A DNA stretch of 64,000 nucleotides from Psychromonas sp. SA13A (GTDB lineage Bacteria > Pseudomonadota > Gammaproteobacteria > Enterobacterales > Psychromonadaceae): contig NZ_WTKU01000024.1 of the NCBI RefSeq assembly GCF_011378715.1, positions 1-64,000 of the forward strand. Direction: 5' to 3'. Below, piece after piece: positions 1 to 64,000 of the stretch. Each line of letters opens with the position of its first letter. The stretch's first letter is position 1. A model generated the notes under the pieces. The model did no database searches. It saw only the letters and a program-made list of their open reading frames with translations, and had not been told where the DNA came from. The position numbers and the translations under genes were made by a program.

Positions 1-38
1 TGGGGTCTCCCCATGCGAAAGTAGGTCATCGCCAAGCG
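1..38 (+). rRNA. rrf: 5S ribosomal RNA, 3' end only
   Basis: The first bases match the 3' part of gammaproteobacterial 5S rRNA: the loop E/helix IV segment GGGGTCTCCCCATGCGA, then GTAGG and a 3' closing strand ending around CGCCAAGCGCC. The gene starts outside the window, and the exact 3' end is uncertain by a few bases. A strong terminator follows, so this is probably the end of an rRNA operon. Confidence 0.9.
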
Positions 39-49
39 CCTAATACGGA

Positions 50-84
50 AAAACCCTGTAGACTCTGTCTACAGGGTTTTTTTC
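50..84 (+). terminator. rRNA operon terminator
   Basis: A 14-bp perfect inverted repeat (50-63 with 67-80) around a 3-base loop is followed by a run of T. It lies about ten bases after the 5S rRNA end, as expected for an intrinsic rRNA terminator. Confidence 0.9.
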
Positions 85-99
85 GTTTAGGGCCTTTGG

Positions 100-292
100 T
101 GGTGATGTCCTGCTGAGCAGGGGATAAATAAAGCGCCACGCAGTGGCTTCCTTCAGCGCGATAGATAGGGGCGAATGATGCGACAGCATCGTTTTATGAG
201 CGGGCTAAGCTCTGCGTGCCCTGGTGATATCGCGACAACGATGGGTCATGAGCAATGTTCACCCATCGACAAGCTTGCATAGTATTTAGAAC
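100..292. other. GC-rich, hairpin-rich stretch after the rRNA operon
   Basis: No ORF is supported. The stretch is visibly richer in G+C than the DNA downstream and holds several short perfect hairpins: GCCAC/GTGGC at 135-147, GATGC/GCATC at 177-190, GGGC/GCCC at 202-221 and CGATGGGT/ACCCATCG at 239-268. It ends at the terminator at 293-327. It could be a structured RNA, a palindromic repeat element, or a decayed rRNA-operon segment. I do not recognise a known RNA family. Confidence 0.35.
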
Positions 293-327
293 AATCCCTG
301 TTGACTGACGTCAGCAGGGATTTTTTC
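293..327 (+). terminator. second intrinsic terminator downstream of the rRNA operon
   Basis: AATCCCTG (293-300) pairs with CAGGGATT (315-322). The stem continues inward through TGAC/GTCA around a 4-base loop, and T residues follow. No protein gene precedes it, so it ends either read-through rRNA transcription or an RNA encoded at about 100-290. Confidence 0.75.
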
Positions 328-339
328 GTTTAGGGCTTT

Positions 340-654
340 TGGTGGCCAGTACTTTAAATTTTCAAACGTTTCGCGACGTTTTTCTATCGCCAACAGCTTA
401 ATCAGCGCTATTCCAATGATACGAATATTAACAATCTGTATACGCGTTCAGGAAAATCGCGATCAAATACCTATAAGTCTTAACATCAAAGAACATTGAC
501 CATTGGCTAAATGCCAGTATCAATTGCATTAATTAACTGAACAAGGCTAGAGAATTTATGCTTTAACTCGAACTTTGACGCATTATCAAATATTTCTCTG
601 GATCATTGTTTTGTTTTTGATAGCATAAAAACTCCCTTTGTTAGAGAAAATATC
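340..654. other. non-coding region upstream of hemC
   Basis: No gene is supported in this AT-rich interval. It holds a small hairpin (AAACGT/ACGTTT, 364-381) and must contain the hemC operon promoter. I cannot pick the -35/-10 pair with confidence. Confidence 0.4.
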
Positions 655-1584
655 ATGTCCAAAAAAATTATCCGTATTGCAACTCGTCATAGTCCATTAG
701 CAATGTGGCAGGCTAATTTTGTTAAAGCCGAATTATTGAAGCACCATCAAGATTTAACTGTTGAATTATTACCAATGAAAACAAAGGGCGATATCATTTT
801 AGATACGCCATTAGCTAAAGTCGGTGGGAAAGGTTTATTTGTTAAAGAGTTAGAAGTCGCTATGCTTGAAAAGCGTGCTGATATTGCAGTGCATTCGATG
901 AAAGATGTTCCTGTAGATTTTCCAGAAGGTTTGGGGTTAAGTACTATTTGTGAGCGTGAAGACCCACGTGATGCATTTGTTTCTAATAACTACAAACAAT
1001 TATCTGATTTACCCGAAGGAGCTGTCGTTGGTACTTGTAGTCTAAGACGTCAATGTCAAATAAGTGAATTACGACCAGATATAAAAATTAAAGACTTACG
1101 AGGTAATGTCAACACTCGTTTGCGCAAGTTAGATGACGGTGAATATGATGCGATTATTCTTGCTGCCGCTGGTTTAATCCGTTTAGAGATGGCATCGCGC
1201 ATTGCTAGTTATATAGAGCCAGAAGTTAGCTTGCCAGCTGTTGGCCAAGGTGCCGTTGGTATTGAATGTCGACTAGATGATGCAGACACCATTGCTTTAC
1301 TTGCCCCATTAGAACATCGTGATACTCGTATTCGAGTGACTGCTGAGCGAGCAATGAATTTAGCACTTGAGGGTGGCTGCCAAGTCCCTATTGGTAGTTT
1401 TGCTTTGTTACAAGAAGATGACCAAGTGTTTTTACGTGGTTTAGTTGGGAGTGTTGATGGTAAGCATATTATTAGAAAAGAATTAATTGGTCATATTGAT
1501 GATGCACATCAGTTAGGTGAGCAATTAGCACAGCAATTATTAGACGCAGGTGCAAAAGAAATTTTAAGTGAAGTTTATAAGTGA
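655..1584 (+). CDS. hemC: hydroxymethylbilane synthase (porphobilinogen deaminase)
   Basis: Cytosolic haem-pathway enzyme that polymerises four porphobilinogen molecules into hydroxymethylbilane. The 309-residue product has the usual family length. It opens with the characteristic [15 protein letters not shown] segment, has the substrate-binding stretches [16 protein letters not shown] and LRGNVNTRL, and carries the dipyrromethane-cofactor cysteine in EGGCQVPIG near residue 240. It is the first gene of hemC-hemD-hemX-hemY. Its stop overlaps the hemD start by four bases (GTGA), which suggests translational coupling. The upstream ribosome-binding site is weak (TTAGAGAA). Confidence 0.97.
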
Positions 1585-2339
1585 AACTTGCTCCACGACT
1601 ATTAGTGACTCGTTTTGCGCCTCATGCACAGGAGTTGGTTGAACATTTAAGTCATGTTGATTGCTTTGCGATTGCTCAACCTCTATTAATGACAACACTA
1701 TTAAAGGAGCGTCAGGCTCTCGATATGTTTTTAAGTGGTTATTATGACTTGGTGATTGTCGTCAGTGGTAATGCTGTTAAATATGCACAACAACAAATTA
1801 ATGGTGACTGGCCAAGAGCAACTTATTTGGCTGTAGGTAAATCGACACAAATACAATTAAGCGAAGTGACTAAGCAAGATGTTATGTGTCCTTTAACAAG
1901 ATTTGATAGTGAAGGTTTATTAGAGCTTGCAGCACTACAATCAATTAAAAATAAGCATGTTTTAATCTTACGCGGTGAAGGCGGAAGAGACTTATTAGAA
2001 AATGCATTGATTGAACGTGGCGCAAAAGTAGATTTCTTACAAACATATAAACGTGTCAAGATTGTCTTGGATGGTCACGAATTAGCTAATAATTGGCAAC
2101 AAGCCTCTATAAATGGTGTTATTATCAGTAGCGTAGAGATCTTAAATCAATTATTTGCTTTGGTACCAATGAATGATAAAAATTGGTTATGTGGTTTGGT
2201 TTTTTATGTTCCAAGCCAACGAGTCGCTAAGGAAGCTACTTTGTTAGGGGTGAAAGATGTTGTTCTCTTACCAAGTTTACGTACCGAGCAGCTAGTAGAA
2301 TTTTTCAAAGCAGATGATGGCAACTGTATAGCCCATTAG
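1581..2339 (+). CDS. hemD: uroporphyrinogen-III synthase
   Basis: Cyclises hydroxymethylbilane to uroporphyrinogen III with inversion of ring D. The 252-residue length fits the family, which is poorly conserved in sequence. Recognisable parts are the N-terminal LLVTRF segment, [10 protein letters not shown], the central [16 protein letters not shown] block and a C-terminal [11 protein letters not shown] segment. Translation starts at a GTG that overlaps the hemC stop. Position right after hemC is the classical arrangement and supports the call. Confidence 0.92.
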
Positions 2340-2357
2340 TTTTTAAATAGGAAAGTT

Positions 2358-3485
2358 ATGACTGATACTAATACTGAAAATCAAAATATATCGGCGACTG
2401 TTGAGCCTGAAGTTGTCAATGATAAACCCAAAAAGTCTTCTCGACTTGTTGCGATCCTCGTTGTTATTTCTATTTTACTGTCTTTATTTATCATTGTATT
2501 CGGTTGGTATCTCTATAAGAACAACTCAGTGAATAACAATATATACAAAGAAAAAATTGAAGTGTTAGCTAGTCAATTAGCAGAGCAAGTGGAACAGCAA
2601 GAGAAGCAATTCCAACAAAGCAAATCATTAAATAACAGCTTTAAAACACAAGTTGAACAATTAAATATTCAGTTGTTAGATGCACAAAATAAAAGCAAAT
2701 TGTTTAGTTCGGACATGCAAGCGTTGCAACGTAATATGGCGGAAACGAATATTCGTCATCCAAGTGATTGGATTTTGTCTGAAGTGGAATACTTGATCAA
2801 TTTAGCTGGGCGAAAATTATGGCTAGAGCATGATTTGACTACTGCTACATCTTTATTGAGTGCTGCTGATCAACGTATTGTTGAAATGGGTGATCCAAGC
2901 CTGAATCCATTACGACGTGCGGTACTTGAAGATATTAATATGCTGGAAGCTTTACCTCAACGCGATCCTGATAGTGTTGTATTAGCTTTATCAAGTTTAG
3001 AGCGACGTATTGACCAACTTGTAATGGTTGGTTTGGATATGCCTGAAGTAAATAAAGCAACAGATGGTGCTGTATCTTCAGATATCGCTGATTGGGAGCA
3101 AAATATTAACAAGTCTTGGGATGATTTTGTTGCTAGTTTTATCGTTATATCTCATCGAGATAAACCCGTTGAAGCTTTATTAGCGCCTGAGCAAGCTTGG
3201 TATTTACAAGAAAATTTAAGAAACCATCTTGCTAAAGCTGAGTTCGCAGTTTATAGAGAGCAGCAAGACATTTACGATTTGTCCATGACAAATGCAATGA
3301 AGCTAATCGAGCTTTATTATGATATGGAAGATAAAGGAACTGAACAATTCCACACTTCGATCAAAAGACTTAGTAAGCAAAAAGTTGCTATTACTTACCC
3401 AGATCAATTCAAAAGTGCGCCGTTGCTTTCTCGTATTCTTAAACAACGCATTAGCAAGTCATTTACTATTGAAAGTGCGGAGTAA
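2358..3485 (+). CDS. hemX: HemX-family membrane protein of the haem operon
   Basis: The 375-residue product has a charged cytoplasmic N-terminus, one membrane helix at about residues 28-50 and a long Gln/Glu-rich coiled coil at about 60-125. A conserved periplasmic domain follows, with PSDWILSEVEYLINLAGRKLWLEHD-like features near residues 135-160. This is the HemX family often mislabelled uroporphyrinogen methyltransferase. No SAM-binding methyltransferase motif is visible. Its role beside HemY is not firmly established. The start has an AGGAAAG site and lies 18 bp after hemD. Confidence 0.88.
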   Translation: MTDTNTENQNISATVEPEVVNDKPKKSSRLVAILVVISILLSLFIIVFGWYLYKNNSVNNNIYKEKIEVLASQLAEQVEQQEKQFQQSKSLNNSFKTQVEQLNIQLLDAQNKSKLFSSDMQALQRNMAETNIRHPSDWILSEVEYLINLAGRKLWLEHDLTTATSLLSAADQRIVEMGDPSLNPLRRAVLEDINMLEALPQRDPDSVVLALSSLERRIDQLVMVGLDMPEVNKATDGAVSSDIADWEQNINKSWDDFVASFIVISHRDKPVEALLAPEQAWYLQENLRNHLAKAEFAVYREQQDIYDLSMTNAMKLIELYYDMEDKGTEQFHTSIKRLSKQKVAITYPDQFKSAPLLSRILKQRISKSFTIESAE

Positions 3486-3490
3486 TTATT

Positions 3491-4705
3491 ATGATACGAG
3501 TTTTAATTATTGTTCTTATCTTATTAGCCGCATTAATCTTTGCGCCTGAAATAAGTGCCTACAAAGGTTATATTTTAATTTCATTTGATAGCTATACCAC
3601 CTATGAAACAACAATAATCAATGCAGCACTTATTGCGGTTATTTTTTACTTTTTATTACTTTTTGTAGAATGGGTATTACGTAAATTACTGTCTATGAGT
3701 AGTGTTACTCGTGGGTGGTTTGGGCAGCGTAAAACACGTAAAGCACAGAGAAATAGTTTATTAGGTATGCTTGCTTTGTTAGAAGGAAATACCAAACAAG
3801 CTCAAAAATTATTATCTAAATCTGCCTCTCGAAGTGAAGCTCCTGCATTGACTTATATTGCAGCAGCTCGAGCATCGCATAAAAATGGTGACTTTAACCA
3901 GCGTGATGATTATCTGCAATCAGCTAATCATCACCCTGGTTGTAAACTAGCTGTTGGACTTGTTTGGGCTGAGTTACAACTTGATGCACAGCAATATGAA
4001 AATGCATCTGCAACATTAAACGAGTTAAATCAAAATTTTCCTAAAAATAAGCAAGTTTTACAACATTATATGACGCTATATCCAGCGCTTAATCAATGGC
4101 AAGAGTTGATCACATTAATTAATGCTCAACGAAAATTAACAGGCTTAAATGATCAACAGTTTGCTGAGTTAGAGCTTCATGCACATCAACAATTATTTAA
4201 ACAATTAGCACAGGAAAGTGGTCAGCTGCTTAATGATTATTGGCATAAAGATGTTGCTCGTTGGATGCGTAAAGAATTGAGCTATCAGGAAGCGATGCTA
4301 GCCGCATTAGTTGAACATGATCGAGGAAAAGTCGCGCAAGAATTTTTGTTAGATAAATTACACCGTCAATTCTCATTGCCACTATTACCTTATTTACAAA
4401 AAATACAAGTAACCGATTATTATCCTATTATTATGTTTCTAGAGAAGCAGCTAAAGAAATCAGCACATGTCGATTATATCCATCAGGCTTTAGCGCACTT
4501 AAAACTGAAAGAAGGTCAGAATGAAGCTGCTATTGAACATTTGACTGAAAGTCTTAAAACGCTACCCAATATTGCTGATTATAAATTACTGGCTTCGCTA
4601 TTAGAGCAAGAAGGTAAGCAGGAGCAAGCTAACCTTTGTTATCGAGAAGGGCTAACCTTTGCTGCTAAACCAACCTCTACAAATTTAATACATATCGATA
4701 GCTGA
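3491..4705 (+). CDS. hemY: HemY, TPR-repeat inner-membrane protein
   Basis: Last gene of the haem operon. It has 404 residues with two membrane helices at the N-terminus (about 3-20 and 42-62), a HemY_N-type region rich in Arg/Lys, and helical TPR-like repeats to the C-terminus, clearest in LAHLKLKEGQNEAAIEHL and in LLEQEGKQEQANLCYREGL. This is the gammaproteobacterial HemY, not the protoporphyrinogen oxidase that shares the name. Its GGAG site sits in the end of hemX, five bases upstream of the gap. A terminator follows. Confidence 0.9.
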   Translation: MIRVLIIVLILLAALIFAPEISAYKGYILISFDSYTTYETTIINAALIAVIFYFLLLFVEWVLRKLLSMSSVTRGWFGQRKTRKAQRNSLLGMLALLEGNTKQAQKLLSKSASRSEAPALTYIAAARASHKNGDFNQRDDYLQSANHHPGCKLAVGLVWAELQLDAQQYENASATLNELNQNFPKNKQVLQHYMTLYPALNQWQELITLINAQRKLTGLNDQQFAELELHAHQQLFKQLAQESGQLLNDYWHKDVARWMRKELSYQEAMLAALVEHDRGKVAQEFLLDKLHRQFSLPLLPYLQKIQVTDYYPIIMFLEKQLKKSAHVDYIHQALAHLKLKEGQNEAAIEHLTESLKTLPNIADYKLLASLLEQEGKQEQANLCYREGLTFAAKPTSTNLIHIDS

Positions 4706-4742
4706 TAGGTCATAATTTCGTCATTATTAGCGAGTATATTTT

Positions 4743-4770
4743 AAAAGTAAGTTTCGGCTTACTTTTTTTA
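4743..4770 (+). terminator. terminator of the hemCDXY operon
   Basis: AAAAGTAAG/CTTACTTTT stem (4743-4751 with 4758-4766) around TTTCGG, followed by more T. It is about 40 bp after the hemY stop. Confidence 0.85.
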
Positions 4771-4837
4771 TTTTTGCTTTTTATAGTAATTATTTTAATA
4801 AGCTTAATCACTATATTTGATATTAGTAGGTAGTTTA

Positions 4838-5350
4838 ATGAGTTTACACCCCATCTTTCCTCTTAGTGTTGAACACAGTAATGCTAAGTTGTTATTAACT
4901 CCATGCCCCGGCACTAAAGAACTTCCATTGAAATCCGCTTTACAGGCTTTAAAAGAATATGGTGCTAATGCGGTGATCACCTTGATGACTGAAAAAGAGT
5001 TACAAGCACTGGTATTAAATGATGTTGGCATAGCAGTCAAATCCTTAGGTATGTCATGGTTTCATTTACCGATCTGTGATGATCAAACCCCAGATAAAGA
5101 TTTTAGTACCTTGTGAGAAACTGCTGGTCCAGCTATCCATCGCCTATTAGAAAATGAAAAGAGTATTGCGATCCATTGTAAAGGAGGCTCGGGGCGGACG
5201 GGTATGATCGCCGCTCAAATATTACTAGAGCGAGGAGAGGTACTTCATAAAGTGGTGAAGAAAATTCAAGTATTAAGACCTAATGCTTTGAATCTAGCGG
5301 AGCAGCGTGAATATATTGAATCAATCGAAATTAGATTAGCAAAACAATAA
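4838..5350 (+). pseudogene. CDKN3-like tyrosine/dual-specificity phosphatase gene with an in-frame TGA
   Basis: One reading frame runs from ATG 4838 to TAA 5348-5350 but is interrupted by TGA at 5114-5116. Before the stop the frame encodes LLLTPCPGTKE and SWFHLPICDDQTPDKDF. After it, the frame encodes the complete PTP signature HCKGGSGRTG (Cys nucleophile and Arg of CX5R) and a helical tail to a natural stop. In relatives as I recall them the stop position holds Trp (TGG), so a single G-to-A change would explain it. Translation as it stands yields about 92 residues without the active site. The gene is therefore a recent pseudogene unless the base is a sequencing error or the stop is read through. 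Confidence 0.85.
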
Positions 5351-5394
5351 AAATTGTTTTTATTACGCTATTTTTATAGCGAGTTATTTCTGGC

Positions 5395-5409
5395 TGTTAT
5401 AGTATAACA
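5395..5409 (+). promoter_or_regulatory. Zur operator
   Basis: TGTTATAGTATAACA is a perfect 7+1+7 palindrome. It agrees at every specified position with the core of the enterobacterial Zur consensus TGTTATANTATAACA. It sits 22 bp before the likely ATG at 5432 and overlaps a plausible -10 (TATAGT or TATAAC), so zinc-loaded Zur should block transcription of the fusion transporter that follows. Confidence 0.8.
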
Positions 5410-5431
5410 TCTTTTGCTAGCTGGTTTTTTT

Positions 5432-7513
5432 ATGTTACTCACTCTAAGCATTTTGGCCTTATTTTTAGGTCCTGTCACTTATCGTCTATTACAACGTCAA
5501 CCTGGTTGGTTAGATTTATTGGATGCTTTCATTTTTGTGAGTATTTCAGGGTTAGTACTCTTCCACATTTTGCCTGAGCTGCTTTTTGAAGGAGGCTTAT
5601 TAGTTTTAGTACTAACCAGTCTCGGTTTGTTAATGCCTTCGTTAATCGAGAAGTACTTTCATAAAGCCGCCAATAAAGCACACAACACAACCTTACTGCT
5701 TGGTGTCTTAGGATTAGTATTGCATGCCAGTATTGATGGTGCCGTATTATTAGTAGATCAAGCCGATCACACTGGCTGGTTATTAGCATTGGGAGTATTA
5801 CTGCATCGTTTTCCTGTAGGGTTAACTATCTGGTGGTTATTACGCCCTCAATATGGTGTTATTTTACCCTTTGTAGTGTTGATTAGTATGGCGACTGCGA
5901 CTCTAGTTGGAGCGTCCTATGCTGAATTCTCAATGGCACAGTTAGACGGACAATATTTAGCTTGGTTCCAAGCCTTTGTTATGGGCTCTATTATGCATGT
6001 TGTAGTACATAGACCTTATTTACATCACCATAAAAAGCATCAAACAGGCGACCTGAAAGAACATAAGTATGCCGCTGGTATTGGTAGTTTTATTGGCTTA
6101 GTTGTCCTAGGGTTTGTATTGCTACCGCATTGGTTGGGCTATATTCAGCACAATCATGATCATGGAGTAGAAACAAACTCTATGACTGAGTTGCATATGG
6201 AACATGCAGGACATGCACATGATGAATTAGTGGATGAACATGCAGGTCATGCACATGATGAATTAGACGATGAACATGCAGGACATGCACATGATGAATT
6301 AGTGGATGAACATGCAGGTCATGCACATGATGAATTAGACGATGAACATGCAGGACATGCACATGATGAATTAGTGGATGAGCATGTAGGCCATGAACAC
6401 GATGAATTATTGGATGAACATGCAGGGCATCAACATGATGCTGAAAATGAGGTTAGCCACCAACAACATAATACAGCGTTAACATTAGTAAATTTCACTA
6501 AGTTAGCTTTATATAGCGCGCCTATGCTGCTACTCGCTTATCTTTTAAGTGGCTTAATGCATTACTTTAAACCGACCTTAAACGTATTACCAACACTGCA
6601 TAATAAAGCCTACTTTAAAGATGCGATCAAAGGTGTTGTTTATGGTTTACCACTACCTATTTGCTCTCCGGCGGCAAGTAAAATGCATCAGCAATTATTA
6701 GGTTTGGGTGCGAATCAAACCTTTGCGACTGCTTTCTTAATTGCAACGCCAATTATTGGCTTTGATGCGATTTTAATTTCTATTCCATTATTAGGCGAAC
6801 AGCTAGTTTTATTACGCATTGTTTTTGCAGTGGTATTTGCTACTGTCATTGCATGGTTATTAGGGCGTCATTTTAAAAATCCAATTTCAGCTGTTGTCGC
6901 ACAAAAGTGTGAAGGCGGAAAACCTACTTCTCGCTTTATCACTGCGATTAAGCAGGGTTATCAACATCAATTAGATCATACTGCACCTTGGGTTATATTC
7001 GGCTGGGCTTTAGCTGCAACCTTATCTGCAACACCCGCATGGGCATTCTTTGAACAAGCATTATGGTTGCAAGTATTAGTAATGGTAGTCATCGCATTTC
7101 CTTTTGCATTATGTGCAACTGGAATGACACCCGTTATTGCGGTGATGTTAATTGCAGGTTTATCTCCTGGTGCCGCGATTGCTTGTTTATTGATTGGGCC
7201 GAGCATTAGTTTAGATTTGTTGAAACAGTTGCGATTACAACAGGGGTATTTTGCCGCTTTTGCTTTTGCAATGGTGATGTTAGTAGGGGCTTTCTTAATA
7301 GGATTATCGTTAAACCAATATATAGATGCCTTTCCTCTGCCATGGTTAGCTGAGTTAGATTCAGATTTTTCTTGGTGGCATATACTAAGCTTAACAGTTA
7401 TTTTGGTGTTGTACTTTGCTTCATTATTACGCAGAGGTGCGCGCGCTTTTATTGCGGAGTTATTGCCTAAGAGTTTATTAGAACACCGCCATGATCACGG
7501 GCATCATCATTAA
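5432..7513 (+). CDS. ZIP-like / histidine-repeat / DUF318-type permease fusion, putative zinc transporter
   Basis: The 693-residue polytopic membrane protein has three parts. The first ~245 residues look ZIP-like: several helices, LFHILPELLFEGG, then HASIDGAVL and LHRFPVGL, which resemble the metal-site motifs of ZIP TM4-TM5. Residues ~257-336 form a His/Asp/Glu-rich linker of six 12-residue repeats (EHAGHAHDELVD type) plus a partial seventh. The rest resembles DUF318/ArsP-like permeases such as the SO_0444-type Cu/Zn family, with PLPICSPAAS, ATPIIGFDAILISIP and a His-rich tail. I chose ATG 5432; a TTG at 5414 would add six residues but sits very close to the Zur box. The Zur box argues for a function in zinc limitation, although the permease relatives are usually called efflux proteins. 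Confidence 0.75.
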   Translation: MLLTLSILALFLGPVTYRLLQRQPGWLDLLDAFIFVSISGLVLFHILPELLFEGGLLVLVLTSLGLLMPSLIEKYFHKAANKAHNTTLLLGVLGLVLHASIDGAVLLVDQADHTGWLLALGVLLHRFPVGLTIWWLLRPQYGVILPFVVLISMATATLVGASYAEFSMAQLDGQYLAWFQAFVMGSIMHVVVHRPYLHHHKKHQTGDLKEHKYAAGIGSFIGLVVLGFVLLPHWLGYIQHNHDHGVETNSMTELHMEHAGHAHDELVDEHAGHAHDELDDEHAGHAHDELVDEHAGHAHDELDDEHAGHAHDELVDEHVGHEHDELLDEHAGHQHDAENEVSHQQHNTALTLVNFTKLALYSAPMLLLAYLLSGLMHYFKPTLNVLPTLHNKAYFKDAIKGVVYGLPLPICSPAASKMHQQLLGLGANQTFATAFLIATPIIGFDAILISIPLLGEQLVLLRIVFAVVFATVIAWLLGRHFKNPISAVVAQKCEGGKPTSRFITAIKQGYQHQLDHTAPWVIFGWALAATLSATPAWAFFEQALWLQVLVMVVIAFPFALCATGMTPVIAVMLIAGLSPGAAIACLLIGPSISLDLLKQLRLQQGYFAAFAFAMVMLVGAFLIGLSLNQYIDAFPLPWLAELDSDFSWWHILSLTVILVLYFASLLRRGARAFIAELLPKSLLEHRHDHGHHH
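6200..6439 (+). repeat. 36-bp tandem repeat inside the transporter gene
   Basis: Six complete 36-bp units (6200-6415) and a 24-bp partial unit are in frame and encode a 12-residue His-rich motif. Units 1, 3 and 5 are identical, and units 2 and 4 are identical, so the basic period is 72 bp. Units 6 and 7 have diverged. Length variation by slippage would stay in frame. Confidence 0.95.
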
Positions 7514-7621
7514 TATACCCATTACCAATCAGATGTGAAAATTATCAAACCATTATCTGAATAAGCTGAAAGTATAAAAATGAAGATATGACGGGTTAAA
7601 GCGATACTTTAAATAAATATT

Positions 7622-7655
7622 AACAACCTCTTTTAACGCATTAAAAGAGGTTGTT
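7622..7655. terminator. bidirectional terminator between convergent genes
   Basis: A 15-bp perfect inverted repeat (7622-7636 with 7641-7655) has a CGCA loop. It is midway between the transporter gene (plus) and the glutaredoxin-like gene (minus), close to the stop of the latter. Confidence 0.85.
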
Positions 7656-7657
7656 TA

Positions 7658-8014
7658 CTAGGCAAACCTGTTATCTAAATAAGCAATGATATCTGAAGAT
7701 TCATACATCCAAGTGACTTTGTTGCCTTCTTCAATACGTAAACAAGGTACTTTAACCTTACCACCTTGCTCTGCGAGTTGTTGTTGATTATCTGTTTGCT
7801 TTGCATCGACAAGTTGAATATTGAGCGCATTACGGCGCATTGCTCGACGTACTTTGACGCAAAAAGGACAAGCTTGAAATTGATATAATTGTAAGCTTTG
7901 TGTTTCTTGGTCAACGGTTTGTTGTTGCTCCAGTGTACGCTTTCGTTTTTTCGGTGCAAAAATGAAATTCAACGTTAAAATTAAACGACCTAATAGCCAG
8001 CGAATTATTTTCAT
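7658..8014 (-). CDS. glutaredoxin-like protein with N-terminal membrane anchor
   Basis: The 118-residue protein starts with a short hydrophobic segment (about residues 3-20) and a basic stretch (KKRKRTLEQ). A glutaredoxin/GST-N-type thioredoxin fold follows, with the dithiol motif CPFC near residue 50, the cis-proline region VKVPCL and a C-terminal ESSDIIAYLDNRF helix. It probably works as a membrane-associated thiol oxidoreductase facing the cytoplasm; the partner is unknown. It is a single gene, divergent from the DUF1289 gene at 8117. Confidence 0.85.
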   Translation of the reverse strand: MKIIRWLLGRLILTLNFIFAPKKRKRTLEQQQTVDQETQSLQLYQFQACPFCVKVRRAMRRNALNIQLVDAKQTDNQQQLAEQGGKVKVPCLRIEEGNKVTWMYESSDIIAYLDNRFA

Positions 8015-8116
8015 TTAGTTCTCTTTGTTATTAAACTGATAAGACAAAATTGTAACTGATCCGTACGCTACAGAAAAGAAATGTTAAAGCGACATATGAT
8101 CAATTAAGGAAAAAAG

Positions 8117-8287
8117 ATGCAAACTCCCGCTTCTCCCTGTGTTAGTAACTGCTGTTTAAATGAGAAAGATATTTGTACAGGATGCTTTCGTAGTTTATCT
8201 GAAATTAAAGAATGGTCTCAAGCTTCAGCTGTGCGTAAAGAAAGTATTATTATTAGTACTAAGCAACGTCGTGCACAACCACTTTAA
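8117..8287 (+). CDS. DUF1289 small cysteine-rich protein
   Basis: This 56-residue ORF begins with ATG 8117, preceded by TTAAGGAAAAA, and is too short for many gene finders. It has the DUF1289 pattern: SPCVSNCCLN, then DICTGCFRSLSEIKEW, with the paired cysteines expected of a small metal- or Fe-S-binding fold. The function of the family is not established. It lies 46 bp upstream of the YeeZ-like gene and probably shares its transcript. A second DUF1289 gene is at 38304-38525. Confidence 0.85.
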   Translation: MQTPASPCVSNCCLNEKDICTGCFRSLSEIKEWSQASAVRKESIIISTKQRRAQPL

Positions 8288-8333
8288 TGCAACCTTTGTT
8301 TTTATGTTTACAGCTTATTAATAAGGAAAAAAT

Positions 8334-9119
8334 GTGAATAATACAACAAGTACTATCAGTATTTTAGGTAGCGGCTGGCTAGGTTTACCATTGGCTAAAA
8401 GCTTGCAACAAGATGGCCAACAGATCCGCTTATCCACGCGATCATTAGAGAAAGCCAAACAGTTAAGCGAGCAAAACTTAAAATCATATGTTGTTGATAT
8501 TGAAAAAGAGTTAACTAACGTACCTGATTTTTTGCAAGCAGACACATTAATTATTAATATTACTAGTAAACAACTCAGTGGCTATCAGGCTTTATTGACT
8601 GAAATAGAAAATAGCCCTATTCAACATGTGTTGTTTATTAGCTCCACCTCTGTTTATGGTAATGATCAAGGCTTATGTAAAGAGAGTGACTCGTTAACTC
8701 AAGAAACAAACTTACGGTGTATTGAGAAGTTATTCACTGACAGTCCTAATTTTGAGTGTTCGGTGATCCGTTTTGCTGGCTTAATTGGCCCAAAGCGTCA
8801 CCCAGGACGTTTCTTTACAAACGGTAAAAGCATTAAAGATGGCCATGCTAAGGTTAACCTTATTCATCAGCTAGATTGTATTAAACTGATTAAAACGGTA
8901 ATAAAGCAAGGTGCTTGGGGTGAGATTTTTAACGGTTGTGCAGATAACCATCCCAGTAAAAGTGCCTATTATTCTACAATGGCAAAATCATTGGGTTATC
9001 CTGAACCAAGTTGTCAATTTTCTGATAACGCTGTTAGTAAAGTTGTATGTAATGAAAAAGTTAAAGCGCAGTTAAACTATCAATTTATCTTTCCAGATAT
9101 TTATAAAGTCACCTGTTAG
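8334..9119 (+). CDS. YeeZ-like NAD(P)-dependent epimerase/reductase of the extended SDR type
   Basis: The 261-residue protein opens with ISILGSGWLGLPLAKSL, a dinucleotide-binding GxGxxG-type loop. FISSTSVYGND follows, with the SDR Ser and Tyr. The later VIRFAGLIGPKRHPGRF segment is typical of the YeeZ family. The substrate is unknown. The start is a GTG at 8334 behind AAGGAAAA; the ATG two bases earlier is out of frame and runs into TGA. Confidence 0.85.
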   Translation: MNNTTSTISILGSGWLGLPLAKSLQQDGQQIRLSTRSLEKAKQLSEQNLKSYVVDIEKELTNVPDFLQADTLIINITSKQLSGYQALLTEIENSPIQHVLFISSTSVYGNDQGLCKESDSLTQETNLRCIEKLFTDSPNFECSVIRFAGLIGPKRHPGRFFTNGKSIKDGHAKVNLIHQLDCIKLIKTVIKQGAWGEIFNGCADNHPSKSAYYSTMAKSLGYPEPSCQFSDNAVSKVVCNEKVKAQLNYQFIFPDIYKVTC

Positions 9120-9138
9120 CTTCCTATTGTTAATAACC

Positions 9139-9172
9139 TTAGCCATGGCATGATCATGGCTAATTGTTTAAT
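9139..9172 (+). terminator. probable terminator after the YeeZ-like gene
   Basis: A TTAGCCATG/CATGGCTAA hairpin (9139-9147 with 9155-9163) is followed by a T-rich but broken tract, 20 bp after the stop codon. Confidence 0.55.
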
Positions 9173-9297
9173 TCCCTCCTCATTCACTATAAAAATACGA
9201 CAAAAGCCACAATAACCTTAAAATAATAATGGTTTTTGTTGATTTTTGTAAAAAAATTACTTTTAAATTTTCATTTTTAACACTTATGCAACTTCTC

Positions 9298-9311
9298 TTG
9301 ATATCTATCAA
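9298..9311 (+). promoter_or_regulatory. FNR-binding site of the nirBDC promoter
   Basis: TTGATATCTATCAA is a perfect match to the FNR consensus TTGATNNNNATCAA. A -10-like TATCTT lies at 9333-9338. A transcription start near 9345 would put the site centre at about -41.5, the class II activating position. This fits anaerobic induction of nitrite reductase. Confidence 0.85.
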
Positions 9312-9376
9312 GTTCCATTTATGAAGTTAGGTTATCTTTCACTGGAATTTAGTTTTAGCTGGTGAATGAGGAAATT

Positions 9377-11923
9377 ATGAGTAAACAAAAATTAGTAATT
9401 ATTGGTAACGGAATGGTTGGTCACCGTTTTATTGAAGACTTTGTTGAAAAGGCTGATCTTGAAAAATTTTCTATTACAGCTTTTTGTGAAGAACCACGCG
9501 TTGCCTATGATCGCGTGCATTTATCTTCTTACTTTTCTCATCATACAGCCGAAGAACTTTCTTTAGTGAAAGAAGGTTTCTACGAAAAACATAATATTGA
9601 AGTTTTAATTGGTGAACGCGCTTTAACCATTGATCGTCAGAAAAAAATAGTCCTTTCTCAAACTGGGCGTGAAGTTGCTTACGATAAATTAGTAATGGCA
9701 ACGGGCTCTTACCCTTGGGTACCTACGATTAAAGGTAATGAAAGCCAAGATTGTTTTGTTTATCGTACCATTGAAGATCTAAATGCCATTGAAGCAACTG
9801 CAAAACGTAGTAAAAGCGGTGTTGTTGTCGGTGGTGGTTTATTAGGTTTAGAAGCTGCAGGTGCATTAAAAGCACTTGGCGTAGAAACGCATGTTATCGA
9901 ATTTGCGCCTGTACTGATGGCTGAGCAACTCGATCAACAAGGCGGACAGATGTTACGCCAGAAAATCGAAAGTATTGGCGTTAATGTCCATACGGGCAAA
10001 AATACGCAGGAGATTATTGCATCGGGTGAAACGGCGCGTAACACGCTAAAATTTGCCGATGGCACTTCATTAGAAGTTGATTTTATAGTTTTCTCAACGG
10101 GTATTCGTCCACAGGATAGACTTTCTAGACAATGTGGTTTTGAAATTGGACCGCGCGGCGGGATAGCTATCAATAACCAGTGTATGACTTCTGATCCGGA
10201 TGTTTATGCTATTGGTGAATGTGCTTCTTGGAATGACAAATTCTTTGGGTTAGTAGCGCCAGGTTACAATATGGCAAAAGTCGCTGTAGATAATATTCTT
10301 GGTCGCGAAAATGAATTCGAAGGCGCTGATATGAGCGCGAAACTAAAATTACTAGGTGTAGATGTAGGTAGTATTGGTGACGCAAATGGACGTACTCCAA
10401 ACTGTAAAAGCTATGTTTACGTTGATGAAAACGCATCGGTTTATAAACGCATTATTGTTTCTGAAGATGGCAAATCATTATTAGGTGCAGTACTGGTTGG
10501 CGATACAGAAAGCTATAGTGATTTACTGCAATACAAACTTAATGGAATTGAGCTACCGAAACACCCTGACACGTTGATTTTACCTGCTCATGCAGGTGGT
10601 GAAAAAGTATCACTGGGTGTTGATTCATTACCTGATACAGCACAAATTTGTTCATGTTTTGATGTTAAGAAAAGTGATATTGCTGATGCAGTTGCAGCGG
10701 GTCACCACACGCTTGATGCAATAAAAATGGAAACCAGTGCAGGTACAGGTTGTGGTGGCTGTATTCCTTTAGTTACTCAACTATTAAACTCTGAATTGTC
10801 GAAACTCGGTGTGGAAGTTAATGATTATGTTTGTGAACATTTTGCTTATTCTCGTCAAGAGTTATTCCACCTGATCCGCGTTGAAGGCATTAAAACATTC
10901 TCTGAGTTATTATCAAAATACGGTAGCGGTTACGGCTGTGAAATCTGTAAACCAACGGTAGGATCTATTCTTGCGTCTTGTTGGAGTGAGTATATTCTTT
11001 CTAGCGATAATAATGGTCTGCATGATACCCATGATATTTTCCTCGGTAATATGCAAAAAGATGGTACGTATTCTGTTATCCCACGTATGCCCGGTGGTGA
11101 AGTAACGCCTAAAGCTTTGTCTGCTTTGGCAAGTGTGGCGGATCAGTATGAGCTTTATACTAAAGTAACAGGCGCACAACGTATTGCTTTATTCGGTGCG
11201 CATAAAGGTGATTTACCTGATATTTGGTCGCAATTAATTGCAGCTGGTTTTGAAACGGGGCAAGCCTATGCCAAAGCACTACGCATGGTTAAAAGCTGTG
11301 TGGGTAATACTTGGTGTCGTTTTGGTGTGCAGGACAGCATCGGTCTCGGTGTTGAACTGGAAAACCGTTATAAAGGCTTACGTATGCCGCATAAAATGAA
11401 ATTTGGTGTATCAGGTTGTACACGAGAGTGTTCAGAAGCACAGGGGAAAGATGTTGGTTTTATCGCAACCGATAGTGGTTGGAATATGTACGTGTGTGGT
11501 AATGGTGGTATGAAGCCGCGCCACGGAGATCTATTCGCCACTGACCTTGATAAAGAAACAATGCTTAAATACCTAGACCGTTTTGTCATGTTCTATGTAC
11601 GTACTGCAGATAAAGCAACACGTACTTCAGTTTGGTTAGAGAACCTAGATGGCGGTATAGATTATCTGAAAAAAGTGATTATCGATAATAAACTAGGTAT
11701 TAATGATCAACTTGAAATGGATATGGCTGCAGCAATTGGTCGCTATAAGTGTGAGTGGACAGAAACACTCTCTGATAATAATCAATTAAAACGTTTTGCG
11801 CATTTTATTAACAGTGATTTACACGATGAAAATGTTGTATTTACGCCGATACGCGATCAAAAACGTCCTGCATTCATTGAAGAAAAAGCCCCAACATACA
11901 AAATCAATTTGGAGGAAGTGTAA
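9377..11923 (+). CDS. nirB: NADH-dependent assimilatory/detoxifying nitrite reductase, large subunit
   Basis: Cytoplasmic enzyme reducing nitrite to ammonium with NADH. The 848 residues show, in order, an FAD-binding IIGNGMVGHRF start, an NAD-binding VVVGGGLLGLEAAG segment near residue 150, and a BFD-type [2Fe-2S] region with CSCFD and GCGGC (about 420-460). C-terminal sirohaem/[4Fe-4S] domains carry SCVGNTWC (CX5C) and GCTREC (CX3C). I start at ATG 9377 behind GAGGAA, not at GTG 9362. It is the first gene of nirB-nirD-nirC with an FNR site upstream, and its stop overlaps the nirD start (TAATG). Confidence 0.97.
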   Translation: MSKQKLVIIGNGMVGHRFIEDFVEKADLEKFSITAFCEEPRVAYDRVHLSSYFSHHTAEELSLVKEGFYEKHNIEVLIGERALTIDRQKKIVLSQTGREVAYDKLVMATGSYPWVPTIKGNESQDCFVYRTIEDLNAIEATAKRSKSGVVVGGGLLGLEAAGALKALGVETHVIEFAPVLMAEQLDQQGGQMLRQKIESIGVNVHTGKNTQEIIASGETARNTLKFADGTSLEVDFIVFSTGIRPQDRLSRQCGFEIGPRGGIAINNQCMTSDPDVYAIGECASWNDKFFGLVAPGYNMAKVAVDNILGRENEFEGADMSAKLKLLGVDVGSIGDANGRTPNCKSYVYVDENASVYKRIIVSEDGKSLLGAVLVGDTESYSDLLQYKLNGIELPKHPDTLILPAHAGGEKVSLGVDSLPDTAQICSCFDVKKSDIADAVAAGHHTLDAIKMETSAGTGCGGCIPLVTQLLNSELSKLGVEVNDYVCEHFAYSRQELFHLIRVEGIKTFSELLSKYGSGYGCEICKPTVGSILASCWSEYILSSDNNGLHDTHDIFLGNMQKDGTYSVIPRMPGGEVTPKALSALASVADQYELYTKVTGAQRIALFGAHKGDLPDIWSQLIAAGFETGQAYAKALRMVKSCVGNTWCRFGVQDSIGLGVELENRYKGLRMPHKMKFGVSGCTRECSEAQGKDVGFIATDSGWNMYVCGNGGMKPRHGDLFATDLDKETMLKYLDRFVMFYVRTADKATRTSVWLENLDGGIDYLKKVIIDNKLGINDQLEMDMAAAIGRYKCEWTETLSDNNQLKRFAHFINSDLHDENVVFTPIRDQKRPAFIEEKAPTYKINLEEV

Positions 11924-12249
11924 TGAGTAAATGGATCCCAGTTTGTGCGTTTAACGACATCTATATAGGAACCGGTGTTTGTGCATTAATTGAAGGTAAG
12001 CAAATTGCCATATTTCGTCCAAGCGAAAAAGAACAGGTCTTTGCCATTGATAATATGGACCCATTTTCTCGCTCAAATGTATTATCTCGCGGCATTGTAT
12101 GCGAGCACAAAGAGCAGTTGTGGGTTGCTTCTCCACTTAAAAAACAACGTTTTAATCTAGCTGATGGATCATGTTTAGAAAATGAAGATGTCTCCGTCGC
12201 AACTTATAAAACGCGTGTTAAAGAAGGCAACATAGAAGTTCAGCTTTAA
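11923..12249 (+). CDS. nirD: nitrite reductase small subunit (Rieske-like)
   Basis: The 108-residue partner of NirB has the NirD Rieske-like fold: WIPVCAFNDI at the start, then FAIDNMDPFSRSNVLSRGIV and VASPLKKQRFNLADGSCLE. It lacks the Cys-His pairs of true Rieske proteins, as is normal for NirD. Start and nirB stop share one base, so the two are co-translated with likely coupling. Confidence 0.95.
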   Translation: MSKWIPVCAFNDIYIGTGVCALIEGKQIAIFRPSEKEQVFAIDNMDPFSRSNVLSRGIVCEHKEQLWVASPLKKQRFNLADGSCLENEDVSVATYKTRVKEGNIEVQL

Positions 12250-12368
12250 AGATTAAATAGCTTAAATGCTTCTTACTTATGGACGTGATGATCGTTATTC
12301 ATAAGGTAAGTAGGGAGCCTTTCACTATTCAATTTTAACTTTAAACTTTAACCTATAGGGACAATATT

Positions 12369-13235
12369 ATGTCTTACATTAAACCTACTGACTTCGTACA
12401 AACGATGATCGACGCTGGCGAAGCTAAAACAAAAACAAGCACTGGTGATCTGCTTTTACGTGGCACCATGGCAGGCATTATTTTGTCACTTGCCGTTGTT
12501 GTTGCTATCACAGCTATTGTACAAACAGGCGTTGGTCTTGTTGGTGCACTTGTCTTTCCTGTTGGCTTTTGTATTTTAAGCCTGATGGGGTTTGACTTAG
12601 TAACAGGTGCTTTTGGTTTAGCGCCGTTGGCTAAATTTGATAACCGCCCTGGAGTTTCATGGGCGAGTATTTTTCGTTGTTGGGGACTGATTGGATTAGG
12701 TAATTTAATTGGTTCATTAATAGTGGCTTACTTGGTTGCTATTTCATTAACGATGAATTTTTCAATTGACCCTAATGCTGTGGCACAGAAATTTATCGCA
12801 GTCTCAACAGCACGTACCGTTGGTTTTGAAAACCTAGGCATGGATGGCTGGATAACTTGTTTTGTACGCGCTATTTTTTGTAACCTGATGGTCTGTTTAG
12901 GTGTTATTGGTGGTATGACTTCACGCTCTGTTGCAGGTAAAGTGGTCGCGATGTGGTTACCTATCTTTATCTTCTTCGCGTTAGTATTTGAACATACAGT
13001 GGTAAACATGTTCCTTTTCCCTCTCGGTATGATTTTAGGTGCTGATTTTGGTATTGCAACATGGTTAAACTTTAACTTGATCCCTACCATTTTGGGTAAC
13101 ATTGTAGGTGGAGTAGTCTTTGCAACTATCCCACTTTATTTAACACATAGAAAAAATACAGCACCAGTAAATGTTGCATCTGAAGTGAAGGCAAAAAATG
13201 AAGCTTTTTCAGAAGAAGTATTAAACGCAAAATAA
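12369..13235 (+). CDS. nirC: formate/nitrite transporter family channel, probably nitrite
   Basis: The 288-residue FNT-family inner-membrane protein has six predicted helices. It contains the family segments PVGFCILSLMGFDLVTGAF and FEHTVVNMFLFPLGM, the latter with the channel-lining His and Asn. Position 120 bp after nirD in the same FNR-controlled unit argues for nitrite uptake or export to balance NirBD, rather than formate. The C-terminal tail is somewhat longer than in E. coli NirC, so a FocA-like designation is possible. A terminator follows. Confidence 0.88.
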   Translation: MSYIKPTDFVQTMIDAGEAKTKTSTGDLLLRGTMAGIILSLAVVVAITAIVQTGVGLVGALVFPVGFCILSLMGFDLVTGAFGLAPLAKFDNRPGVSWASIFRCWGLIGLGNLIGSLIVAYLVAISLTMNFSIDPNAVAQKFIAVSTARTVGFENLGMDGWITCFVRAIFCNLMVCLGVIGGMTSRSVAGKVVAMWLPIFIFFALVFEHTVVNMFLFPLGMILGADFGIATWLNFNLIPTILGNIVGGVVFATIPLYLTHRKNTAPVNVASEVKAKNEAFSEEVLNAK

Positions 13236-13261
13236 AACTTAATTTTTATTTCGGAATAAAG

Positions 13262-13291
13262 AGCCTAGTATTAACACGCTGGGCTTTTTTA
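13262..13291 (+). terminator. terminator of nirBDC
   Basis: An AGCCTAGT stem (13262-13269) pairs with GCTGGGCT (13278-13285), including G-U pairs, and is followed by TTTTTT, 25 bp after the nirC stop. Confidence 0.75.
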
Positions 13292-13292
13292 T

Positions 13293-13790
13293 ACCTGCTA
13301 CCTAAATGATAGCAGCCCTTATAAACACCAGATCAATATTGCTGATTAAAATTAATGAAAACTTCTTTGTTCTCAATCCCAATAGCTAACTATTACTCAA
13401 TCAAACGCCTTGCCCTCATTGATTTTTTCTTCGCAATTTTTGGCCATTTAATTAAGTGGAATGGTATGAATAATAAAAATGCACCACAATCGGGTTGAGT
13501 CATTATTAGCTATACACCGCAATTATTGATTGAGGGATTCAAAATGGGCTTAGCAAGTTTTACACGGCTAGACCCTGTAAATAATGTTGGCTGCTATTTT
13601 GGGAAGATCATTCTGATTTATACATCTCGACGCCAGAACACTTGGACTTATTGGCTTATTAATAGAAGGGTGGGTACTTTTTGCAGCTTGGCGCTGCTTA
13701 GTCATTATGTACTTCAATGTTGAATCGGCTAAGTACTTTATTAACCATGGACAATTTTATTGTCATTTTTGGCTTTTACTTTTTAAAGCA
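13293..13790. other. intergenic region with a possible decayed reading frame
   Basis: A 65-codon ORF (13526-13723, plus) has no recognisable similarity. In another plus-strand frame about 45 consecutive codons after position 13655 give a hydrophobic peptide with GLLIEGWVLFAAWRCLVIMYF, without a good start. This looks like the remains of a small membrane-protein gene, but I cannot name it and do not call a gene. Confidence 0.25.
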
Positions 13791-13792
13791 AA

Positions 13793-13825
13793 AAAGGCGC
13801 TAAAATATATCTTTAGCGCTTTTAA
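13793..13825. terminator. terminator downstream of the Ca/Na exchanger gene
   Basis: A 12-bp stem (13793-13804 with 13812-13823, one G-U pair) has A-runs on one side and T on the other, so it can act in both directions. It follows the minus-strand exchanger gene by about 30 bp. Confidence 0.75.
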
Positions 13826-13856
13826 ATTTTAATTTTTTGTTTGAATTAAATTAACA

Positions 13857-14846
13857 CTAAACAACCGTTTCAATTAGCTCAGTGTATAACCAAAACATAT
13901 AGCCGATATAACCGGCTAATAATAAACCACCTTCAACGCGCGCTAAAACGCCAGTAGTTCCTCTACGCCAAGCAATAGAGAATATCAGTAAGGCGATCGT
14001 TAAACCTAACATCACTGGATAGTCTCGGGTTAATACTGCGCTATCAAATGTGCCAGGACGAATAAGCCCTGGTAATGCCATTACACCGAGTATATTGAAG
14101 ATATTAGACCCAATAATATTACCCAGTGCGAGATCATATTCTTTTTTACGCGCAGCTGTGATGGTTGCAGCCAATTCAGGCAAACTGGTTCCAATGGCAA
14201 CGATCGTTAAGCCAATAATTAAATCACTGACTTGGTAATACTCTGCAATCTCAACGGCTCCCCAAACTAAAATGCGTGAAGATGCAATCAAAATAAGGAT
14301 GCCTATCAGCAACCATTTAATGGCTTCTCCTTTACTAACTTGTTCAGGTAATTCCTCTAATATTTCCTGTGAGAGGGCATCATCAGGTTGATTTTTAGCT
14401 TCCCAAATAGTGAAAGCTAACATCAATAACATTAGTGTTAGCAATAATAAACCATTCGCAAAACTGAGTTCCATATCCCAGAGAATAAAATAGCTTAAGC
14501 CAATAATAGCGAGCAAGATTGGCATTTCACGTTGCAGCAGTTTTGAGTGAATTTGCAATGGATAAAGCATTGCAGTGATCCCTAACATTAAACCAATATT
14601 AGTGATATTAGAACCGATAGCATTACCAATTGATAAACCGGTATTGCCATCAGCGGCTGCCATTGCAGAGACTAGCATCTCAGGGGCAGAGGTGCCTAAG
14701 CCAACAATAACAACACCGACTATGAGAGGAGAGATAGAAAAGCTGCGTGCAGTATTAGACGCGCCTAAGACAAACTTATCAGCACTCCATATAAGCAACA
14801 CAAAACCAATAATAATAGCGAGAGCGGGGAGTAATAAAGTAAACAA
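13857..14846 (-). CDS. calcium/sodium antiporter, CaCA family (YrbG-like)
   Basis: The 329-residue inner-membrane protein has about ten helices and the two inverted alpha-repeats of the CaCA superfamily. Repeat 1 has VGLGTSAPEMLVS and GNAIGSNITNIGLMLG; repeat 2 has VAIGTSLPELAATI and GNIIGSNIFNILGV. The central loop is acidic. It should exchange Ca2+ for Na+ or H+. The start is a TTG preceded by AGGAAAAAATT. It stands alone between two terminators. Confidence 0.92.
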   Translation of the reverse strand: MFTLLLPALAIIIGFVLLIWSADKFVLGASNTARSFSISPLIVGVVIVGLGTSAPEMLVSAMAAADGNTGLSIGNAIGSNITNIGLMLGITAMLYPLQIHSKLLQREMPILLAIIGLSYFILWDMELSFANGLLLLTLMLLMLAFTIWEAKNQPDDALSQEILEELPEQVSKGEAIKWLLIGILILIASSRILVWGAVEIAEYYQVSDLIIGLTIVAIGTSLPELAATITAARKKEYDLALGNIIGSNIFNILGVMALPGLIRPGTFDSAVLTRDYPVMLGLTIALLIFSIAWRRGTTGVLARVEGGLLLAGYIGYMFWLYTELIETVV

Positions 14847-15043
14847 AATTTTTTCCTGATTATACTAATTACATCAATTAGAATAATTAAGTGAATTATT
14901 TCGCGGGTTAAAATCAGGTATTTTTTATTGTAAGTTCGTTAAAGGAAATAACATTTACATCAATCTATGCTTCAACCTAATTCATTTCCAGCAGTAAATT
15001 TAAGCCACCTATTTAATACAATCGATAGTATTTTTTTAGCCAT

Positions 15044-15074
15044 AAAAAAACGCTGAACATTTACATGATCAGCG
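15044..15074 (-). terminator. terminator of gmk-rpoZ
   Basis: On the minus strand CGCTGA/TCAGCG arms (15051-15056 and 15069-15074), with a short inner stem, are followed by a run of seven T, 30 bp after the rpoZ stop. Confidence 0.75.
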
Positions 15075-15103
15075 CTTCTTCATTTTATAAGGTCAGTTAG
15101 TAT

Positions 15104-15379
15104 TTAACCACGACCTTCAGCAATTGCAGCAACAGCAGCTAATTCAGCAGCTTGTTTTTCATGTCTTTCTTGACGATCTTGAATATCCATTAACTCATTA
15201 GTAATTAAGTTTTCTTCAATTTCACGTAAAGCAATCACGGTTGGTTTGTCATTCTCTGGATCAACTAAAGGTGTTTTACCTCCAGTAGCAAGCTGACGAG
15301 CTCGGCGAGAAGCCATTAAGATTAGATCAAAACGGTTGCCTACTACATTTACTGCATCTTCAACGGTTACTCGTGCCAT
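15104..15379 (-). CDS. rpoZ: RNA polymerase omega subunit
   Basis: The 91-residue protein starts [10 protein letters not shown] and has the conserved [16 protein letters not shown] segment and [11 protein letters not shown]. Omega binds the beta' subunit and helps polymerase assembly. It lies downstream of gmk with an AGTTCAACA spacer after GGAG. A terminator directly follows, so spoT, the usual next gene in gammaproteobacteria, is not co-transcribed here. Confidence 0.97.
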
Positions 15380-15465
15380 TGTTGAACTCCAAAAGTTAAT
15401 TACATAAAAAAGGGCGGTTATTATATGTGCAAAATAGGAATTGATCCAGCACCTTAGTATAGAGT

Positions 15466-16092
15466 TTATACTTCTAATAACTCTTTGATGGTTTTACTGT
15501 GTTTTATCGCTTGTTTTTCTTGCTCATTACGCAGTGCGCGTACAATAGCAGAAAACTCACGTATAGCTGTATCAAAATCGTCATTGACGATTAAATAATC
15601 ATATTCATTATAGTGTGACATTTCTGATTGTGCTTTTTCCATACGCTGTGCAATCACTTCTGCACTATCTTGGCCACGCTTGTTCAAACGTGCTTCTAAC
15701 TCAGCGCGGCTTGGAGGTAAGATGAAAATACCTTTAGCGTTTGGCATTACTTGATGTACCTGCCGAGCACCTTGCCAATCAATATCTAGCATGATGTCGA
15801 TGCCTTGTTGCAAGGACTCTTCAATGGTGATGCGAGAGGTTCCGTAATAATTACCAAACACTTCAGCCCATTCAAAAAATGCATTTTCAGAAATTAACTG
15901 TTCAAACTCTGCTTTACTAACAAAATGGTAATGCTCGCCATCTACTTCACCTGGACGCGGCAAACGTGTGGTATGTGAAATTGATACTTGAGCAGGGTGA
16001 TCGCTGTTTTCTGCTAATAAAGCCTTAATAAGGCTAGATTTCCCTGCGCCACTTGGGGCAGATACAATAAAAAGAGTGCCAACTTGGGACAT
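15466..16092 (-). CDS. gmk: guanylate kinase
   Basis: Phosphorylates GMP to GDP with ATP in the cytosol. The 208-residue length is standard. The P-loop is [11 protein letters not shown] near residue 10. The GMP-binding part includes [20 protein letters not shown], and the lid has RLNKRGQDS. It is transcribed with rpoZ 86 bp downstream, and its start has an AGGAA site. Confidence 0.97.
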
Positions 16093-16299
16093 AAATAAAT
16101 TTCCTGAAGCTATATTTTTATAAATGGATGCTAGATTGGTGGATTTTTGAGCACCTGAAATTTTGTAAGCGCGGATTATCGCCTATTTTGTTCATGAAGT
16201 CTGTTTATTGATCGATTATTTTTTAAATAATAACCTCCTTTAACAAGCTTTATCGTTAGCACTGAAAGGTGCTATCGCTTATCAAAAGACTTTCATTAT

Positions 16300-17283
16300 C
16301 TAATCTTTCCAGCGATTTTTTATCTCTACAATTTTGTTTAGCTTACTTACAAATAAGTCAACTAGCTCTGGGTCAAAGTGTTTATTTTTTTGCGAAGTAA
16401 TAAACTCAACGGCTTTTTCAACCGTCCAAGCCTCTTTATAAGGGCGTACACTGGTTAACGCATCAAAAACATCTGCTAGGGCGACGATACGTCCTTCGAT
16501 AGGAATATTTTCTCCCTTTAATTGCTTAGGGTAGCCTGTACCATCCCATTTCTCATGGTGTGTCATAGAGACAATTTTAGCTAACTCAATCAAATCAGAG
16601 TCAGACTCTCCGAGTATTTCAGCCCCTATTTCCGGATGCTTTTGCATGATACTGAACTCTTCACTAGTTAACTTGCCCGGCTTAAGCATGATGCTGTCAG
16701 GAATACCTATTTTCCCAATATCATGCATCGGTGCAGCATGAAATAAAGCATCCGCTTCTTTCATTGAATGACCATAAGCTAAAGAAATTATTTTAGAGTA
16801 ATGGCTCATCCGCATTACATGCATACCCGTTTCATTATCTTTGTATTCTGCTGCTCGACCTAGACGTTGTATTATTTGTAATCGAGTACGCTTTAATTCA
16901 TTAACATCAACTAATGATAGGTGTGTTTTTACGCGAGCTTTCACTACAGCGGGTGTGACTGGTTTTGAAATATAGTCTACGGCGCCCATATTCAAACCTT
17001 TAGCTTCATCTACTGCATCATTTAAAGCAGTGACAAAGATAATAGGAATAGACTTATATAAAGTAGTTTTTTTTAAGTGTTCACATACCTGATAGCCTGT
17101 CATTTCTGGCATCATTACATCAAGTAATATTAAATCAGGTTGTTCTTTTTCAATTAAGCGTAAGGCTTCCTCACCACTTTTTGCAAAAGTCAGTTTATAG
17201 GTATCCTTAAGAATATTGTTCAACACTTTTAAGTTAATAGGCTCGTCATCGATAATAAGCACATTTTGTTTACTATTTGGCAT
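16300..17283 (-). CDS. response regulator with HD-GYP domain, probable c-di-GMP phosphodiesterase
   Basis: The 327-residue protein has a receiver domain (about 1-125) with phospho-acceptor Asp in DLILLDVMMPEMTG and conserved Lys in ISKPVTP. An HD-GYP domain (about 140-315) follows, with the metal-binding HDIGKIGIPD, THHEKWDGTGYP and LADVFDALTS. It should hydrolyse cyclic di-GMP when phosphorylated. The gene is 20 bp downstream of the hybrid kinase gene and is its likely output. Confidence 0.92.
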   Translation of the reverse strand: MPNSKQNVLIIDDEPINLKVLNNILKDTYKLTFAKSGEEALRLIEKEQPDLILLDVMMPEMTGYQVCEHLKKTTLYKSIPIIFVTALNDAVDEAKGLNMGAVDYISKPVTPAVVKARVKTHLSLVDVNELKRTRLQIIQRLGRAAEYKDNETGMHVMRMSHYSKIISLAYGHSMKEADALFHAAPMHDIGKIGIPDSIMLKPGKLTSEEFSIMQKHPEIGAEILGESDSDLIELAKIVSMTHHEKWDGTGYPKQLKGENIPIEGRIVALADVFDALTSVRPYKEAWTVEKAVEFITSQKNKHFDPELVDLFVSKLNKIVEIKNRWKD

Positions 17284-17303
17284 TCAATTCACCTGTTAAT
17301 CAT

Positions 17304-20300
17304 TTAACCATTGGAGCGTAACGTGTCGATAAATGTCTTGATACGGCTTGAAGCTAATTCAAAATCAAAGTCATTACATGCAGTAATGATAGGTGTAACT
17401 TGGTTATCGTAACCCGCAGCATTGGCTTGAAGTGTATCTAATAAGTCATCATCGAATTCATTATTGGTAACATATTTCTGTAAAGCTAACAAAGTGTTAA
17501 GCAACTGTTCTTTAGAGGTCGCATTAAGTTTACTTTGTATTTTTTTATGTGTTTTACTACTCATCTTTTGTGCGCATTTACTAATAGCATCAACTTCATT
17601 TTGAATCGTTTCAATCAATAATAAAGCATCGCTTTGTTTGTGTTTACGGGTTATTTGCTCTAATTCAGTAAACGTGAGCATCAGTTGGTTCAGTGCTAAA
17701 TTGCCAGCAACCCCTTTATATTTATGTGCGATATTTTCTAGCGTGGCCCATTCATTACTTTGTACTAATGACACGAGTGAACAGAGTTCCTGATCTGATT
17801 TGTTTAAAAAGTTTATGACTTCATTGAATAAAGTCGTTTTAGATCCCCACAAATCAATACCCTTCTCAAGGTCAATCGTTGCTTTTTGTGTTGAAACTGA
17901 ATCTTTAGGTAGAGTGTCTACTTGATCAATAATAATAATATTTGCAATTTCACCGATTAACTGTCGAATATCGATCGGTTTATTAGCGAAACCATCCATA
18001 CCTGCAAGTTGTGCAGATTTTTTATCTTGAGGTAATACGCTCGCTGTTAAGGCAATGATCGGTAATCGTGGCAGCCCATTTTCTGTTTCATAGATTCGTC
18101 TTTTTTTGGTCGCTGTTAAACCGTCCATAACTGGCATTTGTATATCCATTAATACGACATCAAATCCTTCACTTTCCATTTTCAATAACGCTTGCTCACC
18201 ATTTCTTGCAACGGAAATTACATGCCCGTGTCGTTTTAAGATCAAGCTTAATAAATCAATATTTTGCTCGATATCATCGACAATCAACACACTTAATTGC
18301 GGTAGCACAACTTGATCTTGTTTTTTGTCTAGGCTTGCAGATGCTGTCGTAATTTTTACAGGAAGAGTAAATGTAAAAGTAGAGCCTTTATCAAATTCGC
18401 TGCTTGCCGAAATTGTGCCTCCCATCAGTTCAACTAGTTGTTTACTGATAGTAGTACCTAACCCTGTGCCTCCAAAACGACGACTCATGGATTCATCTGC
18501 TTGTGAAAATGCATCAAAAATAGCTGCTAGTTGTTGCTGAGTCATACCGATGCCAGTGTCTGAAATAACAAAGGTTAAAAAACCATCCGCTTCACTTTTT
18601 ATAGTAATATCAACGTGTCCCTTTTCGGTGAATTTGATTGCATTTCCAACTAGGTTAGTAAGTACTTGCCTTAATCGATCAGGTACACCATGGTAGAAGC
18701 GTTGAATATTTTTCTCTATATTAAGATTAATATCTAAATTTTTATGTTGTGCTTGCAACCATAATGTTGATACCACTGAATCTACTTCTTCGACTAGCGA
18801 AAAATCCCGATATTCAAGCTGAAATTTACCTTTATCCAATTTTGCGCTATCCAAAATATCATTTAAAATATGTAATAAGGACTTGGCTGATTGGTTAATG
18901 GTACTTAGTTGTTTTCTTTGATGAGTACTTAATTCTTCATCCAATAAAATATCACTAAAACCAATAATCGCATTCATTGGAGTGCGAATTTCATGGCTCA
19001 TATTTGCGAGAAAAGCTGCTCTAGTTGCTGCTGCTTGCTCAGCTTTTTCTTTTTCTGCAATTAAGGCGGATTCCATTTTTTTACGGTCGGTAATGTCCAT
19101 GATGAAACCATCAAGGAAATAATCCTCTGAGTTTTCATCCTTTGTTGAGCGACCGTAACCCAGTACCCATTTTATTTTGTTGTTACGGTCAATGACTCTA
19201 AATTCAAGCTGAAAGCCGTTTGCGTGACGAAAATTAGTCTGTGCGATAGTTGGCATATCTTCAGGATGTACAAAGTCTGCAATACTACGTTTAGGGTGAG
19301 GTAGTAAGAAGTCTTCAGCTGGGTAACCCAACATTTTTTCAACTTCGTCATTAATGAAAATATTTGGCCAACCCGGTCTATCGATACAACGATAAGCAAT
19401 ACCGGGAATATTAGTGACCAAGGAACGGATCTTAGATTCTTTTTTACGCAGAGTGTTTTCCATCGCTTTACGCTCACGTAAGTCAGAAATAAAGGCTACG
19501 AACATATGTTGGTTATTAAGTTCTACATGCCCAATTCCCAAGCGTACTGGAATTTTTTCACCGTTTTTACAAAGCGCTTCTACTTCTCGGCCTTTGCCGA
19601 TTATTTTTGCTTCTCTAGTTTGTAGATAATTATTCACATATTGATCATGATTATGCTGGAAAGGCACAGGCACTAACATTTTGACATTATTGCCAATTAA
19701 CTCTTCTGGTTGCCATCCTAATAATGTTGATACTGCATTGTTGACGCTAATAATAATACGCTCTGCATCAATCGTAATAATGCCATCAATAGCGGTGTCC
19801 ATAGTGGCAAGCAGTCGTCTTTCATTATTAGTTGCAGTGGCTGAAATATCTTTATAGCGAATAATTAAGTTAATACCTAACACTAGAAAGATGATGACCA
19901 CAGTAATGGTTGTGACACCCAGCGCTAACAACGTGGATACATTGCTGGTTTGTTGTGATAGTTCGATGCCAGGTGGTAATACAAAGCGCGCTGCAAGCAT
20001 TCCTGTGTAATGCATACCAGCAATGGCCGCTCCCATAACACAACTTGAGATGGCTAGTTTTGTATTTTTACTGAATGGTAGCGATGTCTTTTTATCTAAA
20101 CCAAAGCTTATCCACAGTGCTAATATTGCCAAGGTAACGGCGATAATAATAGAAACGATAAACAAAGGTAGGTCATAACGAAGCAAAGGGGCCATCTCCA
20201 TTGCCGACATACCCACATAATGCATAGTCCCTATGCCTGAGCCAACCAGAACACCGCTATAAACTAACTGTTTTCTTTGTATTTTCTTGTTGGTGAGTAA

Positions 20301-20633
20301 ATTAAGAGCCACCCAAGAAGCAGCTACTGCAGGTAAAATAGAGAGTGTCGTTAATTCAAACTGATAGGAAATACTGGTGCACAGCTCTAGAGCGAGCATA
20401 CCAATGAAGTGCATTGACCATACTCCTCCACCTAAAGCAATACTGCCAATTAATAGTAATAAATTTTTACGGGCAGGCGTTGCATGCTTTGCTTGAGAAG
20501 CAACTTGAAACCCCATAAAAGAAGCAAGAATCGCAATCAATATTGATAAAATAACTAATACTGGGTTGTGCGTAGAAACAATGAATAAATTATAATCACT
20601 ATATTCAAAAAAATTTGAAATTTGTTGTTGCAT
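17304..20633 (-). CDS. MHYT-domain hybrid sensor histidine kinase (MHYT-PAS-PAS-HisKA-HATPase-REC-Hpt)
   Basis: The 1109-residue inner-membrane sensor has an N-terminal seven-helix MHYT module (about 1-260) with MHFIGM, MHYVGM and MHYTGM, proposed in this family to bind copper and sense O2, CO or NO. Two PAS domains (about 270-530) follow. Then come HisKA with SHEIRTPMNA, HATPase_c with NLVGNAIKF and GTGLGTTISKQL, and a receiver with VVLMDIQMPVMDG. The Hpt-like domain has its phospho-His in AHKYKGVAGNL. It is a complete phosphorelay, co-transcribed with the HD-GYP regulator. The ribosome-binding site is weak. Confidence 0.92.
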   Translation of the reverse strand: MQQQISNFFEYSDYNLFIVSTHNPVLVILSILIAILASFMGFQVASQAKHATPARKNLLLLIGSIALGGGVWSMHFIGMLALELCTSISYQFELTTLSILPAVAASWVALNLLTNKKIQRKQLVYSGVLVGSGIGTMHYVGMSAMEMAPLLRYDLPLFIVSIIIAVTLAILALWISFGLDKKTSLPFSKNTKLAISSCVMGAAIAGMHYTGMLAARFVLPPGIELSQQTSNVSTLLALGVTTITVVIIFLVLGINLIIRYKDISATATNNERRLLATMDTAIDGIITIDAERIIISVNNAVSTLLGWQPEELIGNNVKMLVPVPFQHNHDQYVNNYLQTREAKIIGKGREVEALCKNGEKIPVRLGIGHVELNNQHMFVAFISDLRERKAMENTLRKKESKIRSLVTNIPGIAYRCIDRPGWPNIFINDEVEKMLGYPAEDFLLPHPKRSIADFVHPEDMPTIAQTNFRHANGFQLEFRVIDRNNKIKWVLGYGRSTKDENSEDYFLDGFIMDITDRKKMESALIAEKEKAEQAAATRAAFLANMSHEIRTPMNAIIGFSDILLDEELSTHQRKQLSTINQSAKSLLHILNDILDSAKLDKGKFQLEYRDFSLVEEVDSVVSTLWLQAQHKNLDINLNIEKNIQRFYHGVPDRLRQVLTNLVGNAIKFTEKGHVDITIKSEADGFLTFVISDTGIGMTQQQLAAIFDAFSQADESMSRRFGGTGLGTTISKQLVELMGGTISASSEFDKGSTFTFTLPVKITTASASLDKKQDQVVLPQLSVLIVDDIEQNIDLLSLILKRHGHVISVARNGEQALLKMESEGFDVVLMDIQMPVMDGLTATKKRRIYETENGLPRLPIIALTASVLPQDKKSAQLAGMDGFANKPIDIRQLIGEIANIIIIDQVDTLPKDSVSTQKATIDLEKGIDLWGSKTTLFNEVINFLNKSDQELCSLVSLVQSNEWATLENIAHKYKGVAGNLALNQLMLTFTELEQITRKHKQSDALLLIETIQNEVDAISKCAQKMSSKTHKKIQSKLNATSKEQLLNTLLALQKYVTNNEFDDDLLDTLQANAAGYDNQVTPIITACNDFDFELASSRIKTFIDTLRSNG

Positions 20634-20639
20634 ATCTAT

Positions 20640-21131
20640 TAAACACTGCTTTTGAAGAGGGTAAATATCGTACTTTTAAAGTACAGGTTGATTTATCTGT
20701 ATCGGCAAGTGTTAATTAAAGTTTAATTATTTTGCTGATAGTTAATGATTTTTACATTAACAGTAATGATGATGTATCTTTTTGATTTTATATTGTTTGT
20801 TAGTTGCTCAATAAAATACTCGTTTAACCTTAGCACCTTTCAATAATTTAGTAGGACCTTTGTGTATTTTTTTGTTCCTTAACTAATTCTAAGGTCTGTC
20901 TAACTCTTTTATTACTTATTAATTCCACCCAGTGGACAGGGTTTATTGAAAAAAAATAAGTAGTATCAAGTAAAAGGGTACGAGTGGTCTTAACTCAAAG
21001 ATCAACTTTGTTTACTGGAGTAGGCTCTTTTCTTATGGATATTCAATTAAAACGTAGTTTTTAAGCGAAACCTGTTAAAAAGAAAGTGATTGAGTGATTG
21101 CGGGAAGGGCTCATTAAATTTGAATAAGTTG
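20640..21131. other. intergenic region upstream of the hybrid kinase
   Basis: About 500 bp without a supported gene. It should contain the kinase promoter reading leftwards. On the minus strand, 20848-20950 keeps 33 open codons that include NPVHWVELISNKRVRQTLE and end at TAA. This is perhaps a fragment of a decayed gene, but I cannot assign it. Confidence 0.3.
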
Positions 21132-21166
21132 ATATCAACAGCGATCACTCGCCGTTGATATTTTTG
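21132..21166. terminator. hairpin downstream of trhO
   Basis: ATATCAAC/GTTGATAT outer arms (21132-21161) enclose GCGA/TCGC. It follows the minus-strand trhO stop by 16 bp. The T-run is on the plus side, so efficiency as a terminator for trhO is uncertain. Confidence 0.5.
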
Positions 21167-21176
21167 ATCGTATAAT

Positions 21177-22157
21177 TTATACGCTGGTGCGTTGCTGCAT
21201 TTTTACTGCTTGTTTTTTTGCTCTATTTTCTTCTAATTGTGTTAAAGCATCTGAGCCAATATGCGCTTGACCACGTTCCTGTGAAAGGCGGATTTGCTTT
21301 TCACGCTCTAAAAAACGTAATTTTTGTTGCTCAGACAAACTGTCATGACATTGATGACAGCTTACGCCTTGCATATACTTTTCAGATTTTTTGTCTTCTT
21401 CAGTAATTGGTAAACGACAACCATGACATTGGTCATATTGACCTTTTTCAAGCTGGTGGTTAACTGATACGCGATTATCAAAGACAAAGCACTCACCTTC
21501 CCACATGGTTTCTGATTCTGGCACTTCTTCAAGATATTTAAGTACACCACCTTCAAGGTGATAAACTTCACCAAAACCTTGCTCTTTTAAGTAAGCAGTT
21601 GATTTTTCACAACGAATTCCACCAGTACAAAACATAGCTATTTTTTTATGTTTTTTAGGGTCTAAATTTTCTTTAACGTATTGTGGAAATTCACGGAAAT
21701 TAGTTGTTTTTGGATCAACAGCATTTTTAAAAGTACCAATGCTAATTTCATAATCATTTCGAGTATCGACCAATAATACCTCTGGATCACTGATTAGGGC
21801 ATTCCAATCTTTAGGTTTAACGTAAGTCCCGACGACACGATTCGGATCAATACCTTCAACACCCAAAGTTACAATTTCTTTTTTTAGTTTTACTTTTGTG
21901 CGGTAAAATGGATTTTCTGTATCAAATGAAAATTTTGCTGTTAAATCGGTTAAAGAAGGGTTTGATTTTAACCAATTAAGTACATTATCAATACCCTCTT
22001 GATCACCAGCAATAGTGCCGTTAATACCTTCGCTTGCTAATAACAAAGTACCTTTTACTTGATTGGCATTCATGATGTTAAGTAAAGGTGTTTGGATCTC
22101 TTCATAATTTACTAGATCAACGAATCGGTATAGCGCACAAACCACTGTATTTTGCAT
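21177..22157 (-). CDS. trhO: tRNA uridine(34) hydroxylase (YceA/TrhO rhodanese family)
   Basis: The 326-residue protein has the TrhO layout. An N-terminal acylphosphatase-like region has the conserved [12 protein letters not shown] rhodanese domain has [10 protein letters not shown] and the active-site loop [10 protein letters not shown], with its Cys near residue 178. A Cys-rich tail follows (CHGCRLP and CHQCHDSL). The family forms 5-hydroxyuridine at the wobble base of tRNAs using O2. It has an AGAGGAA ribosome-binding site. The final ~55 residues are charged and Gln-rich. Confidence 0.93.
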
Positions 22158-22311
22158 ATTTTTATTCCTCTGTTTGCTAACTGAAACGTAAATTCAGCGC
22201 ATTAATTGTGCGGGGCATTATACGAATAGAAATCATTTAAGCAATTTTTATATTCCTTAATAGTTAGCAATTACTATGCCCTGTAAGCTTGTTGTTTGTA
22301 GCCTACATGTA

Positions 22312-22890
22312 TTAACGCTTGAAACGTAAGATATTTTCAATATAAAAGGTAGCCTGTTGAGCGCTAAATTTTTGTTGGAAAATTTGTTCATTTGCGATTA
22401 CACCTTCTTTTAATAAGGTCAACAAATCAACAATCAAACAATTTTTTTGAGCATCTTTTTCGAAATCATTAACCTGTATTTTAAAAATATTCTGAATAGT
22501 TTGTTTATGGTGCAAGCACGAGGCAACTATCTCGGGATTTAGCATAGAAAATTCTTTATGTGCTTGGGTGAAGTAACAACCATTGAAAGTCGGTAATTGA
22601 ATCACTTTCCCATTAAGCCAAGCGTCTAATTGCTCAAAAATAACCAAGATACTATCTTTGCCCGGTACCGCTAAGGCAATACTTTTTTGTAAGTGCTCTA
22701 TGATCTGTTGATGATGCCATTCTAACGTAGCAAGGATCAGCGCATCCTTATTTTTAAAATGATTATAGAGCGTCTTTTTTGCAACCTGTGATTGTTTAAT
22801 AATTTCATTGATACCAACGGCATGGAATCCCTTTTGATAAAAAAGTGTAAAGGCAGCTTCGATTATTTGTTGTTGTTTCATATTGCTCAT
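22312..22890 (-). CDS. TetR-family transcriptional regulator
   Basis: The product has 192 residues from ATG 22890; GTG 22902 and ATG 22881 are alternatives. The N-terminal HTH reads IIEAAFTLFYQKGFHAVGINEII, then VAKKTLYNHFKNKDALI. The ligand domain contains FNGCYFTQAH, a segment with a conserved Cys seen in TetR regulators of the NemR/YcdC-like group. A palindrome AGACCAATCGGTCT lies upstream, so it probably represses itself. No obvious adjacent target gene was found. Confidence 0.88.
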   Translation of the reverse strand: MSNMKQQQIIEAAFTLFYQKGFHAVGINEIIKQSQVAKKTLYNHFKNKDALILATLEWHHQQIIEHLQKSIALAVPGKDSILVIFEQLDAWLNGKVIQLPTFNGCYFTQAHKEFSMLNPEIVASCLHHKQTIQNIFKIQVNDFEKDAQKNCLIVDLLTLLKEGVIANEQIFQQKFSAQQATFYIENILRFKR

Positions 22891-22933
22891 TTTTCTACAC
22901 ACCCTTACAAAAAATACAAATTATCATACATGA

Positions 22934-22947
22934 AGACCAATCGGTCT
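22934..22947. promoter_or_regulatory. TetR-type operator
   Basis: AGACCAATCGGTCT is a 5+4+5 perfect palindrome of the form ACC-N4-GGT typical of many TetR-family regulators. It is about 45 bp upstream of the TetR start and is the likely autoregulatory site. Confidence 0.65.
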
Positions 22948-23094
22948 CATTAGTTTTGTAAAAACTTTGAATTAAATACTCTTTTTGAGGTATTTTTTAG
23001 CGCATAAATTTTATATGTGCATATACTATTTTGATTACTTTAGGTTTAGTTATTAAAAGTAAATACATCATTTTATCAATATGAGGTGTTATAT

Positions 23095-24090
23095 ATGCCC
23101 ACAACCTTACATTTAATTAGAGCAAGTCACTTAAATGCAGTGATTGAAAACCTGCATGCATTATCGCTTCCCGTTGAATCTTTATTGGAAAAAGCAGGGT
23201 TATATTTTGCTACTCCAATACAACCGAACCAACTTATTATAGAAAAGAAAATTTGGCTCTTTTTAAAGCTTGCTGCTGATTATAGCAACATGCCGCATTT
23301 AGCTACTTGGTTAACAGAGCAAAGCGATTTATCACACTATGGCGAATTTACTAAACATTTGGTGAGTGCTGATAATCTTCATCAAGCTTTACTGCTATTA
23401 ACTCGTTATACGAGCTTTCACAATAGCAATAACATTTTTTTATTAAAGGAAGACAAGCAAAATATTTGGATCTGCCAGCCGCATTCACGACATGTCAAAC
23501 AAGGAAGCTGGCAAGTTGAACAGCATGTAATAACGTTTATCTGCATGTTAATTGAGCATTATTTAGGACATGGCTGGCAACCTAAACAGATTAAATTAAA
23601 AGATGCACAGGCAGTTGGTATTGAACACTCTCGATTTTTTAAAGATACAGATATTAAATTAGGACACAGCTATTCGGCGATCGCGATAGAAAGACGTTTA
23701 TTAAGTAAACACTGCCTAGTTATTGATTTACCACAGTTAGCTGGGATTGACCCTATACCTAATGATTTTTTACAAGGCTTCAAGCTATTATTAAAGCAGG
23801 GGTATTTTGGTCAGGATTGGTTAGCGGAGAATATTGCCGCTTCATTAGAGATAAGTGTTCGTACTTTAAAAAGAAAACTGCAAGCGCAGGGCACGTCTTT
23901 GCGCCAGGTCTTCGATGAGGTCCGTTTTCAGCAGGCTTGTGAACTTATTGATCAAGATGTGCATGAATATGAAATATTAGCGGAAAAACTGATGTATACG
24001 CATCCTAATAACTTTGTACGTGCTTTTAAGCGTTGGAGTGGCATTACGCCGCGAGAATTTATTCGCCTTCGTAATCGTGAATTGTCATAG
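23095..24090 (+). CDS. AraC-family transcriptional regulator
   Basis: 331 residues from ATG 23095, which has GAGG eight bases upstream; GTG 23086 would overlap that site. The first ~200 residues fit the arabinose-binding-like N-terminal domain of OruR/ArgR-type AraC proteins. The last ~100 form the two-HTH domain: WLAENIAASLEISVRTLKRKLQAQGTSL, then LMYTHPNNFVRAFKRWSGITPREF. Effector and targets are unknown. It is followed on the same strand by a lipocalin gene, which might be a target. Confidence 0.88.
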   Translation: MPTTLHLIRASHLNAVIENLHALSLPVESLLEKAGLYFATPIQPNQLIIEKKIWLFLKLAADYSNMPHLATWLTEQSDLSHYGEFTKHLVSADNLHQALLLLTRYTSFHNSNNIFLLKEDKQNIWICQPHSRHVKQGSWQVEQHVITFICMLIEHYLGHGWQPKQIKLKDAQAVGIEHSRFFKDTDIKLGHSYSAIAIERRLLSKHCLVIDLPQLAGIDPIPNDFLQGFKLLLKQGYFGQDWLAENIAASLEISVRTLKRKLQAQGTSLRQVFDEVRFQQACELIDQDVHEYEILAEKLMYTHPNNFVRAFKRWSGITPREFIRLRNRELS

Positions 24091-24214
24091 TTACGGGGGG
24101 ATATTCATCTACTATAACAAGCAATGATCTTTGTTTACTTTAATGGCGTATAATTCCAGACTGTTTTATGTGGCTCATCCTTAGTCATAAAATGAGAGTA
24201 AATGAGGGATCAAA

Positions 24215-24730
24215 ATGAAAATTTTATTAATACTGACAGCTATTTTGTTACAAACTGCATGTACTGGTGTACCGGAAGGTATGCAGGCAGTTAAACACTT
24301 CGAAAGTGATCGTTATTTAGGTACTTGGTATGAAATAGCGCGTTTAGACCATTCTTTTGAGCGAGGTCTGGAGCAAGTTTCTGCCACTTACTCAATGCGT
24401 GAAGATGGTGGTATTAAAGTCATTAATAGAGGTTATTCCAAAGAAGATAATGAATGGCAAGAAGCGGTTGGAAAAGCTTATTTTGTTGATGATAAAAATA
24501 CAGGTCATTTAAAAGTTTCTTTTTTTGGTCCATTTTATGGGTCTTATATTATTTTTAAGATGGATCAAGTGGACTATCAATATGCTTTTATCAGTAGTTA
24601 TAACCATGATTACTTATGGTTGTTGTCACGAACTCCACAGGTCAGTGATGCCGTGAAGCAGGATTTTATTAATACGGCTGCTAAATATAGTTTTGCCACT
24701 CAAGATCTTATCTTTGTAGATCAAAAATAG
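24215..24730 (+). CDS. blc: outer-membrane lipocalin lipoprotein
   Basis: The 171-residue protein has a lipoprotein signal ending LLQTAC (Cys near residue 16) and the lipocalin signature RYLGTWYEIARLDHSFERGL. Later blocks include VKVSFFGPFYGSYIIFKMD-like strands and DYLWLLSRTP. Bacterial Blc proteins sit in the inner leaflet of the outer membrane and bind lysophospholipids or fatty acids. It has an independent start with GAGGGA. Confidence 0.92.
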   Translation: MKILLILTAILLQTACTGVPEGMQAVKHFESDRYLGTWYEIARLDHSFERGLEQVSATYSMREDGGIKVINRGYSKEDNEWQEAVGKAYFVDDKNTGHLKVSFFGPFYGSYIIFKMDQVDYQYAFISSYNHDYLWLLSRTPQVSDAVKQDFINTAAKYSFATQDLIFVDQK

Positions 24731-24749
24731 CTGTTGATTAAAAGGTACG

Positions 24750-24785
24750 GCACATCAATCAAGTTTGATGTGCGTTAACAAAAAA
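24750..24785. terminator. probable bidirectional terminator between blc and the HAD gene
   Basis: GCACATCAA/TTGATGTGC (24750-24758 with 24765-24773) sits between convergent stops. The T-tracts are imperfect on both sides. Confidence 0.6.
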
Positions 24786-24786
24786 G

Positions 24787-25458
24787 TTAAGTATTTACTT
24801 GTTCTTTATGTTGTTTAAGGTGCGTTAATACATGATCTAGTGAAGGCTCTATATGGTGGCCTAATGCAATCATTTGTTGATCTGGAATAACCAGATCAGG
24901 CACTTGAAATACTTGCATTTTTGCGGCCATTGCAGAGATAACACCATTACTTGAATCTTCAAAGGCTAAACATTGCTCAGGGGCAACATTTAAGCGTTGT
25001 GCCGCGAGTAAGAATATCTCGGGGTCAGGTTTACCTCGAGTAACTTCGCAACCACTACTAATATGTTGAAAATAATGATCAAGTCCCGCCAACTTTAATT
25101 TTGTTGTCGCCAATTTATTATGTGTTGATGTGGCGACGGCAACCGGAATATGTTGTGATTTAAACCATTCAAGTAAATTGATCACTCCAGATTTAACCGG
25201 AATCGCTTGATTCTCAACAATTGGCCAATAACCATCCATCCAAGCCTTACGTAATGGAGCATACTCAATATACTGTGCATAATGCGACATGATCGCTTCT
25301 TCAATACCTTGAGCATTACGGCCAATAATTTTTAAGTAAGCGCTTTTTACAAAAGGCAGTGATAATTGTTGGCAGGCCTTTTCGAAGGCTTGCATGCAAA
25401 CTCGTTCAGTATCCAGTAATAGACCATCCATATCGAAAATAGCAGCTTGGTAGGGCAT
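24787..25458 (-). CDS. HAD-superfamily sugar phosphatase / beta-phosphoglucomutase-like hydrolase
   Basis: The 223-residue cytosolic HAD protein has motif I DMDGLLLDTE (both catalytic Asp residues), a helical cap, motif II VATSTHNK, a Lys in GKPDPEIFLLAA and motif IV FEDSSNGVISAMAA. This is the subgroup of YniC and 2-deoxyglucose-6-phosphatase. The exact substrate cannot be read from the sequence. Single gene. Confidence 0.88.
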   Translation of the reverse strand: MPYQAAIFDMDGLLLDTERVCMQAFEKACQQLSLPFVKSAYLKIIGRNAQGIEEAIMSHYAQYIEYAPLRKAWMDGYWPIVENQAIPVKSGVINLLEWFKSQHIPVAVATSTHNKLATTKLKLAGLDHYFQHISSGCEVTRGKPDPEIFLLAAQRLNVAPEQCLAFEDSSNGVISAMAAKMQVFQVPDLVIPDQQMIALGHHIEPSLDHVLTHLKQHKEQVNT

Positions 25459-25625
25459 AAAGTATCTCTGTGATATTAATAAGGTGATAAAGCGGATCTA
25501 GTTTACCTGTTTTTTATAGTAAATCCGTTAATTCTTTAATGCTCGAGGCTTTGTTAAAATCTTATCAACAGGTCGTTTATTTTAGTCAGTGAAATGCTTC
25601 AATATAATGTTTCAGCTGAAGTGAC

Positions 25626-26513
25626 TTAAATATATCGCGATTTCAGTTTAGTGAGCATTTTAGTATTCACAAAACCAATCAAAATTCCGCTGATCACACA
25701 TAAACAAGCAATCAACTTAATCAGACCTACCGTCTCTTGGTAAAACAATACACCTCCTAATAATCCAAACACCGGCACTAATAAAGTGAGAGGAGCAACC
25801 GTTGTTAATGGATAAGTCACTAATAAACGATTCCAAATCCAATACCCTAATAAAGTAACCGGATACGCTTGAAATAATACAGAGAAAATGACCCGCTCAT
25901 TGAGTTGTTCTGGCAATTGTAAATAAACATCGCTACCTGATTGTAAATAGACGATAAGAAACAAAGGAATAGGTGCAAAAGCCATCGCCCATAAACTAAA
26001 GGCAAAGATTTGTTTAGTTGCTGCTTTCTTGACTGTGATACTCGCTAAACTCCACGATATAGCTGCGAATAATATTAACATTAACCCTAGCTGAGTTACT
26101 GAACCGTCAGTGACGGTTAAGCTTAATAATAACCCTGCTAAAGCAATACCACTACCAATGACTTTATTAATTGGCAGTTGTTCTTTTAGTAAAAAATAAC
26201 CTAAGAATAAACCGAATACTACATTCATTTGTAGCAATACTGATGCCATGCCTGCACTTAAGCCCGCTTCGATTGACCATGTCGCCATACCCCAAATACC
26301 AATTGCGAATAACCATCCATAGATGATCAGATACCACCATGAAACATTTGGTTTTTTAACAAAAAATATAGCCGGTAATGTTGCGAGTGTGAACCTTAAT
26401 GCTGTTAACAATAAAGGATCAATTTCGCTGACACCCAATTTGATGACAGAGAAGTTTAATCCCCAGACAATCATTACTAAGATACCTAGTATCAAATCAT
26501 TCTTTTTCATCAT
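25626..26513 (-). CDS. EamA/DMT-family metabolite exporter
   Basis: The 295-residue protein has ten predicted helices in two EamA repeats. It starts MVWGLNFSVIKLG and has repeat 2 around ISWSLASITVKKAA. Relatives export amino acids or derivatives such as cysteine and O-acetylserine. It is divergent from a MocR-type regulator with 98 bp between starts, a common regulator-exporter pairing, so its substrate may be a vitamin B6-linked or amino-acid compound. Confidence 0.87.
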   Translation of the reverse strand: MMKKNDLILGILVMIVWGLNFSVIKLGVSEIDPLLLTALRFTLATLPAIFFVKKPNVSWWYLIIYGWLFAIGIWGMATWSIEAGLSAGMASVLLQMNVVFGLFLGYFLLKEQLPINKVIGSGIALAGLLLSLTVTDGSVTQLGLMLILFAAISWSLASITVKKAATKQIFAFSLWAMAFAPIPLFLIVYLQSGSDVYLQLPEQLNERVIFSVLFQAYPVTLLGYWIWNRLLVTYPLTTVAPLTLLVPVFGLLGGVLFYQETVGLIKLIACLCVISGILIGFVNTKMLTKLKSRYI

Positions 26514-26611
26514 CTACCCTTTATTTTAAATGTGGTGCGCTTGTGAGTATTATCAAACAAACTAAAAAAGATAACAGATACAAAATTTAACTTTATGGGC
26601 GGTACAGTTTT

Positions 26612-28012
26612 ATGCGTTATATACAATTAGCGGCACAGTGTGTGCAACAGATCGAATCTGGGCAATTAGAATTACATGCTAAAATGCCGTCATTACGTAA
26701 ATTTAAACAATTACACAATGTCAGTATGACGACGGCTTTAAACTGTTACCAACATCTTGAATCATTAGGTTGGTTGGTTGCTAAACCTCAATCGGGATAT
26801 TACGTTGCGCAACAATCTCCATTAATGAACCCGTCATCTAGGCCGAGTTTTGTCTCTTTTACGAGTAGCATTACTAAACCGCAGTTACCTGCTATCTATA
26901 ATCCTTTTGTTGATCCTTGCCCTTTAGGTATTGCACGTTACGATCCTGCGTTAATTCCTGTCGGTAAATTACAGGGATCTTTTCGGCGAGCGATGAAACG
27001 TCAAGGTAATCATCTCAGTCACTATCCTGCTCCGCAGGGAGAACCAGTATTGAGAGAAAGCTTAAGTGATCATTTCAAAAGAATCGATTTTCATTTTTCT
27101 GCTGAAGATTGTGTGATCACTCACGGTTGTATGGATGCAATACGTAGTGCAATTGAAATAACCACTGAAGAGGGGGATGCCGTCGCAATTAGTTCGCCTT
27201 GTTTCTCTGGTTTATTGGAGCTATTAGGTGTTATGAAGCGTCGAGTGGTTGAAATCCCTTCTGTGCAAGAGGGGATTGACCTTGATCAGTTACAGAAACA
27301 AATGCATTTAGGGTCAATAAAGGCGGGGTTATTTTGCACTTCACATATGAATCCGCAGGGAACCTCAATGACACCATTGCAAAAGCAAAGGTTAGTTGAG
27401 CTGGCAACTCATTATAAAATCCCTATTATTGAAGATGATGTGTATCTCGAATTAGGTTATAAAAAAGTCCTTCCTTTACCTGCAAAGCATTGGGACACAA
27501 AGGGTTATATCCTATGGTGTGGATCTATCTCTAAAACTATTGCTGCTGGTTATCGGTTAGGATGGTGTTTACCAGGTCGTTATTTACAAGCTTATTTACA
27601 ACAACGATTATTTGCAAATCAAGGTATTACTTCACCTTTACAATTTGCAATAGCAGATTTTATTCAACGTGGTGATTACCTTAACCATCTCAAAAAGATA
27701 CGTTTACACCTCGATCAACAAACATTACAGTTTACTACCTATTTGCAAAAAAATTTACCGCTTAATAGTAAGATAAGCCAACCGGCTGGTGGGTTTGTTT
27801 TATGGATTGAAGTGGATAATTTAAATACGTTTAGACTAAGAAAGCTAGCGGTTGAAAAACAATTAGATGTACGCATTGGTGAAAGCTTTAGTACGTTGGG
27901 TTTATATAAGCATTGCTTTCGCCTAAATATTGGCTTTAAGATCAGTGCTTCAGAGATTGAATTAAAATTAAAACAACTCATTACCTTAGTCAACACCTGC
28001 TCAAAGGAATAA
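26612..28012 (+). CDS. MocR/GntR-type regulator with aminotransferase domain
   Basis: The 466-residue chimera has an N-terminal GntR winged helix (about 1-70; AKMPSLRKFKQLHNVSMTTALNCYQHLESLGWL). It is fused to a fold-type I PLP aminotransferase-like domain with YPAPQGEPVLRE, EDDVYLELGY and the PLP lysine in GSISKTIAAGYRLGW. MocR proteins usually regulate a neighbouring divergent gene, here the EamA exporter. The stop is two bases before the DUF3820 ORF, so the two are co-transcribed. Confidence 0.9.
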   Translation: MRYIQLAAQCVQQIESGQLELHAKMPSLRKFKQLHNVSMTTALNCYQHLESLGWLVAKPQSGYYVAQQSPLMNPSSRPSFVSFTSSITKPQLPAIYNPFVDPCPLGIARYDPALIPVGKLQGSFRRAMKRQGNHLSHYPAPQGEPVLRESLSDHFKRIDFHFSAEDCVITHGCMDAIRSAIEITTEEGDAVAISSPCFSGLLELLGVMKRRVVEIPSVQEGIDLDQLQKQMHLGSIKAGLFCTSHMNPQGTSMTPLQKQRLVELATHYKIPIIEDDVYLELGYKKVLPLPAKHWDTKGYILWCGSISKTIAAGYRLGWCLPGRYLQAYLQQRLFANQGITSPLQFAIADFIQRGDYLNHLKKIRLHLDQQTLQFTTYLQKNLPLNSKISQPAGGFVLWIEVDNLNTFRLRKLAVEKQLDVRIGESFSTLGLYKHCFRLNIGFKISASEIELKLKQLITLVNTCSKE

Positions 28013-28013
28013 T

Positions 28014-28229
28014 ATGTTAGATAACCCTAGTGCATTAAGCGATGCAATTAATCAAACCATGCCATTTGGTAAATACGCAGGCCGTAAGTTAATTCATTTA
28101 CCTGAGCCTTATTTAGTGTGGTTTCACGGTAAAGGCTTTCCAGAAGGTAAATTAGGTGAGCAGTTGGCGTTAATGTACGAAGTAAAATTAAATGGATTAG
28201 AGAAAATGCTTGCCCCACTAATCAAATAA
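28014..28229 (+). CDS. DUF3820 small protein
   Basis: The 71-residue protein has the DUF3820 core MPFGKYAGRKLIHLPEPYL, then WFHGKGFPEGKLGEQLALMYEVKLNGL. Its function is not established. It is translated from an ATG just after the MocR stop with an AAAGGAATA site, so it is part of the MocR transcript. A hairpin with ACGAATA/TATTCGT arms follows at about 28277-28303. Confidence 0.85.
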   Translation: MLDNPSALSDAINQTMPFGKYAGRKLIHLPEPYLVWFHGKGFPEGKLGEQLALMYEVKLNGLEKMLAPLIK

Positions 28230-28368
28230 TTTGCTCATGATCTTGTTTGGCTTCTTTAAAGCAGAGAAAAATAACGAATATTAAAAAGTATTACGTATTC
28301 GTTTTATTGCTACAGGTAAACATATTAATAAAGCAGTACAGTAAGCAAAAACTTCAATAGGGATAAAG

Positions 28369-29364
28369 ATGATGTTAAAAGCAATAGGCGGTTTAACCGC
28401 GGGTATTTTGATAAGTTGTTCTGTTGTCGCTCAACCACTCACTAAAGAAGCGGGCTGGGAGTTTACATTAAGCGTTAATGCCGGCTACAGCGGAGGAGAA
28501 TCACAATTTGATACTGACCATGATAATGAAATCACTAACGATTTAAATAATAGTGGCCAATCTAACTCATCAGTACTTGTATATCCATTAGGGCGGATCC
28601 AATACACCTTAGAAAACCTTAACACCCAATTCTATCTAGGTAATAGCCGCGAACAAGTTAGTACTGCAAAATTTCAATACGAACTTGGCATGATCCATCA
28701 GTTTGAGGATCAAAGTAAATTAACGGTTGCCGTTTTTCCTAAATTATCTTTATTCAATGAAACTTGGGAAGACCCTTTTGTTACTAATGCAAAAAGGCAA
28801 ACCACTGATCAAAAAGTCGGTGGGGCTCGAATTGCTGTCGATAATATTTTTGGTACTGGATTAACTTTCAAATACGCGATAGCTAGCAGTAGTATCGACG
28901 ATGAATTAAGTGGTCAGAGCCAATTAAGTGATACCTCTGAAATAGCCTTGTTAAAACGTGATAGCTTATATCAACGAGTTGAGGTTGGAAGCTCATTTCC
29001 TATTTCTCAAGGTGTATTGCTGAAGCCCGCTTTTCAATATACCAATCGCAATGCCGATGGTGATGCAAATAGTTATGATCAATATACGGGGCAACTGTCG
29101 CTTTTATTATTCAAACAAAGACATACTTTAATCACCACTATTAATGCCGGTGTACGTCTTTATAAACAAGAAAATCCTCTTTTTAATGATAAACAAGATT
29201 TAACACATGCAGGTATTTTCAGTATTTATTCCTATCAGCGTCCATTTGATTGGCAGCATTGGAGCTGGACCATGATGCTTGGATATAACCAAGAAAATTC
29301 AGATATAGCTTTCTATGATAGCAAAGGCGTTATTATTTCAACTGGAATGGTTTATCGCTATTAA
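28369..29364 (+). CDS. DUF2860-type outer-membrane protein
   Basis: The 331-residue product has an N-terminal signal peptide (about 1-22, cut after VVAQ). The rest is rich in alternating, amphipathic beta-strand segments and ends in YRY, as expected of a beta-barrel outer-membrane protein. It resembles the DUF2860 family of Vibrio and relatives. Function unknown. Single gene with its own start signal (ATAGGGATAAAG). Confidence 0.75.
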   Translation: MMLKAIGGLTAGILISCSVVAQPLTKEAGWEFTLSVNAGYSGGESQFDTDHDNEITNDLNNSGQSNSSVLVYPLGRIQYTLENLNTQFYLGNSREQVSTAKFQYELGMIHQFEDQSKLTVAVFPKLSLFNETWEDPFVTNAKRQTTDQKVGGARIAVDNIFGTGLTFKYAIASSSIDDELSGQSQLSDTSEIALLKRDSLYQRVEVGSSFPISQGVLLKPAFQYTNRNADGDANSYDQYTGQLSLLLFKQRHTLITTINAGVRLYKQENPLFNDKQDLTHAGIFSIYSYQRPFDWQHWSWTMMLGYNQENSDIAFYDSKGVIISTGMVYRY

Positions 29365-29431
29365 TGTGCTTGTTTTTCAAGCATGTGGTTTAATTTGATA
29401 AAGAAATGCTTTAATAAATTATTTTATATGA

Positions 29432-29447
29432 TGTGCGGTAGATCACA
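29432..29447 (+). promoter_or_regulatory. putative CRP site upstream of putP
   Basis: TGTGCGGTAGATCACA matches the CRP consensus TGTGA-N6-TCACA at nine of ten specified positions. It lies 168 bp before the putP ATG. Control of proline uptake by CRP fits known biology, but the promoter elements downstream are not clear. Confidence 0.5.
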
Positions 29448-29614
29448 AAAAAACTTTACAACGAGCTGATTTACACTTAAATCTGATTTTAAATCCGCTA
29501 AAGTAAATTATTCACAGGCTAATTTGTTAAGGTATTGTTATAAACAACATTTAAGGAATGATTGTTGTTTGGAAATACAAATTATCACAGGAAGTGTTAA
29601 GGAGTTTAAATCTT

Positions 29615-31108
29615 ATGATAGAACAAAATTTTGCAGTGATTGGAACCTTCATCCTTTATTTAGCGATGATGATGGGGATTGGTTATTGGGCTTTTCGAAA
29701 AACAGTGAATTCTTCGGATTATTTTTTAGGTGGACGTCAACTCGGACCTTGGCCAACGGCAATATCTGCTGGCGCATCTGACATGAGTGGTTGGTTGTTA
29801 TTAGGTTTACCTGGGTATGCATTAGTTGCTGGTTATGGCTCTCTTTGGTTAGCTGGTGGTTTATTAGTGGGTAGTTGGTTAAATTGGATTATTTGTTCAA
29901 AGCGTTTACGTACTTATACCATTATTACTAATGATTCATTAACCTTGCCTGATTATTTTGCGCGTCGCTTTGAAGATAAAAGTAAATTATTACAAACGAT
30001 GTCTGCGTTCTTTATTCTGCTATTTTTCCTTTTTTACACCAGCGCAGGTTTAGTAGCTGGCGGTAAATTATTCCAAACTGTTTTTGATCTCAACTATCAA
30101 TTAGCTGTGATTATCGGCACAGTTTGTGTTGTTTCTTATACCTTGTTTGGTGGTTTCTTAGCGGTATCTTGGACTGATTTAGTGCAAGGTCTATTGATGG
30201 CTGCAGCATTGCTACTGGTGCCTATTCTTGCACTTGATGGTTCTGTGAGTGATTTAGCGGCAACATTAACGGCTAAAAATCCTGAATTATTAGATGCTTT
30301 TACTAACAATGACGGTACGCCTATGAGTGCAATAGCTATCATTTCATTGGTAGCATGGGGCTTAGGTTACTTTGGACAACCGCATATTTTAGCGCGTTTC
30401 CAAGCTGCGAGTAGTAATAAATCGTTAACTACCGCTCGTCGTATTGCAGTGATCTGGACTGCTCTTTCAATTATGGGAGCTATTGCTGTTGGTCTGATTG
30501 GTATCACCTATGTGGATGCTAATTTAGGCGGTGTATTGGAAGATAGCGAAACTATCTTTATGATTCTAGTGAATGGTATGTTCCACCCAGTGATCGCAGG
30601 TATTTTATTAGCAGCAATCCTAGCTGCTATCATGAGTACAGCGGATTCACAGTTACTTGTTTCTTCTTCTGCATTAGCCGAGGATTTCTATAAGCAACAT
30701 ATTAACCCTGAAGCTAGCTCTGAAAAAATAGTATTAGTTGGACGCCTAGGTGTAGTTGGTTTATCACTTGTTGCATTAGCTTTAGCTTTTAATCCTGAAA
30801 GTTCAGTACTTGGTTTAGTGTCATATGCATGGGCTGGTTTTGGTGCCGCATTTGGTCCAGTAATTGTGTTAAGTTTATTCTGGTCTCGCATGAATCGTTT
30901 GGGTGCGCTAGCAGGTATTGTTGTAGGTGGCGTAACAATTGTTGTCTGGAAACAATTAAGTGGCGGTTGGTTTGACGTTTACGAGATTGTCCCTGGTATT
31001 ATTTTCGCTACTATTTCAATCGTAGTAGCTAGTTTAATGACAGCAGCGCCAAGCACAACGATGTTAGCTAAACACCAAGAAATGAAAGATAAATTATCAG
31101 TGTTATAA
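29615..31108 (+). CDS. putP: sodium/proline symporter
   Basis: The 497-residue SSS-family transporter has about 13 helices, with SDYFLGGRQLGPWPTAISAGASDMSGWLLLG near the N-terminus, typical of PutP. Further PutP segments are GYFGQPHILARF and AAILAAIMSTADSQLL, with the Na+-site Ser/Thr residues. I start at ATG 29615, ten bases after AAGGAG; the frame extends 19 codons upstream but without a good site. It imports proline with Na+. No putA is adjacent. A strong terminator follows. Confidence 0.95.
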   Translation: MIEQNFAVIGTFILYLAMMMGIGYWAFRKTVNSSDYFLGGRQLGPWPTAISAGASDMSGWLLLGLPGYALVAGYGSLWLAGGLLVGSWLNWIICSKRLRTYTIITNDSLTLPDYFARRFEDKSKLLQTMSAFFILLFFLFYTSAGLVAGGKLFQTVFDLNYQLAVIIGTVCVVSYTLFGGFLAVSWTDLVQGLLMAAALLLVPILALDGSVSDLAATLTAKNPELLDAFTNNDGTPMSAIAIISLVAWGLGYFGQPHILARFQAASSNKSLTTARRIAVIWTALSIMGAIAVGLIGITYVDANLGGVLEDSETIFMILVNGMFHPVIAGILLAAILAAIMSTADSQLLVSSSALAEDFYKQHINPEASSEKIVLVGRLGVVGLSLVALALAFNPESSVLGLVSYAWAGFGAAFGPVIVLSLFWSRMNRLGALAGIVVGGVTIVVWKQLSGGWFDVYEIVPGIIFATISIVVASLMTAAPSTTMLAKHQEMKDKLSVL

Positions 31109-31149
31109 GTGTAAGGTTAGTTTACACATAACATAACGCTTATGATTCA

Positions 31150-31180
31150 AAGCCCACTTAATTAAGTGGGCTTTTTTTTG
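31150..31180 (+). terminator. terminator of putP
   Basis: A 10-bp perfect stem AAGCCCACTT/AAGTGGGCTT (31150-31159 with 31164-31173) with an AATT loop is followed by T6. Confidence 0.92.
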
Positions 31181-31409
31181 CCTGTTACTTTTAGAAAAGT
31201 TATTGATTGTAGTTTTTCGCATTAACACATTGATTAGTATATTTATTAATACCTAGAGTTAACCAAATGAGTGTTTGAAAAAGTCATTAACTTTTATCTT
31301 TTCATACATGTCATTTATATAATTTGTATTTTTTTAATAAAAGAAGCAATAAAATTAGGGTCTTTCAGGTCTTGTAGATTATATTATTTTAAAATGGGTG
31401 GAACTGAAC

Positions 31410-31865
31410 ATGAAAAAAATACTCTCAATCCTACAAGTCGTTGCATTAATGAGCTTTGCACTTTTTCAAAGTGCGAATGCCGCTGATGCAATTCATACAA
31501 GCTTCTTTAGTAATAAAGCGGTTTCAGGATACGATGTTGTTGCTTATTTTACTGAGCAAAAACCAGTACAAGGCAACAGTAAGTACCAGCTTGAATACAA
31601 AGGTGCCGATTGGTATTTTTCAAGCCAAGAAAATTTAGCTTTGTTCAAAGGTGATCCGGAAAAGTATGCACCACAATATGGTGGTTACTGTGCATGGGCG
31701 ATAGCAGGCAATGAAACTGCACCTGGTAATCCGCCATTTTGGACAGTTTATAATGATAAACTTTACTTAAACTATGATCAGTCTGTGCAAGATACTTGGA
31801 CTGCTGATAAAGACAAATTTATTAAACAAGCCGATCTTAACTGGGCTAAATTGGACAAGGAATAA
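31410..31865 (+). CDS. YHS-domain periplasmic protein
   Basis: The product has 151 residues from ATG 31410 (GTG 31398 is also possible). It has a signal peptide (about 1-25, cut after SANA). A YHS domain follows: AVSGYDVVAYFTEQKPVQG, WYFSSQENLALF, EKYAPQYGGYCAWAIA. It ends in a helical tail (DTWTADKDKFIKQADLNW). YHS domains of this type are often tied to metal- or redox-linked processes, but no activity is established. It is the first gene of a tight plus-strand run reaching 35313; the next start is two bases after its stop. Confidence 0.85.
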   Translation: MKKILSILQVVALMSFALFQSANAADAIHTSFFSNKAVSGYDVVAYFTEQKPVQGNSKYQLEYKGADWYFSSQENLALFKGDPEKYAPQYGGYCAWAIAGNETAPGNPPFWTVYNDKLYLNYDQSVQDTWTADKDKFIKQADLNWAKLDKE

Positions 31866-31867
31866 CC

Positions 31868-32368
31868 ATGAGAATATTACCTATTTTTAGCTGGATAGTG
31901 GTGCTGTGGACGGCAAAAGTTTTTTTACTATCGCTACCTTATAAGTTTACATTGCATCCTGATACGCAGCATATATTTGGTATGATTGGCGAATGGATGA
32001 AAGGTATTTTAGGTGATTCAATGGGATCGTGGTTTGCTAATTACGGGTCTTATGCTGTAGGTGGTGTTGAACTAGTTACTTCACTTATTTTGTTATCACC
32101 AGCCGCCTTTTGGTTACTTAAAAAAATGAACCTATTACAATCTGCTCCAAGCCGAAGTGTAATGCATGCCATTGGTGGTTTAATGGCTTCAGGTGTGATG
32201 GTTGGCGCTGCTTTCTTTCATCTTGCCACACCGTTAGGTATTGAAGTTATTCATGAAGGGAAAAGTGATGGTGGAAGTTTATTTTATGCTGCTGTCTCCA
32301 TTGCTATATTAGGTTTTGTTCTGTTTATTGTTAACTACCGAGCTTACAAAAGTACTGTAACTCAATAA
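31868..32368 (+). CDS. four-helix inner-membrane protein, function unknown
   Basis: The 166-residue protein has four predicted helices (about 5-22, 60-80, 98-118 and 135-155), a DoxX-like size and layout. I do not recognise the family with confidence. It begins two bases after the YHS gene and ends nine bases before the first ATP-grasp gene, so its job is probably linked to theirs. Confidence 0.7.
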   Translation: MRILPIFSWIVVLWTAKVFLLSLPYKFTLHPDTQHIFGMIGEWMKGILGDSMGSWFANYGSYAVGGVELVTSLILLSPAAFWLLKKMNLLQSAPSRSVMHAIGGLMASGVMVGAAFFHLATPLGIEVIHEGKSDGGSLFYAAVSIAILGFVLFIVNYRAYKSTVTQ

Positions 32369-32377
32369 GGACTGACA

Positions 32378-33226
32378 TTGTTAATACGTATACTGCTGGT
32401 ACTTTCTTATATTGTATGGTGTTGTCGATTTTTGATCGCGCCATGGAAGTATTTCCAACTTAATGCAAATTATTTTAATGAGCATCGTCATCTCTTTTCT
32501 AAGCTAGATATGGATTTGCTGATACCTGAAAAATGGCGTCTCACGCAGTTTGTTGACCAAGGTGCAGGGCAAGGGCATAAACAGCCTGAACATTTTCCTG
32601 TATTCCTTAAGCCTGAGTGGGGGCAGAACTCTCAGGGAGTTTGTCGTATTGATAGCCTACAGGCTTTGCAGGAACATCGTAAACAGCGAACTGCTAATGG
32701 TCCACGTTATTTAATCCAAGCGGCTGCAAAAGCTAAGCGTGAGTTTGAAATATTTTATATACCTGGTGCTAAAAGCAATCAATCAACTGCGATTATCTCG
32801 GTAACGGAAACTTGCAATAATAGCGATGACGAGATGCCAGTAAATGGTATTTATAATCAAAATACTTATTATCAGTCCTGTATGTCGTTATTAAGTACAG
32901 AGCAAATACAAAAAATAGAAGCGATGTTTGCATCAATAGGGCCCTTTAGAATTGCCCGCTATTGTGCTCGAGCAGATTCGCTTGAAGCGTTACTTGAAGA
33001 GCAGTTTTCTATTGTTGAAATTAATGTCTATGTGCCAATGCCACTAATATTGTTGACTCCAGACATGAGTTTTAAAGCACAGTTAAAATTTGTATTTTCA
33101 AGCATGAAACAATTGGCTTTAGTGACCAAAGATATCCCGGCTTCTCAAGCGGTTAAATCTGTTTTCTTTCAAAAATTACAATGTGCTCGGTTATTAAAAT
33201 CAATCACAAAAAAAGAGCTTTCTTAA
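32378..33226 (+). CDS. divergent ATP-grasp-like protein with N-terminal membrane segment
   Basis: The 282-residue product starts with a hydrophobic segment (about 3-22). ATP-grasp features can be traced: FPVFLKPEWGQNSQGV resembles the first nucleotide-binding lysine strand and glycine loop, YLIQAAAKAKREFEIFYI resembles the second, and FSIVEINVYVPMP resembles the acidic metal-binding E-x-N strand. It may be a peptide or amide ligase or a degenerate partner of the next protein. The start is a TTG, MLIRILL. Its stop overlaps the next ATG by one base (TAATG). Confidence 0.6.
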   Translation: MLIRILLVLSYIVWCCRFLIAPWKYFQLNANYFNEHRHLFSKLDMDLLIPEKWRLTQFVDQGAGQGHKQPEHFPVFLKPEWGQNSQGVCRIDSLQALQEHRKQRTANGPRYLIQAAAKAKREFEIFYIPGAKSNQSTAIISVTETCNNSDDEMPVNGIYNQNTYYQSCMSLLSTEQIQKIEAMFASIGPFRIARYCARADSLEALLEEQFSIVEINVYVPMPLILLTPDMSFKAQLKFVFSSMKQLALVTKDIPASQAVKSVFFQKLQCARLLKSITKKELS

Positions 33227-34131
33227 TGAAATTTAAAAAAATGATATATGCATGGATCAGCAAAAAATTCATGGGCGGTTGCAGTAATTATAATAGCTTA
33301 GAAGTGCGAAGAAGCTGTCGCAGTAAAGAGCAAGCACGCGATAAATTTAAACAAGGTAATATTCCACATGCGCAGGGGTTAATCTTTTTCAATCCTTTCA
33401 GCGCGATACGTTTTGCTAAACAGCATGGTTTCCCACTCGTTATCAAACCAAATGTGAGTGGTTTTTCGCGTGGTAGTCATTTCCCTATTCGCAACTATAA
33501 AGAGTTATGGAAAGCTATTTTTTTTGCTAAATGCTGGTGGCCATTTACTGTTGTAGAGCAGTTTCTTGAAGGTAATAATTATCGAGTTGTTGTCGCCAAT
33601 GGTGAAATAGTATCGGTACTACAGCGTTATGCGCCAAGCGTAAAAGGTGATGGTATTTTAACTATTCGTGAATTAATGCAAAAAGAAAATGCAATTCGTG
33701 AAGATATGAAATTATATCCTGTTATCTATCCACTAAAAGAGAGCGCACAAACTCGATCATTTCTAGCTAAACAACGTTTAGACTTTGATTCTGTGCCTGC
33801 TGCTGAGCAACGTATTACTTTATTTTATCGTATTTCCCTGGCCCCTGGTGGTGTGGTGGAAGTGATTAATAAACAGTTACTACCTGAAGCTAATAATCAG
33901 TTATTTAAACAAGTACTGACGTTATTTGATGCGAATATTTTAGGTATCGATGTAATTTTAGAAAAGGGCATTGAATACGATTATCGCGAACAGAAGTGTA
34001 TTTTCCTTGAAGTCAATTCGCGCCCTTATTTAAAAATGCATGCTTATCCTCGTTATGGCGAGGCTGAAGATTTAAGTGAACAATTCTCTCAATTAGATGC
34101 GCTAGATATTAAACAGTCTGATACCTTTTAA
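33226..34131 (+). CDS. cyanophycin-synthetase-like ATP-grasp ligase
   Basis: 301 residues from ATG 33226. The ATP-grasp fold is clear: FPLVIKPNVSGFSRGSHF, VVEQFLEGNNYRVVVANGEIV, GDGILTIRELMQKEN and C-terminal FLEVNSRPYLKMH. The order and wording resemble the ATP-grasp domain of cyanophycin synthetase and GshAB-type ligases, without their other domains. It should join an amino group to an acyl-phosphate intermediate using ATP; substrates are unknown. It overlaps the upstream ATP-grasp-like gene and abuts the MFS gene. Confidence 0.78.
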   Translation: MKFKKMIYAWISKKFMGGCSNYNSLEVRRSCRSKEQARDKFKQGNIPHAQGLIFFNPFSAIRFAKQHGFPLVIKPNVSGFSRGSHFPIRNYKELWKAIFFAKCWWPFTVVEQFLEGNNYRVVVANGEIVSVLQRYAPSVKGDGILTIRELMQKENAIREDMKLYPVIYPLKESAQTRSFLAKQRLDFDSVPAAEQRITLFYRISLAPGGVVEVINKQLLPEANNQLFKQVLTLFDANILGIDVILEKGIEYDYREQKCIFLEVNSRPYLKMHAYPRYGEAEDLSEQFSQLDALDIKQSDTF

Positions 34132-35313
34132 ATGTCGCCTTTAGCACGCACATTTTATCTTTTTACTGGGTTTCACTCTTTTCTATTAGGGCTATTGCCC
34201 TTGTTTATCCCTGTTATTTTATGGGATAAAGGGTTAAACATTAGTGATATTGCCTATTTTGTGGTGCTGACTTCGGTGGGCTTTTTATGCGCATTATACT
34301 GTTGGGATAGGTTACGTGCCCAGCAACAGTGGCGTAAGTTAATAAGCTGCTCGTTTATTTTTCAGGGGTGTTTTGTTGCGCTACTGGTATGGGAACAACA
34401 ACATATACTGGTGACGTTGGGAGCATTTATTAATGGAATGGCGGGTTGCTTTTATTGGTCCACTCAGCGTCTTTTATTTCAAGCGATCACTGAAGATAAA
34501 AACACAGGTAATACGTTTGGTAACTTTCAAATACTTGTCGTTTTTGCACTAAAAATTGGCGTGTTAGTAGGAAGTTATTTGCTCGGTATGGCCTATTTTT
34601 CTGGTTTGCTGACTCTGTCTTTTGTCTTGTCATTAATAGGCTTTTATTGGGTTAATAAAAGTTTACAAAGTAACCGCCAGTTATATGCCTTAAAGCAAGT
34701 TCCTGCATTTACGTTAAAACAAATAATCCAATTTAAAGACAAGAATAAATCGACACTTATTTTTGTCGTTGATGGTTTATTTCTGTTTTTAGAAAGTTAT
34801 TTTTGGGTATTAACGATTTATTTGCTGACGCAAGCTAATGTGATGAGATTAGGTTTAATTATTGTGGCGCTGAGTTTGTTATTAGCACTCATTTTTTTCT
34901 TTATAAAAAAACATATTGATCGTGTAAATGCTCAGCTAATCTATAGTTTTGCCGTTATTGGTTATGCCTGTTCCTGGTTTATTAGAGCAGAGCTAAGCCA
35001 AGATATAAATAATGTTATGTTATACACAGGCTTATTATTAGTGGCTTTTTTGAGTAACTTTTTCCGACTTGCCTTTAATAAACGCTTTTATGATATTGCT
35101 CGTCAACATCAACCCACTCGTTACATCATTTGTAAAAGTTATTACTCGCAATTTATGTTGGTTTTATTTTTCAGCTTAATTGCGTTATTTGTTCCTCTTG
35201 AAAATACTGCAGTAAATCAATTACAAATACTTTATTACTTATCTATTCCTCTGGTCTTTATCTATTTCGTATATGGCCGCCATAAAGCAATATCAGGGCT
35301 TAAGATTCAATAA
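34132..35313 (+). CDS. MFS transporter, candidate exporter of the ATP-grasp product
   Basis: The 393-residue protein has twelve predicted helices. The loop between helices 2 and 3 (CWDRLRAQQQWRKLI) resembles the basic MFS motif A only weakly. The ATG directly follows the stop of the ATP-grasp ligase with no gap, indicating coupled translation. By context it may export, or retrieve, the compound made by the two ATP-grasp proteins. Confidence 0.75.
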   Translation: MSPLARTFYLFTGFHSFLLGLLPLFIPVILWDKGLNISDIAYFVVLTSVGFLCALYCWDRLRAQQQWRKLISCSFIFQGCFVALLVWEQQHILVTLGAFINGMAGCFYWSTQRLLFQAITEDKNTGNTFGNFQILVVFALKIGVLVGSYLLGMAYFSGLLTLSFVLSLIGFYWVNKSLQSNRQLYALKQVPAFTLKQIIQFKDKNKSTLIFVVDGLFLFLESYFWVLTIYLLTQANVMRLGLIIVALSLLLALIFFFIKKHIDRVNAQLIYSFAVIGYACSWFIRAELSQDINNVMLYTGLLLVAFLSNFFRLAFNKRFYDIARQHQPTRYIICKSYYSQFMLVLFFSLIALFVPLENTAVNQLQILYYLSIPLVFIYFVYGRHKAISGLKIQ

Positions 35314-35423
35314 AATAAAAATCTGAATAGCTGTTGTTCATGCAATGATTAATTTTCAGCATTTTGATTTAAATAGACTATCCTGATAGTTGGAAATTAT
35401 TTTTATCTATTTAAGGAATGAAC

Positions 35424-37034
35424 ATGCCTATTAAATATCGACTGATATTAAGCCACTCAATGATTCTTATTTTTATGTTAGGCATGTTGATATTTTCTGG
35501 TTTACGCTTTGACCACACGGCTTCTCAAGTGCGTAATATTGTTGAAGGTGATGTGTTACGTGCTGAGTTAGCTGGAGAAGTTAATATACAGGCAGAGAGC
35601 GTTGCTGGCAGCTTGTTACTATTGTTTATATTAGAAGAGCAGGTACAGCGAACAGAAGTATATAAAGAGATTGATAGGAAAAATAAAAAAATAGATGAAG
35701 TAATACTAAAAATTGAAGCATTATTAATTTCAGAAGCTGATAAAACCTCACTCAGCACCATTATGGGCTTGAGAAAAAAATACCATGATCAGTTTTTTGC
35801 CACGGTAGATGAAATTGAATTTGGCGATCCAGAACAAGCTCGTTCTATGATGGCAGGGTCAACACGTGATGCGCTTAATGCCTTATTGTCAGCAATGTCA
35901 TCGTTTAAACAAAAACAACAACAATCGATGAATGACCGCCAAGAGAGCATTTTAACAATGACTGAGAATGCGCTATTTATTATGTTGCTATTAGGCGGTG
36001 CAGCATTATTTGTAGGTGTGTTGATGACTTACAAAATAATCAGAAGCGTTACCTTACCTTTAAATCAATCGGTAACTGCTATTGCCAGTATTGCTGCTGG
36101 AGACCTTTCAAAGTTGATTCCACGAGGAGATAACAATGAATTTGGTCGTTTATTATCAAGTATGTCGCATATGCAAAATCAGCTCAAAGCAATGATCTCT
36201 AATGTTGATAGTGATGCAAAATCGGTGCATGAAAATGCTAACGATATTTTGTTACAAGCTGCCGATATGAAAAGTGCCCTGACTGAACAATATCAGCGTT
36301 CAGGCCACATCAACGACAGTATTGTTTCTTTGTCCGTAGGTATTAAACAAACCTCTGAAGATGTGAAACACATCGAATCACAAGCCGTTAAAACACAGCA
36401 ACTCTCTGAACAAGGTGTCAAATCTATCACTGAGGCGAGTCATTCTATTAAAGATATTGCCGTTTCTATTTCTCAGTCTACCGCTTCAGTTGCTCGTCTT
36501 AGCGAGAGTTCACTACAAGTTTCTAATGCGATTAACCATATTCGAGAAATTGCCGACCAAACTAATCTACTTGCGTTAAATGCTTCTATTGAAGCCGCGC
36601 GAGCGGGAGAGTTTGGTCGAGGTTTCTCGGTTGTGGCTGACGAAGTACGTGTGCTCGCTAGCCGTACTGCTGAAGTGACGATGAATATTGATGAAGTGAT
36701 CAGCACCATGAAGAAACAAACCAACCAAGTGGAAACTGAAATCACTGAAAGTGAAACGCGGATTGAAAAAGGTGTGTTATTAATTGAAAGTATTATCGTT
36801 CCTTTAGAAAATATGCAGCAAGAAGCAGAACAGTCGAAGCAAAGTTTACGCTCATTAGCAGACCTAACTATCCATCAGTCACAGGAAAGTGATTTGGTTG
36901 CTAACAATGCGACTGAGATAATGAATATTGCACGTCAGAACGAACTTGCGAGTGATCGCCTAATGGCCAAGAGTGATGAGTTACTAGCAACTGCAAAACG
37001 TGTTGATCAAACGCTATCAGTATTTCAACACTAG
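35424..37034 (+). CDS. methyl-accepting chemotaxis protein
   Basis: 536 residues from ATG 35424, which is properly spaced from AAGGA; ATG 35418 is too close. Layout: membrane helix (about 8-28), helical periplasmic sensor of ~150 residues, second helix (about 182-205), HAMP, then a long coiled-coil signalling domain. The conserved hairpin tip reads [37 protein letters not shown]-like around residue 380. No C-terminal CheR-binding pentapeptide is visible. The ligand is unknown. Confidence 0.93.
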
Positions 37035-37095
37035 AAACTTTTATACTGGTTTAAAGCGGATCTAGGAATCAAATACGCGTTACTTTGAAACATAA

Positions 37096-37132
37096 AAAAT
37101 GCCCTTTAAACATCTAGCTTAAAGGGCATTTT
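37096..37132. terminator. bidirectional terminator between the chemoreceptor gene and dapB
   Basis: A 14-bp perfect inverted repeat (37096-37109 with 37119-37132) is flanked by A on the left and T on the right. It serves both convergent genes. Confidence 0.85.
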
Positions 37133-37233
37133 GCTATTAGTTACTTTACTAATATTAGTTATTTTGCTTATATGACTGGTTTCCGCTATTTCACATTCGA
37201 ATAGCATAAGTCAGACGCTATCATGTAGTGACT

Positions 37234-37965
37234 TTAGTCCATTAAATATTCTAAGCCATAAACCAACTCTGAACGTTTAACGACTTCTTTACAGGCTAAA
37301 CAAATACCTGGCATAAAAGATTCGCGATGCTGAGAGTTATGTTCAATTTTTAGGGTCTCGCTTAATCCGCCAAAAAACACAGTTTGTTGTGCAACCACAC
37401 CAGGTAAGCGAATTGAATGTAATTTAACACCATTTAATTCAGCTCCACGAGCACCTTCAAGTAACTCTTTATCACTACAAGGTGTCGCTGCTTTGGTGCG
37501 CGCCGCTGCAATTAACTCAGCAGTACGAATACCTGTGCCAGATGGGCTTTCTTCTTTTTGTGGACTATGCGCTTCAATAACTTCTACATCAGGTAAATAC
37601 TTAGCGGCTTGTACGGCAAACTTCATCATTAAGACTGCACCTAGTGAAAAATTAGGTGCAATCAATCCACCTAATTGCTTTTCTTTTGCAAGTGCTTGTA
37701 ATTCTTCTACTTGATGCTCAAGGAAACCACTGGTACCAATAACCGGACAAGCACCCGCATTAAGAATCGTTTGGGTATTATTAAACCCTGCAGAAGCTGC
37801 TGTTAAATCAACAACAACCTGTGCGCCTGTTTGTTTAATCAATGCTGCTAAGTCATCACCAAAGTCACACGAAGCGACTAATTCTAATTCGCTGTCATTA
37901 TTAACGGCTTTAACTGCTTCGCCACCCATACGACCTTTTGCGCCGTTTACAATTACTTTAACCAT
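37234..37965 (-). CDS. dapB: 4-hydroxy-tetrahydrodipicolinate reductase, Firmicutes-like type
   Basis: NAD(P)H-dependent step of lysine and diaminopimelate synthesis. The 243-residue protein has the nucleotide loop VNGAKGRMGGEAV, IGTSGF, APNFSLGAVLMMKFA and SPSGTG. It is shorter than E. coli DapB (273). Its central and C-terminal parts (EGARGAELNGVKLHSIRLPG and SELVYGLEYLMD) read like Bacillus DapB. In the catalytic HHxxK stretch it has AHSPQK: first His and Lys kept, second His replaced by Ser. It is not beside carAB, the frequent gammaproteobacterial neighbour. Transfer from another lineage, or a second dapB copy, is possible. Confidence 0.85.
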   Translation of the reverse strand: MVKVIVNGAKGRMGGEAVKAVNNDSELELVASCDFGDDLAALIKQTGAQVVVDLTAASAGFNNTQTILNAGACPVIGTSGFLEHQVEELQALAKEKQLGGLIAPNFSLGAVLMMKFAVQAAKYLPDVEVIEAHSPQKEESPSGTGIRTAELIAAARTKAATPCSDKELLEGARGAELNGVKLHSIRLPGVVAQQTVFFGGLSETLKIEHNSQHRESFMPGICLACKEVVKRSELVYGLEYLMD

Positions 37966-37984
37966 GATTCTTCCTTTACTACAT

Positions 37985-38311
37985 TTATAGTTTTAAAAAA
38001 TGATAACTAACAAACCCAACCCAACTTAGTGTCAATAAAGCCCAAGGTAACCAAGAGGTCGTTGACCTATCATCATTGCTACCGATATCAGACTCTGTCT
38101 CATTGCTGAGGACTTTTTTCTTTTTAGCTTTATCCGCTTCACGTTGCTTACTTTTGGCAAGCTTTTTATATTCAGCGATGCCTTTTTGGATCCCTAACGC
38201 AATTAATTTAGTTTGCTCTTTTGTTTGTCCTGGCTTCTGAACTTTCTTTGCCATCGCAAGCGCTTCATCTTGGGTTTCTGGTGAGACCTGATGTTTATGC
38301 TTTTTAACCAT
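37985..38311 (-). CDS. DUF2956 protein
   Basis: The 108-residue protein has a conserved N-terminal half (SPETQDEALAMAKKVQKPGQTKEQTKLIALGIQKGI), a highly charged Lys-rich middle and a single C-terminal membrane helix (about 88-105). DUF2956 is a family of gammaproteobacteria without known function. It is transcribed with the DUF1289 gene, whose end it overlaps by eight bases, and probably with dapB 19 bp downstream. Confidence 0.85.
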   Translation of the reverse strand: MVKKHKHQVSPETQDEALAMAKKVQKPGQTKEQTKLIALGIQKGIAEYKKLAKSKQREADKAKKKKVLSNETESDIGSNDDRSTTSWLPWALLTLSWVGFVSYHFLKL

Positions 38312-38525
38312 TATTTTCTTCTTTGATTTTTGTAGAGCGTTTGATTGCTTTATTTTTAATATTCTCTAAAAAATTTTCAGGATCGTCATAGTCGTATTTG
38401 ACTAAATGCTCGACTAATAATTTTGTGATTGCTTGTGTTTCACGTATTTCATCGCGGCTTCTACCACATCCGTAGCATTGGTCTTCGTCAGTAGTGCAGT
38501 CGCTGGTGCATGGGCTAAATTTCAT
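38304..38525 (-). CDS. DUF1289 cysteine-rich protein
   Basis: 73 residues from ATG 38525, chosen because AGGA lies eight bases upstream and the conserved region starts at once; the frame stays open to 38612. SPCTSDCTTDEDQCYGCGRSRDEI carries the DUF1289 cysteines. The C-terminal half is charged. It is first of a three-gene minus-strand run ending with dapB, and divergent from cti. Confidence 0.8.
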   Translation of the reverse strand: MKFSPCTSDCTTDEDQCYGCGRSRDEIRETQAITKLLVEHLVKYDYDDPENFLENIKNKAIKRSTKIKEENNG

Positions 38526-38726
38526 TCTTTGTATCCTGTCTCTAGCTATTGGTAGATGGTTTAACCTCGATATTCGCGGAAATCGCTGTGTTATACTACT
38601 CTGCTTATCCAAAACTGAGGTTATTTAGCATTGATAATCTACCGATCTGTCTAGTCGATCGAATAATTGCTAACATCGGTTTTGATCAATTAATGACACA
38701 TACTAACAATTTTAGAGAACGTATTC

Positions 38727-41069
38727 ATGACTTTTAAAGTATTAATTATCCTACTGACTAGCGTTCTTGTGAGTGCTTGTTCCGATGCCTCGGATCAGCT
38801 CGAAAAAGATTACGGTAGCGATAAAACAAGACCGAGACAATTACCCGTTGAGGATACTTTAGCCCAGCAATATCGTGAACAAGTCATGCCTATTCTTGAA
38901 AGTCGATGTGTTGTTTGTCATGGTTGTTATGATGCTCCTTGCCAATTAAAATTGTCATCGCCTGAAGGTATTGATCGCGGAGCCAGTAAGCATGAGGTAT
39001 ACAACGGCGAGCGCCTATTGGGAGCACAACCTTCGCGTTTATTTGTAGATGCCCATGAGACAGATGAATGGAGAAAACAAGGTTTTAGTTCCGTATTAAA
39101 TGAACGAGATCAAACACTACTTGCTAACCTTCAAGGTAGTGTTATGTACAAATTATTATTGCAAAAAGAACAGCATCCACAGCCTCAAGGTATTTTACCC
39201 GCAGAATTTAATTACGCATTAAATCGTCAAGACCAGTGTCCTGATATCAATCAAGTAGAGGACTATAAAGAAGACCTTCCATTAGCAGGGATGCCTTATG
39301 GTTTACCTAATCTAACTAGGGATGAATTTAAAACACTCGAACAATGGATTGGGCGAGGTGCGCCAATGTCAGCTCCATTACCGCTCTCAGCGCAGCACCT
39401 TGCATTAGTTGAGCATTGGGAGAGAAAGTTAAATGGCAATTCGTTGAAAGAACAGCTAATCGCGCGTTATATTTATGAGCATCTCTTTTTAGCGCATGTT
39501 TATTTTGATGCACAATCGATTAGTGTACAAAGGCCTCCACGTTTCTTTAAATTAATCCGTTCATATACGCCTTCTGGTGAACCGATAAAAATTATTCCCA
39601 CACGACGTCCCTATGACGATCCAAAAGTTGAACGTGTTTATTATCGCTTGGTATTGGATAGAGCAACTACATTAGCTAAAACTAATTTACCCTATGCTTT
39701 TAATGAAAAACTAGAAAAAAAATGGGATAAATTATTCTATAACGCGAAATTTACAGTGAAAACGTTACCTGATTATCAAGACTTTAATCCATTTTTAGTG
39801 TTTAAAGATATCCCTGTTAGCGCGCGTTATGAATTTATGCTTAAAAAAGCTCATTTCACGATTAGCGGGTTTATAAAAGGGCCTGTTTGTCGTGGTCAAG
39901 TTGCGGTAAATGTGATTAATGATAAATTCTGGGTGTTCTTTGTTAACCCTGATATAAATGAAAACGCGCGAATAGATAATTTTGTTTATGAACAAGCTGG
40001 GAATTTAAGGTTACCCGCGGAATCAAGTAGTACCAATTTATCACTCACAGAATGGTTATCTTATGCAAAAGGAAACACTGCGTATTTTAAAGCCAAGAGT
40101 AACTATATTCACCAAAATATGGATCATGAAAAAGGCCTGACTTTAGATGATATTTGGTCAGGCGATGAGAACGCGGCATTGACTATTTTTAGGCATATCG
40201 ACAGTGCTACGGTATTAAAAGGCGCGGTTGGCAAACAACCTAAAACAGCTTGGATAATTGATTATCCTATTTTAGAACGTATTCACTATTTATTAGTGGC
40301 TGGTTTTGACGTTTATGGCAATGTTGGCCATCAATTGACCACGCGTTTGTATATGGACTTTTTACGTATCGAATCCGAAACAAACTTTATCTCTTTCATC
40401 CCCACTGAATTTAGAAAGTCGACCTTAGCAAGCTGGTATTTAGGTTCGACCAAGGAGTTGAGTGATTATTTAGAAGATAAAAACTTATTTAACAATCGTC
40501 CTTCAGGTATCGATTTTGAAACACAATTTCCAAAGGAAGAGTTGTTAACTCGTCTTAAGCAGTATGTATATGAAGCTCCGATGCTACAGCAAAAAAATCA
40601 ACAATATAGGATTCCAGAAGACGATATTGAATTAAAAAGATTGAGCATGTTGGGCAATGAAGTGGTATTAGCACTACCTCAAGTTTCCTTTGTTCTCATT
40701 GAAGATCAAGAACAGGGCGATAGGGTGTATACATTATTACGTCATAATGAACATAAAAATGTTTCTAGCTTATTGAATGAAAAAGGAAATCGCTTACCTT
40801 TGCAAGATACCGCTGAGTTAATAAAAGGCTTTTTGGGTACTTATCCAGGTTTAATATTTAAAGTATCTGCACGTGATAAAAGCCATTTTGTTAGCGCATT
40901 TATTCAAGCTAATACTATTCAGAAATTTCAAGCGCTAATGACCCGTTATGGCGTGCGTCGAAGTAATCCCGCATTCTGGTCTGTGAGTGACCGATTACAT
41001 CAATTATATTTACAACAAGATCCAGTTGAATATGGTCTTTTTGATTATAATAGACTAATTAATAAGTGA
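38727..41069 (+). CDS. cti: fatty acid cis/trans isomerase
   Basis: The 780-residue periplasmic haem protein converts cis to trans unsaturated fatty acids in phospholipids to stiffen membranes under solvent or heat stress. The signal peptide includes a lipoprotein-like LVSACSD (about 12-19). The c-type haem motif CVVCHGC is near residue 61, followed by the Cti-typical APCQLKLSSPEGIDRGASK. Later family blocks include RGAPMSAPLPLS and ARYIYEHLFLAH. The length fits Cti from Pseudomonas and Vibrio. Single gene. Confidence 0.94.
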   Translation: MTFKVLIILLTSVLVSACSDASDQLEKDYGSDKTRPRQLPVEDTLAQQYREQVMPILESRCVVCHGCYDAPCQLKLSSPEGIDRGASKHEVYNGERLLGAQPSRLFVDAHETDEWRKQGFSSVLNERDQTLLANLQGSVMYKLLLQKEQHPQPQGILPAEFNYALNRQDQCPDINQVEDYKEDLPLAGMPYGLPNLTRDEFKTLEQWIGRGAPMSAPLPLSAQHLALVEHWERKLNGNSLKEQLIARYIYEHLFLAHVYFDAQSISVQRPPRFFKLIRSYTPSGEPIKIIPTRRPYDDPKVERVYYRLVLDRATTLAKTNLPYAFNEKLEKKWDKLFYNAKFTVKTLPDYQDFNPFLVFKDIPVSARYEFMLKKAHFTISGFIKGPVCRGQVAVNVINDKFWVFFVNPDINENARIDNFVYEQAGNLRLPAESSSTNLSLTEWLSYAKGNTAYFKAKSNYIHQNMDHEKGLTLDDIWSGDENAALTIFRHIDSATVLKGAVGKQPKTAWIIDYPILERIHYLLVAGFDVYGNVGHQLTTRLYMDFLRIESETNFISFIPTEFRKSTLASWYLGSTKELSDYLEDKNLFNNRPSGIDFETQFPKEELLTRLKQYVYEAPMLQQKNQQYRIPEDDIELKRLSMLGNEVVLALPQVSFVLIEDQEQGDRVYTLLRHNEHKNVSSLLNEKGNRLPLQDTAELIKGFLGTYPGLIFKVSARDKSHFVSAFIQANTIQKFQALMTRYGVRRSNPAFWSVSDRLHQLYLQQDPVEYGLFDYNRLINK

Positions 41070-41308
41070 TTTTTAATTATTATTTTCATTTTAAATGGAC
41101 TGAAGAACTTTATTAAATAAAGTTCTTCATATTATGAGTTACGTGTTTGAAGTGTCTGTAGTTGCTATTATTGGTATTTGGTATGTGAAACTAAACGCCC
41201 TAAAACTATTACTTTTGAAGTAATTTAAGAAACAAGCTGTTAGGATTTGATTTTATAATAATCCAAACTATGTTTGGTAGTCTAACAATCAATATATAAG
41301 GGTGGTTT

Positions 41309-42139
41309 ATGCTCGAAATTAAACAACTTTTTAATGAAGCAAAAAAATTACCTGTTTTACCTGTTTTATTACTTGAGTTAATGGAAAGTTTTTCAGATCA
41401 AGAAGCAAGAGTGGAAGACATTGCTAAAAAAGTGTCAATGGATCAATCAATTAGTGCAAAAGTCATTCGAATGGCTAACTCTGTCGCTTATCGTCGTGGT
41501 AAAGAAGTAGAATCAATTGAGCAAGCAGTTATTCGTTTAGGACTTAACCAAGTTAGAAGCATTGTTGTTGCTGCAACTTTGTCTAATACTTTTCCTGATA
41601 TTCCTGGGTTTGATAAAAATAAATTTTGGACCGATACCTTTACCACTGCCAGTATTGCAAAAGCCTTGGCTAAACATACTAAAGTGAATGTTGAAACCGC
41701 CTTTACCTGTGCAATGATGCACAATATCGGTGAACTCTTATTACAAATTTTAAAACCTGATGAATGTGCCTTGGTGGCATTAGCGGTTGAGTCTGGTGAC
41801 CCTCGTTTGTCAGTACAGCGTGAAATATTTGGTTTTGACTACACCCAAGTGGGGGCTGAGTTAGCAAAACATTGGGACTTCTCTACAGTATTTTGTGATG
41901 CTATTGAACAGCAATTAGACCCGTTATCTTTCGAGCATCCGTCCGAAGGCGCTATTCTGATCCGTTTATCGGTATTCGCGGGTTTTGCATGGGGTGCAAA
42001 CTTATCGCCAGAAATGATCGTTGGGCGCTTCCCTGAACCTTTAGTCGCTGCAATACAGCTGAATAAAGATGGTTTAGTTGAAGAGTTTCAAGGCATGATT
42101 GAAGATGGACAAGAGTTAGGTCGTTTAATCGCTAATTAA
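41309..42139 (+). CDS. HDOD-domain signalling protein
   Basis: The 276-residue cytosolic protein is almost entirely an HDOD domain: LPVLPVLLLELMES near the start, VSMDQSISAKVIRMANSVAYRRG, IEQAVIRLGLNQVRSIVVAA and ALAKHTKVNVETAFTCAMMHNIGELLL. HDOD proteins lack complete HD catalytic residues and act in signalling and stress or biofilm control. It has an AAGGGTGG site. No partner domain is present. Confidence 0.9.
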   Translation: MLEIKQLFNEAKKLPVLPVLLLELMESFSDQEARVEDIAKKVSMDQSISAKVIRMANSVAYRRGKEVESIEQAVIRLGLNQVRSIVVAATLSNTFPDIPGFDKNKFWTDTFTTASIAKALAKHTKVNVETAFTCAMMHNIGELLLQILKPDECALVALAVESGDPRLSVQREIFGFDYTQVGAELAKHWDFSTVFCDAIEQQLDPLSFEHPSEGAILIRLSVFAGFAWGANLSPEMIVGRFPEPLVAAIQLNKDGLVEEFQGMIEDGQELGRLIAN

Positions 42140-42540
42140 CCGATTTCAATATCTGCAAAGGGCTCTTAAATTAAAATGCCCTGTGAGTAAGCAGCTCTTA
42201 TCAGAGTTCTACGAATAAGAGCCTATTAACAAATGAGCATCTTGCCTATTACCTTGTAAAACAGTTAATGGCTTGGCATAGCGTTTAGCTACCTCTTTAG
42301 CCTTAATAAGAACGGCATGTTCGTAATACGAATAATAGGTTTGTAAAACTATCCTTGTAAGAATGTTTTAATGTTATCTAAATGACCTGTTCCATGCGTA
42401 ATCTTATTGGCCTACCTTATTAATTAAAATAACTCTGCGTTCACCAACCGGTTTGTAACTGACTAACTGTTAACTTAAATGTATTTTTTCAGAGCCTAAA
42501 AACCTGCTATTAAGTGACAAATTATTTTTTGTTGCATTAA
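42140..42540. other. intergenic region with possible gene relic
   Basis: No intact gene. On the minus strand, in 42209-42415, two adjoining frames give coding-like peptides: ANKITHGTGHLDNIKTFLQG, loosely like an Smr-domain core, and YYEHAVLIKAKEVAKRYAKP before a TAG at 42209-42211. This suggests a frameshifted remnant, but homology is not demonstrated. Confidence 0.25.
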
Positions 42541-42553
42541 AAAAGACTCCAAA

Positions 42554-42581
42554 TTGACTCACACCGTAGCATGTTTAGTAT
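42554..42581 (+). promoter_or_regulatory. putative sigma-70 promoter of yicC
   Basis: TTGACT (42554-42559) and TAGTAT (42576-42581) are separated by 16 bp, about 40 bp before the yicC start. The spacer region is flanked by a GACTCCA/TGGAGTC inverted repeat (42545-42551 and 42581-42587) that could be a regulator site. Confidence 0.4.
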
Positions 42582-42622
42582 GGAGTCAGTTATACTCTGG
42601 ACTCTAATTTAAAGGGGAAAAT

Positions 42623-43486
42623 ATGATTTACAGCATGACGGCGTTTGCACGCAAACAATTAAAAGGTGATTGGGGTACAGCAGTATGGGAAATCCGCTCT
42701 GTGAACCAGCGTTATCTTGAGACATATTTTCGTTTACCAGAACAATTTCGTGGTTTAGAAACTAAATTAAAAGAAGCATTCCGTAAACGTTTAGAGCGTG
42801 GAAAAATTGAATGTAGTCTGCGTTTTGAAGCAAATTCGACATGTAGTACCTCATTATGTATGAACCAAGAGCTAGCAACACAATTGATGCAGAATGCACA
42901 ATGGGTAGTAGAGCAAATGGGTTCTGGACAAGTGAACCCTGTGGATATTTTAAAGTGGCCGGGTGTAATGCAAGCACCAGAACAAGACGTTGATGCTCTT
43001 AGTGCAGAATTAATGGCAGGTTTTCAAATAACATTAAATGAGTTTGTTGATTCACGTGCTGCCGAGGGCGCAAATCTTGCTGTATTTATTGAGCAACGTT
43101 TAGGTAGTATTGCCGAACAAACAGCTAAAGTGCGTGAGTTCATGCCTGCCGTACATGCTTGGCAAAAAGCACGCATTATTAAAAAATTCGAAGATGCCAA
43201 AGTTGACCTAGACAGTACACGTGTAGAGCAAGAGTTAGTATTACTTGCACAAAAATCAGATGTAGCAGAAGAGTTAGATCGCTTAGATTCGCATATTGCA
43301 GAGGCGCGTAACGTGCTTAAAAAAGGTGGTGCAATCGGCCGTCGTTTAGATTTTATGATGCAAGAGTTTAACCGTGAAGCTAACACTTTAGGTTCAAAAG
43401 CGATTAATACTGATATCACTGCCGCAGCCGTTGAGTGTAAGGTGTTAATTGAGCAAATGCGTGAGCAGGTACAAAATATTGAATGA
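42623..43486 (+). CDS. yicC: YicC-family endoribonuclease
   Basis: The 287-residue protein has the family start MIYSMTAFARKQ, then WEIRSVNQRYLETYFRLPE, and the C-terminal DUF1732 region with GGAIGRRLDFMMQEFNREANTLGSKA. YicC is an RNase reported to act on small regulatory RNAs. The length is standard and the start has AAAGGGGAAAA. A terminator follows. Confidence 0.95.
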   Translation: MIYSMTAFARKQLKGDWGTAVWEIRSVNQRYLETYFRLPEQFRGLETKLKEAFRKRLERGKIECSLRFEANSTCSTSLCMNQELATQLMQNAQWVVEQMGSGQVNPVDILKWPGVMQAPEQDVDALSAELMAGFQITLNEFVDSRAAEGANLAVFIEQRLGSIAEQTAKVREFMPAVHAWQKARIIKKFEDAKVDLDSTRVEQELVLLAQKSDVAEELDRLDSHIAEARNVLKKGGAIGRRLDFMMQEFNREANTLGSKAINTDITAAAVECKVLIEQMREQVQNIE

Positions 43487-43524
43487 TGTTTTAGTTCGTT
43501 TCTAGTCGTTCATTAAATCTTATT

Positions 43525-43555
43525 AAGCCCCGTATATCGGGGCTTTCTTGTTTTT
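43525..43555 (+). terminator. terminator of yicC
   Basis: AAGCCCCG/CGGGGCTT stem (43525-43532 with 43538-43545) followed by a T-rich tract. Confidence 0.85.
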
Positions 43556-43955
43556 ATTGGTTCTGGAACTATCGTGGTAGTTCATGGTAGAGGGATGACA
43601 CAAATGATGGCACGATTTCGTTCCATCATCATGGATGTAAAATGATGAACAATAAGTTGATGCCCTGATGAGGTGAGTGATTGGTCATTTATCTTGAGTG
43701 GTTAAAGACTTGCTGACTTAACAAACATAGTCAAAGTGCATTACCTGAAGCCTAACTTCATTGTACGATTATTCATCAAAAAATAGCTCTGGAAATTCGT
43801 TATCAAGTGAATACGAGGGGAAACCCTAAATCAAAATCTGCACGCTAGCCCTCAAGTCGTCCTCAATTGAAAATGCTATTAAGGCTATCTAATACCCTAT
43901 ATGGTATTAAGAGGTTGGCTGTTATATTCACTGCATCATTCAATTTATTCATGAA
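43556..43955. other. intergenic region without a supported gene
   Basis: About 400 bp between yicC and the polyamine operon terminator. Both strands are broken by stops. I see no RNA gene or repeat I can name. Confidence 0.3.
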
Positions 43956-43993
43956 ACAAAAAATCCTCAATCTTGTATAAGATTGAGGATTTT
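43955..43993 (-). terminator. terminator of the aminotransferase-aguA-nhaC operon
   Basis: A 15-bp perfect stem (43960-43974 with 43979-43993) with loop GTAT. On the minus strand it is followed by a run of six T. Confidence 0.85.
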
Positions 43994-44102
43994 TAATGAC
44001 TAATCAGTCTATTTAGTTTAACTATTTACTGACTAATCGCTTAGGCGCTTGCTATCGAATATCATTTTACATTTAATAGCATAACGTCATTCTTCTAAAC
44101 AG

Positions 44103-45581
44103 TTAAGCGAGTACCAGGAAGAAGACCACTGAAATTGCCGCTGCAATCAAGGTATACGGTAGCTGTGTTAAGGCATGATTCATAGGGCTAATGCCACATG
44201 CTTTAGCTGATAGCACAGTTGAGTCACCATAGAAACAAGCATGTGAGCCAAAAGCAGATGCAGATATTAGTGCGCCAACAACCAATGGTAAATTAGCGTC
44301 TAAAGTTGTCGCTAGCGGAATAACAATTGGCATTCCAACTACAAATATTCCCCAGAAAGAGGCGGTTGCAAATGCTAAAGCGGCCATCGTTATGAAAACA
44401 ACTGCTGGCAGGTATTGTACCGTCATGAAATTAGAAGCAGCATCTATCACATAATTTGTTGTTCCAAGTGAGTCATTCACTTCTGCCAACATGAAACCAC
44501 AGAATAATGTACCTAATGGTGCAATCATACCAATAAAGCCGCTCATAATAGCATCAAACATTTTGCTCATCGGCATTAAGTTCTGCACTGCATAGAATAT
44601 AACAGTAAAGAAAATCGCAGCCATCGCGCCGGCCATGATATCTATATCAAATATCCACGTGAAAAATATAAGTGATCCAATTGGAACAAAGAAGTTAAAC
44701 ATATTGCTATTGGCTACTACTGGTTCTACTTCTTCATCAAATTTAGCATCTTCTTCATGAACCAGTTCTCCTGTTTTAGCTACTCGTTCTTCAGCTTCTC
44801 GCATTTTTCCAAACAAAGGGATATTACGATTAATAACTAAAGCCACCACTCCCAGACATACCCACGCATAAATCATGTAAGGAATAGAGCTAATGAATAA
44901 ATCCATACCTTTACCTTCACCTGCTGCACCTGTTTCTTCCAACAAACCAGAGAAAAAGACAGCCCAAGTAGAGAAAGGCAGGATAATACAAACGGGCGCG
45001 GCTGTTGAGTCCACTACATAGGCAAGAAACTCTCGGGACACTTTGACCTTATCTGTTGCTTTACGCATAGATGATCCAATGGTGAGAGCATTTAAGTAGT
45101 CATCTATAAAGATAGCTAACCCCAGTCCCATGGTAGCGAATAATGTCCCTTTACGGCTTTTTACTTTTTCTGATATCCAATGACCAAAAGCATCAGCACC
45201 GCCGGCACAACTAACGAGAGCAATGATACTGCCCATTAAACCACAGGCTATAAATATCCATGCAACGATATCATTCTGGAAAACAGTTAAGAAAATACCG
45301 CTTAATGAGGGAATGAAATCCGCTGGAGATTCAGTCATTAAAAGACCGACAATCACACCTACAAAGAGCGATTCAACCGTTCGTTTAGTATAAATTGCCA
45401 TGGTAACGACTACTGCCGCAGGCAATAAACTCCAGATCCCATAACTGGCTTCATTAAGGCCAAAAACGTTATAGCAAAAAATAGAAATCACTATGATAGC
45501 GAGTGACACTAATGCTACCTTTTTATCGATATAAGACTTTTCTCCGTGACTGAGATCAATCGCCCGTGATTGTTTAATCAT
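44103..45581 (-). CDS. NhaC-family Na+/H+ antiporter-like transporter
   Basis: The 492-residue protein has about 12 helices. The NhaC signature region includes LGLAIFIDDYLNALTIGSSMRKATD, then DSTAAPVCIILPFSTWA and GSHACFYGDSTVLSA near the C-terminus. Members exchange Na+ for H+ or organic solutes. Being last of the aminotransferase-aguA operon, it more likely moves agmatine, putrescine or a related cation than serving pH homeostasis; this is inference from position. Confidence 0.85.
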   Translation of the reverse strand: MIKQSRAIDLSHGEKSYIDKKVALVSLAIIVISIFCYNVFGLNEASYGIWSLLPAAVVVTMAIYTKRTVESLFVGVIVGLLMTESPADFIPSLSGIFLTVFQNDIVAWIFIACGLMGSIIALVSCAGGADAFGHWISEKVKSRKGTLFATMGLGLAIFIDDYLNALTIGSSMRKATDKVKVSREFLAYVVDSTAAPVCIILPFSTWAVFFSGLLEETGAAGEGKGMDLFISSIPYMIYAWVCLGVVALVINRNIPLFGKMREAEERVAKTGELVHEEDAKFDEEVEPVVANSNMFNFFVPIGSLIFFTWIFDIDIMAGAMAAIFFTVIFYAVQNLMPMSKMFDAIMSGFIGMIAPLGTLFCGFMLAEVNDSLGTTNYVIDAASNFMTVQYLPAVVFITMAALAFATASFWGIFVVGMPIVIPLATTLDANLPLVVGALISASAFGSHACFYGDSTVLSAKACGISPMNHALTQLPYTLIAAAISVVFFLVLA

Positions 45582-45710
45582 AATTAACTTCTTCCCTTTG
45601 TTATTATTAAGAATAATGAATTGAGCATTAACGTTTCAATAAACTATTAATCTCCATTCACAAATAAAACCGAGTATTGCTTCATTGCAGCTAGTCTGTT
45701 TTGTAAATAT

Positions 45711-46814
45711 TTATTTTGTGTTTTTTACTGTAGGTTGTTGTTGCGTGATGCAATGGATATTGCCGCCACCAAGTAATATTTCACGGGCAGGTACACCTAT
45801 TATCTCTCGGTCTGGAAATTGCTCAGCTAAAATAGCAGCAGCTTTATCATCTTTTTCCGGGTCTAACTTTGGAAATACGATATGTTTATTGGCAATATAA
45901 AAATTAGCATAAGAGCCTGCTAAGCGTTGGCCTTCTTCTCGGGGTTGGCTATCTTCGTTATCATCAATACCTGTTGCTTCTTCTTTACTAATAAAGAGAG
46001 GGCCTGGGTGGGGTAATTTAACGACCTTTAGTTGGCGGCCTCGCGCATCAGTACTGTTGCTTAGTATACGGTAGGCATCTTCCGATATTGCATGTTGTGG
46101 ATCGTTAGGATCTTCACAATAGTGAAGTGCGACAACACCTGGTTTAATAAAGCAGCAAAGGTTATCAATGTGGCCGTCAGTTTCATCTTCAACTGTGCCT
46201 TGATCTAACCAGATAATACGTTCGACATTCAAATAATCGCGTAATAGTTGCTCTATCTGGTGTTGGTTAAGGTCCGGGTTACGGTTGCGGTTAAGTAAAC
46301 ACTCTTTAGTGGTAATTAACGTGCCTTGCCCATCAACATGGATAGAGCCACCCTCTAATACTAGAGGAGCATCAAACCGTGTTGCATCGGTTATTTCACA
46401 AACCTTTTGTGCGACTCGACTATCTTTAGACCAGTCAGGGTAAAGACCGCCATCTTCCCCGCCCCATGCATTAAAGTCCCAATCGACAGCGGCAAGTTCA
46501 CCGCTATCATTGGTTAAAAAGCTTGGACCAATATCGCGCATCCAAGCGTCATTACTGCTCATTTCGACGACTTTGATATGCTCAGGTAACATAGTGCGAG
46601 CATTATCATATTGCTGATCGCTAACGGCTACGGTGACTTCTTCACTTTTAGAGATAGCACAAGCAACCTCAACAAATGCCTTCTGTGCAGGTGCGGCGTT
46701 TAATCGCCACACATCTTTACGTTCAGGCCAAAGCATCCAGCAACCATCGTGAGGTTCAAACTCACCCGGCATACGAAAACCTTCTTCAGCCACATTATTC
46801 GTATTATCTGTCAT
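45711..46814 (-). CDS. aguA: agmatine deiminase
   Basis: Hydrolyses agmatine to N-carbamoylputrescine and ammonia. The 367 residues have the family blocks MPGEFEPHDGCWMLWPER, NDAWMRDIGPSF, LEGGSIHVDGQGTLITT, ETDGHIDN and the catalytic cysteine in LLGGGNIHCITQQ near residue 355. It lies nine bases downstream of the aminotransferase gene. The usual partner aguB (nitrilase-type N-carbamoylputrescine amidase) is not in the window. Confidence 0.96.
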   Translation of the reverse strand: MTDNTNNVAEEGFRMPGEFEPHDGCWMLWPERKDVWRLNAAPAQKAFVEVACAISKSEEVTVAVSDQQYDNARTMLPEHIKVVEMSSNDAWMRDIGPSFLTNDSGELAAVDWDFNAWGGEDGGLYPDWSKDSRVAQKVCEITDATRFDAPLVLEGGSIHVDGQGTLITTKECLLNRNRNPDLNQHQIEQLLRDYLNVERIIWLDQGTVEDETDGHIDNLCCFIKPGVVALHYCEDPNDPQHAISEDAYRILSNSTDARGRQLKVVKLPHPGPLFISKEEATGIDDNEDSQPREEGQRLAGSYANFYIANKHIVFPKLDPEKDDKAAAILAEQFPDREIIGVPAREILLGGGNIHCITQQQPTVKNTK

Positions 46815-46823
46815 GGTCGTTGC

Positions 46824-48209
46824 CTATAAGTATTTATCTGTTTTTAAATCTTCAATCGTCGATAAAATGGCTGAACGTAGAATAGAGACAACTTCATCTA
46901 CCGTATCGCGTGTCCAAATAAGCGGTGGCGAAAGTACATTTAAATGTGCGATAGGTCTTACAATTAGCCCACGTTTTTGGCAATGAGCAGCAATACGCTT
47001 ACCTACATTTGCTTCATAAGGAATAAGTTCTTTTGTTTCTTTATTAGCAACGCTTTCAATACACATCATAAAGTGACTACCACGTACATCACCTACAATC
47101 GGTAAATCTTTTAGTGTTCTAAGTTGTTGTTCTAAATAAGGACCGACTGCTAATACGTTTTCACATATTTTTTCGCGTTCCATTATTTCAATGTTTTTTA
47201 AGGCTACTGCACAGGCAACAGGGTGACCAGAGTAAGTGAAACCAGTACTGAAAACGGCACCTTTTGCTTGTGGTTTTTTGATCACATCGTAAATTTCATC
47301 ACTTAATAGTGTTGCACCTAACGGAATGTAACCAGACGTTAAGCCTTTTGCACAAATGATAATATCTGGTTTAATACCAAAAACAGCTTCACTTGCAAAG
47401 AAGTGGCCTAATCGTCCAAATGCCGTCACAACTTCATCTGAAATGAATAGAATGTCATTGGCTTTACATAAATCAAAAATTCTTTTGTGGTAACCATCTG
47501 GTGCAACCAAAACACCACCTGCGCCCATAATTGGTTCTGCGATAAAGGCTGCAACTTGATCTGCTCCGCCCATTTCAGAGAGATTTGTTTCAAAGTCTTT
47601 TACTAGGTAATCACAGTATTCTGCTTCATTCATACCTTTTGGCATACGGTAACAATTAGCTTCACTAATGTGCGTGACTAAATTATTTACAACGTCAAAA
47701 CCTTCGTTATTACCAACGGTACCGGTTAGAGTTGATGCCATGTAAGTTGTGCCATGGTAACCACTGTGACGAGAGATGATCTTCTTTTTACTTGCCTTGC
47801 CAATTTGATTGAAGTAATAATGCACAATACGTATAGCTTGATCATTGGCAACTGAGCCACCACAACTGTAAAACACATGGTTTAGGTTGTCTGGTGCGAG
47901 TGAAGCGAGTTTTGCAGAGAGTTGAATGGCTGGAATGTTAGATAAGTTATTGAAAGGAGAGTAATAAGCCATTTTAGTTGCTTGCTCGGCCATTACCTGA
48001 CCTAGTTCAGCTCGCCCATGCCCTATATTAACGCACCATAGGCCAGCAATGCCATCTAGATATTTATTCTCTTTTATATCATAGATGTATGCGCCTTCAC
48101 TGTGTGCGATGATGTCGCAACCAGACTGATGAAAGTCTGAAAAATCAGTAAATGGATGCACGAAGTGGTCTTTATCTTGTTGCCATAGTGTTTCGATATC
48201 ATATTGCAT
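46824..48209 (-). CDS. class III aminotransferase, probably putrescine-pyruvate type
   Basis: The 461-residue PLP enzyme has GIAGLWCVNIGHGRAEL, FYSCGGSVANDQAIRI, SRHSGYHGTTYMAS, FISDEVVTAFGRLG and the PLP lysine in IICAKGLTSGYIPLGA. This wording resembles the putrescine/beta-alanine:pyruvate group (SpuC-like). Next to aguA it should convert putrescine to 4-aminobutanal. It is the first gene of the operon; its promoter shares the 220-bp divergent region with the LuxR gene. Confidence 0.85.
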   Translation of the reverse strand: MQYDIETLWQQDKDHFVHPFTDFSDFHQSGCDIIAHSEGAYIYDIKENKYLDGIAGLWCVNIGHGRAELGQVMAEQATKMAYYSPFNNLSNIPAIQLSAKLASLAPDNLNHVFYSCGGSVANDQAIRIVHYYFNQIGKASKKKIISRHSGYHGTTYMASTLTGTVGNNEGFDVVNNLVTHISEANCYRMPKGMNEAEYCDYLVKDFETNLSEMGGADQVAAFIAEPIMGAGGVLVAPDGYHKRIFDLCKANDILFISDEVVTAFGRLGHFFASEAVFGIKPDIIICAKGLTSGYIPLGATLLSDEIYDVIKKPQAKGAVFSTGFTYSGHPVACAVALKNIEIMEREKICENVLAVGPYLEQQLRTLKDLPIVGDVRGSHFMMCIESVANKETKELIPYEANVGKRIAAHCQKRGLIVRPIAHLNVLSPPLIWTRDTVDEVVSILRSAILSTIEDLKTDKYL

Positions 48210-48331
48210 ACTTATAACCCTTTGTTTATTATGATTTTAGTTTGTTTTTTTCAAAATAAATATCATATTTGTTACATGATTGTTAATAAATTTCATGTTT
48301 TTAAATTACTATCAGTCTTGAGTTGTTGGAT

Positions 48332-48348
48332 ATACCGCTAGGGGGGTA
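48332..48348. promoter_or_regulatory. putative regulator site A (ATACCnnTAGGGG)
   Basis: ATACCGCTAGGGGGGTA lies between the divergent aminotransferase and LuxR genes. The first 13 bases match site B at 49241-49253 at all positions but two. TACC and GGTA at its ends make an imperfect dyad. It may be the operator of the LuxR-type regulator. Confidence 0.4.
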
Positions 48349-48430
48349 AATAGCGATATATTTTGATAATAAACACGTACTATGGGGTGAATTGCATGCT
48401 ATTTTACAATTTACACGGTTGAGGGAAATA

Positions 48431-49201
48431 ATGGATTGGAATAAATCGATCGCCAACATGATCAACCACATGTCACTGCCCAGTTGGCCTGGGGTGATGA
48501 TAGAGAGTTTACAAAGCTTAGCGCATTTTGATACTTGTCTTGTTGCCACTTATAAGCAGCAGTTCAAGCCGATTATTGTGCACACCTCTTATCAACTGGA
48601 GTCACAAAAAAATATTCGAAGTTTTGTGAATAAAGCCTACTTGTTAGATCCACTCTACAACGCTATTGACCACGGGATCGCTAGCGGCTTATATCGCTTG
48701 CGAGATTTAGCACCAGACTCTTTTGAGCACACAGAGCAATATAAAAGTTGCTATAGTGATTTTGACCTCAAAGACGAAATAATTTTTGTTACTCACTTAA
48801 ATAATGATGTTGTATTTTCTATTTCTCTCGGTAGAACTTCTCGATTGGGGGGTATTAGTAGAGATGAGTTGAATCGTTTGAAGAGTGTACAGCCTATTAT
48901 ACAAGCAATGAGTCTACAATTTTGGCAAGCACAGTCTTCGCAGTATGTGCATGATGAAAAGTCTCGTTATTCTCTAGAACACGCCATTGATACTTTTGAC
49001 AGTAATGTACTTACACCGCGAGAAAAAGAGATCACTGGGTTAGTGCTACAAGGTTACTCTTCAAAAGCCATTGCTGATCATTTAAGTATTAGTGTTGGTA
49101 CAATCAAAGTGCATCGTAAGAGTATCTATTTGAAGCTCAATATATCAAGAGAATCAGAATTATTTTCACAATTTATTAACCACCTACGCACCATTTCTTA
49201 A
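48431..49201 (+). CDS. LuxR-type transcriptional regulator of the polyamine region
   Basis: 256 residues from ATG 48431, which has GAGGGA upstream; the frame is open 13 codons further back. The N-terminal ~180 residues are an unassigned sensing domain. The C-terminal LuxR HTH is clear: LTPREKEITGLVLQGYSSKAIADHLSISVGTIKVHRKSIYLKLNI. No receiver domain is present. It lies between the divergent agmatine operon and the amidohydrolase operon, so it is the natural candidate to control both. Confidence 0.88.
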   Translation: MDWNKSIANMINHMSLPSWPGVMIESLQSLAHFDTCLVATYKQQFKPIIVHTSYQLESQKNIRSFVNKAYLLDPLYNAIDHGIASGLYRLRDLAPDSFEHTEQYKSCYSDFDLKDEIIFVTHLNNDVVFSISLGRTSRLGGISRDELNRLKSVQPIIQAMSLQFWQAQSSQYVHDEKSRYSLEHAIDTFDSNVLTPREKEITGLVLQGYSSKAIADHLSISVGTIKVHRKSIYLKLNISRESELFSQFINHLRTIS

Positions 49202-49240
49202 TTTTTACATCATAAATTCTCATCTCAGATAAGAAAACTT

Positions 49241-49256
49241 ATACCTGTAGGGGTAT
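49241..49256. promoter_or_regulatory. putative regulator site B (ATACC-N6-GGTAT)
   Basis: ATACCTGTAGGGGTAT has perfect 5-bp arms around six bases, 55 bp before the M20 amidohydrolase start. It shares ATACCnnTAGGGG with site A. A related TATAGGGG occurs at 53535-53542 before the GNAT gene. Confidence 0.45.
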
Positions 49257-49310
49257 AGGTTTTGTCACTGCATGCCCCTTAATATCAAAAGATACTAAAA
49301 AGGAGGCTTA

Positions 49311-50546
49311 ATGAATAACCAAGCAATTAACCAAAGTAGACTGTGGGATAGCCTGATGGAAATGGCTAAAATAGGCGCGACTGAAAAGGGCGGATGTTGT
49401 CGCCTTGCATTGACTGACATTGATAAACAAGGGCGCGATCTTTTCATTAGCTGGTGTGTTGAAGCAGGTTGTTCGATACATATTGATAAAATGGGCAATA
49501 TTTTTGCTCGTCGAGAAGGCCGTGATGCTAATGCTGCAGCCATTGGGACAGGTAGTCATTTAGATACGCAGCCTACAGGTGGAAAATTTGATGGTATTTA
49601 TGGTTGCCTTGCTGGATTAGAAGTAATTCGTAGTTTAAATGAACAAAATATAACCACAAACAGACCTATTGAAGTCTCAGTATGGACAAATGAAGAAGGT
49701 TCTCGTTTTGCACCTGCAATGGTTTCTTCTGGTGTTTACAGTGGAAAATTCGATTTAGATTATGCACACCAGCAAACGGATAGTGAAGGTATTACTATTG
49801 GTGAAGCATTAAATGCCATTGGTTATATGGGTGATGAAGAAGTGGGTAATCGCAACTTGCATAAATTCTTTGAGTTACATATCGAGCAAGGTCCCGTATT
49901 AGAACAAGAAGAAAAACAAGTAGGTATCGTGACCGGTGTACTAGGGATGCGTTGGTACGATGTTACGCTAGAAGGGACATCTGCACATGCAGGCCCAACA
50001 CCAATGAGTTATCGAAAAGATGCACTTTATGCTGCAACGCAAGTGTTTAGTGAGCTTTACCAAATAGCAGAAGCAGGCGAAGCTGGTAGTGCTCGTTGTA
50101 CTGTCGGTGAGCTTAATATCATTAAAGGATCTCGAAATGTTATCCCTGGTGAAGTCACATTCACGTTAGATTTACGTCATGCAGAATTAGCGGGCCTCGC
50201 TGATTTAGAAGATAAAGCACAGCAAGTGATTGCAAAAGTCGCTGAAAGTACGGGTGTCACCATCAAACTAAACAATATCTGGGATAGTCCTCCACTTGCA
50301 TTCAATGCTGATTGTGTTGCTGCTGTTGCTAAAGCAGTTGAAAATTCTGGTTTAACTTACCAACGCTTAGTCAGTGGTGCAGGGCATGATGCCGTTAATA
50401 TTTCAACCGTGGTACCGACGTCTATGATCTTTATTCCTTCGATTGGCGGTATTAGCCACAATGAAGCTGAATATTCTAGTCCAGATCAAGTAGGTGATGG
50501 CTGTCAGATTTTATTTGATCTGTTAGTCAATGAAGCAAATACCTAA
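49311..50546 (+). CDS. M20-family Zn-dependent N-carbamoyl-amino-acid amidohydrolase (HyuC/AllC-like)
   Basis: The 411-residue cytosolic hydrolase has the metal-site blocks of the allantoate/N-carbamoyl amidohydrolase group: GTGSHLDTQPTGGKFDGIYG, WTNEEGSRFAPAM, FELHIEQGPVLE, SGAGHDAVN and ISHNEAEYS. The dimer-domain arginine-containing region GSRNVIPGEVTFTLD is also kept. Members cleave N-carbamoyl groups to amine, CO2 and NH3. With aguA nearby and no aguB, N-carbamoylputrescine is a reasonable substrate; N-carbamoyl-beta-alanine is an alternative. It has a strong AAGGAGG site and heads a four-gene run. Confidence 0.88.
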   Translation: MNNQAINQSRLWDSLMEMAKIGATEKGGCCRLALTDIDKQGRDLFISWCVEAGCSIHIDKMGNIFARREGRDANAAAIGTGSHLDTQPTGGKFDGIYGCLAGLEVIRSLNEQNITTNRPIEVSVWTNEEGSRFAPAMVSSGVYSGKFDLDYAHQQTDSEGITIGEALNAIGYMGDEEVGNRNLHKFFELHIEQGPVLEQEEKQVGIVTGVLGMRWYDVTLEGTSAHAGPTPMSYRKDALYAATQVFSELYQIAEAGEAGSARCTVGELNIIKGSRNVIPGEVTFTLDLRHAELAGLADLEDKAQQVIAKVAESTGVTIKLNNIWDSPPLAFNADCVAAVAKAVENSGLTYQRLVSGAGHDAVNISTVVPTSMIFIPSIGGISHNEAEYSSPDQVGDGCQILFDLLVNEANT

Positions 50547-50595
50547 TAAACACTTAATAAAAAACATCAGTCGTCATTTGACAATGGAGCATGAA

Positions 50596-52086
50596 ATGAA
50601 AAGTTATCAGCAATGGCAAGAAATGGCCAAATCAATTAAATTTAACACTAACGCATTCATTAATGGAGAGTTTGTTCCTGCACAATCAGGTGAAATATTT
50701 ACTTCTATTAACCCTGCAACAGGGGAAGTTTTAGCTGAAGTGGCAAGTTGTGATAGTGAAGATGCTGACTTAGCCGTTAGTGCTGCCAAGCAAGTTTTTC
50801 AATCTGGTGTTTGGTCGCGTCGTCCAGCATTAGAGCGTAAAAAAACCTTATTAAAATTTGCAGACTTGATTGAACAGAATAGTGATACGTTGTCGTTAAT
50901 TGATACCCTTGATATGGGTAAGCCTATTGCTGATTGTGTTGGTTTTGATATACCCAATACAATAGAAACATTCCGTTGGACTGCAGAAGCTATTGATAAA
51001 ATTTATGGTGAGATCTCTCCAACGAATACCACTAGTATGGCATTAATGACCCATGAGCCAATTGGTGTGGTTGCTGCCATTGTACCGTGGAACTATCCAT
51101 TAATGATGGCGAGTTGGAAAATTGCACCTGCATTAGCTGCGGGTAATAGTGTTATTTTAAAGCCTTCTGAAAAATCACCATTGAGTGCCTTGTTCTTAGC
51201 GACCTTAGCAAAAGAAGCAGGTATTCCTGATGGCGTGTTCAATGTTTTACCTGGCTTTGGCCATACGGTAGGTAAAGCGCTGTCGTTACATAATGACGTT
51301 GATGTCATTACCTTTACTGGTTCAACTAGAGTCGCTGGTCAATTGATGGCTTATGCTGGTCAATCAAACTTGAAACGAACTTGGCTTGAAGCGGGTGGCA
51401 AATCACCTTGTATCGTTTTTGCAGATTGTGACGATTTAGAAGCTGCTGCTTTTGGTGCTGCTTTTGGTATTTTCTCTAATCAAGGTGAAGTGTGTATTGC
51501 AACTTCTCGATTATTGATTGAAGAATCCATTAAAGATAAATTCATGAGTTTATTAGTGGAACAAGCGAAAAAATTTATTCCTGGTGACCCACTTGATCCT
51601 GAAACGAATATGGGCGCTATTGTCGACCAACAACACCTCGATAATATTTTAAGCTTTATTGAATCTGGTGTTAGTGAAGGCGCTAACTTGTTATACGGCG
51701 GTAAACAAACCTCTGTTAATGAAAAAGGCTGTTATATAGAACCCACTATTTTTACCGATACAAAACAAGACATGAATATTGTTGAGAATGAAATCTTTGG
51801 TCCTGTTGTGGCTGTGAATACCTTTACGACATGGGAGGAAGCGGTGAGTTTAGCCAACGATAGTAAATATGGTTTGGCAGCAGGTGTGTGGACTAGCAAC
51901 TTGAAAAAAGCACATAAAACGGCTCGTGAACTACAAGCTGGCATGGTATGGATTAACAATTGGGCTGGTAGTGATTCTACAACCCCTTTTGGTGGTGTTA
52001 AGCAGTCTGGTAATGCACGTGATAAATCACTTCACTCTATTGATAAATACACAGAACTTAAAACAACGTGGATCGACTTAGGTTAA
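50596..52086 (+). CDS. aldehyde dehydrogenase, PuuC-like
   Basis: 496 residues from ATG 50596 with GGAG six bases upstream; the frame extends back over the previous stop. It is an NAD(P)+ ALDH with AAIVPWNYPLMMASWKIAPAL, FTGSTRVAGQL, LEAGGKSPC with the catalytic Glu in LEAGG, and the nucleophile in NQGEVCIATSR. It resembles PuuC (gamma-glutamyl-gamma-aminobutyraldehyde dehydrogenase). Here it should oxidise 4-aminobutanal to GABA. Confidence 0.9.
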   Translation: MKSYQQWQEMAKSIKFNTNAFINGEFVPAQSGEIFTSINPATGEVLAEVASCDSEDADLAVSAAKQVFQSGVWSRRPALERKKTLLKFADLIEQNSDTLSLIDTLDMGKPIADCVGFDIPNTIETFRWTAEAIDKIYGEISPTNTTSMALMTHEPIGVVAAIVPWNYPLMMASWKIAPALAAGNSVILKPSEKSPLSALFLATLAKEAGIPDGVFNVLPGFGHTVGKALSLHNDVDVITFTGSTRVAGQLMAYAGQSNLKRTWLEAGGKSPCIVFADCDDLEAAAFGAAFGIFSNQGEVCIATSRLLIEESIKDKFMSLLVEQAKKFIPGDPLDPETNMGAIVDQQHLDNILSFIESGVSEGANLLYGGKQTSVNEKGCYIEPTIFTDTKQDMNIVENEIFGPVVAVNTFTTWEEAVSLANDSKYGLAAGVWTSNLKKAHKTARELQAGMVWINNWAGSDSTTPFGGVKQSGNARDKSLHSIDKYTELKTTWIDLG

Positions 52087-52221
52087 GTCATTATTAATTT
52101 TTAAAATTATTTCAATATTGTTAATTCGACTAAGGTAACTGCATCTTAAACGGAGCTTGTATATGCTCATCAATAGCACGTTGCCTTATTCAAATTCAGC
52201 CTTATATAATCGAGTAGCCCC

Positions 52222-53490
52222 ATGGATAAAATATTATTAAATTCCATTCTAGCGGCTGTTGAAAAACGCCGTATTCATGTAATCGATGAGTTAACTGACT
52301 TGGTTGCTGCTGATAGCACGCTAGGCAATGAGCAACAAGCGCAAGCGATTATTAAACGTGTTTTCGAAGGGTTAGGTACAGAAGTAAATGAGGTCACTAT
52401 TGATCTTGATAAATTATCTGTATTACCTGGTTTCTCTCCTCCTGTTATTAATAATACCGATGGTCGCGTTAATATTATTGGCCTTCATACTCCCAAACAA
52501 ATAATCGGCAAATCACTTATTTTAAATGGTCATATGGATGTTGTGCCGACTGGCCCATCACTCTTATGGGAACACCCTCCTTTTGAGCCTTATGTTGACG
52601 GTGATTGGTTTTATGGTCGAGGTAGCGGTGATATGAAAGCAGGGATTGTAGCCTATTGTAATGCCTTCGCCGCTTTAAAAGATTTAGGATATCAACCTGC
52701 AGCAAAAGTTATTCTGCAAAGTGTTATCGAAGAGGAGTGTACAGGCAATGGTGCATTGGCTTGTTTAGATGCTGGTTACACTGCAGACGCAGCTATTATT
52801 CCAGAACCTTTTGGTCAGTCTTGTCTTATTGCTCAATTAGGGGTGATGTGGTTTCAGTTAAAACTAACCGGTAAACCTGCACACGTTCTTGATACTTCTA
52901 GTGGCAGTAACGTATTCGATTCGCTGTATGTATTGACCAATAAATTGAAAGAATTAGAAACAGAATGGAATAAACAAGAACATCGCCATCAGTGTTATAG
53001 CGGACATGATCATCCCATCAATTTTAATCTCGGTAAAGTACATGGGGGGGATTGGGCTTCAACGGTTGCTTGTTATTGTGAAGCTGATTTTCGTGTTGGA
53101 TTTTATCCGGGAATGACGCTTGAATACGTTAAAGAAAAATTACAACAAACCATTAACGAAGCCGATATAGTAAGTGATATTGAAGTTGAGCTTTGTTATA
53201 CAGGCTTCCAAGCAGAAGGCTGTGCAATTGAAGAAGAAGCCCCATTAATTGAATCAATCAAAGAAGCACACCGTATTGTCGCGAACAGTGATTGTGAAAC
53301 ACTGGCTGTTACTTGTACAACTGATGCCCGTTTTTTTCAGTTGTATGGCAATACACCTGCTACTTGTTATGGCCCTATTGCTGAAAATATTCATGGTTTT
53401 AATGAAAGAGTCTCCATTAACAGCACAGTACAAGTGGCACAAGTGTTGGCTGTCTTTATCGCTAATTGGTGTGGCTTAGAAAAAATATAA
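52222..53490 (+). CDS. M20-family ArgE/DapE-like deacylase
   Basis: The 422-residue di-zinc hydrolase has NGHMDVVPTGPSLLWEHPPF, WFYGRGSGDMKAGIVAY (bridging Asp), the catalytic Glu in VIEEECTGNGAL, and C-terminal CTTDARFF and ENIHGFNERVS. It belongs to the acetylornithine deacetylase/succinyl-diaminopimelate desuccinylase group. It is distinct from the HyuC-like neighbour. It might remove an acyl group from an acylated polyamine or amino acid. Its ribosome-binding site is poor. A GNAT acetyltransferase follows. Confidence 0.82.
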   Translation: MDKILLNSILAAVEKRRIHVIDELTDLVAADSTLGNEQQAQAIIKRVFEGLGTEVNEVTIDLDKLSVLPGFSPPVINNTDGRVNIIGLHTPKQIIGKSLILNGHMDVVPTGPSLLWEHPPFEPYVDGDWFYGRGSGDMKAGIVAYCNAFAALKDLGYQPAAKVILQSVIEEECTGNGALACLDAGYTADAAIIPEPFGQSCLIAQLGVMWFQLKLTGKPAHVLDTSSGSNVFDSLYVLTNKLKELETEWNKQEHRHQCYSGHDHPINFNLGKVHGGDWASTVACYCEADFRVGFYPGMTLEYVKEKLQQTINEADIVSDIEVELCYTGFQAEGCAIEEEAPLIESIKEAHRIVANSDCETLAVTCTTDARFFQLYGNTPATCYGPIAENIHGFNERVSINSTVQVAQVLAVFIANWCGLEKI

Positions 53491-53568
53491 TAGGTGAGCC
53501 CTTATCAATTACACAGGTGGTAAGGTGTGATTGGTATAGGGGGGATCTATAAAAATAGGTAAAACAAC

Positions 53569-54111
53569 ATGTTAGTATTTGAAAGAATTGAAGATAAAGC
53601 GCATCCTTATTTTGAGGAAGCTTTTTCGCTATATGAGAAAAGCTTTCCTATTTTTGAACGAAGAGCTAAGTACGACCAAATATCTGCACTAACCGATAGT
53701 GAATACCACTTTATTATTATTAAAAAAGAAACGGGCGAGCTGTTAGGTATTTTACTAACCTGGCATAAAGATGATTTTACTTATGTAGAGCACTTTGCCA
53801 TTACGCCGCTTGCAAGGGGCAAAAGCATTGGTACTCGTACTTTAAAATATTTAAAAAAAGTGTCTGATAAAACAATCCTTTTAGAGATAGATCCACCTGT
53901 TGATAAGATTTCAATAAAAAGAAAAGTCTTTTATCAACGAATTGGTTTTATACAGAGTAGCAAAATCTATATCCACCCATCATATCGAGAAAAAACAGAA
54001 CCTCATCAATTAATGATCATGTCATATCCTGCCTTAACAGAGGATGTTTATTCAAGCTTTCAGGAGAGTTTGAGCAATCAAATCATGCAACATTCTGAAG
54101 TTGATTACTGA
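53569..54111 (+). CDS. GNAT-family N-acetyltransferase
   Basis: The 180-residue protein has the GNAT core: strand and acetyl-CoA loop in YVEHFAITPLARGKSIGTRTLKYLKK, then DKTILLEIDPP and KVFYQRIGFIQS. The substrate is unknown. It follows the ArgE-like gene by 78 bp, and TATAGGGG precedes it. The position suggests polyamine or amino-acid acetylation. Confidence 0.8.
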   Translation: MLVFERIEDKAHPYFEEAFSLYEKSFPIFERRAKYDQISALTDSEYHFIIIKKETGELLGILLTWHKDDFTYVEHFAITPLARGKSIGTRTLKYLKKVSDKTILLEIDPPVDKISIKRKVFYQRIGFIQSSKIYIHPSYREKTEPHQLMIMSYPALTEDVYSSFQESLSNQIMQHSEVDY

Positions 54112-54173
54112 GAGCATAGTATAAAGCTTAAGGTGTAGAGAGGCAGAGTAAGGTATATAATAGTAGTTATTAA

Positions 54174-54208
54174 AAAGCCCTATTAAGTTATTAATAGGGC
54201 TTTCTTTA
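54174..54208. terminator. bidirectional terminator between the GNAT gene and gabT
   Basis: A 13-bp perfect stem (54174-54186 with 54191-54203), loop GTTA, with A upstream and T downstream, lies between convergent genes. Confidence 0.88.
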
Positions 54209-54234
54209 AGCCGCTTTTTATTAAAACTAGTTTA

Positions 54235-55542
54235 TTAACTGACTTTTAAGTTTTCCACTGACTCTACTACTAGGCTTTCAAACAGCGCTGTAAAGTTATC
54301 TAAACCTTCATTGGCGATGTCGTCTGAAATAGTTAATGCAGGTAAGAAACGGATAACGTTGCCGTAAAAACCACAGGCAAGAAGTACTAAACCGTGTTGA
54401 GCGGCATTAGCAATAATATCTTGTGTTAGCTGTGTATTTGCTTGCTCAGGATCGCCATTTTTAACAAATTCAATCGCAATCATTGCTCCTTGATTTCTCA
54501 CTTCTAAGATAGTGTCAGGATACTGTTGCTGTAATTGGCTGAGGCGTTTATTAAATAACTCACCAATCTCTACAGAGCGTTGTACTAGATTTTCTTCTTC
54601 AATCACTTCTAGTACTGCTAACGCTGCTGCACAAGCGACAGGAGAGCCACCATAAGTACCACCTAAACCACCTGGTAAAGGCGCATCCATTATTTCACTT
54701 TTACCAACAACCGCTGAAATAGGAAAGCCACCTGCAATACCTTTTGCCATAGTCATTAAATCAGCTTCCACACCAGAGTGTTCAAAAGCAAACATTTTTC
54801 CGGTACGGCCAAAACCTGATTGAATTTCATCGGCAATTAATACGATGCCATGTTGGTCGCAGATTTCACGTAGTGCTTGTAAAAACTCAGTTGGGGCAGC
54901 GTAAAATCCACCTTCGCCTTGTACTGGCTCAATAATAATAGCAGCCACATCTGTTGGGCAGATATCAACTTTAAATAAGTTTTGTAATGCTTTTAATGAA
55001 TCTTTTACAGATACATCATGGCGTTCCATTGGGAACGGGGCATGAAAGATATCAGCAGGGAAAGGACCAAATAAATTTTTATAAGGCGTTACTTTACCCG
55101 TTAAAGCCATGGTTAAATTAGTACGACCGTGGAAACCGCCATTAAAAGCAATAACACCTCGGCGTCCGGTATGGGCACGTGCGATTTTTACACAGTTTTC
55201 AACTGCTTCTGCACCTGTGGTGACAAAAATAGCTTTTTTAGGTGAGTTACCTGGCGCAGCTGCTGTTAATTTTTCAGCTAATGTTACAGCTACTTCATAA
55301 GGGTTGACCATGACGCAAGTATGGCTAAATTTATCTATTTGCGCTTTGGCTGCAGCAACAACTTTAGGATGGCTATGACCAGTATTACAAACGGCGATCC
55401 CAGTACCAAAATCAATATAACGTTTACCTTCAACATCCCAGATCTCTGCATTTTTTGCATGCTCAACATAGACAGGATAAATATTGCCTTGGCCACGAGC
55501 GAAGACTTGTGCTTTTCTGCTTTGTAAACTTTGATTTGTCAT
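54235..55542 (-). CDS. gabT: 4-aminobutyrate aminotransferase
   Basis: Transfers the amino group of GABA to 2-oxoglutarate, giving succinate semialdehyde. The 435-residue class III PLP enzyme has IDFGTGIAVCNTGHSHPKV, TTGAEAVENCVKIARA, GGFHGRTNLTMALTGK, IIEPVQGEGGFY, IADEIQSGFGRTG and the PLP lysine in TMAKGIAGGFPISAV. The C-terminal GVDNFTALF-like end fits GabT. Downstream of gabD on the same strand, 90 bp apart. Confidence 0.94.
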   Translation of the reverse strand: MTNQSLQSRKAQVFARGQGNIYPVYVEHAKNAEIWDVEGKRYIDFGTGIAVCNTGHSHPKVVAAAKAQIDKFSHTCVMVNPYEVAVTLAEKLTAAAPGNSPKKAIFVTTGAEAVENCVKIARAHTGRRGVIAFNGGFHGRTNLTMALTGKVTPYKNLFGPFPADIFHAPFPMERHDVSVKDSLKALQNLFKVDICPTDVAAIIIEPVQGEGGFYAAPTEFLQALREICDQHGIVLIADEIQSGFGRTGKMFAFEHSGVEADLMTMAKGIAGGFPISAVVGKSEIMDAPLPGGLGGTYGGSPVACAAALAVLEVIEEENLVQRSVEIGELFNKRLSQLQQQYPDTILEVRNQGAMIAIEFVKNGDPEQANTQLTQDIIANAAQHGLVLLACGFYGNVIRFLPALTISDDIANEGLDNFTALFESLVVESVENLKVS

Positions 55543-55632
55543 AATAATTCCTAATATTTGCTATCAGCTTAATGGTTATAACCAAGCCACTTTAAGTGGT
55601 TTGGTGTATATAAATGAGAGTTAATAAATACT

Positions 55633-57090
55633 TTATTTATTTAAACCACCCATGCATAAATATTTTATTTCTAAGTAGTCATCTAATCCGTATTTAGAAC
55701 CTTCACGACCACTGCCTGATTGTTTGATACCACCAAAAGGTGCAGCTGCATTTGATATCATCGCTTCGTTAATACCAACCATGCCATACTCTAAGCCTTC
55801 GGCTACGCGCCAAACTCGACCTATATCGCGAGAATAAAAGTAAGCGGCTAAACCCACTTCACAATCATTTGCCATTTCAAGTACTTGATCTTCATCGTCA
55901 AAGGCAATAATTGGAGAAACAGGGCCAAATATTTCATCTCGTGCAATGGGCATATCATTACTTACATTAGTTAATACCGTCGGCTGATAGAAAGTATTGC
56001 CAGCACTGTCACGCTGCCCACCTAATAATACTTTTGCACCTAATGCGACAGAGTCAGTTACTAATTTATCAACACCATCAACAGCATTTGATGAAATCAT
56101 TGGACCAATTTGAACACCATCAGTCATGCCATCGCCAATTGTTAGGCTAGCCACTGCTGTTTTGAACTTTTCAGTAAACTCTTCAAGCACACCGTTTTGT
56201 ACAAAAATACGGTTTGTACAAACACAAGTTTGACCCGCATTGCGATATTTAGATGCCATTGCACCTTCTACGGCGGCATCGATATCAGCATCGTCAAATA
56301 CGATGAAAGGGGCGTTACCACCTAATTCCATAGAAACTTTTTTAACGGTTGAAGCACACTGTTCAATTAATAGTTTTCCAATCGCTGTGGAACCTGTAAA
56401 AGTAAACTTTGCAATATCTGGGTGTTGAGTTAAGACTTTACCCATACCTGCAGCGTCCTCCCCAACAACTACATTGAATACGCCAGCGGGAATACCTGCT
56501 CTTTCAGCAAGCTCTGCCATCGCTAATGCTGACAGCGGTGTTAATGTTGCAGGGCGAACCACAAACGTACAACCTGCCGCCAATGCTGCCGCTGCTTTTC
56601 TTGCGATCATTGCATTAGGGAAGTTCCAAGGTGTAATAGAAGCAACAACGCCAACGGGCTGTTTTACGACAACAATGCGTTTATCGCCTGAAGGAGCAGG
56701 GATAGTATCGCCATAAACACGCTTACCTTCTTCAGCAAACCATTCAACAAATGCCGCGCCGTAACCAATTTCGCCCTTTGCTTCTGCAAATGGTTTACCT
56801 TGTTCTAAAGTTAAAATTCGTGCTAAATCATCTTGATGTTGGATCATTAAATTGAACCAATTACGCATCAAAGTACCGCGTTCATTAGCTGACTTTGCAG
56901 ACCATTTTTTTAGTGCATTCTTTGCCGCTTTAACGGCCAACTCTGTTTCAGCGATACCTGCATTACAAACTTGAGTTAATACTTCACCAGTGGCTGGGTT
57001 CGAAACATTAAAAAATGATTCACTGCTATGCCAACTACCATCGATATATGAAAAGGTTTTGAGTAATTGATTGTCTTTTATCTGCTGCAT
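55633..57090 (-). CDS. gabD: succinate-semialdehyde dehydrogenase
   Basis: 485 residues from ATG 57090, which has GGAG upstream; MEII at 57102 is less likely. NAD(P)+ ALDH with ITPWNFPNAMIARKAAAAL, FTGSTAIGKLL, MELGGNAPFIVFDDADID (catalytic Glu) and the nucleophile in NAGQTCVCTNR. The length and wording fit GabD. It oxidises succinate semialdehyde to succinate, the last step of the GABA shunt encoded here. The LysR gene is divergent from it. Confidence 0.93.
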   Translation of the reverse strand: MQQIKDNQLLKTFSYIDGSWHSSESFFNVSNPATGEVLTQVCNAGIAETELAVKAAKNALKKWSAKSANERGTLMRNWFNLMIQHQDDLARILTLEQGKPFAEAKGEIGYGAAFVEWFAEEGKRVYGDTIPAPSGDKRIVVVKQPVGVVASITPWNFPNAMIARKAAAALAAGCTFVVRPATLTPLSALAMAELAERAGIPAGVFNVVVGEDAAGMGKVLTQHPDIAKFTFTGSTAIGKLLIEQCASTVKKVSMELGGNAPFIVFDDADIDAAVEGAMASKYRNAGQTCVCTNRIFVQNGVLEEFTEKFKTAVASLTIGDGMTDGVQIGPMISSNAVDGVDKLVTDSVALGAKVLLGGQRDSAGNTFYQPTVLTNVSNDMPIARDEIFGPVSPIIAFDDEDQVLEMANDCEVGLAAYFYSRDIGRVWRVAEGLEYGMVGINEAMISNAAAPFGGIKQSGSGREGSKYGLDDYLEIKYLCMGGLNK

Positions 57091-57226
57091 GATTATCTCC
57101 AATTTGATGACACATTTTGAAAGCGTTTTATAAGTTTGAGCACATCTTTATTGAGGCTATTGAATAACAATTTTATTTGATGTTAAATACAAAACATTAA
57201 ACAATAAGTTTGGGGCTGGTAAAACT

Positions 57227-58144
57227 TTGAATAAGACTTCTATAATTCCTAAAACCATCGCAGAGTATGATTTACGCTTATTACGGATTTTTGTTGCTGT
57301 GGTTGAAAATGGGGGATTTGCAGCAGCTGAGTCCGCACTCGGTATCACTCGATCAACTATTAGTGTGCATATGTCTTCTTTAGAAGAACGAATGAAACTC
57401 AAGCTTTGTTTACGTGGTCGAGGTGGGTTTTCACTGACAGAGGATGGTTTGGTTGTGTACCGGGCTGTTATAAATTTATTTGAATCGTTAAATGATTTCT
57501 CTTTGTTAGTGGGTACCTTGAGCCGTGAATTAAGCGGTGAGCTAGTGATTTTATGTGCAGATCAGTTAAACCAATCTAGGCAGGATAAACTGGCTGAAGT
57601 GGTGCAACTTATTCATAAAAACTCTCCTAATTTACATCTTGTTTTAGACAGTGAACCGATCGCTAATATTGAAAAATCATTACTAAAAGATAAAGCACAC
57701 ATCGGTTTATATCCTAATTATCAACAAATCGAAGGTCTTCATTACCAATACCTTACTAGTGAAGCTGTTTATCTTTGTTGTAGTAAAAAACATCCATTTT
57801 TTACTAAAGTTGATACTTTAATTAGTGCTGAAGAGTTAGCTACAGTACCCGCTATTCATCCTGGAATGGACGTACATCCCTCTGGTATCGAGCAGTTGAA
57901 AAAACTAAACCTTGCCGCTAAGTCTTATCAATTTGATACTAGGAAAGCGATGATTTTATCCGGTTGTTATATTGGCTTTATGCCCCAAAGCTATATTCAA
58001 AGTGAGTTAAATCAAGGAGAAATAAGAATTATTCAGCCTAGTGAGCTTACTTATCAATTTGACCTATCATTGGTTGCGAAAAAGTCACCAAGAGAAGCTA
58101 ATAAAGTTAAATTATTAACAGAAATATTTAATCGCATTTTTTAA
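57227..58144 (+). CDS. LysR-type regulator of gabDT
   Basis: The 305-residue LTTR has an N-terminal winged helix (about 13-72: LLRIFVAVVENGGFAAAESALGITRSTISVHMSSLEERM) and a substrate-binding domain. The start is a TTG at 57227 with a weak upstream site; no in-frame ATG lies before the HTH. Divergent from gabD with a ~136-bp gap, it is the expected regulator of gabD-gabT. The inducer is probably GABA or succinate semialdehyde. Confidence 0.85.
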   Translation: MNKTSIIPKTIAEYDLRLLRIFVAVVENGGFAAAESALGITRSTISVHMSSLEERMKLKLCLRGRGGFSLTEDGLVVYRAVINLFESLNDFSLLVGTLSRELSGELVILCADQLNQSRQDKLAEVVQLIHKNSPNLHLVLDSEPIANIEKSLLKDKAHIGLYPNYQQIEGLHYQYLTSEAVYLCCSKKHPFFTKVDTLISAEELATVPAIHPGMDVHPSGIEQLKKLNLAAKSYQFDTRKAMILSGCYIGFMPQSYIQSELNQGEIRIIQPSELTYQFDLSLVAKKSPREANKVKLLTEIFNRIF

Positions 58145-58398
58145 TCATTTTTAAATCGAAGGAGGAGTATTATTTATATCGGTCTATCTTTTGGGAGAAT
58201 AACTGGTTAATCCCTCATAAACTAGTATCTACAATGGCACTAAAAAAAGTCAAAAGACCGATAACTACAAATCGAAATTGCTTGTAGAGGGAAACAAGCA
58301 CATATCTCGTCCACTATTCTGTGATAGATCTTCTAAAAATCTACAAATCACTAAAAAATGCATAATTACTTAAAATAAAACGAACCTAGTCACAAAAA
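58145..58398. other. leader region of the PTS operon
   Basis: No gene is supported. Notable are a wide inverted repeat TATCGGTCT/AGACCGATA (58177-58185 and 58255-58263) and a small hairpin GCTTGT/ACAAGC (58280-58299). Two half-matches to CRP sites (TGTGATAGATC and, later, TGTGAGCATAA) are too weak to call. Confidence 0.3.
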
Positions 58399-58438
58399 TG
58401 TAACCGGTTACTGTAATCGGTTTCTGTAACCGGTTACA
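58399..58438. promoter_or_regulatory. three abutting LacI-type operator units
   Basis: Units TGTAACCGGTTAC (58399-58411), TGTAATCGGTTTC (58412-58424) and TGTAACCGGTTACA (58425-58438) repeat at a 13-bp period. The outer two contain the perfect palindrome GTAACCGGTTAC with the central CG expected for LacI-family repressors. They lie 67 bp before the IIB start. The convergent LacI gene at the window end is the likely binder. Confidence 0.75.
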
Positions 58439-58504
58439 TTTGGTTGTGAGCATAAACATGATAACTAATTCTTAATATAAACATTCAAATATAAGGTAAA
58501 TATT

Positions 58505-58804
58505 ATGACTAAAATTCTACTTTGCTGTTCTGCCGGTATGTCTACTAGCATGGTTGTTAAAAAAATGCGTGTCGCTGCTGATAGCAAAAATATTGACGTT
58601 GAAATTAATGCAGTAGGTTCTGAAGAGTTTGATGCAAATGTTTCGGAATATGACTGCTTTTTATTAGGCCCTCAAATTAAATATAAACTAGAAGCTTTTA
58701 AAGCGAGAGTCGATGGAAAGCCTATCGCGGTAATAAATCAAATGGATTATGGCATGATGAAGGGCGAAAAAATATTAACAGACGCCCTCGCAATGATTAA
58801 ATAA
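58505..58804 (+). CDS. PTS lactose/cellobiose-family IIB component
   Basis: The 99-residue cytosolic phosphocarrier has phospho-cysteine in ILLCCSAGMSTSMVVKKM near residue 8-9, the P-loop of lactose/cellobiose (chitobiose) IIB proteins. It passes phosphate from IIA to the incoming sugar on IIC. First gene of the operon, 12 bp before IIC. Confidence 0.95.
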   Translation: MTKILLCCSAGMSTSMVVKKMRVAADSKNIDVEINAVGSEEFDANVSEYDCFLLGPQIKYKLEAFKARVDGKPIAVINQMDYGMMKGEKILTDALAMIK

Positions 58805-58816
58805 GAGGGCTATCAG

Positions 58817-60124
58817 ATGTTTAACAAATTTTTTGAGTTTTTAGAAAATACACTCACACCAATCGCTGGGAAAGTGGCATCACAAAGACATATTTGTGCA
58901 ATCCGTGATGGATTTATAGGGGCGATGCCATTTATGATCGTAGGGTCATTTTTATTGGTGTTTGCATTTCCACCTTTTTCCCCGGAAACAACATTGGGGT
59001 TTGGCCAATGGTGGTTAGGTTTATCACTGCAATACTTCAATGAGATAATGACACCTTTCCAAATGACCATGGGTATCATGTCATGCTATATCTGTACTTG
59101 TATTGCTTACCATCTAGCGACACATTATAAATTAGATGGCTTGTCTGTAGGGATGCTGTCCTTGATGACTTTCTTATTAATTTCTGCTCCCATGGCGGAT
59201 GGAAAATTACCTGCATCATTTTTAGGTGGAACAGGCATATTTAGTGCGATTCTTATCTCAATAGTAGTGACTGAGTTGGTGTATTTTCTAAACCGTAAAA
59301 ATATTGGTTTTAGAATGCCAGAACAAGTGCCTGATAAAATTCGAGAGTCGTTTAATTTACTGATTCCTGCACTAATCATAATTTTAACCCTCTACCCATT
59401 AAACTTATTAGTACAAAATCAGTTTGATATGATCATTCCGGGGGCAATCATGGCTTTATTCCAGCCATTGGTGTCTGCTTCAGATACGCTTCCTGCTATC
59501 TTATTAGCAGTGTTAGTGGCACACGTACTTTGGTTTGCCGGTATACATGGTGCTGCGATAGTTGGTGGTATTATGGCACCATTCTATCTTTCTAACTTAG
59601 GGGTCAATCAAGAAGCCTTAGCTGCAGGGCTTGAATTACCACATATCTTTATCGAATCTTTCTGGTCTTTCTTCATTATTATTGGTGGCTCAGGGGCAAC
59701 TTTTGGCTTGGTATTATTATACCTCAGAAGTAAATCTGCTCACCTTAAAGCAATCGGTAAACTAAGTTTTGTTCCTTCATTCTTCAACATTAATGAGCCA
59801 GTTATTTTTGGTACACCATTTGTGATGAATCCGATCATGTTTATCCCATTTGTTGGCGTGCCAATGGTCAATGCGATCATTGCTTACTATGCATCAAGTT
59901 GGAATATTGTTGGTAAAACTATCTCATTAGTTCCTTGGACAGCACCTGCTCCTATCGGGGCCGCATGGGGGGCTGGATGGCAAGTTAATAATGCAATATT
60001 AGTGTTTGTTTTAATCGCTATCAACATGGTGCTTTATTACCCATTCTTCAAAATTTACGAGAAGCAACTTATCTCTGAAGAGACTGCTGAAGTTGAAGCT
60101 AAAGAAGAAGCGATAGCAGGTTAA
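58817..60124 (+). CDS. PTS lactose/cellobiose-family IIC permease
   Basis: The 435-residue inner-membrane channel has about ten helices. It contains ICAIRDGFIGAMPFMIVGSF, WFAGIHGAAIVGGIMAP and SFFNINEPVIFGTPFVMNPI, the ChbC/CelB signature with the sugar-binding His and Glu. It imports and phosphorylates a beta-linked disaccharide. Two GH1 6-phospho-beta-glycosidases downstream point to cellobiose or another beta-glucoside. Confidence 0.95.
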   Translation: MFNKFFEFLENTLTPIAGKVASQRHICAIRDGFIGAMPFMIVGSFLLVFAFPPFSPETTLGFGQWWLGLSLQYFNEIMTPFQMTMGIMSCYICTCIAYHLATHYKLDGLSVGMLSLMTFLLISAPMADGKLPASFLGGTGIFSAILISIVVTELVYFLNRKNIGFRMPEQVPDKIRESFNLLIPALIIILTLYPLNLLVQNQFDMIIPGAIMALFQPLVSASDTLPAILLAVLVAHVLWFAGIHGAAIVGGIMAPFYLSNLGVNQEALAAGLELPHIFIESFWSFFIIIGGSGATFGLVLLYLRSKSAHLKAIGKLSFVPSFFNINEPVIFGTPFVMNPIMFIPFVGVPMVNAIIAYYASSWNIVGKTISLVPWTAPAPIGAAWGAGWQVNNAILVFVLIAINMVLYYPFFKIYEKQLISEETAEVEAKEEAIAG

Positions 60125-60179
60125 CACTGATAGTTAGCCAATAATTTTTAACTAATAATTAATCATTACCCTGAAACAC

Positions 60180-60204
60180 AAGAAGCTACTAAAGGTAGCT
60201 TCTT
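60180..60204 (+). promoter_or_regulatory. intercistronic hairpin between IIC and IIA genes
   Basis: AAGAAGCTAC/GTAGCTTCTT forms a 10-bp stem with a TAAAG loop. No T-run follows, so it is not a standard terminator. It may protect the upstream RNA end or lower IIA expression relative to IIBC. Confidence 0.55.
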
Positions 60205-60225
60205 AGTAGAGAGTGGAGTTTTAAC

Positions 60226-60531
60226 ATGGATTTAGAAATGACTGTGATGGAGCTAATCATCAATGCTGGCGAATCAAAAAGTTTAGCGATGCAAGCTTTG
60301 ATATCAGCTAAAAAAGGTGAATGGGATGTTGTTGACGACTTTCTTGCTCAATCGACGGAAGCATCAAAGCGTGCGCATAAAGTGCAAACTGAACTTATCG
60401 GGTTGGATGAAGGTGAGGGTAAAGTGCCGGTAAATTTAATCATGGTGCATGCACAAGACCATATTATGACGGCCATGTTGGCGCGTGAATTAATCGAAGA
60501 ATTAATTGATATCCATAGAAAGCTTAAATAG
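60226..60531 (+). CDS. PTS lactose/cellobiose-family IIA component
   Basis: The 101-residue helical phosphocarrier starts MTVMELIINAGESKSLAMQAL and has the phospho-histidine in LIMVHAQDHIMTAML near residue 78. It accepts phosphate from HPr and gives it to IIB. Separated from IIC by ~100 bp with a hairpin; its own GGAG site is good. Confidence 0.95.
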   Translation: MDLEMTVMELIINAGESKSLAMQALISAKKGEWDVVDDFLAQSTEASKRAHKVQTELIGLDEGEGKVPVNLIMVHAQDHIMTAMLARELIEELIDIHRKLK

Positions 60532-60611
60532 TGATTAACAAGCTAGTAAGAATCTAATAATAAGCGAATAGCTAGCTAAGCCATTCATATTTTAAGTTGT
60601 AGAAATGATGA

Positions 60612-62018
<1,407 letters not shown>

Positions 62019-62083
62019 AAAGGCAGGCTCGATCATGTTGAGTCTGTGACTTATCACAAAATTATAATTAATAGGAATCTACA

Positions 62084-63493
62084 ATGAAGTTTGCTCATGA
62101 TTTTTTATTTGGTGCCGCGACCGCTTCTTATCAAATAGAAGGCGCTTGGGATCAAGATGGTAAAGGCCCAACAAACTGGGATGAATTTACTAAAATACCC
62201 GGAAAAACCTTTGAAGGTACTAATGGGGATGTGGCGATTGATCATTATAATCGCTACCAAGAAGATATAGCGTTAATGGCTGAAATGGGGTTGGAATCTT
62301 ATCGATTTTCTATTTCATGGGCGCGTATATTTCCACAAGGCACTGGTGAGGTAAATCAAAAGGGTATCGACTTTTATAACAACATTATTGATGAATGTTT
62401 AAAATATGGGATCGTACCTTTTGTAACGCTTTATCATTGGGATTTGCCATTACCGTTAGAGAAAAAAGGGGCATGGTTAAACAGAGAGACTGGTGAAGCT
62501 TATTTGGAGTTTGCAAAACTTTGTTTTGAAGCATTTGGCGATCGCGTTAAAAACTTTATTACTTTTAACGAAACGTTTGTATTTTGTAACTTAGGTTACT
62601 TATCGGGTGCACACCCACCGGGTATTCAAAATGATCCTAAAAAATACTTCCAAGCAATACATAATGTTTTTTATACCCATGCTCAAACGGTTATTGCATA
62701 TAAAAAGCTGAATCAGTTTGGTGAAATTGGATTAAGTCATGTATTTAGCCCTGCTTTTAGCGTAGATGACTCAGAAGAAAATCTGTTTGCTACGGAGCAT
62801 GCTAACCAATTTAACCTAAACTGGTTCTATGATCCTATCCTATTAGGGCATTATCCTGAGTATGTTGTTAAACAGTTAACCGCAGAAGGTCACTTACCTG
62901 ACTGGACTACAGAAGAGTTAGCCATTATTAAAAAAGCAGCGCCTTTAAACGACTTTATGGGATTAAATTATTACCAACCGATGCGTATTGAAAAGATTCA
63001 AGGTCAGTTCGAAGGGCATGTTATTACACGTGAAAACTCTACCGGTGCACCTGGAAATCCAAGTTACGATGGGGTTTATCGTACGGTGAAGATGGCTGAT
63101 AAAAAATATACTAAGTGGAACTGGGAGATTTCATCGCAAGGATTTATTGATGGCCTAGATATGATCAAAGAAAACTATGGGCAAATTAAATTATACATTA
63201 CTGAAAATGGTCTCGGTGATGAAGATCCAATCATAGAAGATGCGGTATGTGATATACCACGAATTAATTATATCAAAGAGCATTTAAGTGCAGTAAAAGA
63301 AGCGATCAGTCGTGGTGCTCACATTAAGGGTTATTATGCTTGGTCTGCCATTGATTTGTTGAGTTGGTTGAATGGCTATAAAAAGCAATATGGTTTCATT
63401 TATGTAGACCATAAAAACGGTTTAAAACGAGAAAAGAAAGCCTCCTTCCATTGGTATAATAGTGTGATTAAAAATCGCGGAGAAGACCTTTAA
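62084..63493 (+). CDS. GH1 6-phospho-beta-glycosidase (second paralogue)
   Basis: The 469-residue GH1 enzyme has FLFGAATASYQIEGAWDQDGKGPT, acid/base in TFNETFVF and nucleophile in YITENGLGDED. Its phosphate loop reads LLSWLNGYKKQYGF, closer to the LacG-type (6-phospho-beta-galactosidase) SWxNGYxKxYG pattern than the first paralogue. It may accept 6-phospho-galactosides or a different linkage. Last gene of the operon, followed by a terminator. Confidence 0.9.
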   Translation: MKFAHDFLFGAATASYQIEGAWDQDGKGPTNWDEFTKIPGKTFEGTNGDVAIDHYNRYQEDIALMAEMGLESYRFSISWARIFPQGTGEVNQKGIDFYNNIIDECLKYGIVPFVTLYHWDLPLPLEKKGAWLNRETGEAYLEFAKLCFEAFGDRVKNFITFNETFVFCNLGYLSGAHPPGIQNDPKKYFQAIHNVFYTHAQTVIAYKKLNQFGEIGLSHVFSPAFSVDDSEENLFATEHANQFNLNWFYDPILLGHYPEYVVKQLTAEGHLPDWTTEELAIIKKAAPLNDFMGLNYYQPMRIEKIQGQFEGHVITRENSTGAPGNPSYDGVYRTVKMADKKYTKWNWEISSQGFIDGLDMIKENYGQIKLYITENGLGDEDPIIEDAVCDIPRINYIKEHLSAVKEAISRGAHIKGYYAWSAIDLLSWLNGYKKQYGFIYVDHKNGLKREKKASFHWYNSVIKNRGEDL

Positions 63494-63554
63494 CACTCTG
63501 AGCTAGAGCTTAGCTTTAAAGCATATTTTAATAAAGCTAACTATAGTAGAGTTT

Positions 63555-63602
63555 AAATAATGCCATATCAGCTTAACATGACTGATATGGCATTATTTTT
63601 TG
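63555..63602. terminator. bidirectional terminator between the PTS operon and lacI-family gene
   Basis: A 17-bp perfect inverted repeat (63555-63571 with 63582-63598) is followed by T, 60 bp after the second GH1 gene and ~90 bp from the stop of the convergent regulator. Confidence 0.9.
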
Positions 63603-63690
63603 TTCATTATTGTGTCGAAGAAGTGTTTTTACATTATTAATATTAATGAAGGAACTTTTTGATATTCGGTAATGATGATCTTGCGTTTGC

Positions 63691-64000
63691 TTAGTTCTTC
63701 GCTGTATAAACTGACGATACAGATTCACGTTCAATAAGTTGACCTTTATATTGATAAGAGTGTGTCGGTTTTGTTTCGTCACATAGGGTTATTGCTAATT
63801 CTATAGCTTGTTTGGTCATGGCTGTAATTGGTAGCCCAACGGTGGTTAATCTTGGTGTGAAAAACTCAGAAACAGGGTCGTTATCTATGCCGGTAATAGA
63901 GACTTGTTCGGGGACGTTGATACCCGTTTCGGTTAATGCTTTTAAAGCGCCTAATGCCATACAGTCATTAAAAGCAACAATAGCTGTGAAAGTAATGCCT
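63691..64000 (-). CDS. LacI-family repressor, C-terminal part (cut by window end)
   Basis: The minus-strand frame is open from the window edge to TAA at 63691-63693, about 102 codons. It reads TFTAIVAFNDCMALGALKAL, then PEQVSITGIDNDPVSEFFTPRLTTV, the typical sugar-binding domain of LacI/GalR regulators. The DNA-binding domain is outside. It is convergent with the PTS operon and is the probable repressor acting on the operators at 58399-58438. Confidence 0.9.
   Translation of the reverse strand, partial: GITFTAIVAFNDCMALGALKALTETGINVPEQVSITGIDNDPVSEFFTPRLTTVGLPITAMTKQAIELAITLCDETKPTHSYQYKGQLIERESVSSVYTAKN

Follow-up and report, generated by a model that had tools for sequence, protein, structure and literature searches.

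A putative agmatine catabolic cluster of Psychromonas with a predicted carbamoyl-capped route and an M20-family candidate 4-ureidobutyrate amidohydrolase

Results

A predicted route from agmatine to succinate

Analysis of a 64,000-nucleotide stretch of Psychromonas sp. SA13A, hereafter the window, suggested that one of its regions encodes agmatine catabolism that keeps the carbamoyl group produced by the agmatine deiminase AguA in place, as a protecting group, until the acid stage; judging from sequence, we give this reading a probability of about 0.7. Agmatine entering through an NhaC-type carrier would be converted by AguA into N-carbamoylputrescine, from which a class III aminotransferase (AT) would form 4-ureidobutanal. 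A KauB/PuuC-like aldehyde dehydrogenase (ALDH) would oxidise this aldehyde to 4-ureidobutyrate, i.e., N-carbamoyl-GABA, and an M20-family carbamoylase, here named M20C, would split the latter into GABA, CO2, and NH3, leaving GabT and GabD to take GABA to succinate. A LuxR-type regulator would act at operator-like sites ahead of both operons, and neither free putrescine nor 4-aminobutanal would be formed. We infer each of these substrates, and the order of the steps.

The aguA operon lies on the reverse strand and contains the genes for AT (46824-48209; 717 bits with NF005447/PRK07036, cut-off 618), AguA (45711-46814; 575 bits with TIGR03380, cut-off 381.8), and, as the last gene, the NhaC-type transporter (44103-45581; PF03553), predicted to take up the substrate. 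The facing forward-strand genes encode the LuxR-type regulator with a GerE domain (48392-49201; PF00196, true start uncertain), the 411-aa M20C (49311-50546), and ALDH (50530-52086), whose true start is probably downstream of 50546. Further on, the reverse strand carries gabT, for 4-aminobutyrate aminotransferase (54235-55542; 570 bits with TIGR00700, cut-off 506.65), and gabD, for succinate-semialdehyde dehydrogenase (55633-57102; 694 bits with the SSADH model TIGR01780, cut-off 646.35); position 57090 is an internal ATG of the latter frame and the probable GabD start. An earlier note on this DNA had described the region as running from agmatine to succinate, and this looks right: AguA, AT, ALDH, GabT, and GabD are present, the frames that it named are open where it placed them, and profile scores confirmed their families.

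Three genes of the region were absent from that note. The NhaC-type gene is one, and relatives of it were found close to AguA or AT in clusters of Psychromonas, Marinobacterium, and Modicisalibacter. The other two, accessory genes on the forward strand for an ArgE/DapE-type M20 deacylase (52222-53490; NF005306, 489 bits) and a GNAT acetyltransferase (53569-54111; PF00583), separate ALDH from gabT. The cluster position of the ArgE/DapE-type gene is not conserved, as the gap between ALDH and gabT of another M20C locus (L015) is without it. A LysR-type regulator gene (57227-58144, forward strand) is divergent from gabD, and a LysR-type gene also follows gabT-gabD in L015.

Known second-step enzymes were not found in the genome

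The claim of the earlier note that the nitrilase-type AguB is missing was borne out by the genome-wide search that it had called for: in an assembly whose completeness is given as 99.98%, the best match to TIGR03381 reached 83 bits, against a curated cut-off of 410. The genome has four CN-hydrolase matches. The best model for the one of 292 aa was deaminated glutathione amidase, below cut-off, and size suggests that those in frames of 513 and 550 aa are Lnt and glutamine-dependent NAD synthetase; for the protein on contig C37 the best model was formamidase, far below cut-off. AguY, an amidase of about 568 aa beside aguA, was not found in the genome either, and the sole PF01425 match was a 411-aa amidase on contig C1, of NF006169 type, in a ureide-type cluster. 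Likewise, no putrescine carbamoyltransferase (PTC), and so no AgDI system (AguA, PTC, and carbamate kinase), was found in the genome: its two carbamoyltransferases had ATCase and OTCase as best models, and the PTC model gave 241 bits with the second, for a cut-off of 500. Neither AguB nor PuuA, PuuB, or PuuD was found in 17 loci (16 with M20C, plus L138), and none of the three Puu proteins was seen among the window ORFs between 40 and 60 kb.

M20C stands in the second-step position at some aguA loci

We then considered 96 aguA loci (95 neighbourhoods plus the window) from 394 genomes of the source order. Every one of them had exactly one second-step gene, which was AguB at 46 loci, AguY at 38, PTC-like at eight, and M20C at four, these last belonging to one genus and not being independent events. 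An AT of the window type lay within the distance limit of aguA solely at the four M20C loci. Besides the window, AguA, AT, and M20C shared a locus in three other Psychromonas, five Marinobacterium-type, and three Modicisalibacter genomes. In Psychromonas (the window, L014, and L015), M20C and ALDH lie on one strand; in L264 and L265 they adjoin each other, with no AguA within about 9 kb and the rest of the gene set absent.

Some observations speak against the capped route. ALDH is missing from 6 of 17 M20C loci (L016, L017, L019, L026, L038, and L266), the contig of L016 ending immediately past M20C. Two genomes (G004 and G006) retain M20C, AT, NhaC, and LuxR and gave no AguA match at 1e-20. 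Four M20C genomes hold AguB or AguB-like genes elsewhere, above cut-off and on a different contig in G008, and in separate AguA/AguB-like pairs below cut-off in three Modicisalibacter genomes. In addition, Marinomonas-type M20 homologues, placed between the main M20C clade and the Modicisalibacter copies, have loci without AguA or AT.

Operator-like sites precede both operons

A palindrome of the pattern TATNCC-N5-GGGTATA, TATACCTGTAGGGGTATA, was found on the forward strand at 49240-49257, 71 bp upstream of M20C. The pattern, drawn by eye from the very loci counted, occurred in 16 of 17 M20C-type loci; of 134 control loci, one had it. In 15 of the M20C-type loci, the M20C match began 71-135 bp downstream of it. 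L264 and L265 carry it with M20C and ALDH only. The sole control bearing it was L133, a Marinomonas AguB-AguA locus that also has PuuA-like and PuuB-like genes, an ALDH 61% identical to that of the window, and a LuxR-type protein 48% identical to the window regulator. The exact pattern was present in 32 of 283 loci, namely the M20C-type loci, their duplicates, and this Marinomonas locus. A further operator-like site, TATACCGCTAGGGGGGTA, lies between the AT and LuxR genes (48331-48348, forward strand), fitting a looser pattern and not the stricter one; its part TATACCNNTAGGGG at 48331-48344 is one of two window matches, with 0.09 expected from shuffles, and a site is found at the same place in L014-L016. 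With one mismatch, the palindrome is not rare within the window (shuffle mean 0.23; two or more in 3 of 100 shuffles). The LuxR-type regulator would bind these sites before both operons.

M20C retains the carboxylate-binding arginine

M20C passed the M20 hydantoinase/carbamoylase model TIGR01879 (444.5 bits, cut-off 204) and NF006769 (599 bits, cut-off 452), and its best PDB match was 5thw_A. In alignment with RrCbAA, whose numbering offset of 6 was checked, E131, Q196, R291, and H385 correspond to E128, Q193, R289, and H383, so that the carbamoyl-orienting Glu, Gln, and His and the carboxylate-binding Arg are all found in M20C. These residues are conserved in 14 of 14 members of the M20C clade, a single clade in which M20C groups with agmatine-type copies, and in all three Modicisalibacter copies. 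In the RrCbAA structure 8C46, R291 forms a salt bridge with the ligand carboxylate (PMC10952681), and this M20 family member accepts N-carbamoyl-gamma-aminobutyric acid as a substrate. Because the arginine is kept and a family member hydrolyses N-carbamoyl-GABA, action of M20C on 4-ureidobutyrate is likelier than on N-carbamoylputrescine.

The genome also holds enzymes for other roles. Its C23 M20 copy, a paralogue 52% identical to M20C, has the context of the pyrimidine pathway, adjoining genes for dihydropyrimidinase and a PreT-like protein (the latter named by eye), and a second paralogue, 30% identical, lies in a ureide-type cluster. An agmatinase and a SpeA-like gene can make putrescine. 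Since these roles are already taken, we counted this in favour of M20C acting in the capped agmatine route; M20C very probably serves agmatine catabolism.

AguA, AT, and ALDH

Besides passing its model, the window AguA retains all 68 positions that are identical in all 13 M20C-type AguA proteins compared and in no fewer than 99 of 100 others; nine further positions characterise the M20C type, none of them otherwise invariant. Among the PDB relatives of AT are 6gwi, a putrescine aminotransferase, and 9j4z, a polyamine:pyruvate transaminase, neither being the closest. The top PDB match of ALDH was KauB (6b4r, 663 bits), named as 4-guanidinobutyraldehyde dehydrogenase and having an N-capped 4-aminobutanal as substrate, while gamma-glutamyl-gamma-aminobutyraldehyde dehydrogenase (4lih) gave 558 bits. 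PuuC was its best NCBIfam model, with a score below the cut-off of NF007352 (676 bits vs. 850), and the ALDH of a Puu cluster (L193) likewise fell short with 752 bits.

Alternative readings of the cluster

The gene content fits equally well with M20C acting first on N-carbamoylputrescine, and the same gene set is sufficient if AT and ALDH precede M20C. Because gene context alone leaves the step order unsettled, we retained the reading in which M20C is a non-homologous N-carbamoylputrescine amidohydrolase and putrescine then passes through AT, ALDH, GabT, and GabD to succinate. That an M20 enzyme replaces AguB had been the proposal of the earlier note, and the position given to the gene stands, in view of its exclusivity at the 96 aguA loci and the operator-like sites before both operons. 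M20C excluding AguB, AguY, and PTC-like genes in the order sample favours this reading, as do AguY, a precedent for non-homologous replacement of AguB, and the kinship of AT with putrescine and polyamine transaminases. However, the substrate is probably wrong: N-carbamoylputrescine has an ammonium group where the arginine (R289), kept throughout the clade and in the Modicisalibacter copies, would bind a carboxylate. The common strand of M20C and ALDH, their pairing without a nearby AguA in L264 and L265, and the two M20C genomes without an AguA match also argue against it, and we consider it unlikely. Far less probable is that AT and ALDH make 4-guanidinobutyrate from agmatine, with AguA converting it to 4-ureidobutyrate and M20C releasing GABA. 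The KauB-like ALDH and M20C chemistry identical to that of the capped route would suit this order, but the AguA score on the agmatine deiminase model and the 68 ordinary-AguA positions retained oppose it, and nothing indicates that AguA has turned to a substrate with a carboxylate.

There is a very slight chance that M20C is a beta-ureidopropionase or allantoate amidohydrolase of the usual kind, placed there by coincidence. M20C and the pyrimidine-type copy both belong to NF006769 (599 and 625 bits, respectively); against this, pyrimidine-type and ureide-type copies are present elsewhere in the genome, dihydropyrimidinase and PreT genes were found at 0 of the 17 loci and were not seen among the window ORFs between 40 and 60 kb, the cluster and palindrome are conserved over three lineages, and M20C scored 278 bits on the AllC model TIGR03176, whose cut-off is 597.75. 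Equally remote is the idea that another amidase performs the AguB step. The neighbours of the formamidase-like C37 nitrilase are an APC-type permease and a LuxR-type gene whose product is a distant relative (28%), but no relative with more than 38% identity was found at 1e-10 in 19 other genomes, 13 of them with M20C-type genes. The C1 amidase belongs to the ureide-type cluster. Its identity to AguY is 27% over 222 aa, and NF006169 fits it best, whereas the AguY reference fits NF005127.

Discussion

The capped route was not found in our literature searches, and on sequence grounds it is fairly likely that it is an unreported, putrescine-free route of marine Gammaproteobacteria with a carbamoyl cap, an M20 4-ureidobutyrate amidohydrolase, and a LuxR-type regulator whose Marinomonas relative apparently controls AguAB and Puu genes. 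It resembles the Puu pathway, which spends ATP and glutamate on its protecting group: there, a gamma-glutamyl cap is added with ATP, oxidation of the capped aldehyde falls to a PuuC-type dehydrogenase, and PuuD cleaves off the cap, L193 being an example with AguA, AguB, PuuA-, PuuB-, PuuC-, and PuuD-like genes, GabT, and GabD. In both, a capped amine would be processed by a PuuC-type dehydrogenase acting on the capped aldehyde, a hydrolase would free GABA, and GabT and GabD would finish the work; here, however, the cap would be the carbamoyl group left by AguA, a transaminase would stand in for the PuuB oxidase, and an M20 carbamoylase for PuuD. In the 4-guanidinobutyrate (KauB) route of pseudomonads, an N-capped 4-aminobutanal is oxidised, and GABA is obtained once a ureohydrolase has taken the cap off the resulting acid. 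The predicted route would share the KauB-type dehydrogenase and the stage of cap removal, with a ureido instead of a guanidino cap and an M20 carbamoylase instead of the ureohydrolase.

With the AguA-AguB and AguA-AguY routes it has the AguA step in common, in which N-carbamoylputrescine is produced from agmatine (PMC12283126), whereas the locus described here has neither a nitrilase-type AguB nor an amidase-type AguY and is predicted to bypass putrescine. Similarly, M20C shares family and ligand residues, including the carboxylate arginine, with M20 N-carbamoyl-beta-alanine amidohydrolases (RrCbAA, 8C46; 5THW; and, by context, the C23 copy), but forms a separate clade tied to AguA, AT, and ALDH, and not to dihydropyrimidinase and PreT.

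If the proposal is true, N-carbamoylputrescine would have one more fate than those set by AguB, AguY, and putrescine carbamoyltransferase, and this fate, alone of the four, would not yield putrescine. The route would then account for some aguA genomes that have no known second-step gene beside aguA. It would give sharper names to a clade now called 'allantoate amidohydrolase' or 'Zn-dependent hydrolase', and it would mean that a by-product group can be a protecting group.

Gene content of the region

The genes named for this region in the earlier note were borne out by the ORFs and family models in the window. An operon on the minus strand, from 48209 down to 44103, encodes the class III aminotransferase (AT), agmatine deiminase (AguA) and NhaC. 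On the plus strand, a LuxR-type gene is followed by those for the 411-aa M20 carbamoylase (M20C, 49311-50546) and the KauB/PuuC-like aldehyde dehydrogenase (ALDH), together spanning 48392-52086. Genes for an ArgE/DapE-type M20 deacylase and a GNAT protein (52222-54111) lie between ALDH and gabT, and GabT-GabD with a divergent LysR gene occupy the far end. In the nearest relative, an uncultured Psychromonas (locus L014), the M20 protein is 98% identical to that of the window, and the ArgE/DapE-type deacylase is found about 8 kb away, beside a gene judged by eye to be symporter-like; in locus L015, gabT comes directly after ALDH, with no deacylase or GNAT gene between them. A PotABCD-like ABC transporter follows the L014 cluster (L014:13817-17706; 164 bits on the PotD model, cut-off 582, permeases assigned by eye). 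Histone-deacetylase-family genes were also observed by NhaC-type transporters, aguB or an M20 homologue (L014:3676-6216, L136:7594-11995 and L025:11238-12305; assigned with Pfam in L014 and L025 and by eye in L136), hinting at a possible module for polyamine-conjugate deacylation. L136 holds NhaC, the histone-deacetylase-like gene, LuxR and AguB, AguA being absent from the stretch, and in the Marinomonas-type locus L025 the gene is next to the M20 homologue.

Genomic link between M20C and agmatine

Three lines, namely exclusivity, recurrence and a regulon, connect M20C with agmatine, and on these grounds it very probably serves agmatine catabolism in some capacity. In the survey of the order, AguA was found in 93 of 394 genomes, at 96 places, and the neighbourhoods analysed were 95 fetched ones, some of them cut by contig ends, plus the window. 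Genes were counted as linked when their centres lay at most 5.5 kb from AguA and identity was at least 35%. Each of the 96 places carried exactly one gene for the step after AguA: AguB at 46, AguY at 38, a PTC-like gene at eight (the putrescine carbamoyltransferase reference itself reaches 430 bits on its model, below the cut-off of 500) and M20C at four, all of them in Psychromonas, so that these events are not independent. An AguD-like gene accompanies four of the 46 AguB places. Under the same genus label, AguB was found at L209 and L219, and the PTC type at L139. A survey of the class, based on an even draw of 370 genomes and too sparse, gave an aguA match at 1e-100 in ten of them (seven above the cut-off), including the genome of the window; AguB was present at six of the other nine loci and M20C at none. 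None of the four second-step genes was inside the linkage limit at L123, L125 and L128 of this survey. At the AguB loci L124 and L126, an AT 39-40% identical to that of the window lies about 6-7 kb from aguA, and AT-like genes are thus not strictly tied to M20C.

Judged by the curated cut-off, AguB is absent from the whole assembly (4.57 Mb, completeness given as 99.98%): the AguB model requires 410 bits, and the highest score obtained was 83. AguY or other amidases, carbamoyltransferases and other nitrilases were also sought across this genome, and no fitting candidate was found. There was no AguY-type amidase, the sole amidase-signature match genome-wide being a 411-aa protein of a ureide-type cluster (contig C1, 257510-262755). 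Besides the amidase, this cluster encodes an M20 amidohydrolase (516 bits on NF006775) and three proteins identified by eye, namely one like gamma-glutamyltransferase, an aminotransferase and one like PuuE. The two carbamoyltransferases (L012 and L013) had the ATCase and OTCase models as their best matches, which speaks against the AgDI route. The agmatinase gene adjoins a SpeA-like gene, assigned by eye, so AguB is not needed in this genome for making putrescine, and a catabolic role is the best reading of the aguA cluster. Contig C37 (2317-5794) pairs an APC-type permease with a formamidase-like nitrilase, and the adjoining LuxR-type gene shares 28% identity with that of the window; this nitrilase was set aside as a hidden AguB because no match above 38% identity (1e-10) was detected in 19 other genomes checked.

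The gene set recurs in other genera. Five Marinobacterium-type loci (L020-L023 and L266) have NhaC, AguA, AT, LuxR and M20C together, with ALDH in four, and the same set is split over two contigs, L018 and L138, in the Marinobacterium-type genome G005. In Modicisalibacter (L026, L038 and L040), NhaC, AguA and AT recur with a more distant M20C; ALDH is seen in L040, which, like L026, also has a LuxR-like gene. Modicisalibacter muralis contains, some 8 kb away from its first AguA, a second full one (L038:14306-15427, 559 bits). Two further loci, L264 and L265, carry M20C, ALDH and the palindrome described below, with neither AguA nor AT within about 9 kb. When AguB was searched in 12 genomes with AguA and M20C (G000-G003, G005, G007-G010, G013, G025 and G027; G862, the source of L266, was outside this set), nothing was detected at 1e-30 in eight. 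The metagenome-assembled genome G008 has an AguB above the cut-off on a different contig, and the three Modicisalibacter genomes gave sub-cut-off matches of 245-270 bits, one of which in each adjoins a divergent AguA; these cases weaken strict genome-wide exclusivity.

In the phylogenetic tree, the M20C copies that occur with AguA, AT or ALDH formed one clade (n = 14; ultrafast bootstrap 99, SH-aLRT 93), separate from the copies linked to dihydropyrimidinase or PreT. The three Modicisalibacter copies formed their own branch nearby, with five Marinomonas-type homologues in between; the latter adjoin a dipeptide-type ABC system (by eye), and neither AguA nor AT was found within their loci. The agmatine label changed more than once on the tree (five changes, partly due to three ALDH-only rows labelled apart).

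A palindrome shared by the M20C loci

The palindrome TATNCC-N5-GGGTATA was drawn by eye from these very loci, so its counts describe conservation and are not a blind test: it occurs somewhere in 16 of 17 M20C-type loci (the exception is L019), in 15 of the 17 it lies 71-135 bp ahead of the start of the M20C match, and there are 23 sites in 395 kb when L138, which has none, is added as the 18th locus. The controls were 134 loci (2.28 Mb), for the most part further aguA and M20 loci, and L133 alone contained the palindrome, in two copies. Mononucleotide-shuffled M20C loci had no palindrome in 19 of 20 replicates and two in the other. Over 283 loci, the exact pattern was present in 32, comprising M20C-type loci, duplicates of these and the Marinomonas locus (L060, L067 and L133). 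A looser motif, ACC..TAGGGG, was also found in 4 of 92 controls, and the palindrome was used instead. In the window, the exact palindrome occupies 49240-49257, while a looser one falls in the gap between AT and LuxR, at 48331; with one mismatch allowed, TATACCNNTAGGGG matched just these two sites in the 64 kb, and 0.23 palindromes at one mismatch are expected per shuffled window.

L133 is the AguB-AguA locus of Marinomonas communis L027. Its LuxR and ALDH are 48% and 61% identical to those of the window, and it also encodes PuuB-like and PuuA-like proteins. One site lies between ALDH and AguB, and the other between the PuuA-like gene and LuxR. From this content and these sites, a similar regulon appears to govern AguAB with Puu-type genes in Marinomonas, and M20C with AguA, AT and ALDH elsewhere. 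Both arrangements include ALDH, whereas AguB, PuuA and PuuB belong to the former and are replaced by AT and M20C in the latter.

Active site and predicted order of reactions

In M20 carbamoylases, the carbamoyl end of the substrate is described at the metals and the carboxylate end as held by an arginine; in RrCbAA, a solved N-carbamoyl-beta-alanine amidohydrolase of this family, the residues are Glu131, Gln196 and His385 for the former and Arg291 for the latter (PMC10952681). By alignment, with a constant offset of 6 between chain index and the numbering of that paper, the counterparts in M20C are E128, Q193, H383 and R289. All four are kept in the clade (14/14), in Modicisalibacter (3/3), in the Marinomonas-type homologues (5/5) and in nearly all others. 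N-carbamoylputrescine has an ammonium group at the end where the carboxylate would bind. The positions special to the clade include no obvious ammonium-binding residue, and E267, typical of the clade, was judged from sequence to be distant from the site. Human beta-ureidopropionase is described as accommodating 4-ureidobutyrate and being inhibited by the same compound. This enzyme has a different fold from the M20 enzymes. For RrCbAA, activity on N-carbamoyl-gamma-aminobutyric acid is reported, exceeding that on the alpha isomer more than 1.5-fold (PMC10952681), which indicates that 4-ureidobutyrate is acceptable to the family. M20C has close solved relatives (best E 7e-140), the top one being 5thw_A, and 5THW is cited for bound N-carbamoyl-beta-alanine (PMC10952681). 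The top solved match of ALDH is KauB, named 4-guanidinobutyraldehyde dehydrogenase in the literature, and 4-ureidobutanal should be close in shape to that aldehyde; the specificity of AT for its proposed substrate is predicted from family only.

Taken with the active-site match, the substrate range of RrCbAA and the KauB-like ALDH make AguA, AT, ALDH, M20C, GabT and GabD the parsimonious order of steps. We put at roughly 70% the probability that the carbamoyl group is retained in this way, with M20C acting late, on 4-ureidobutyrate. In Marinobacterium jannaschii and Amphritea balenae, AT, M20C, NhaC and LuxR are kept and no AguA match was found; under this carbamoyl-capped route, imported N-carbamoylputrescine or another deiminase could be the source.

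The available text of PMC12283126 lists agmatinase, putrescine carbamoyltransferase and AguB, adds AguY, and has no mention of an M20 enzyme. The open-access literature searched, covered mostly by title and abstract, yielded no description of such a route, whether through its predicted intermediates 4-ureidobutanal and 4-ureidobutyrate (N-carbamoyl-GABA) or through a transaminase acting on carbamoylputrescine. Two matches on 'carbamoylputrescine aminotransferase' there are figure legends that name AguB, and the ureidobutyrate of PMC4581275 is a different compound.

The earlier note had proposed M20C as a non-homologous replacement of AguB that hydrolyses N-carbamoylputrescine. This is partly supported: in the pathway as a whole M20C stands in for AguB, but N-carbamoylputrescine is an unlikely substrate, since the carboxylate-binding arginine, R289, is kept, and 4-ureidobutyrate is the most likely one. 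M20C would then be a 4-ureidobutyrate amidohydrolase, working at a late step of the carbamoyl-capped route.
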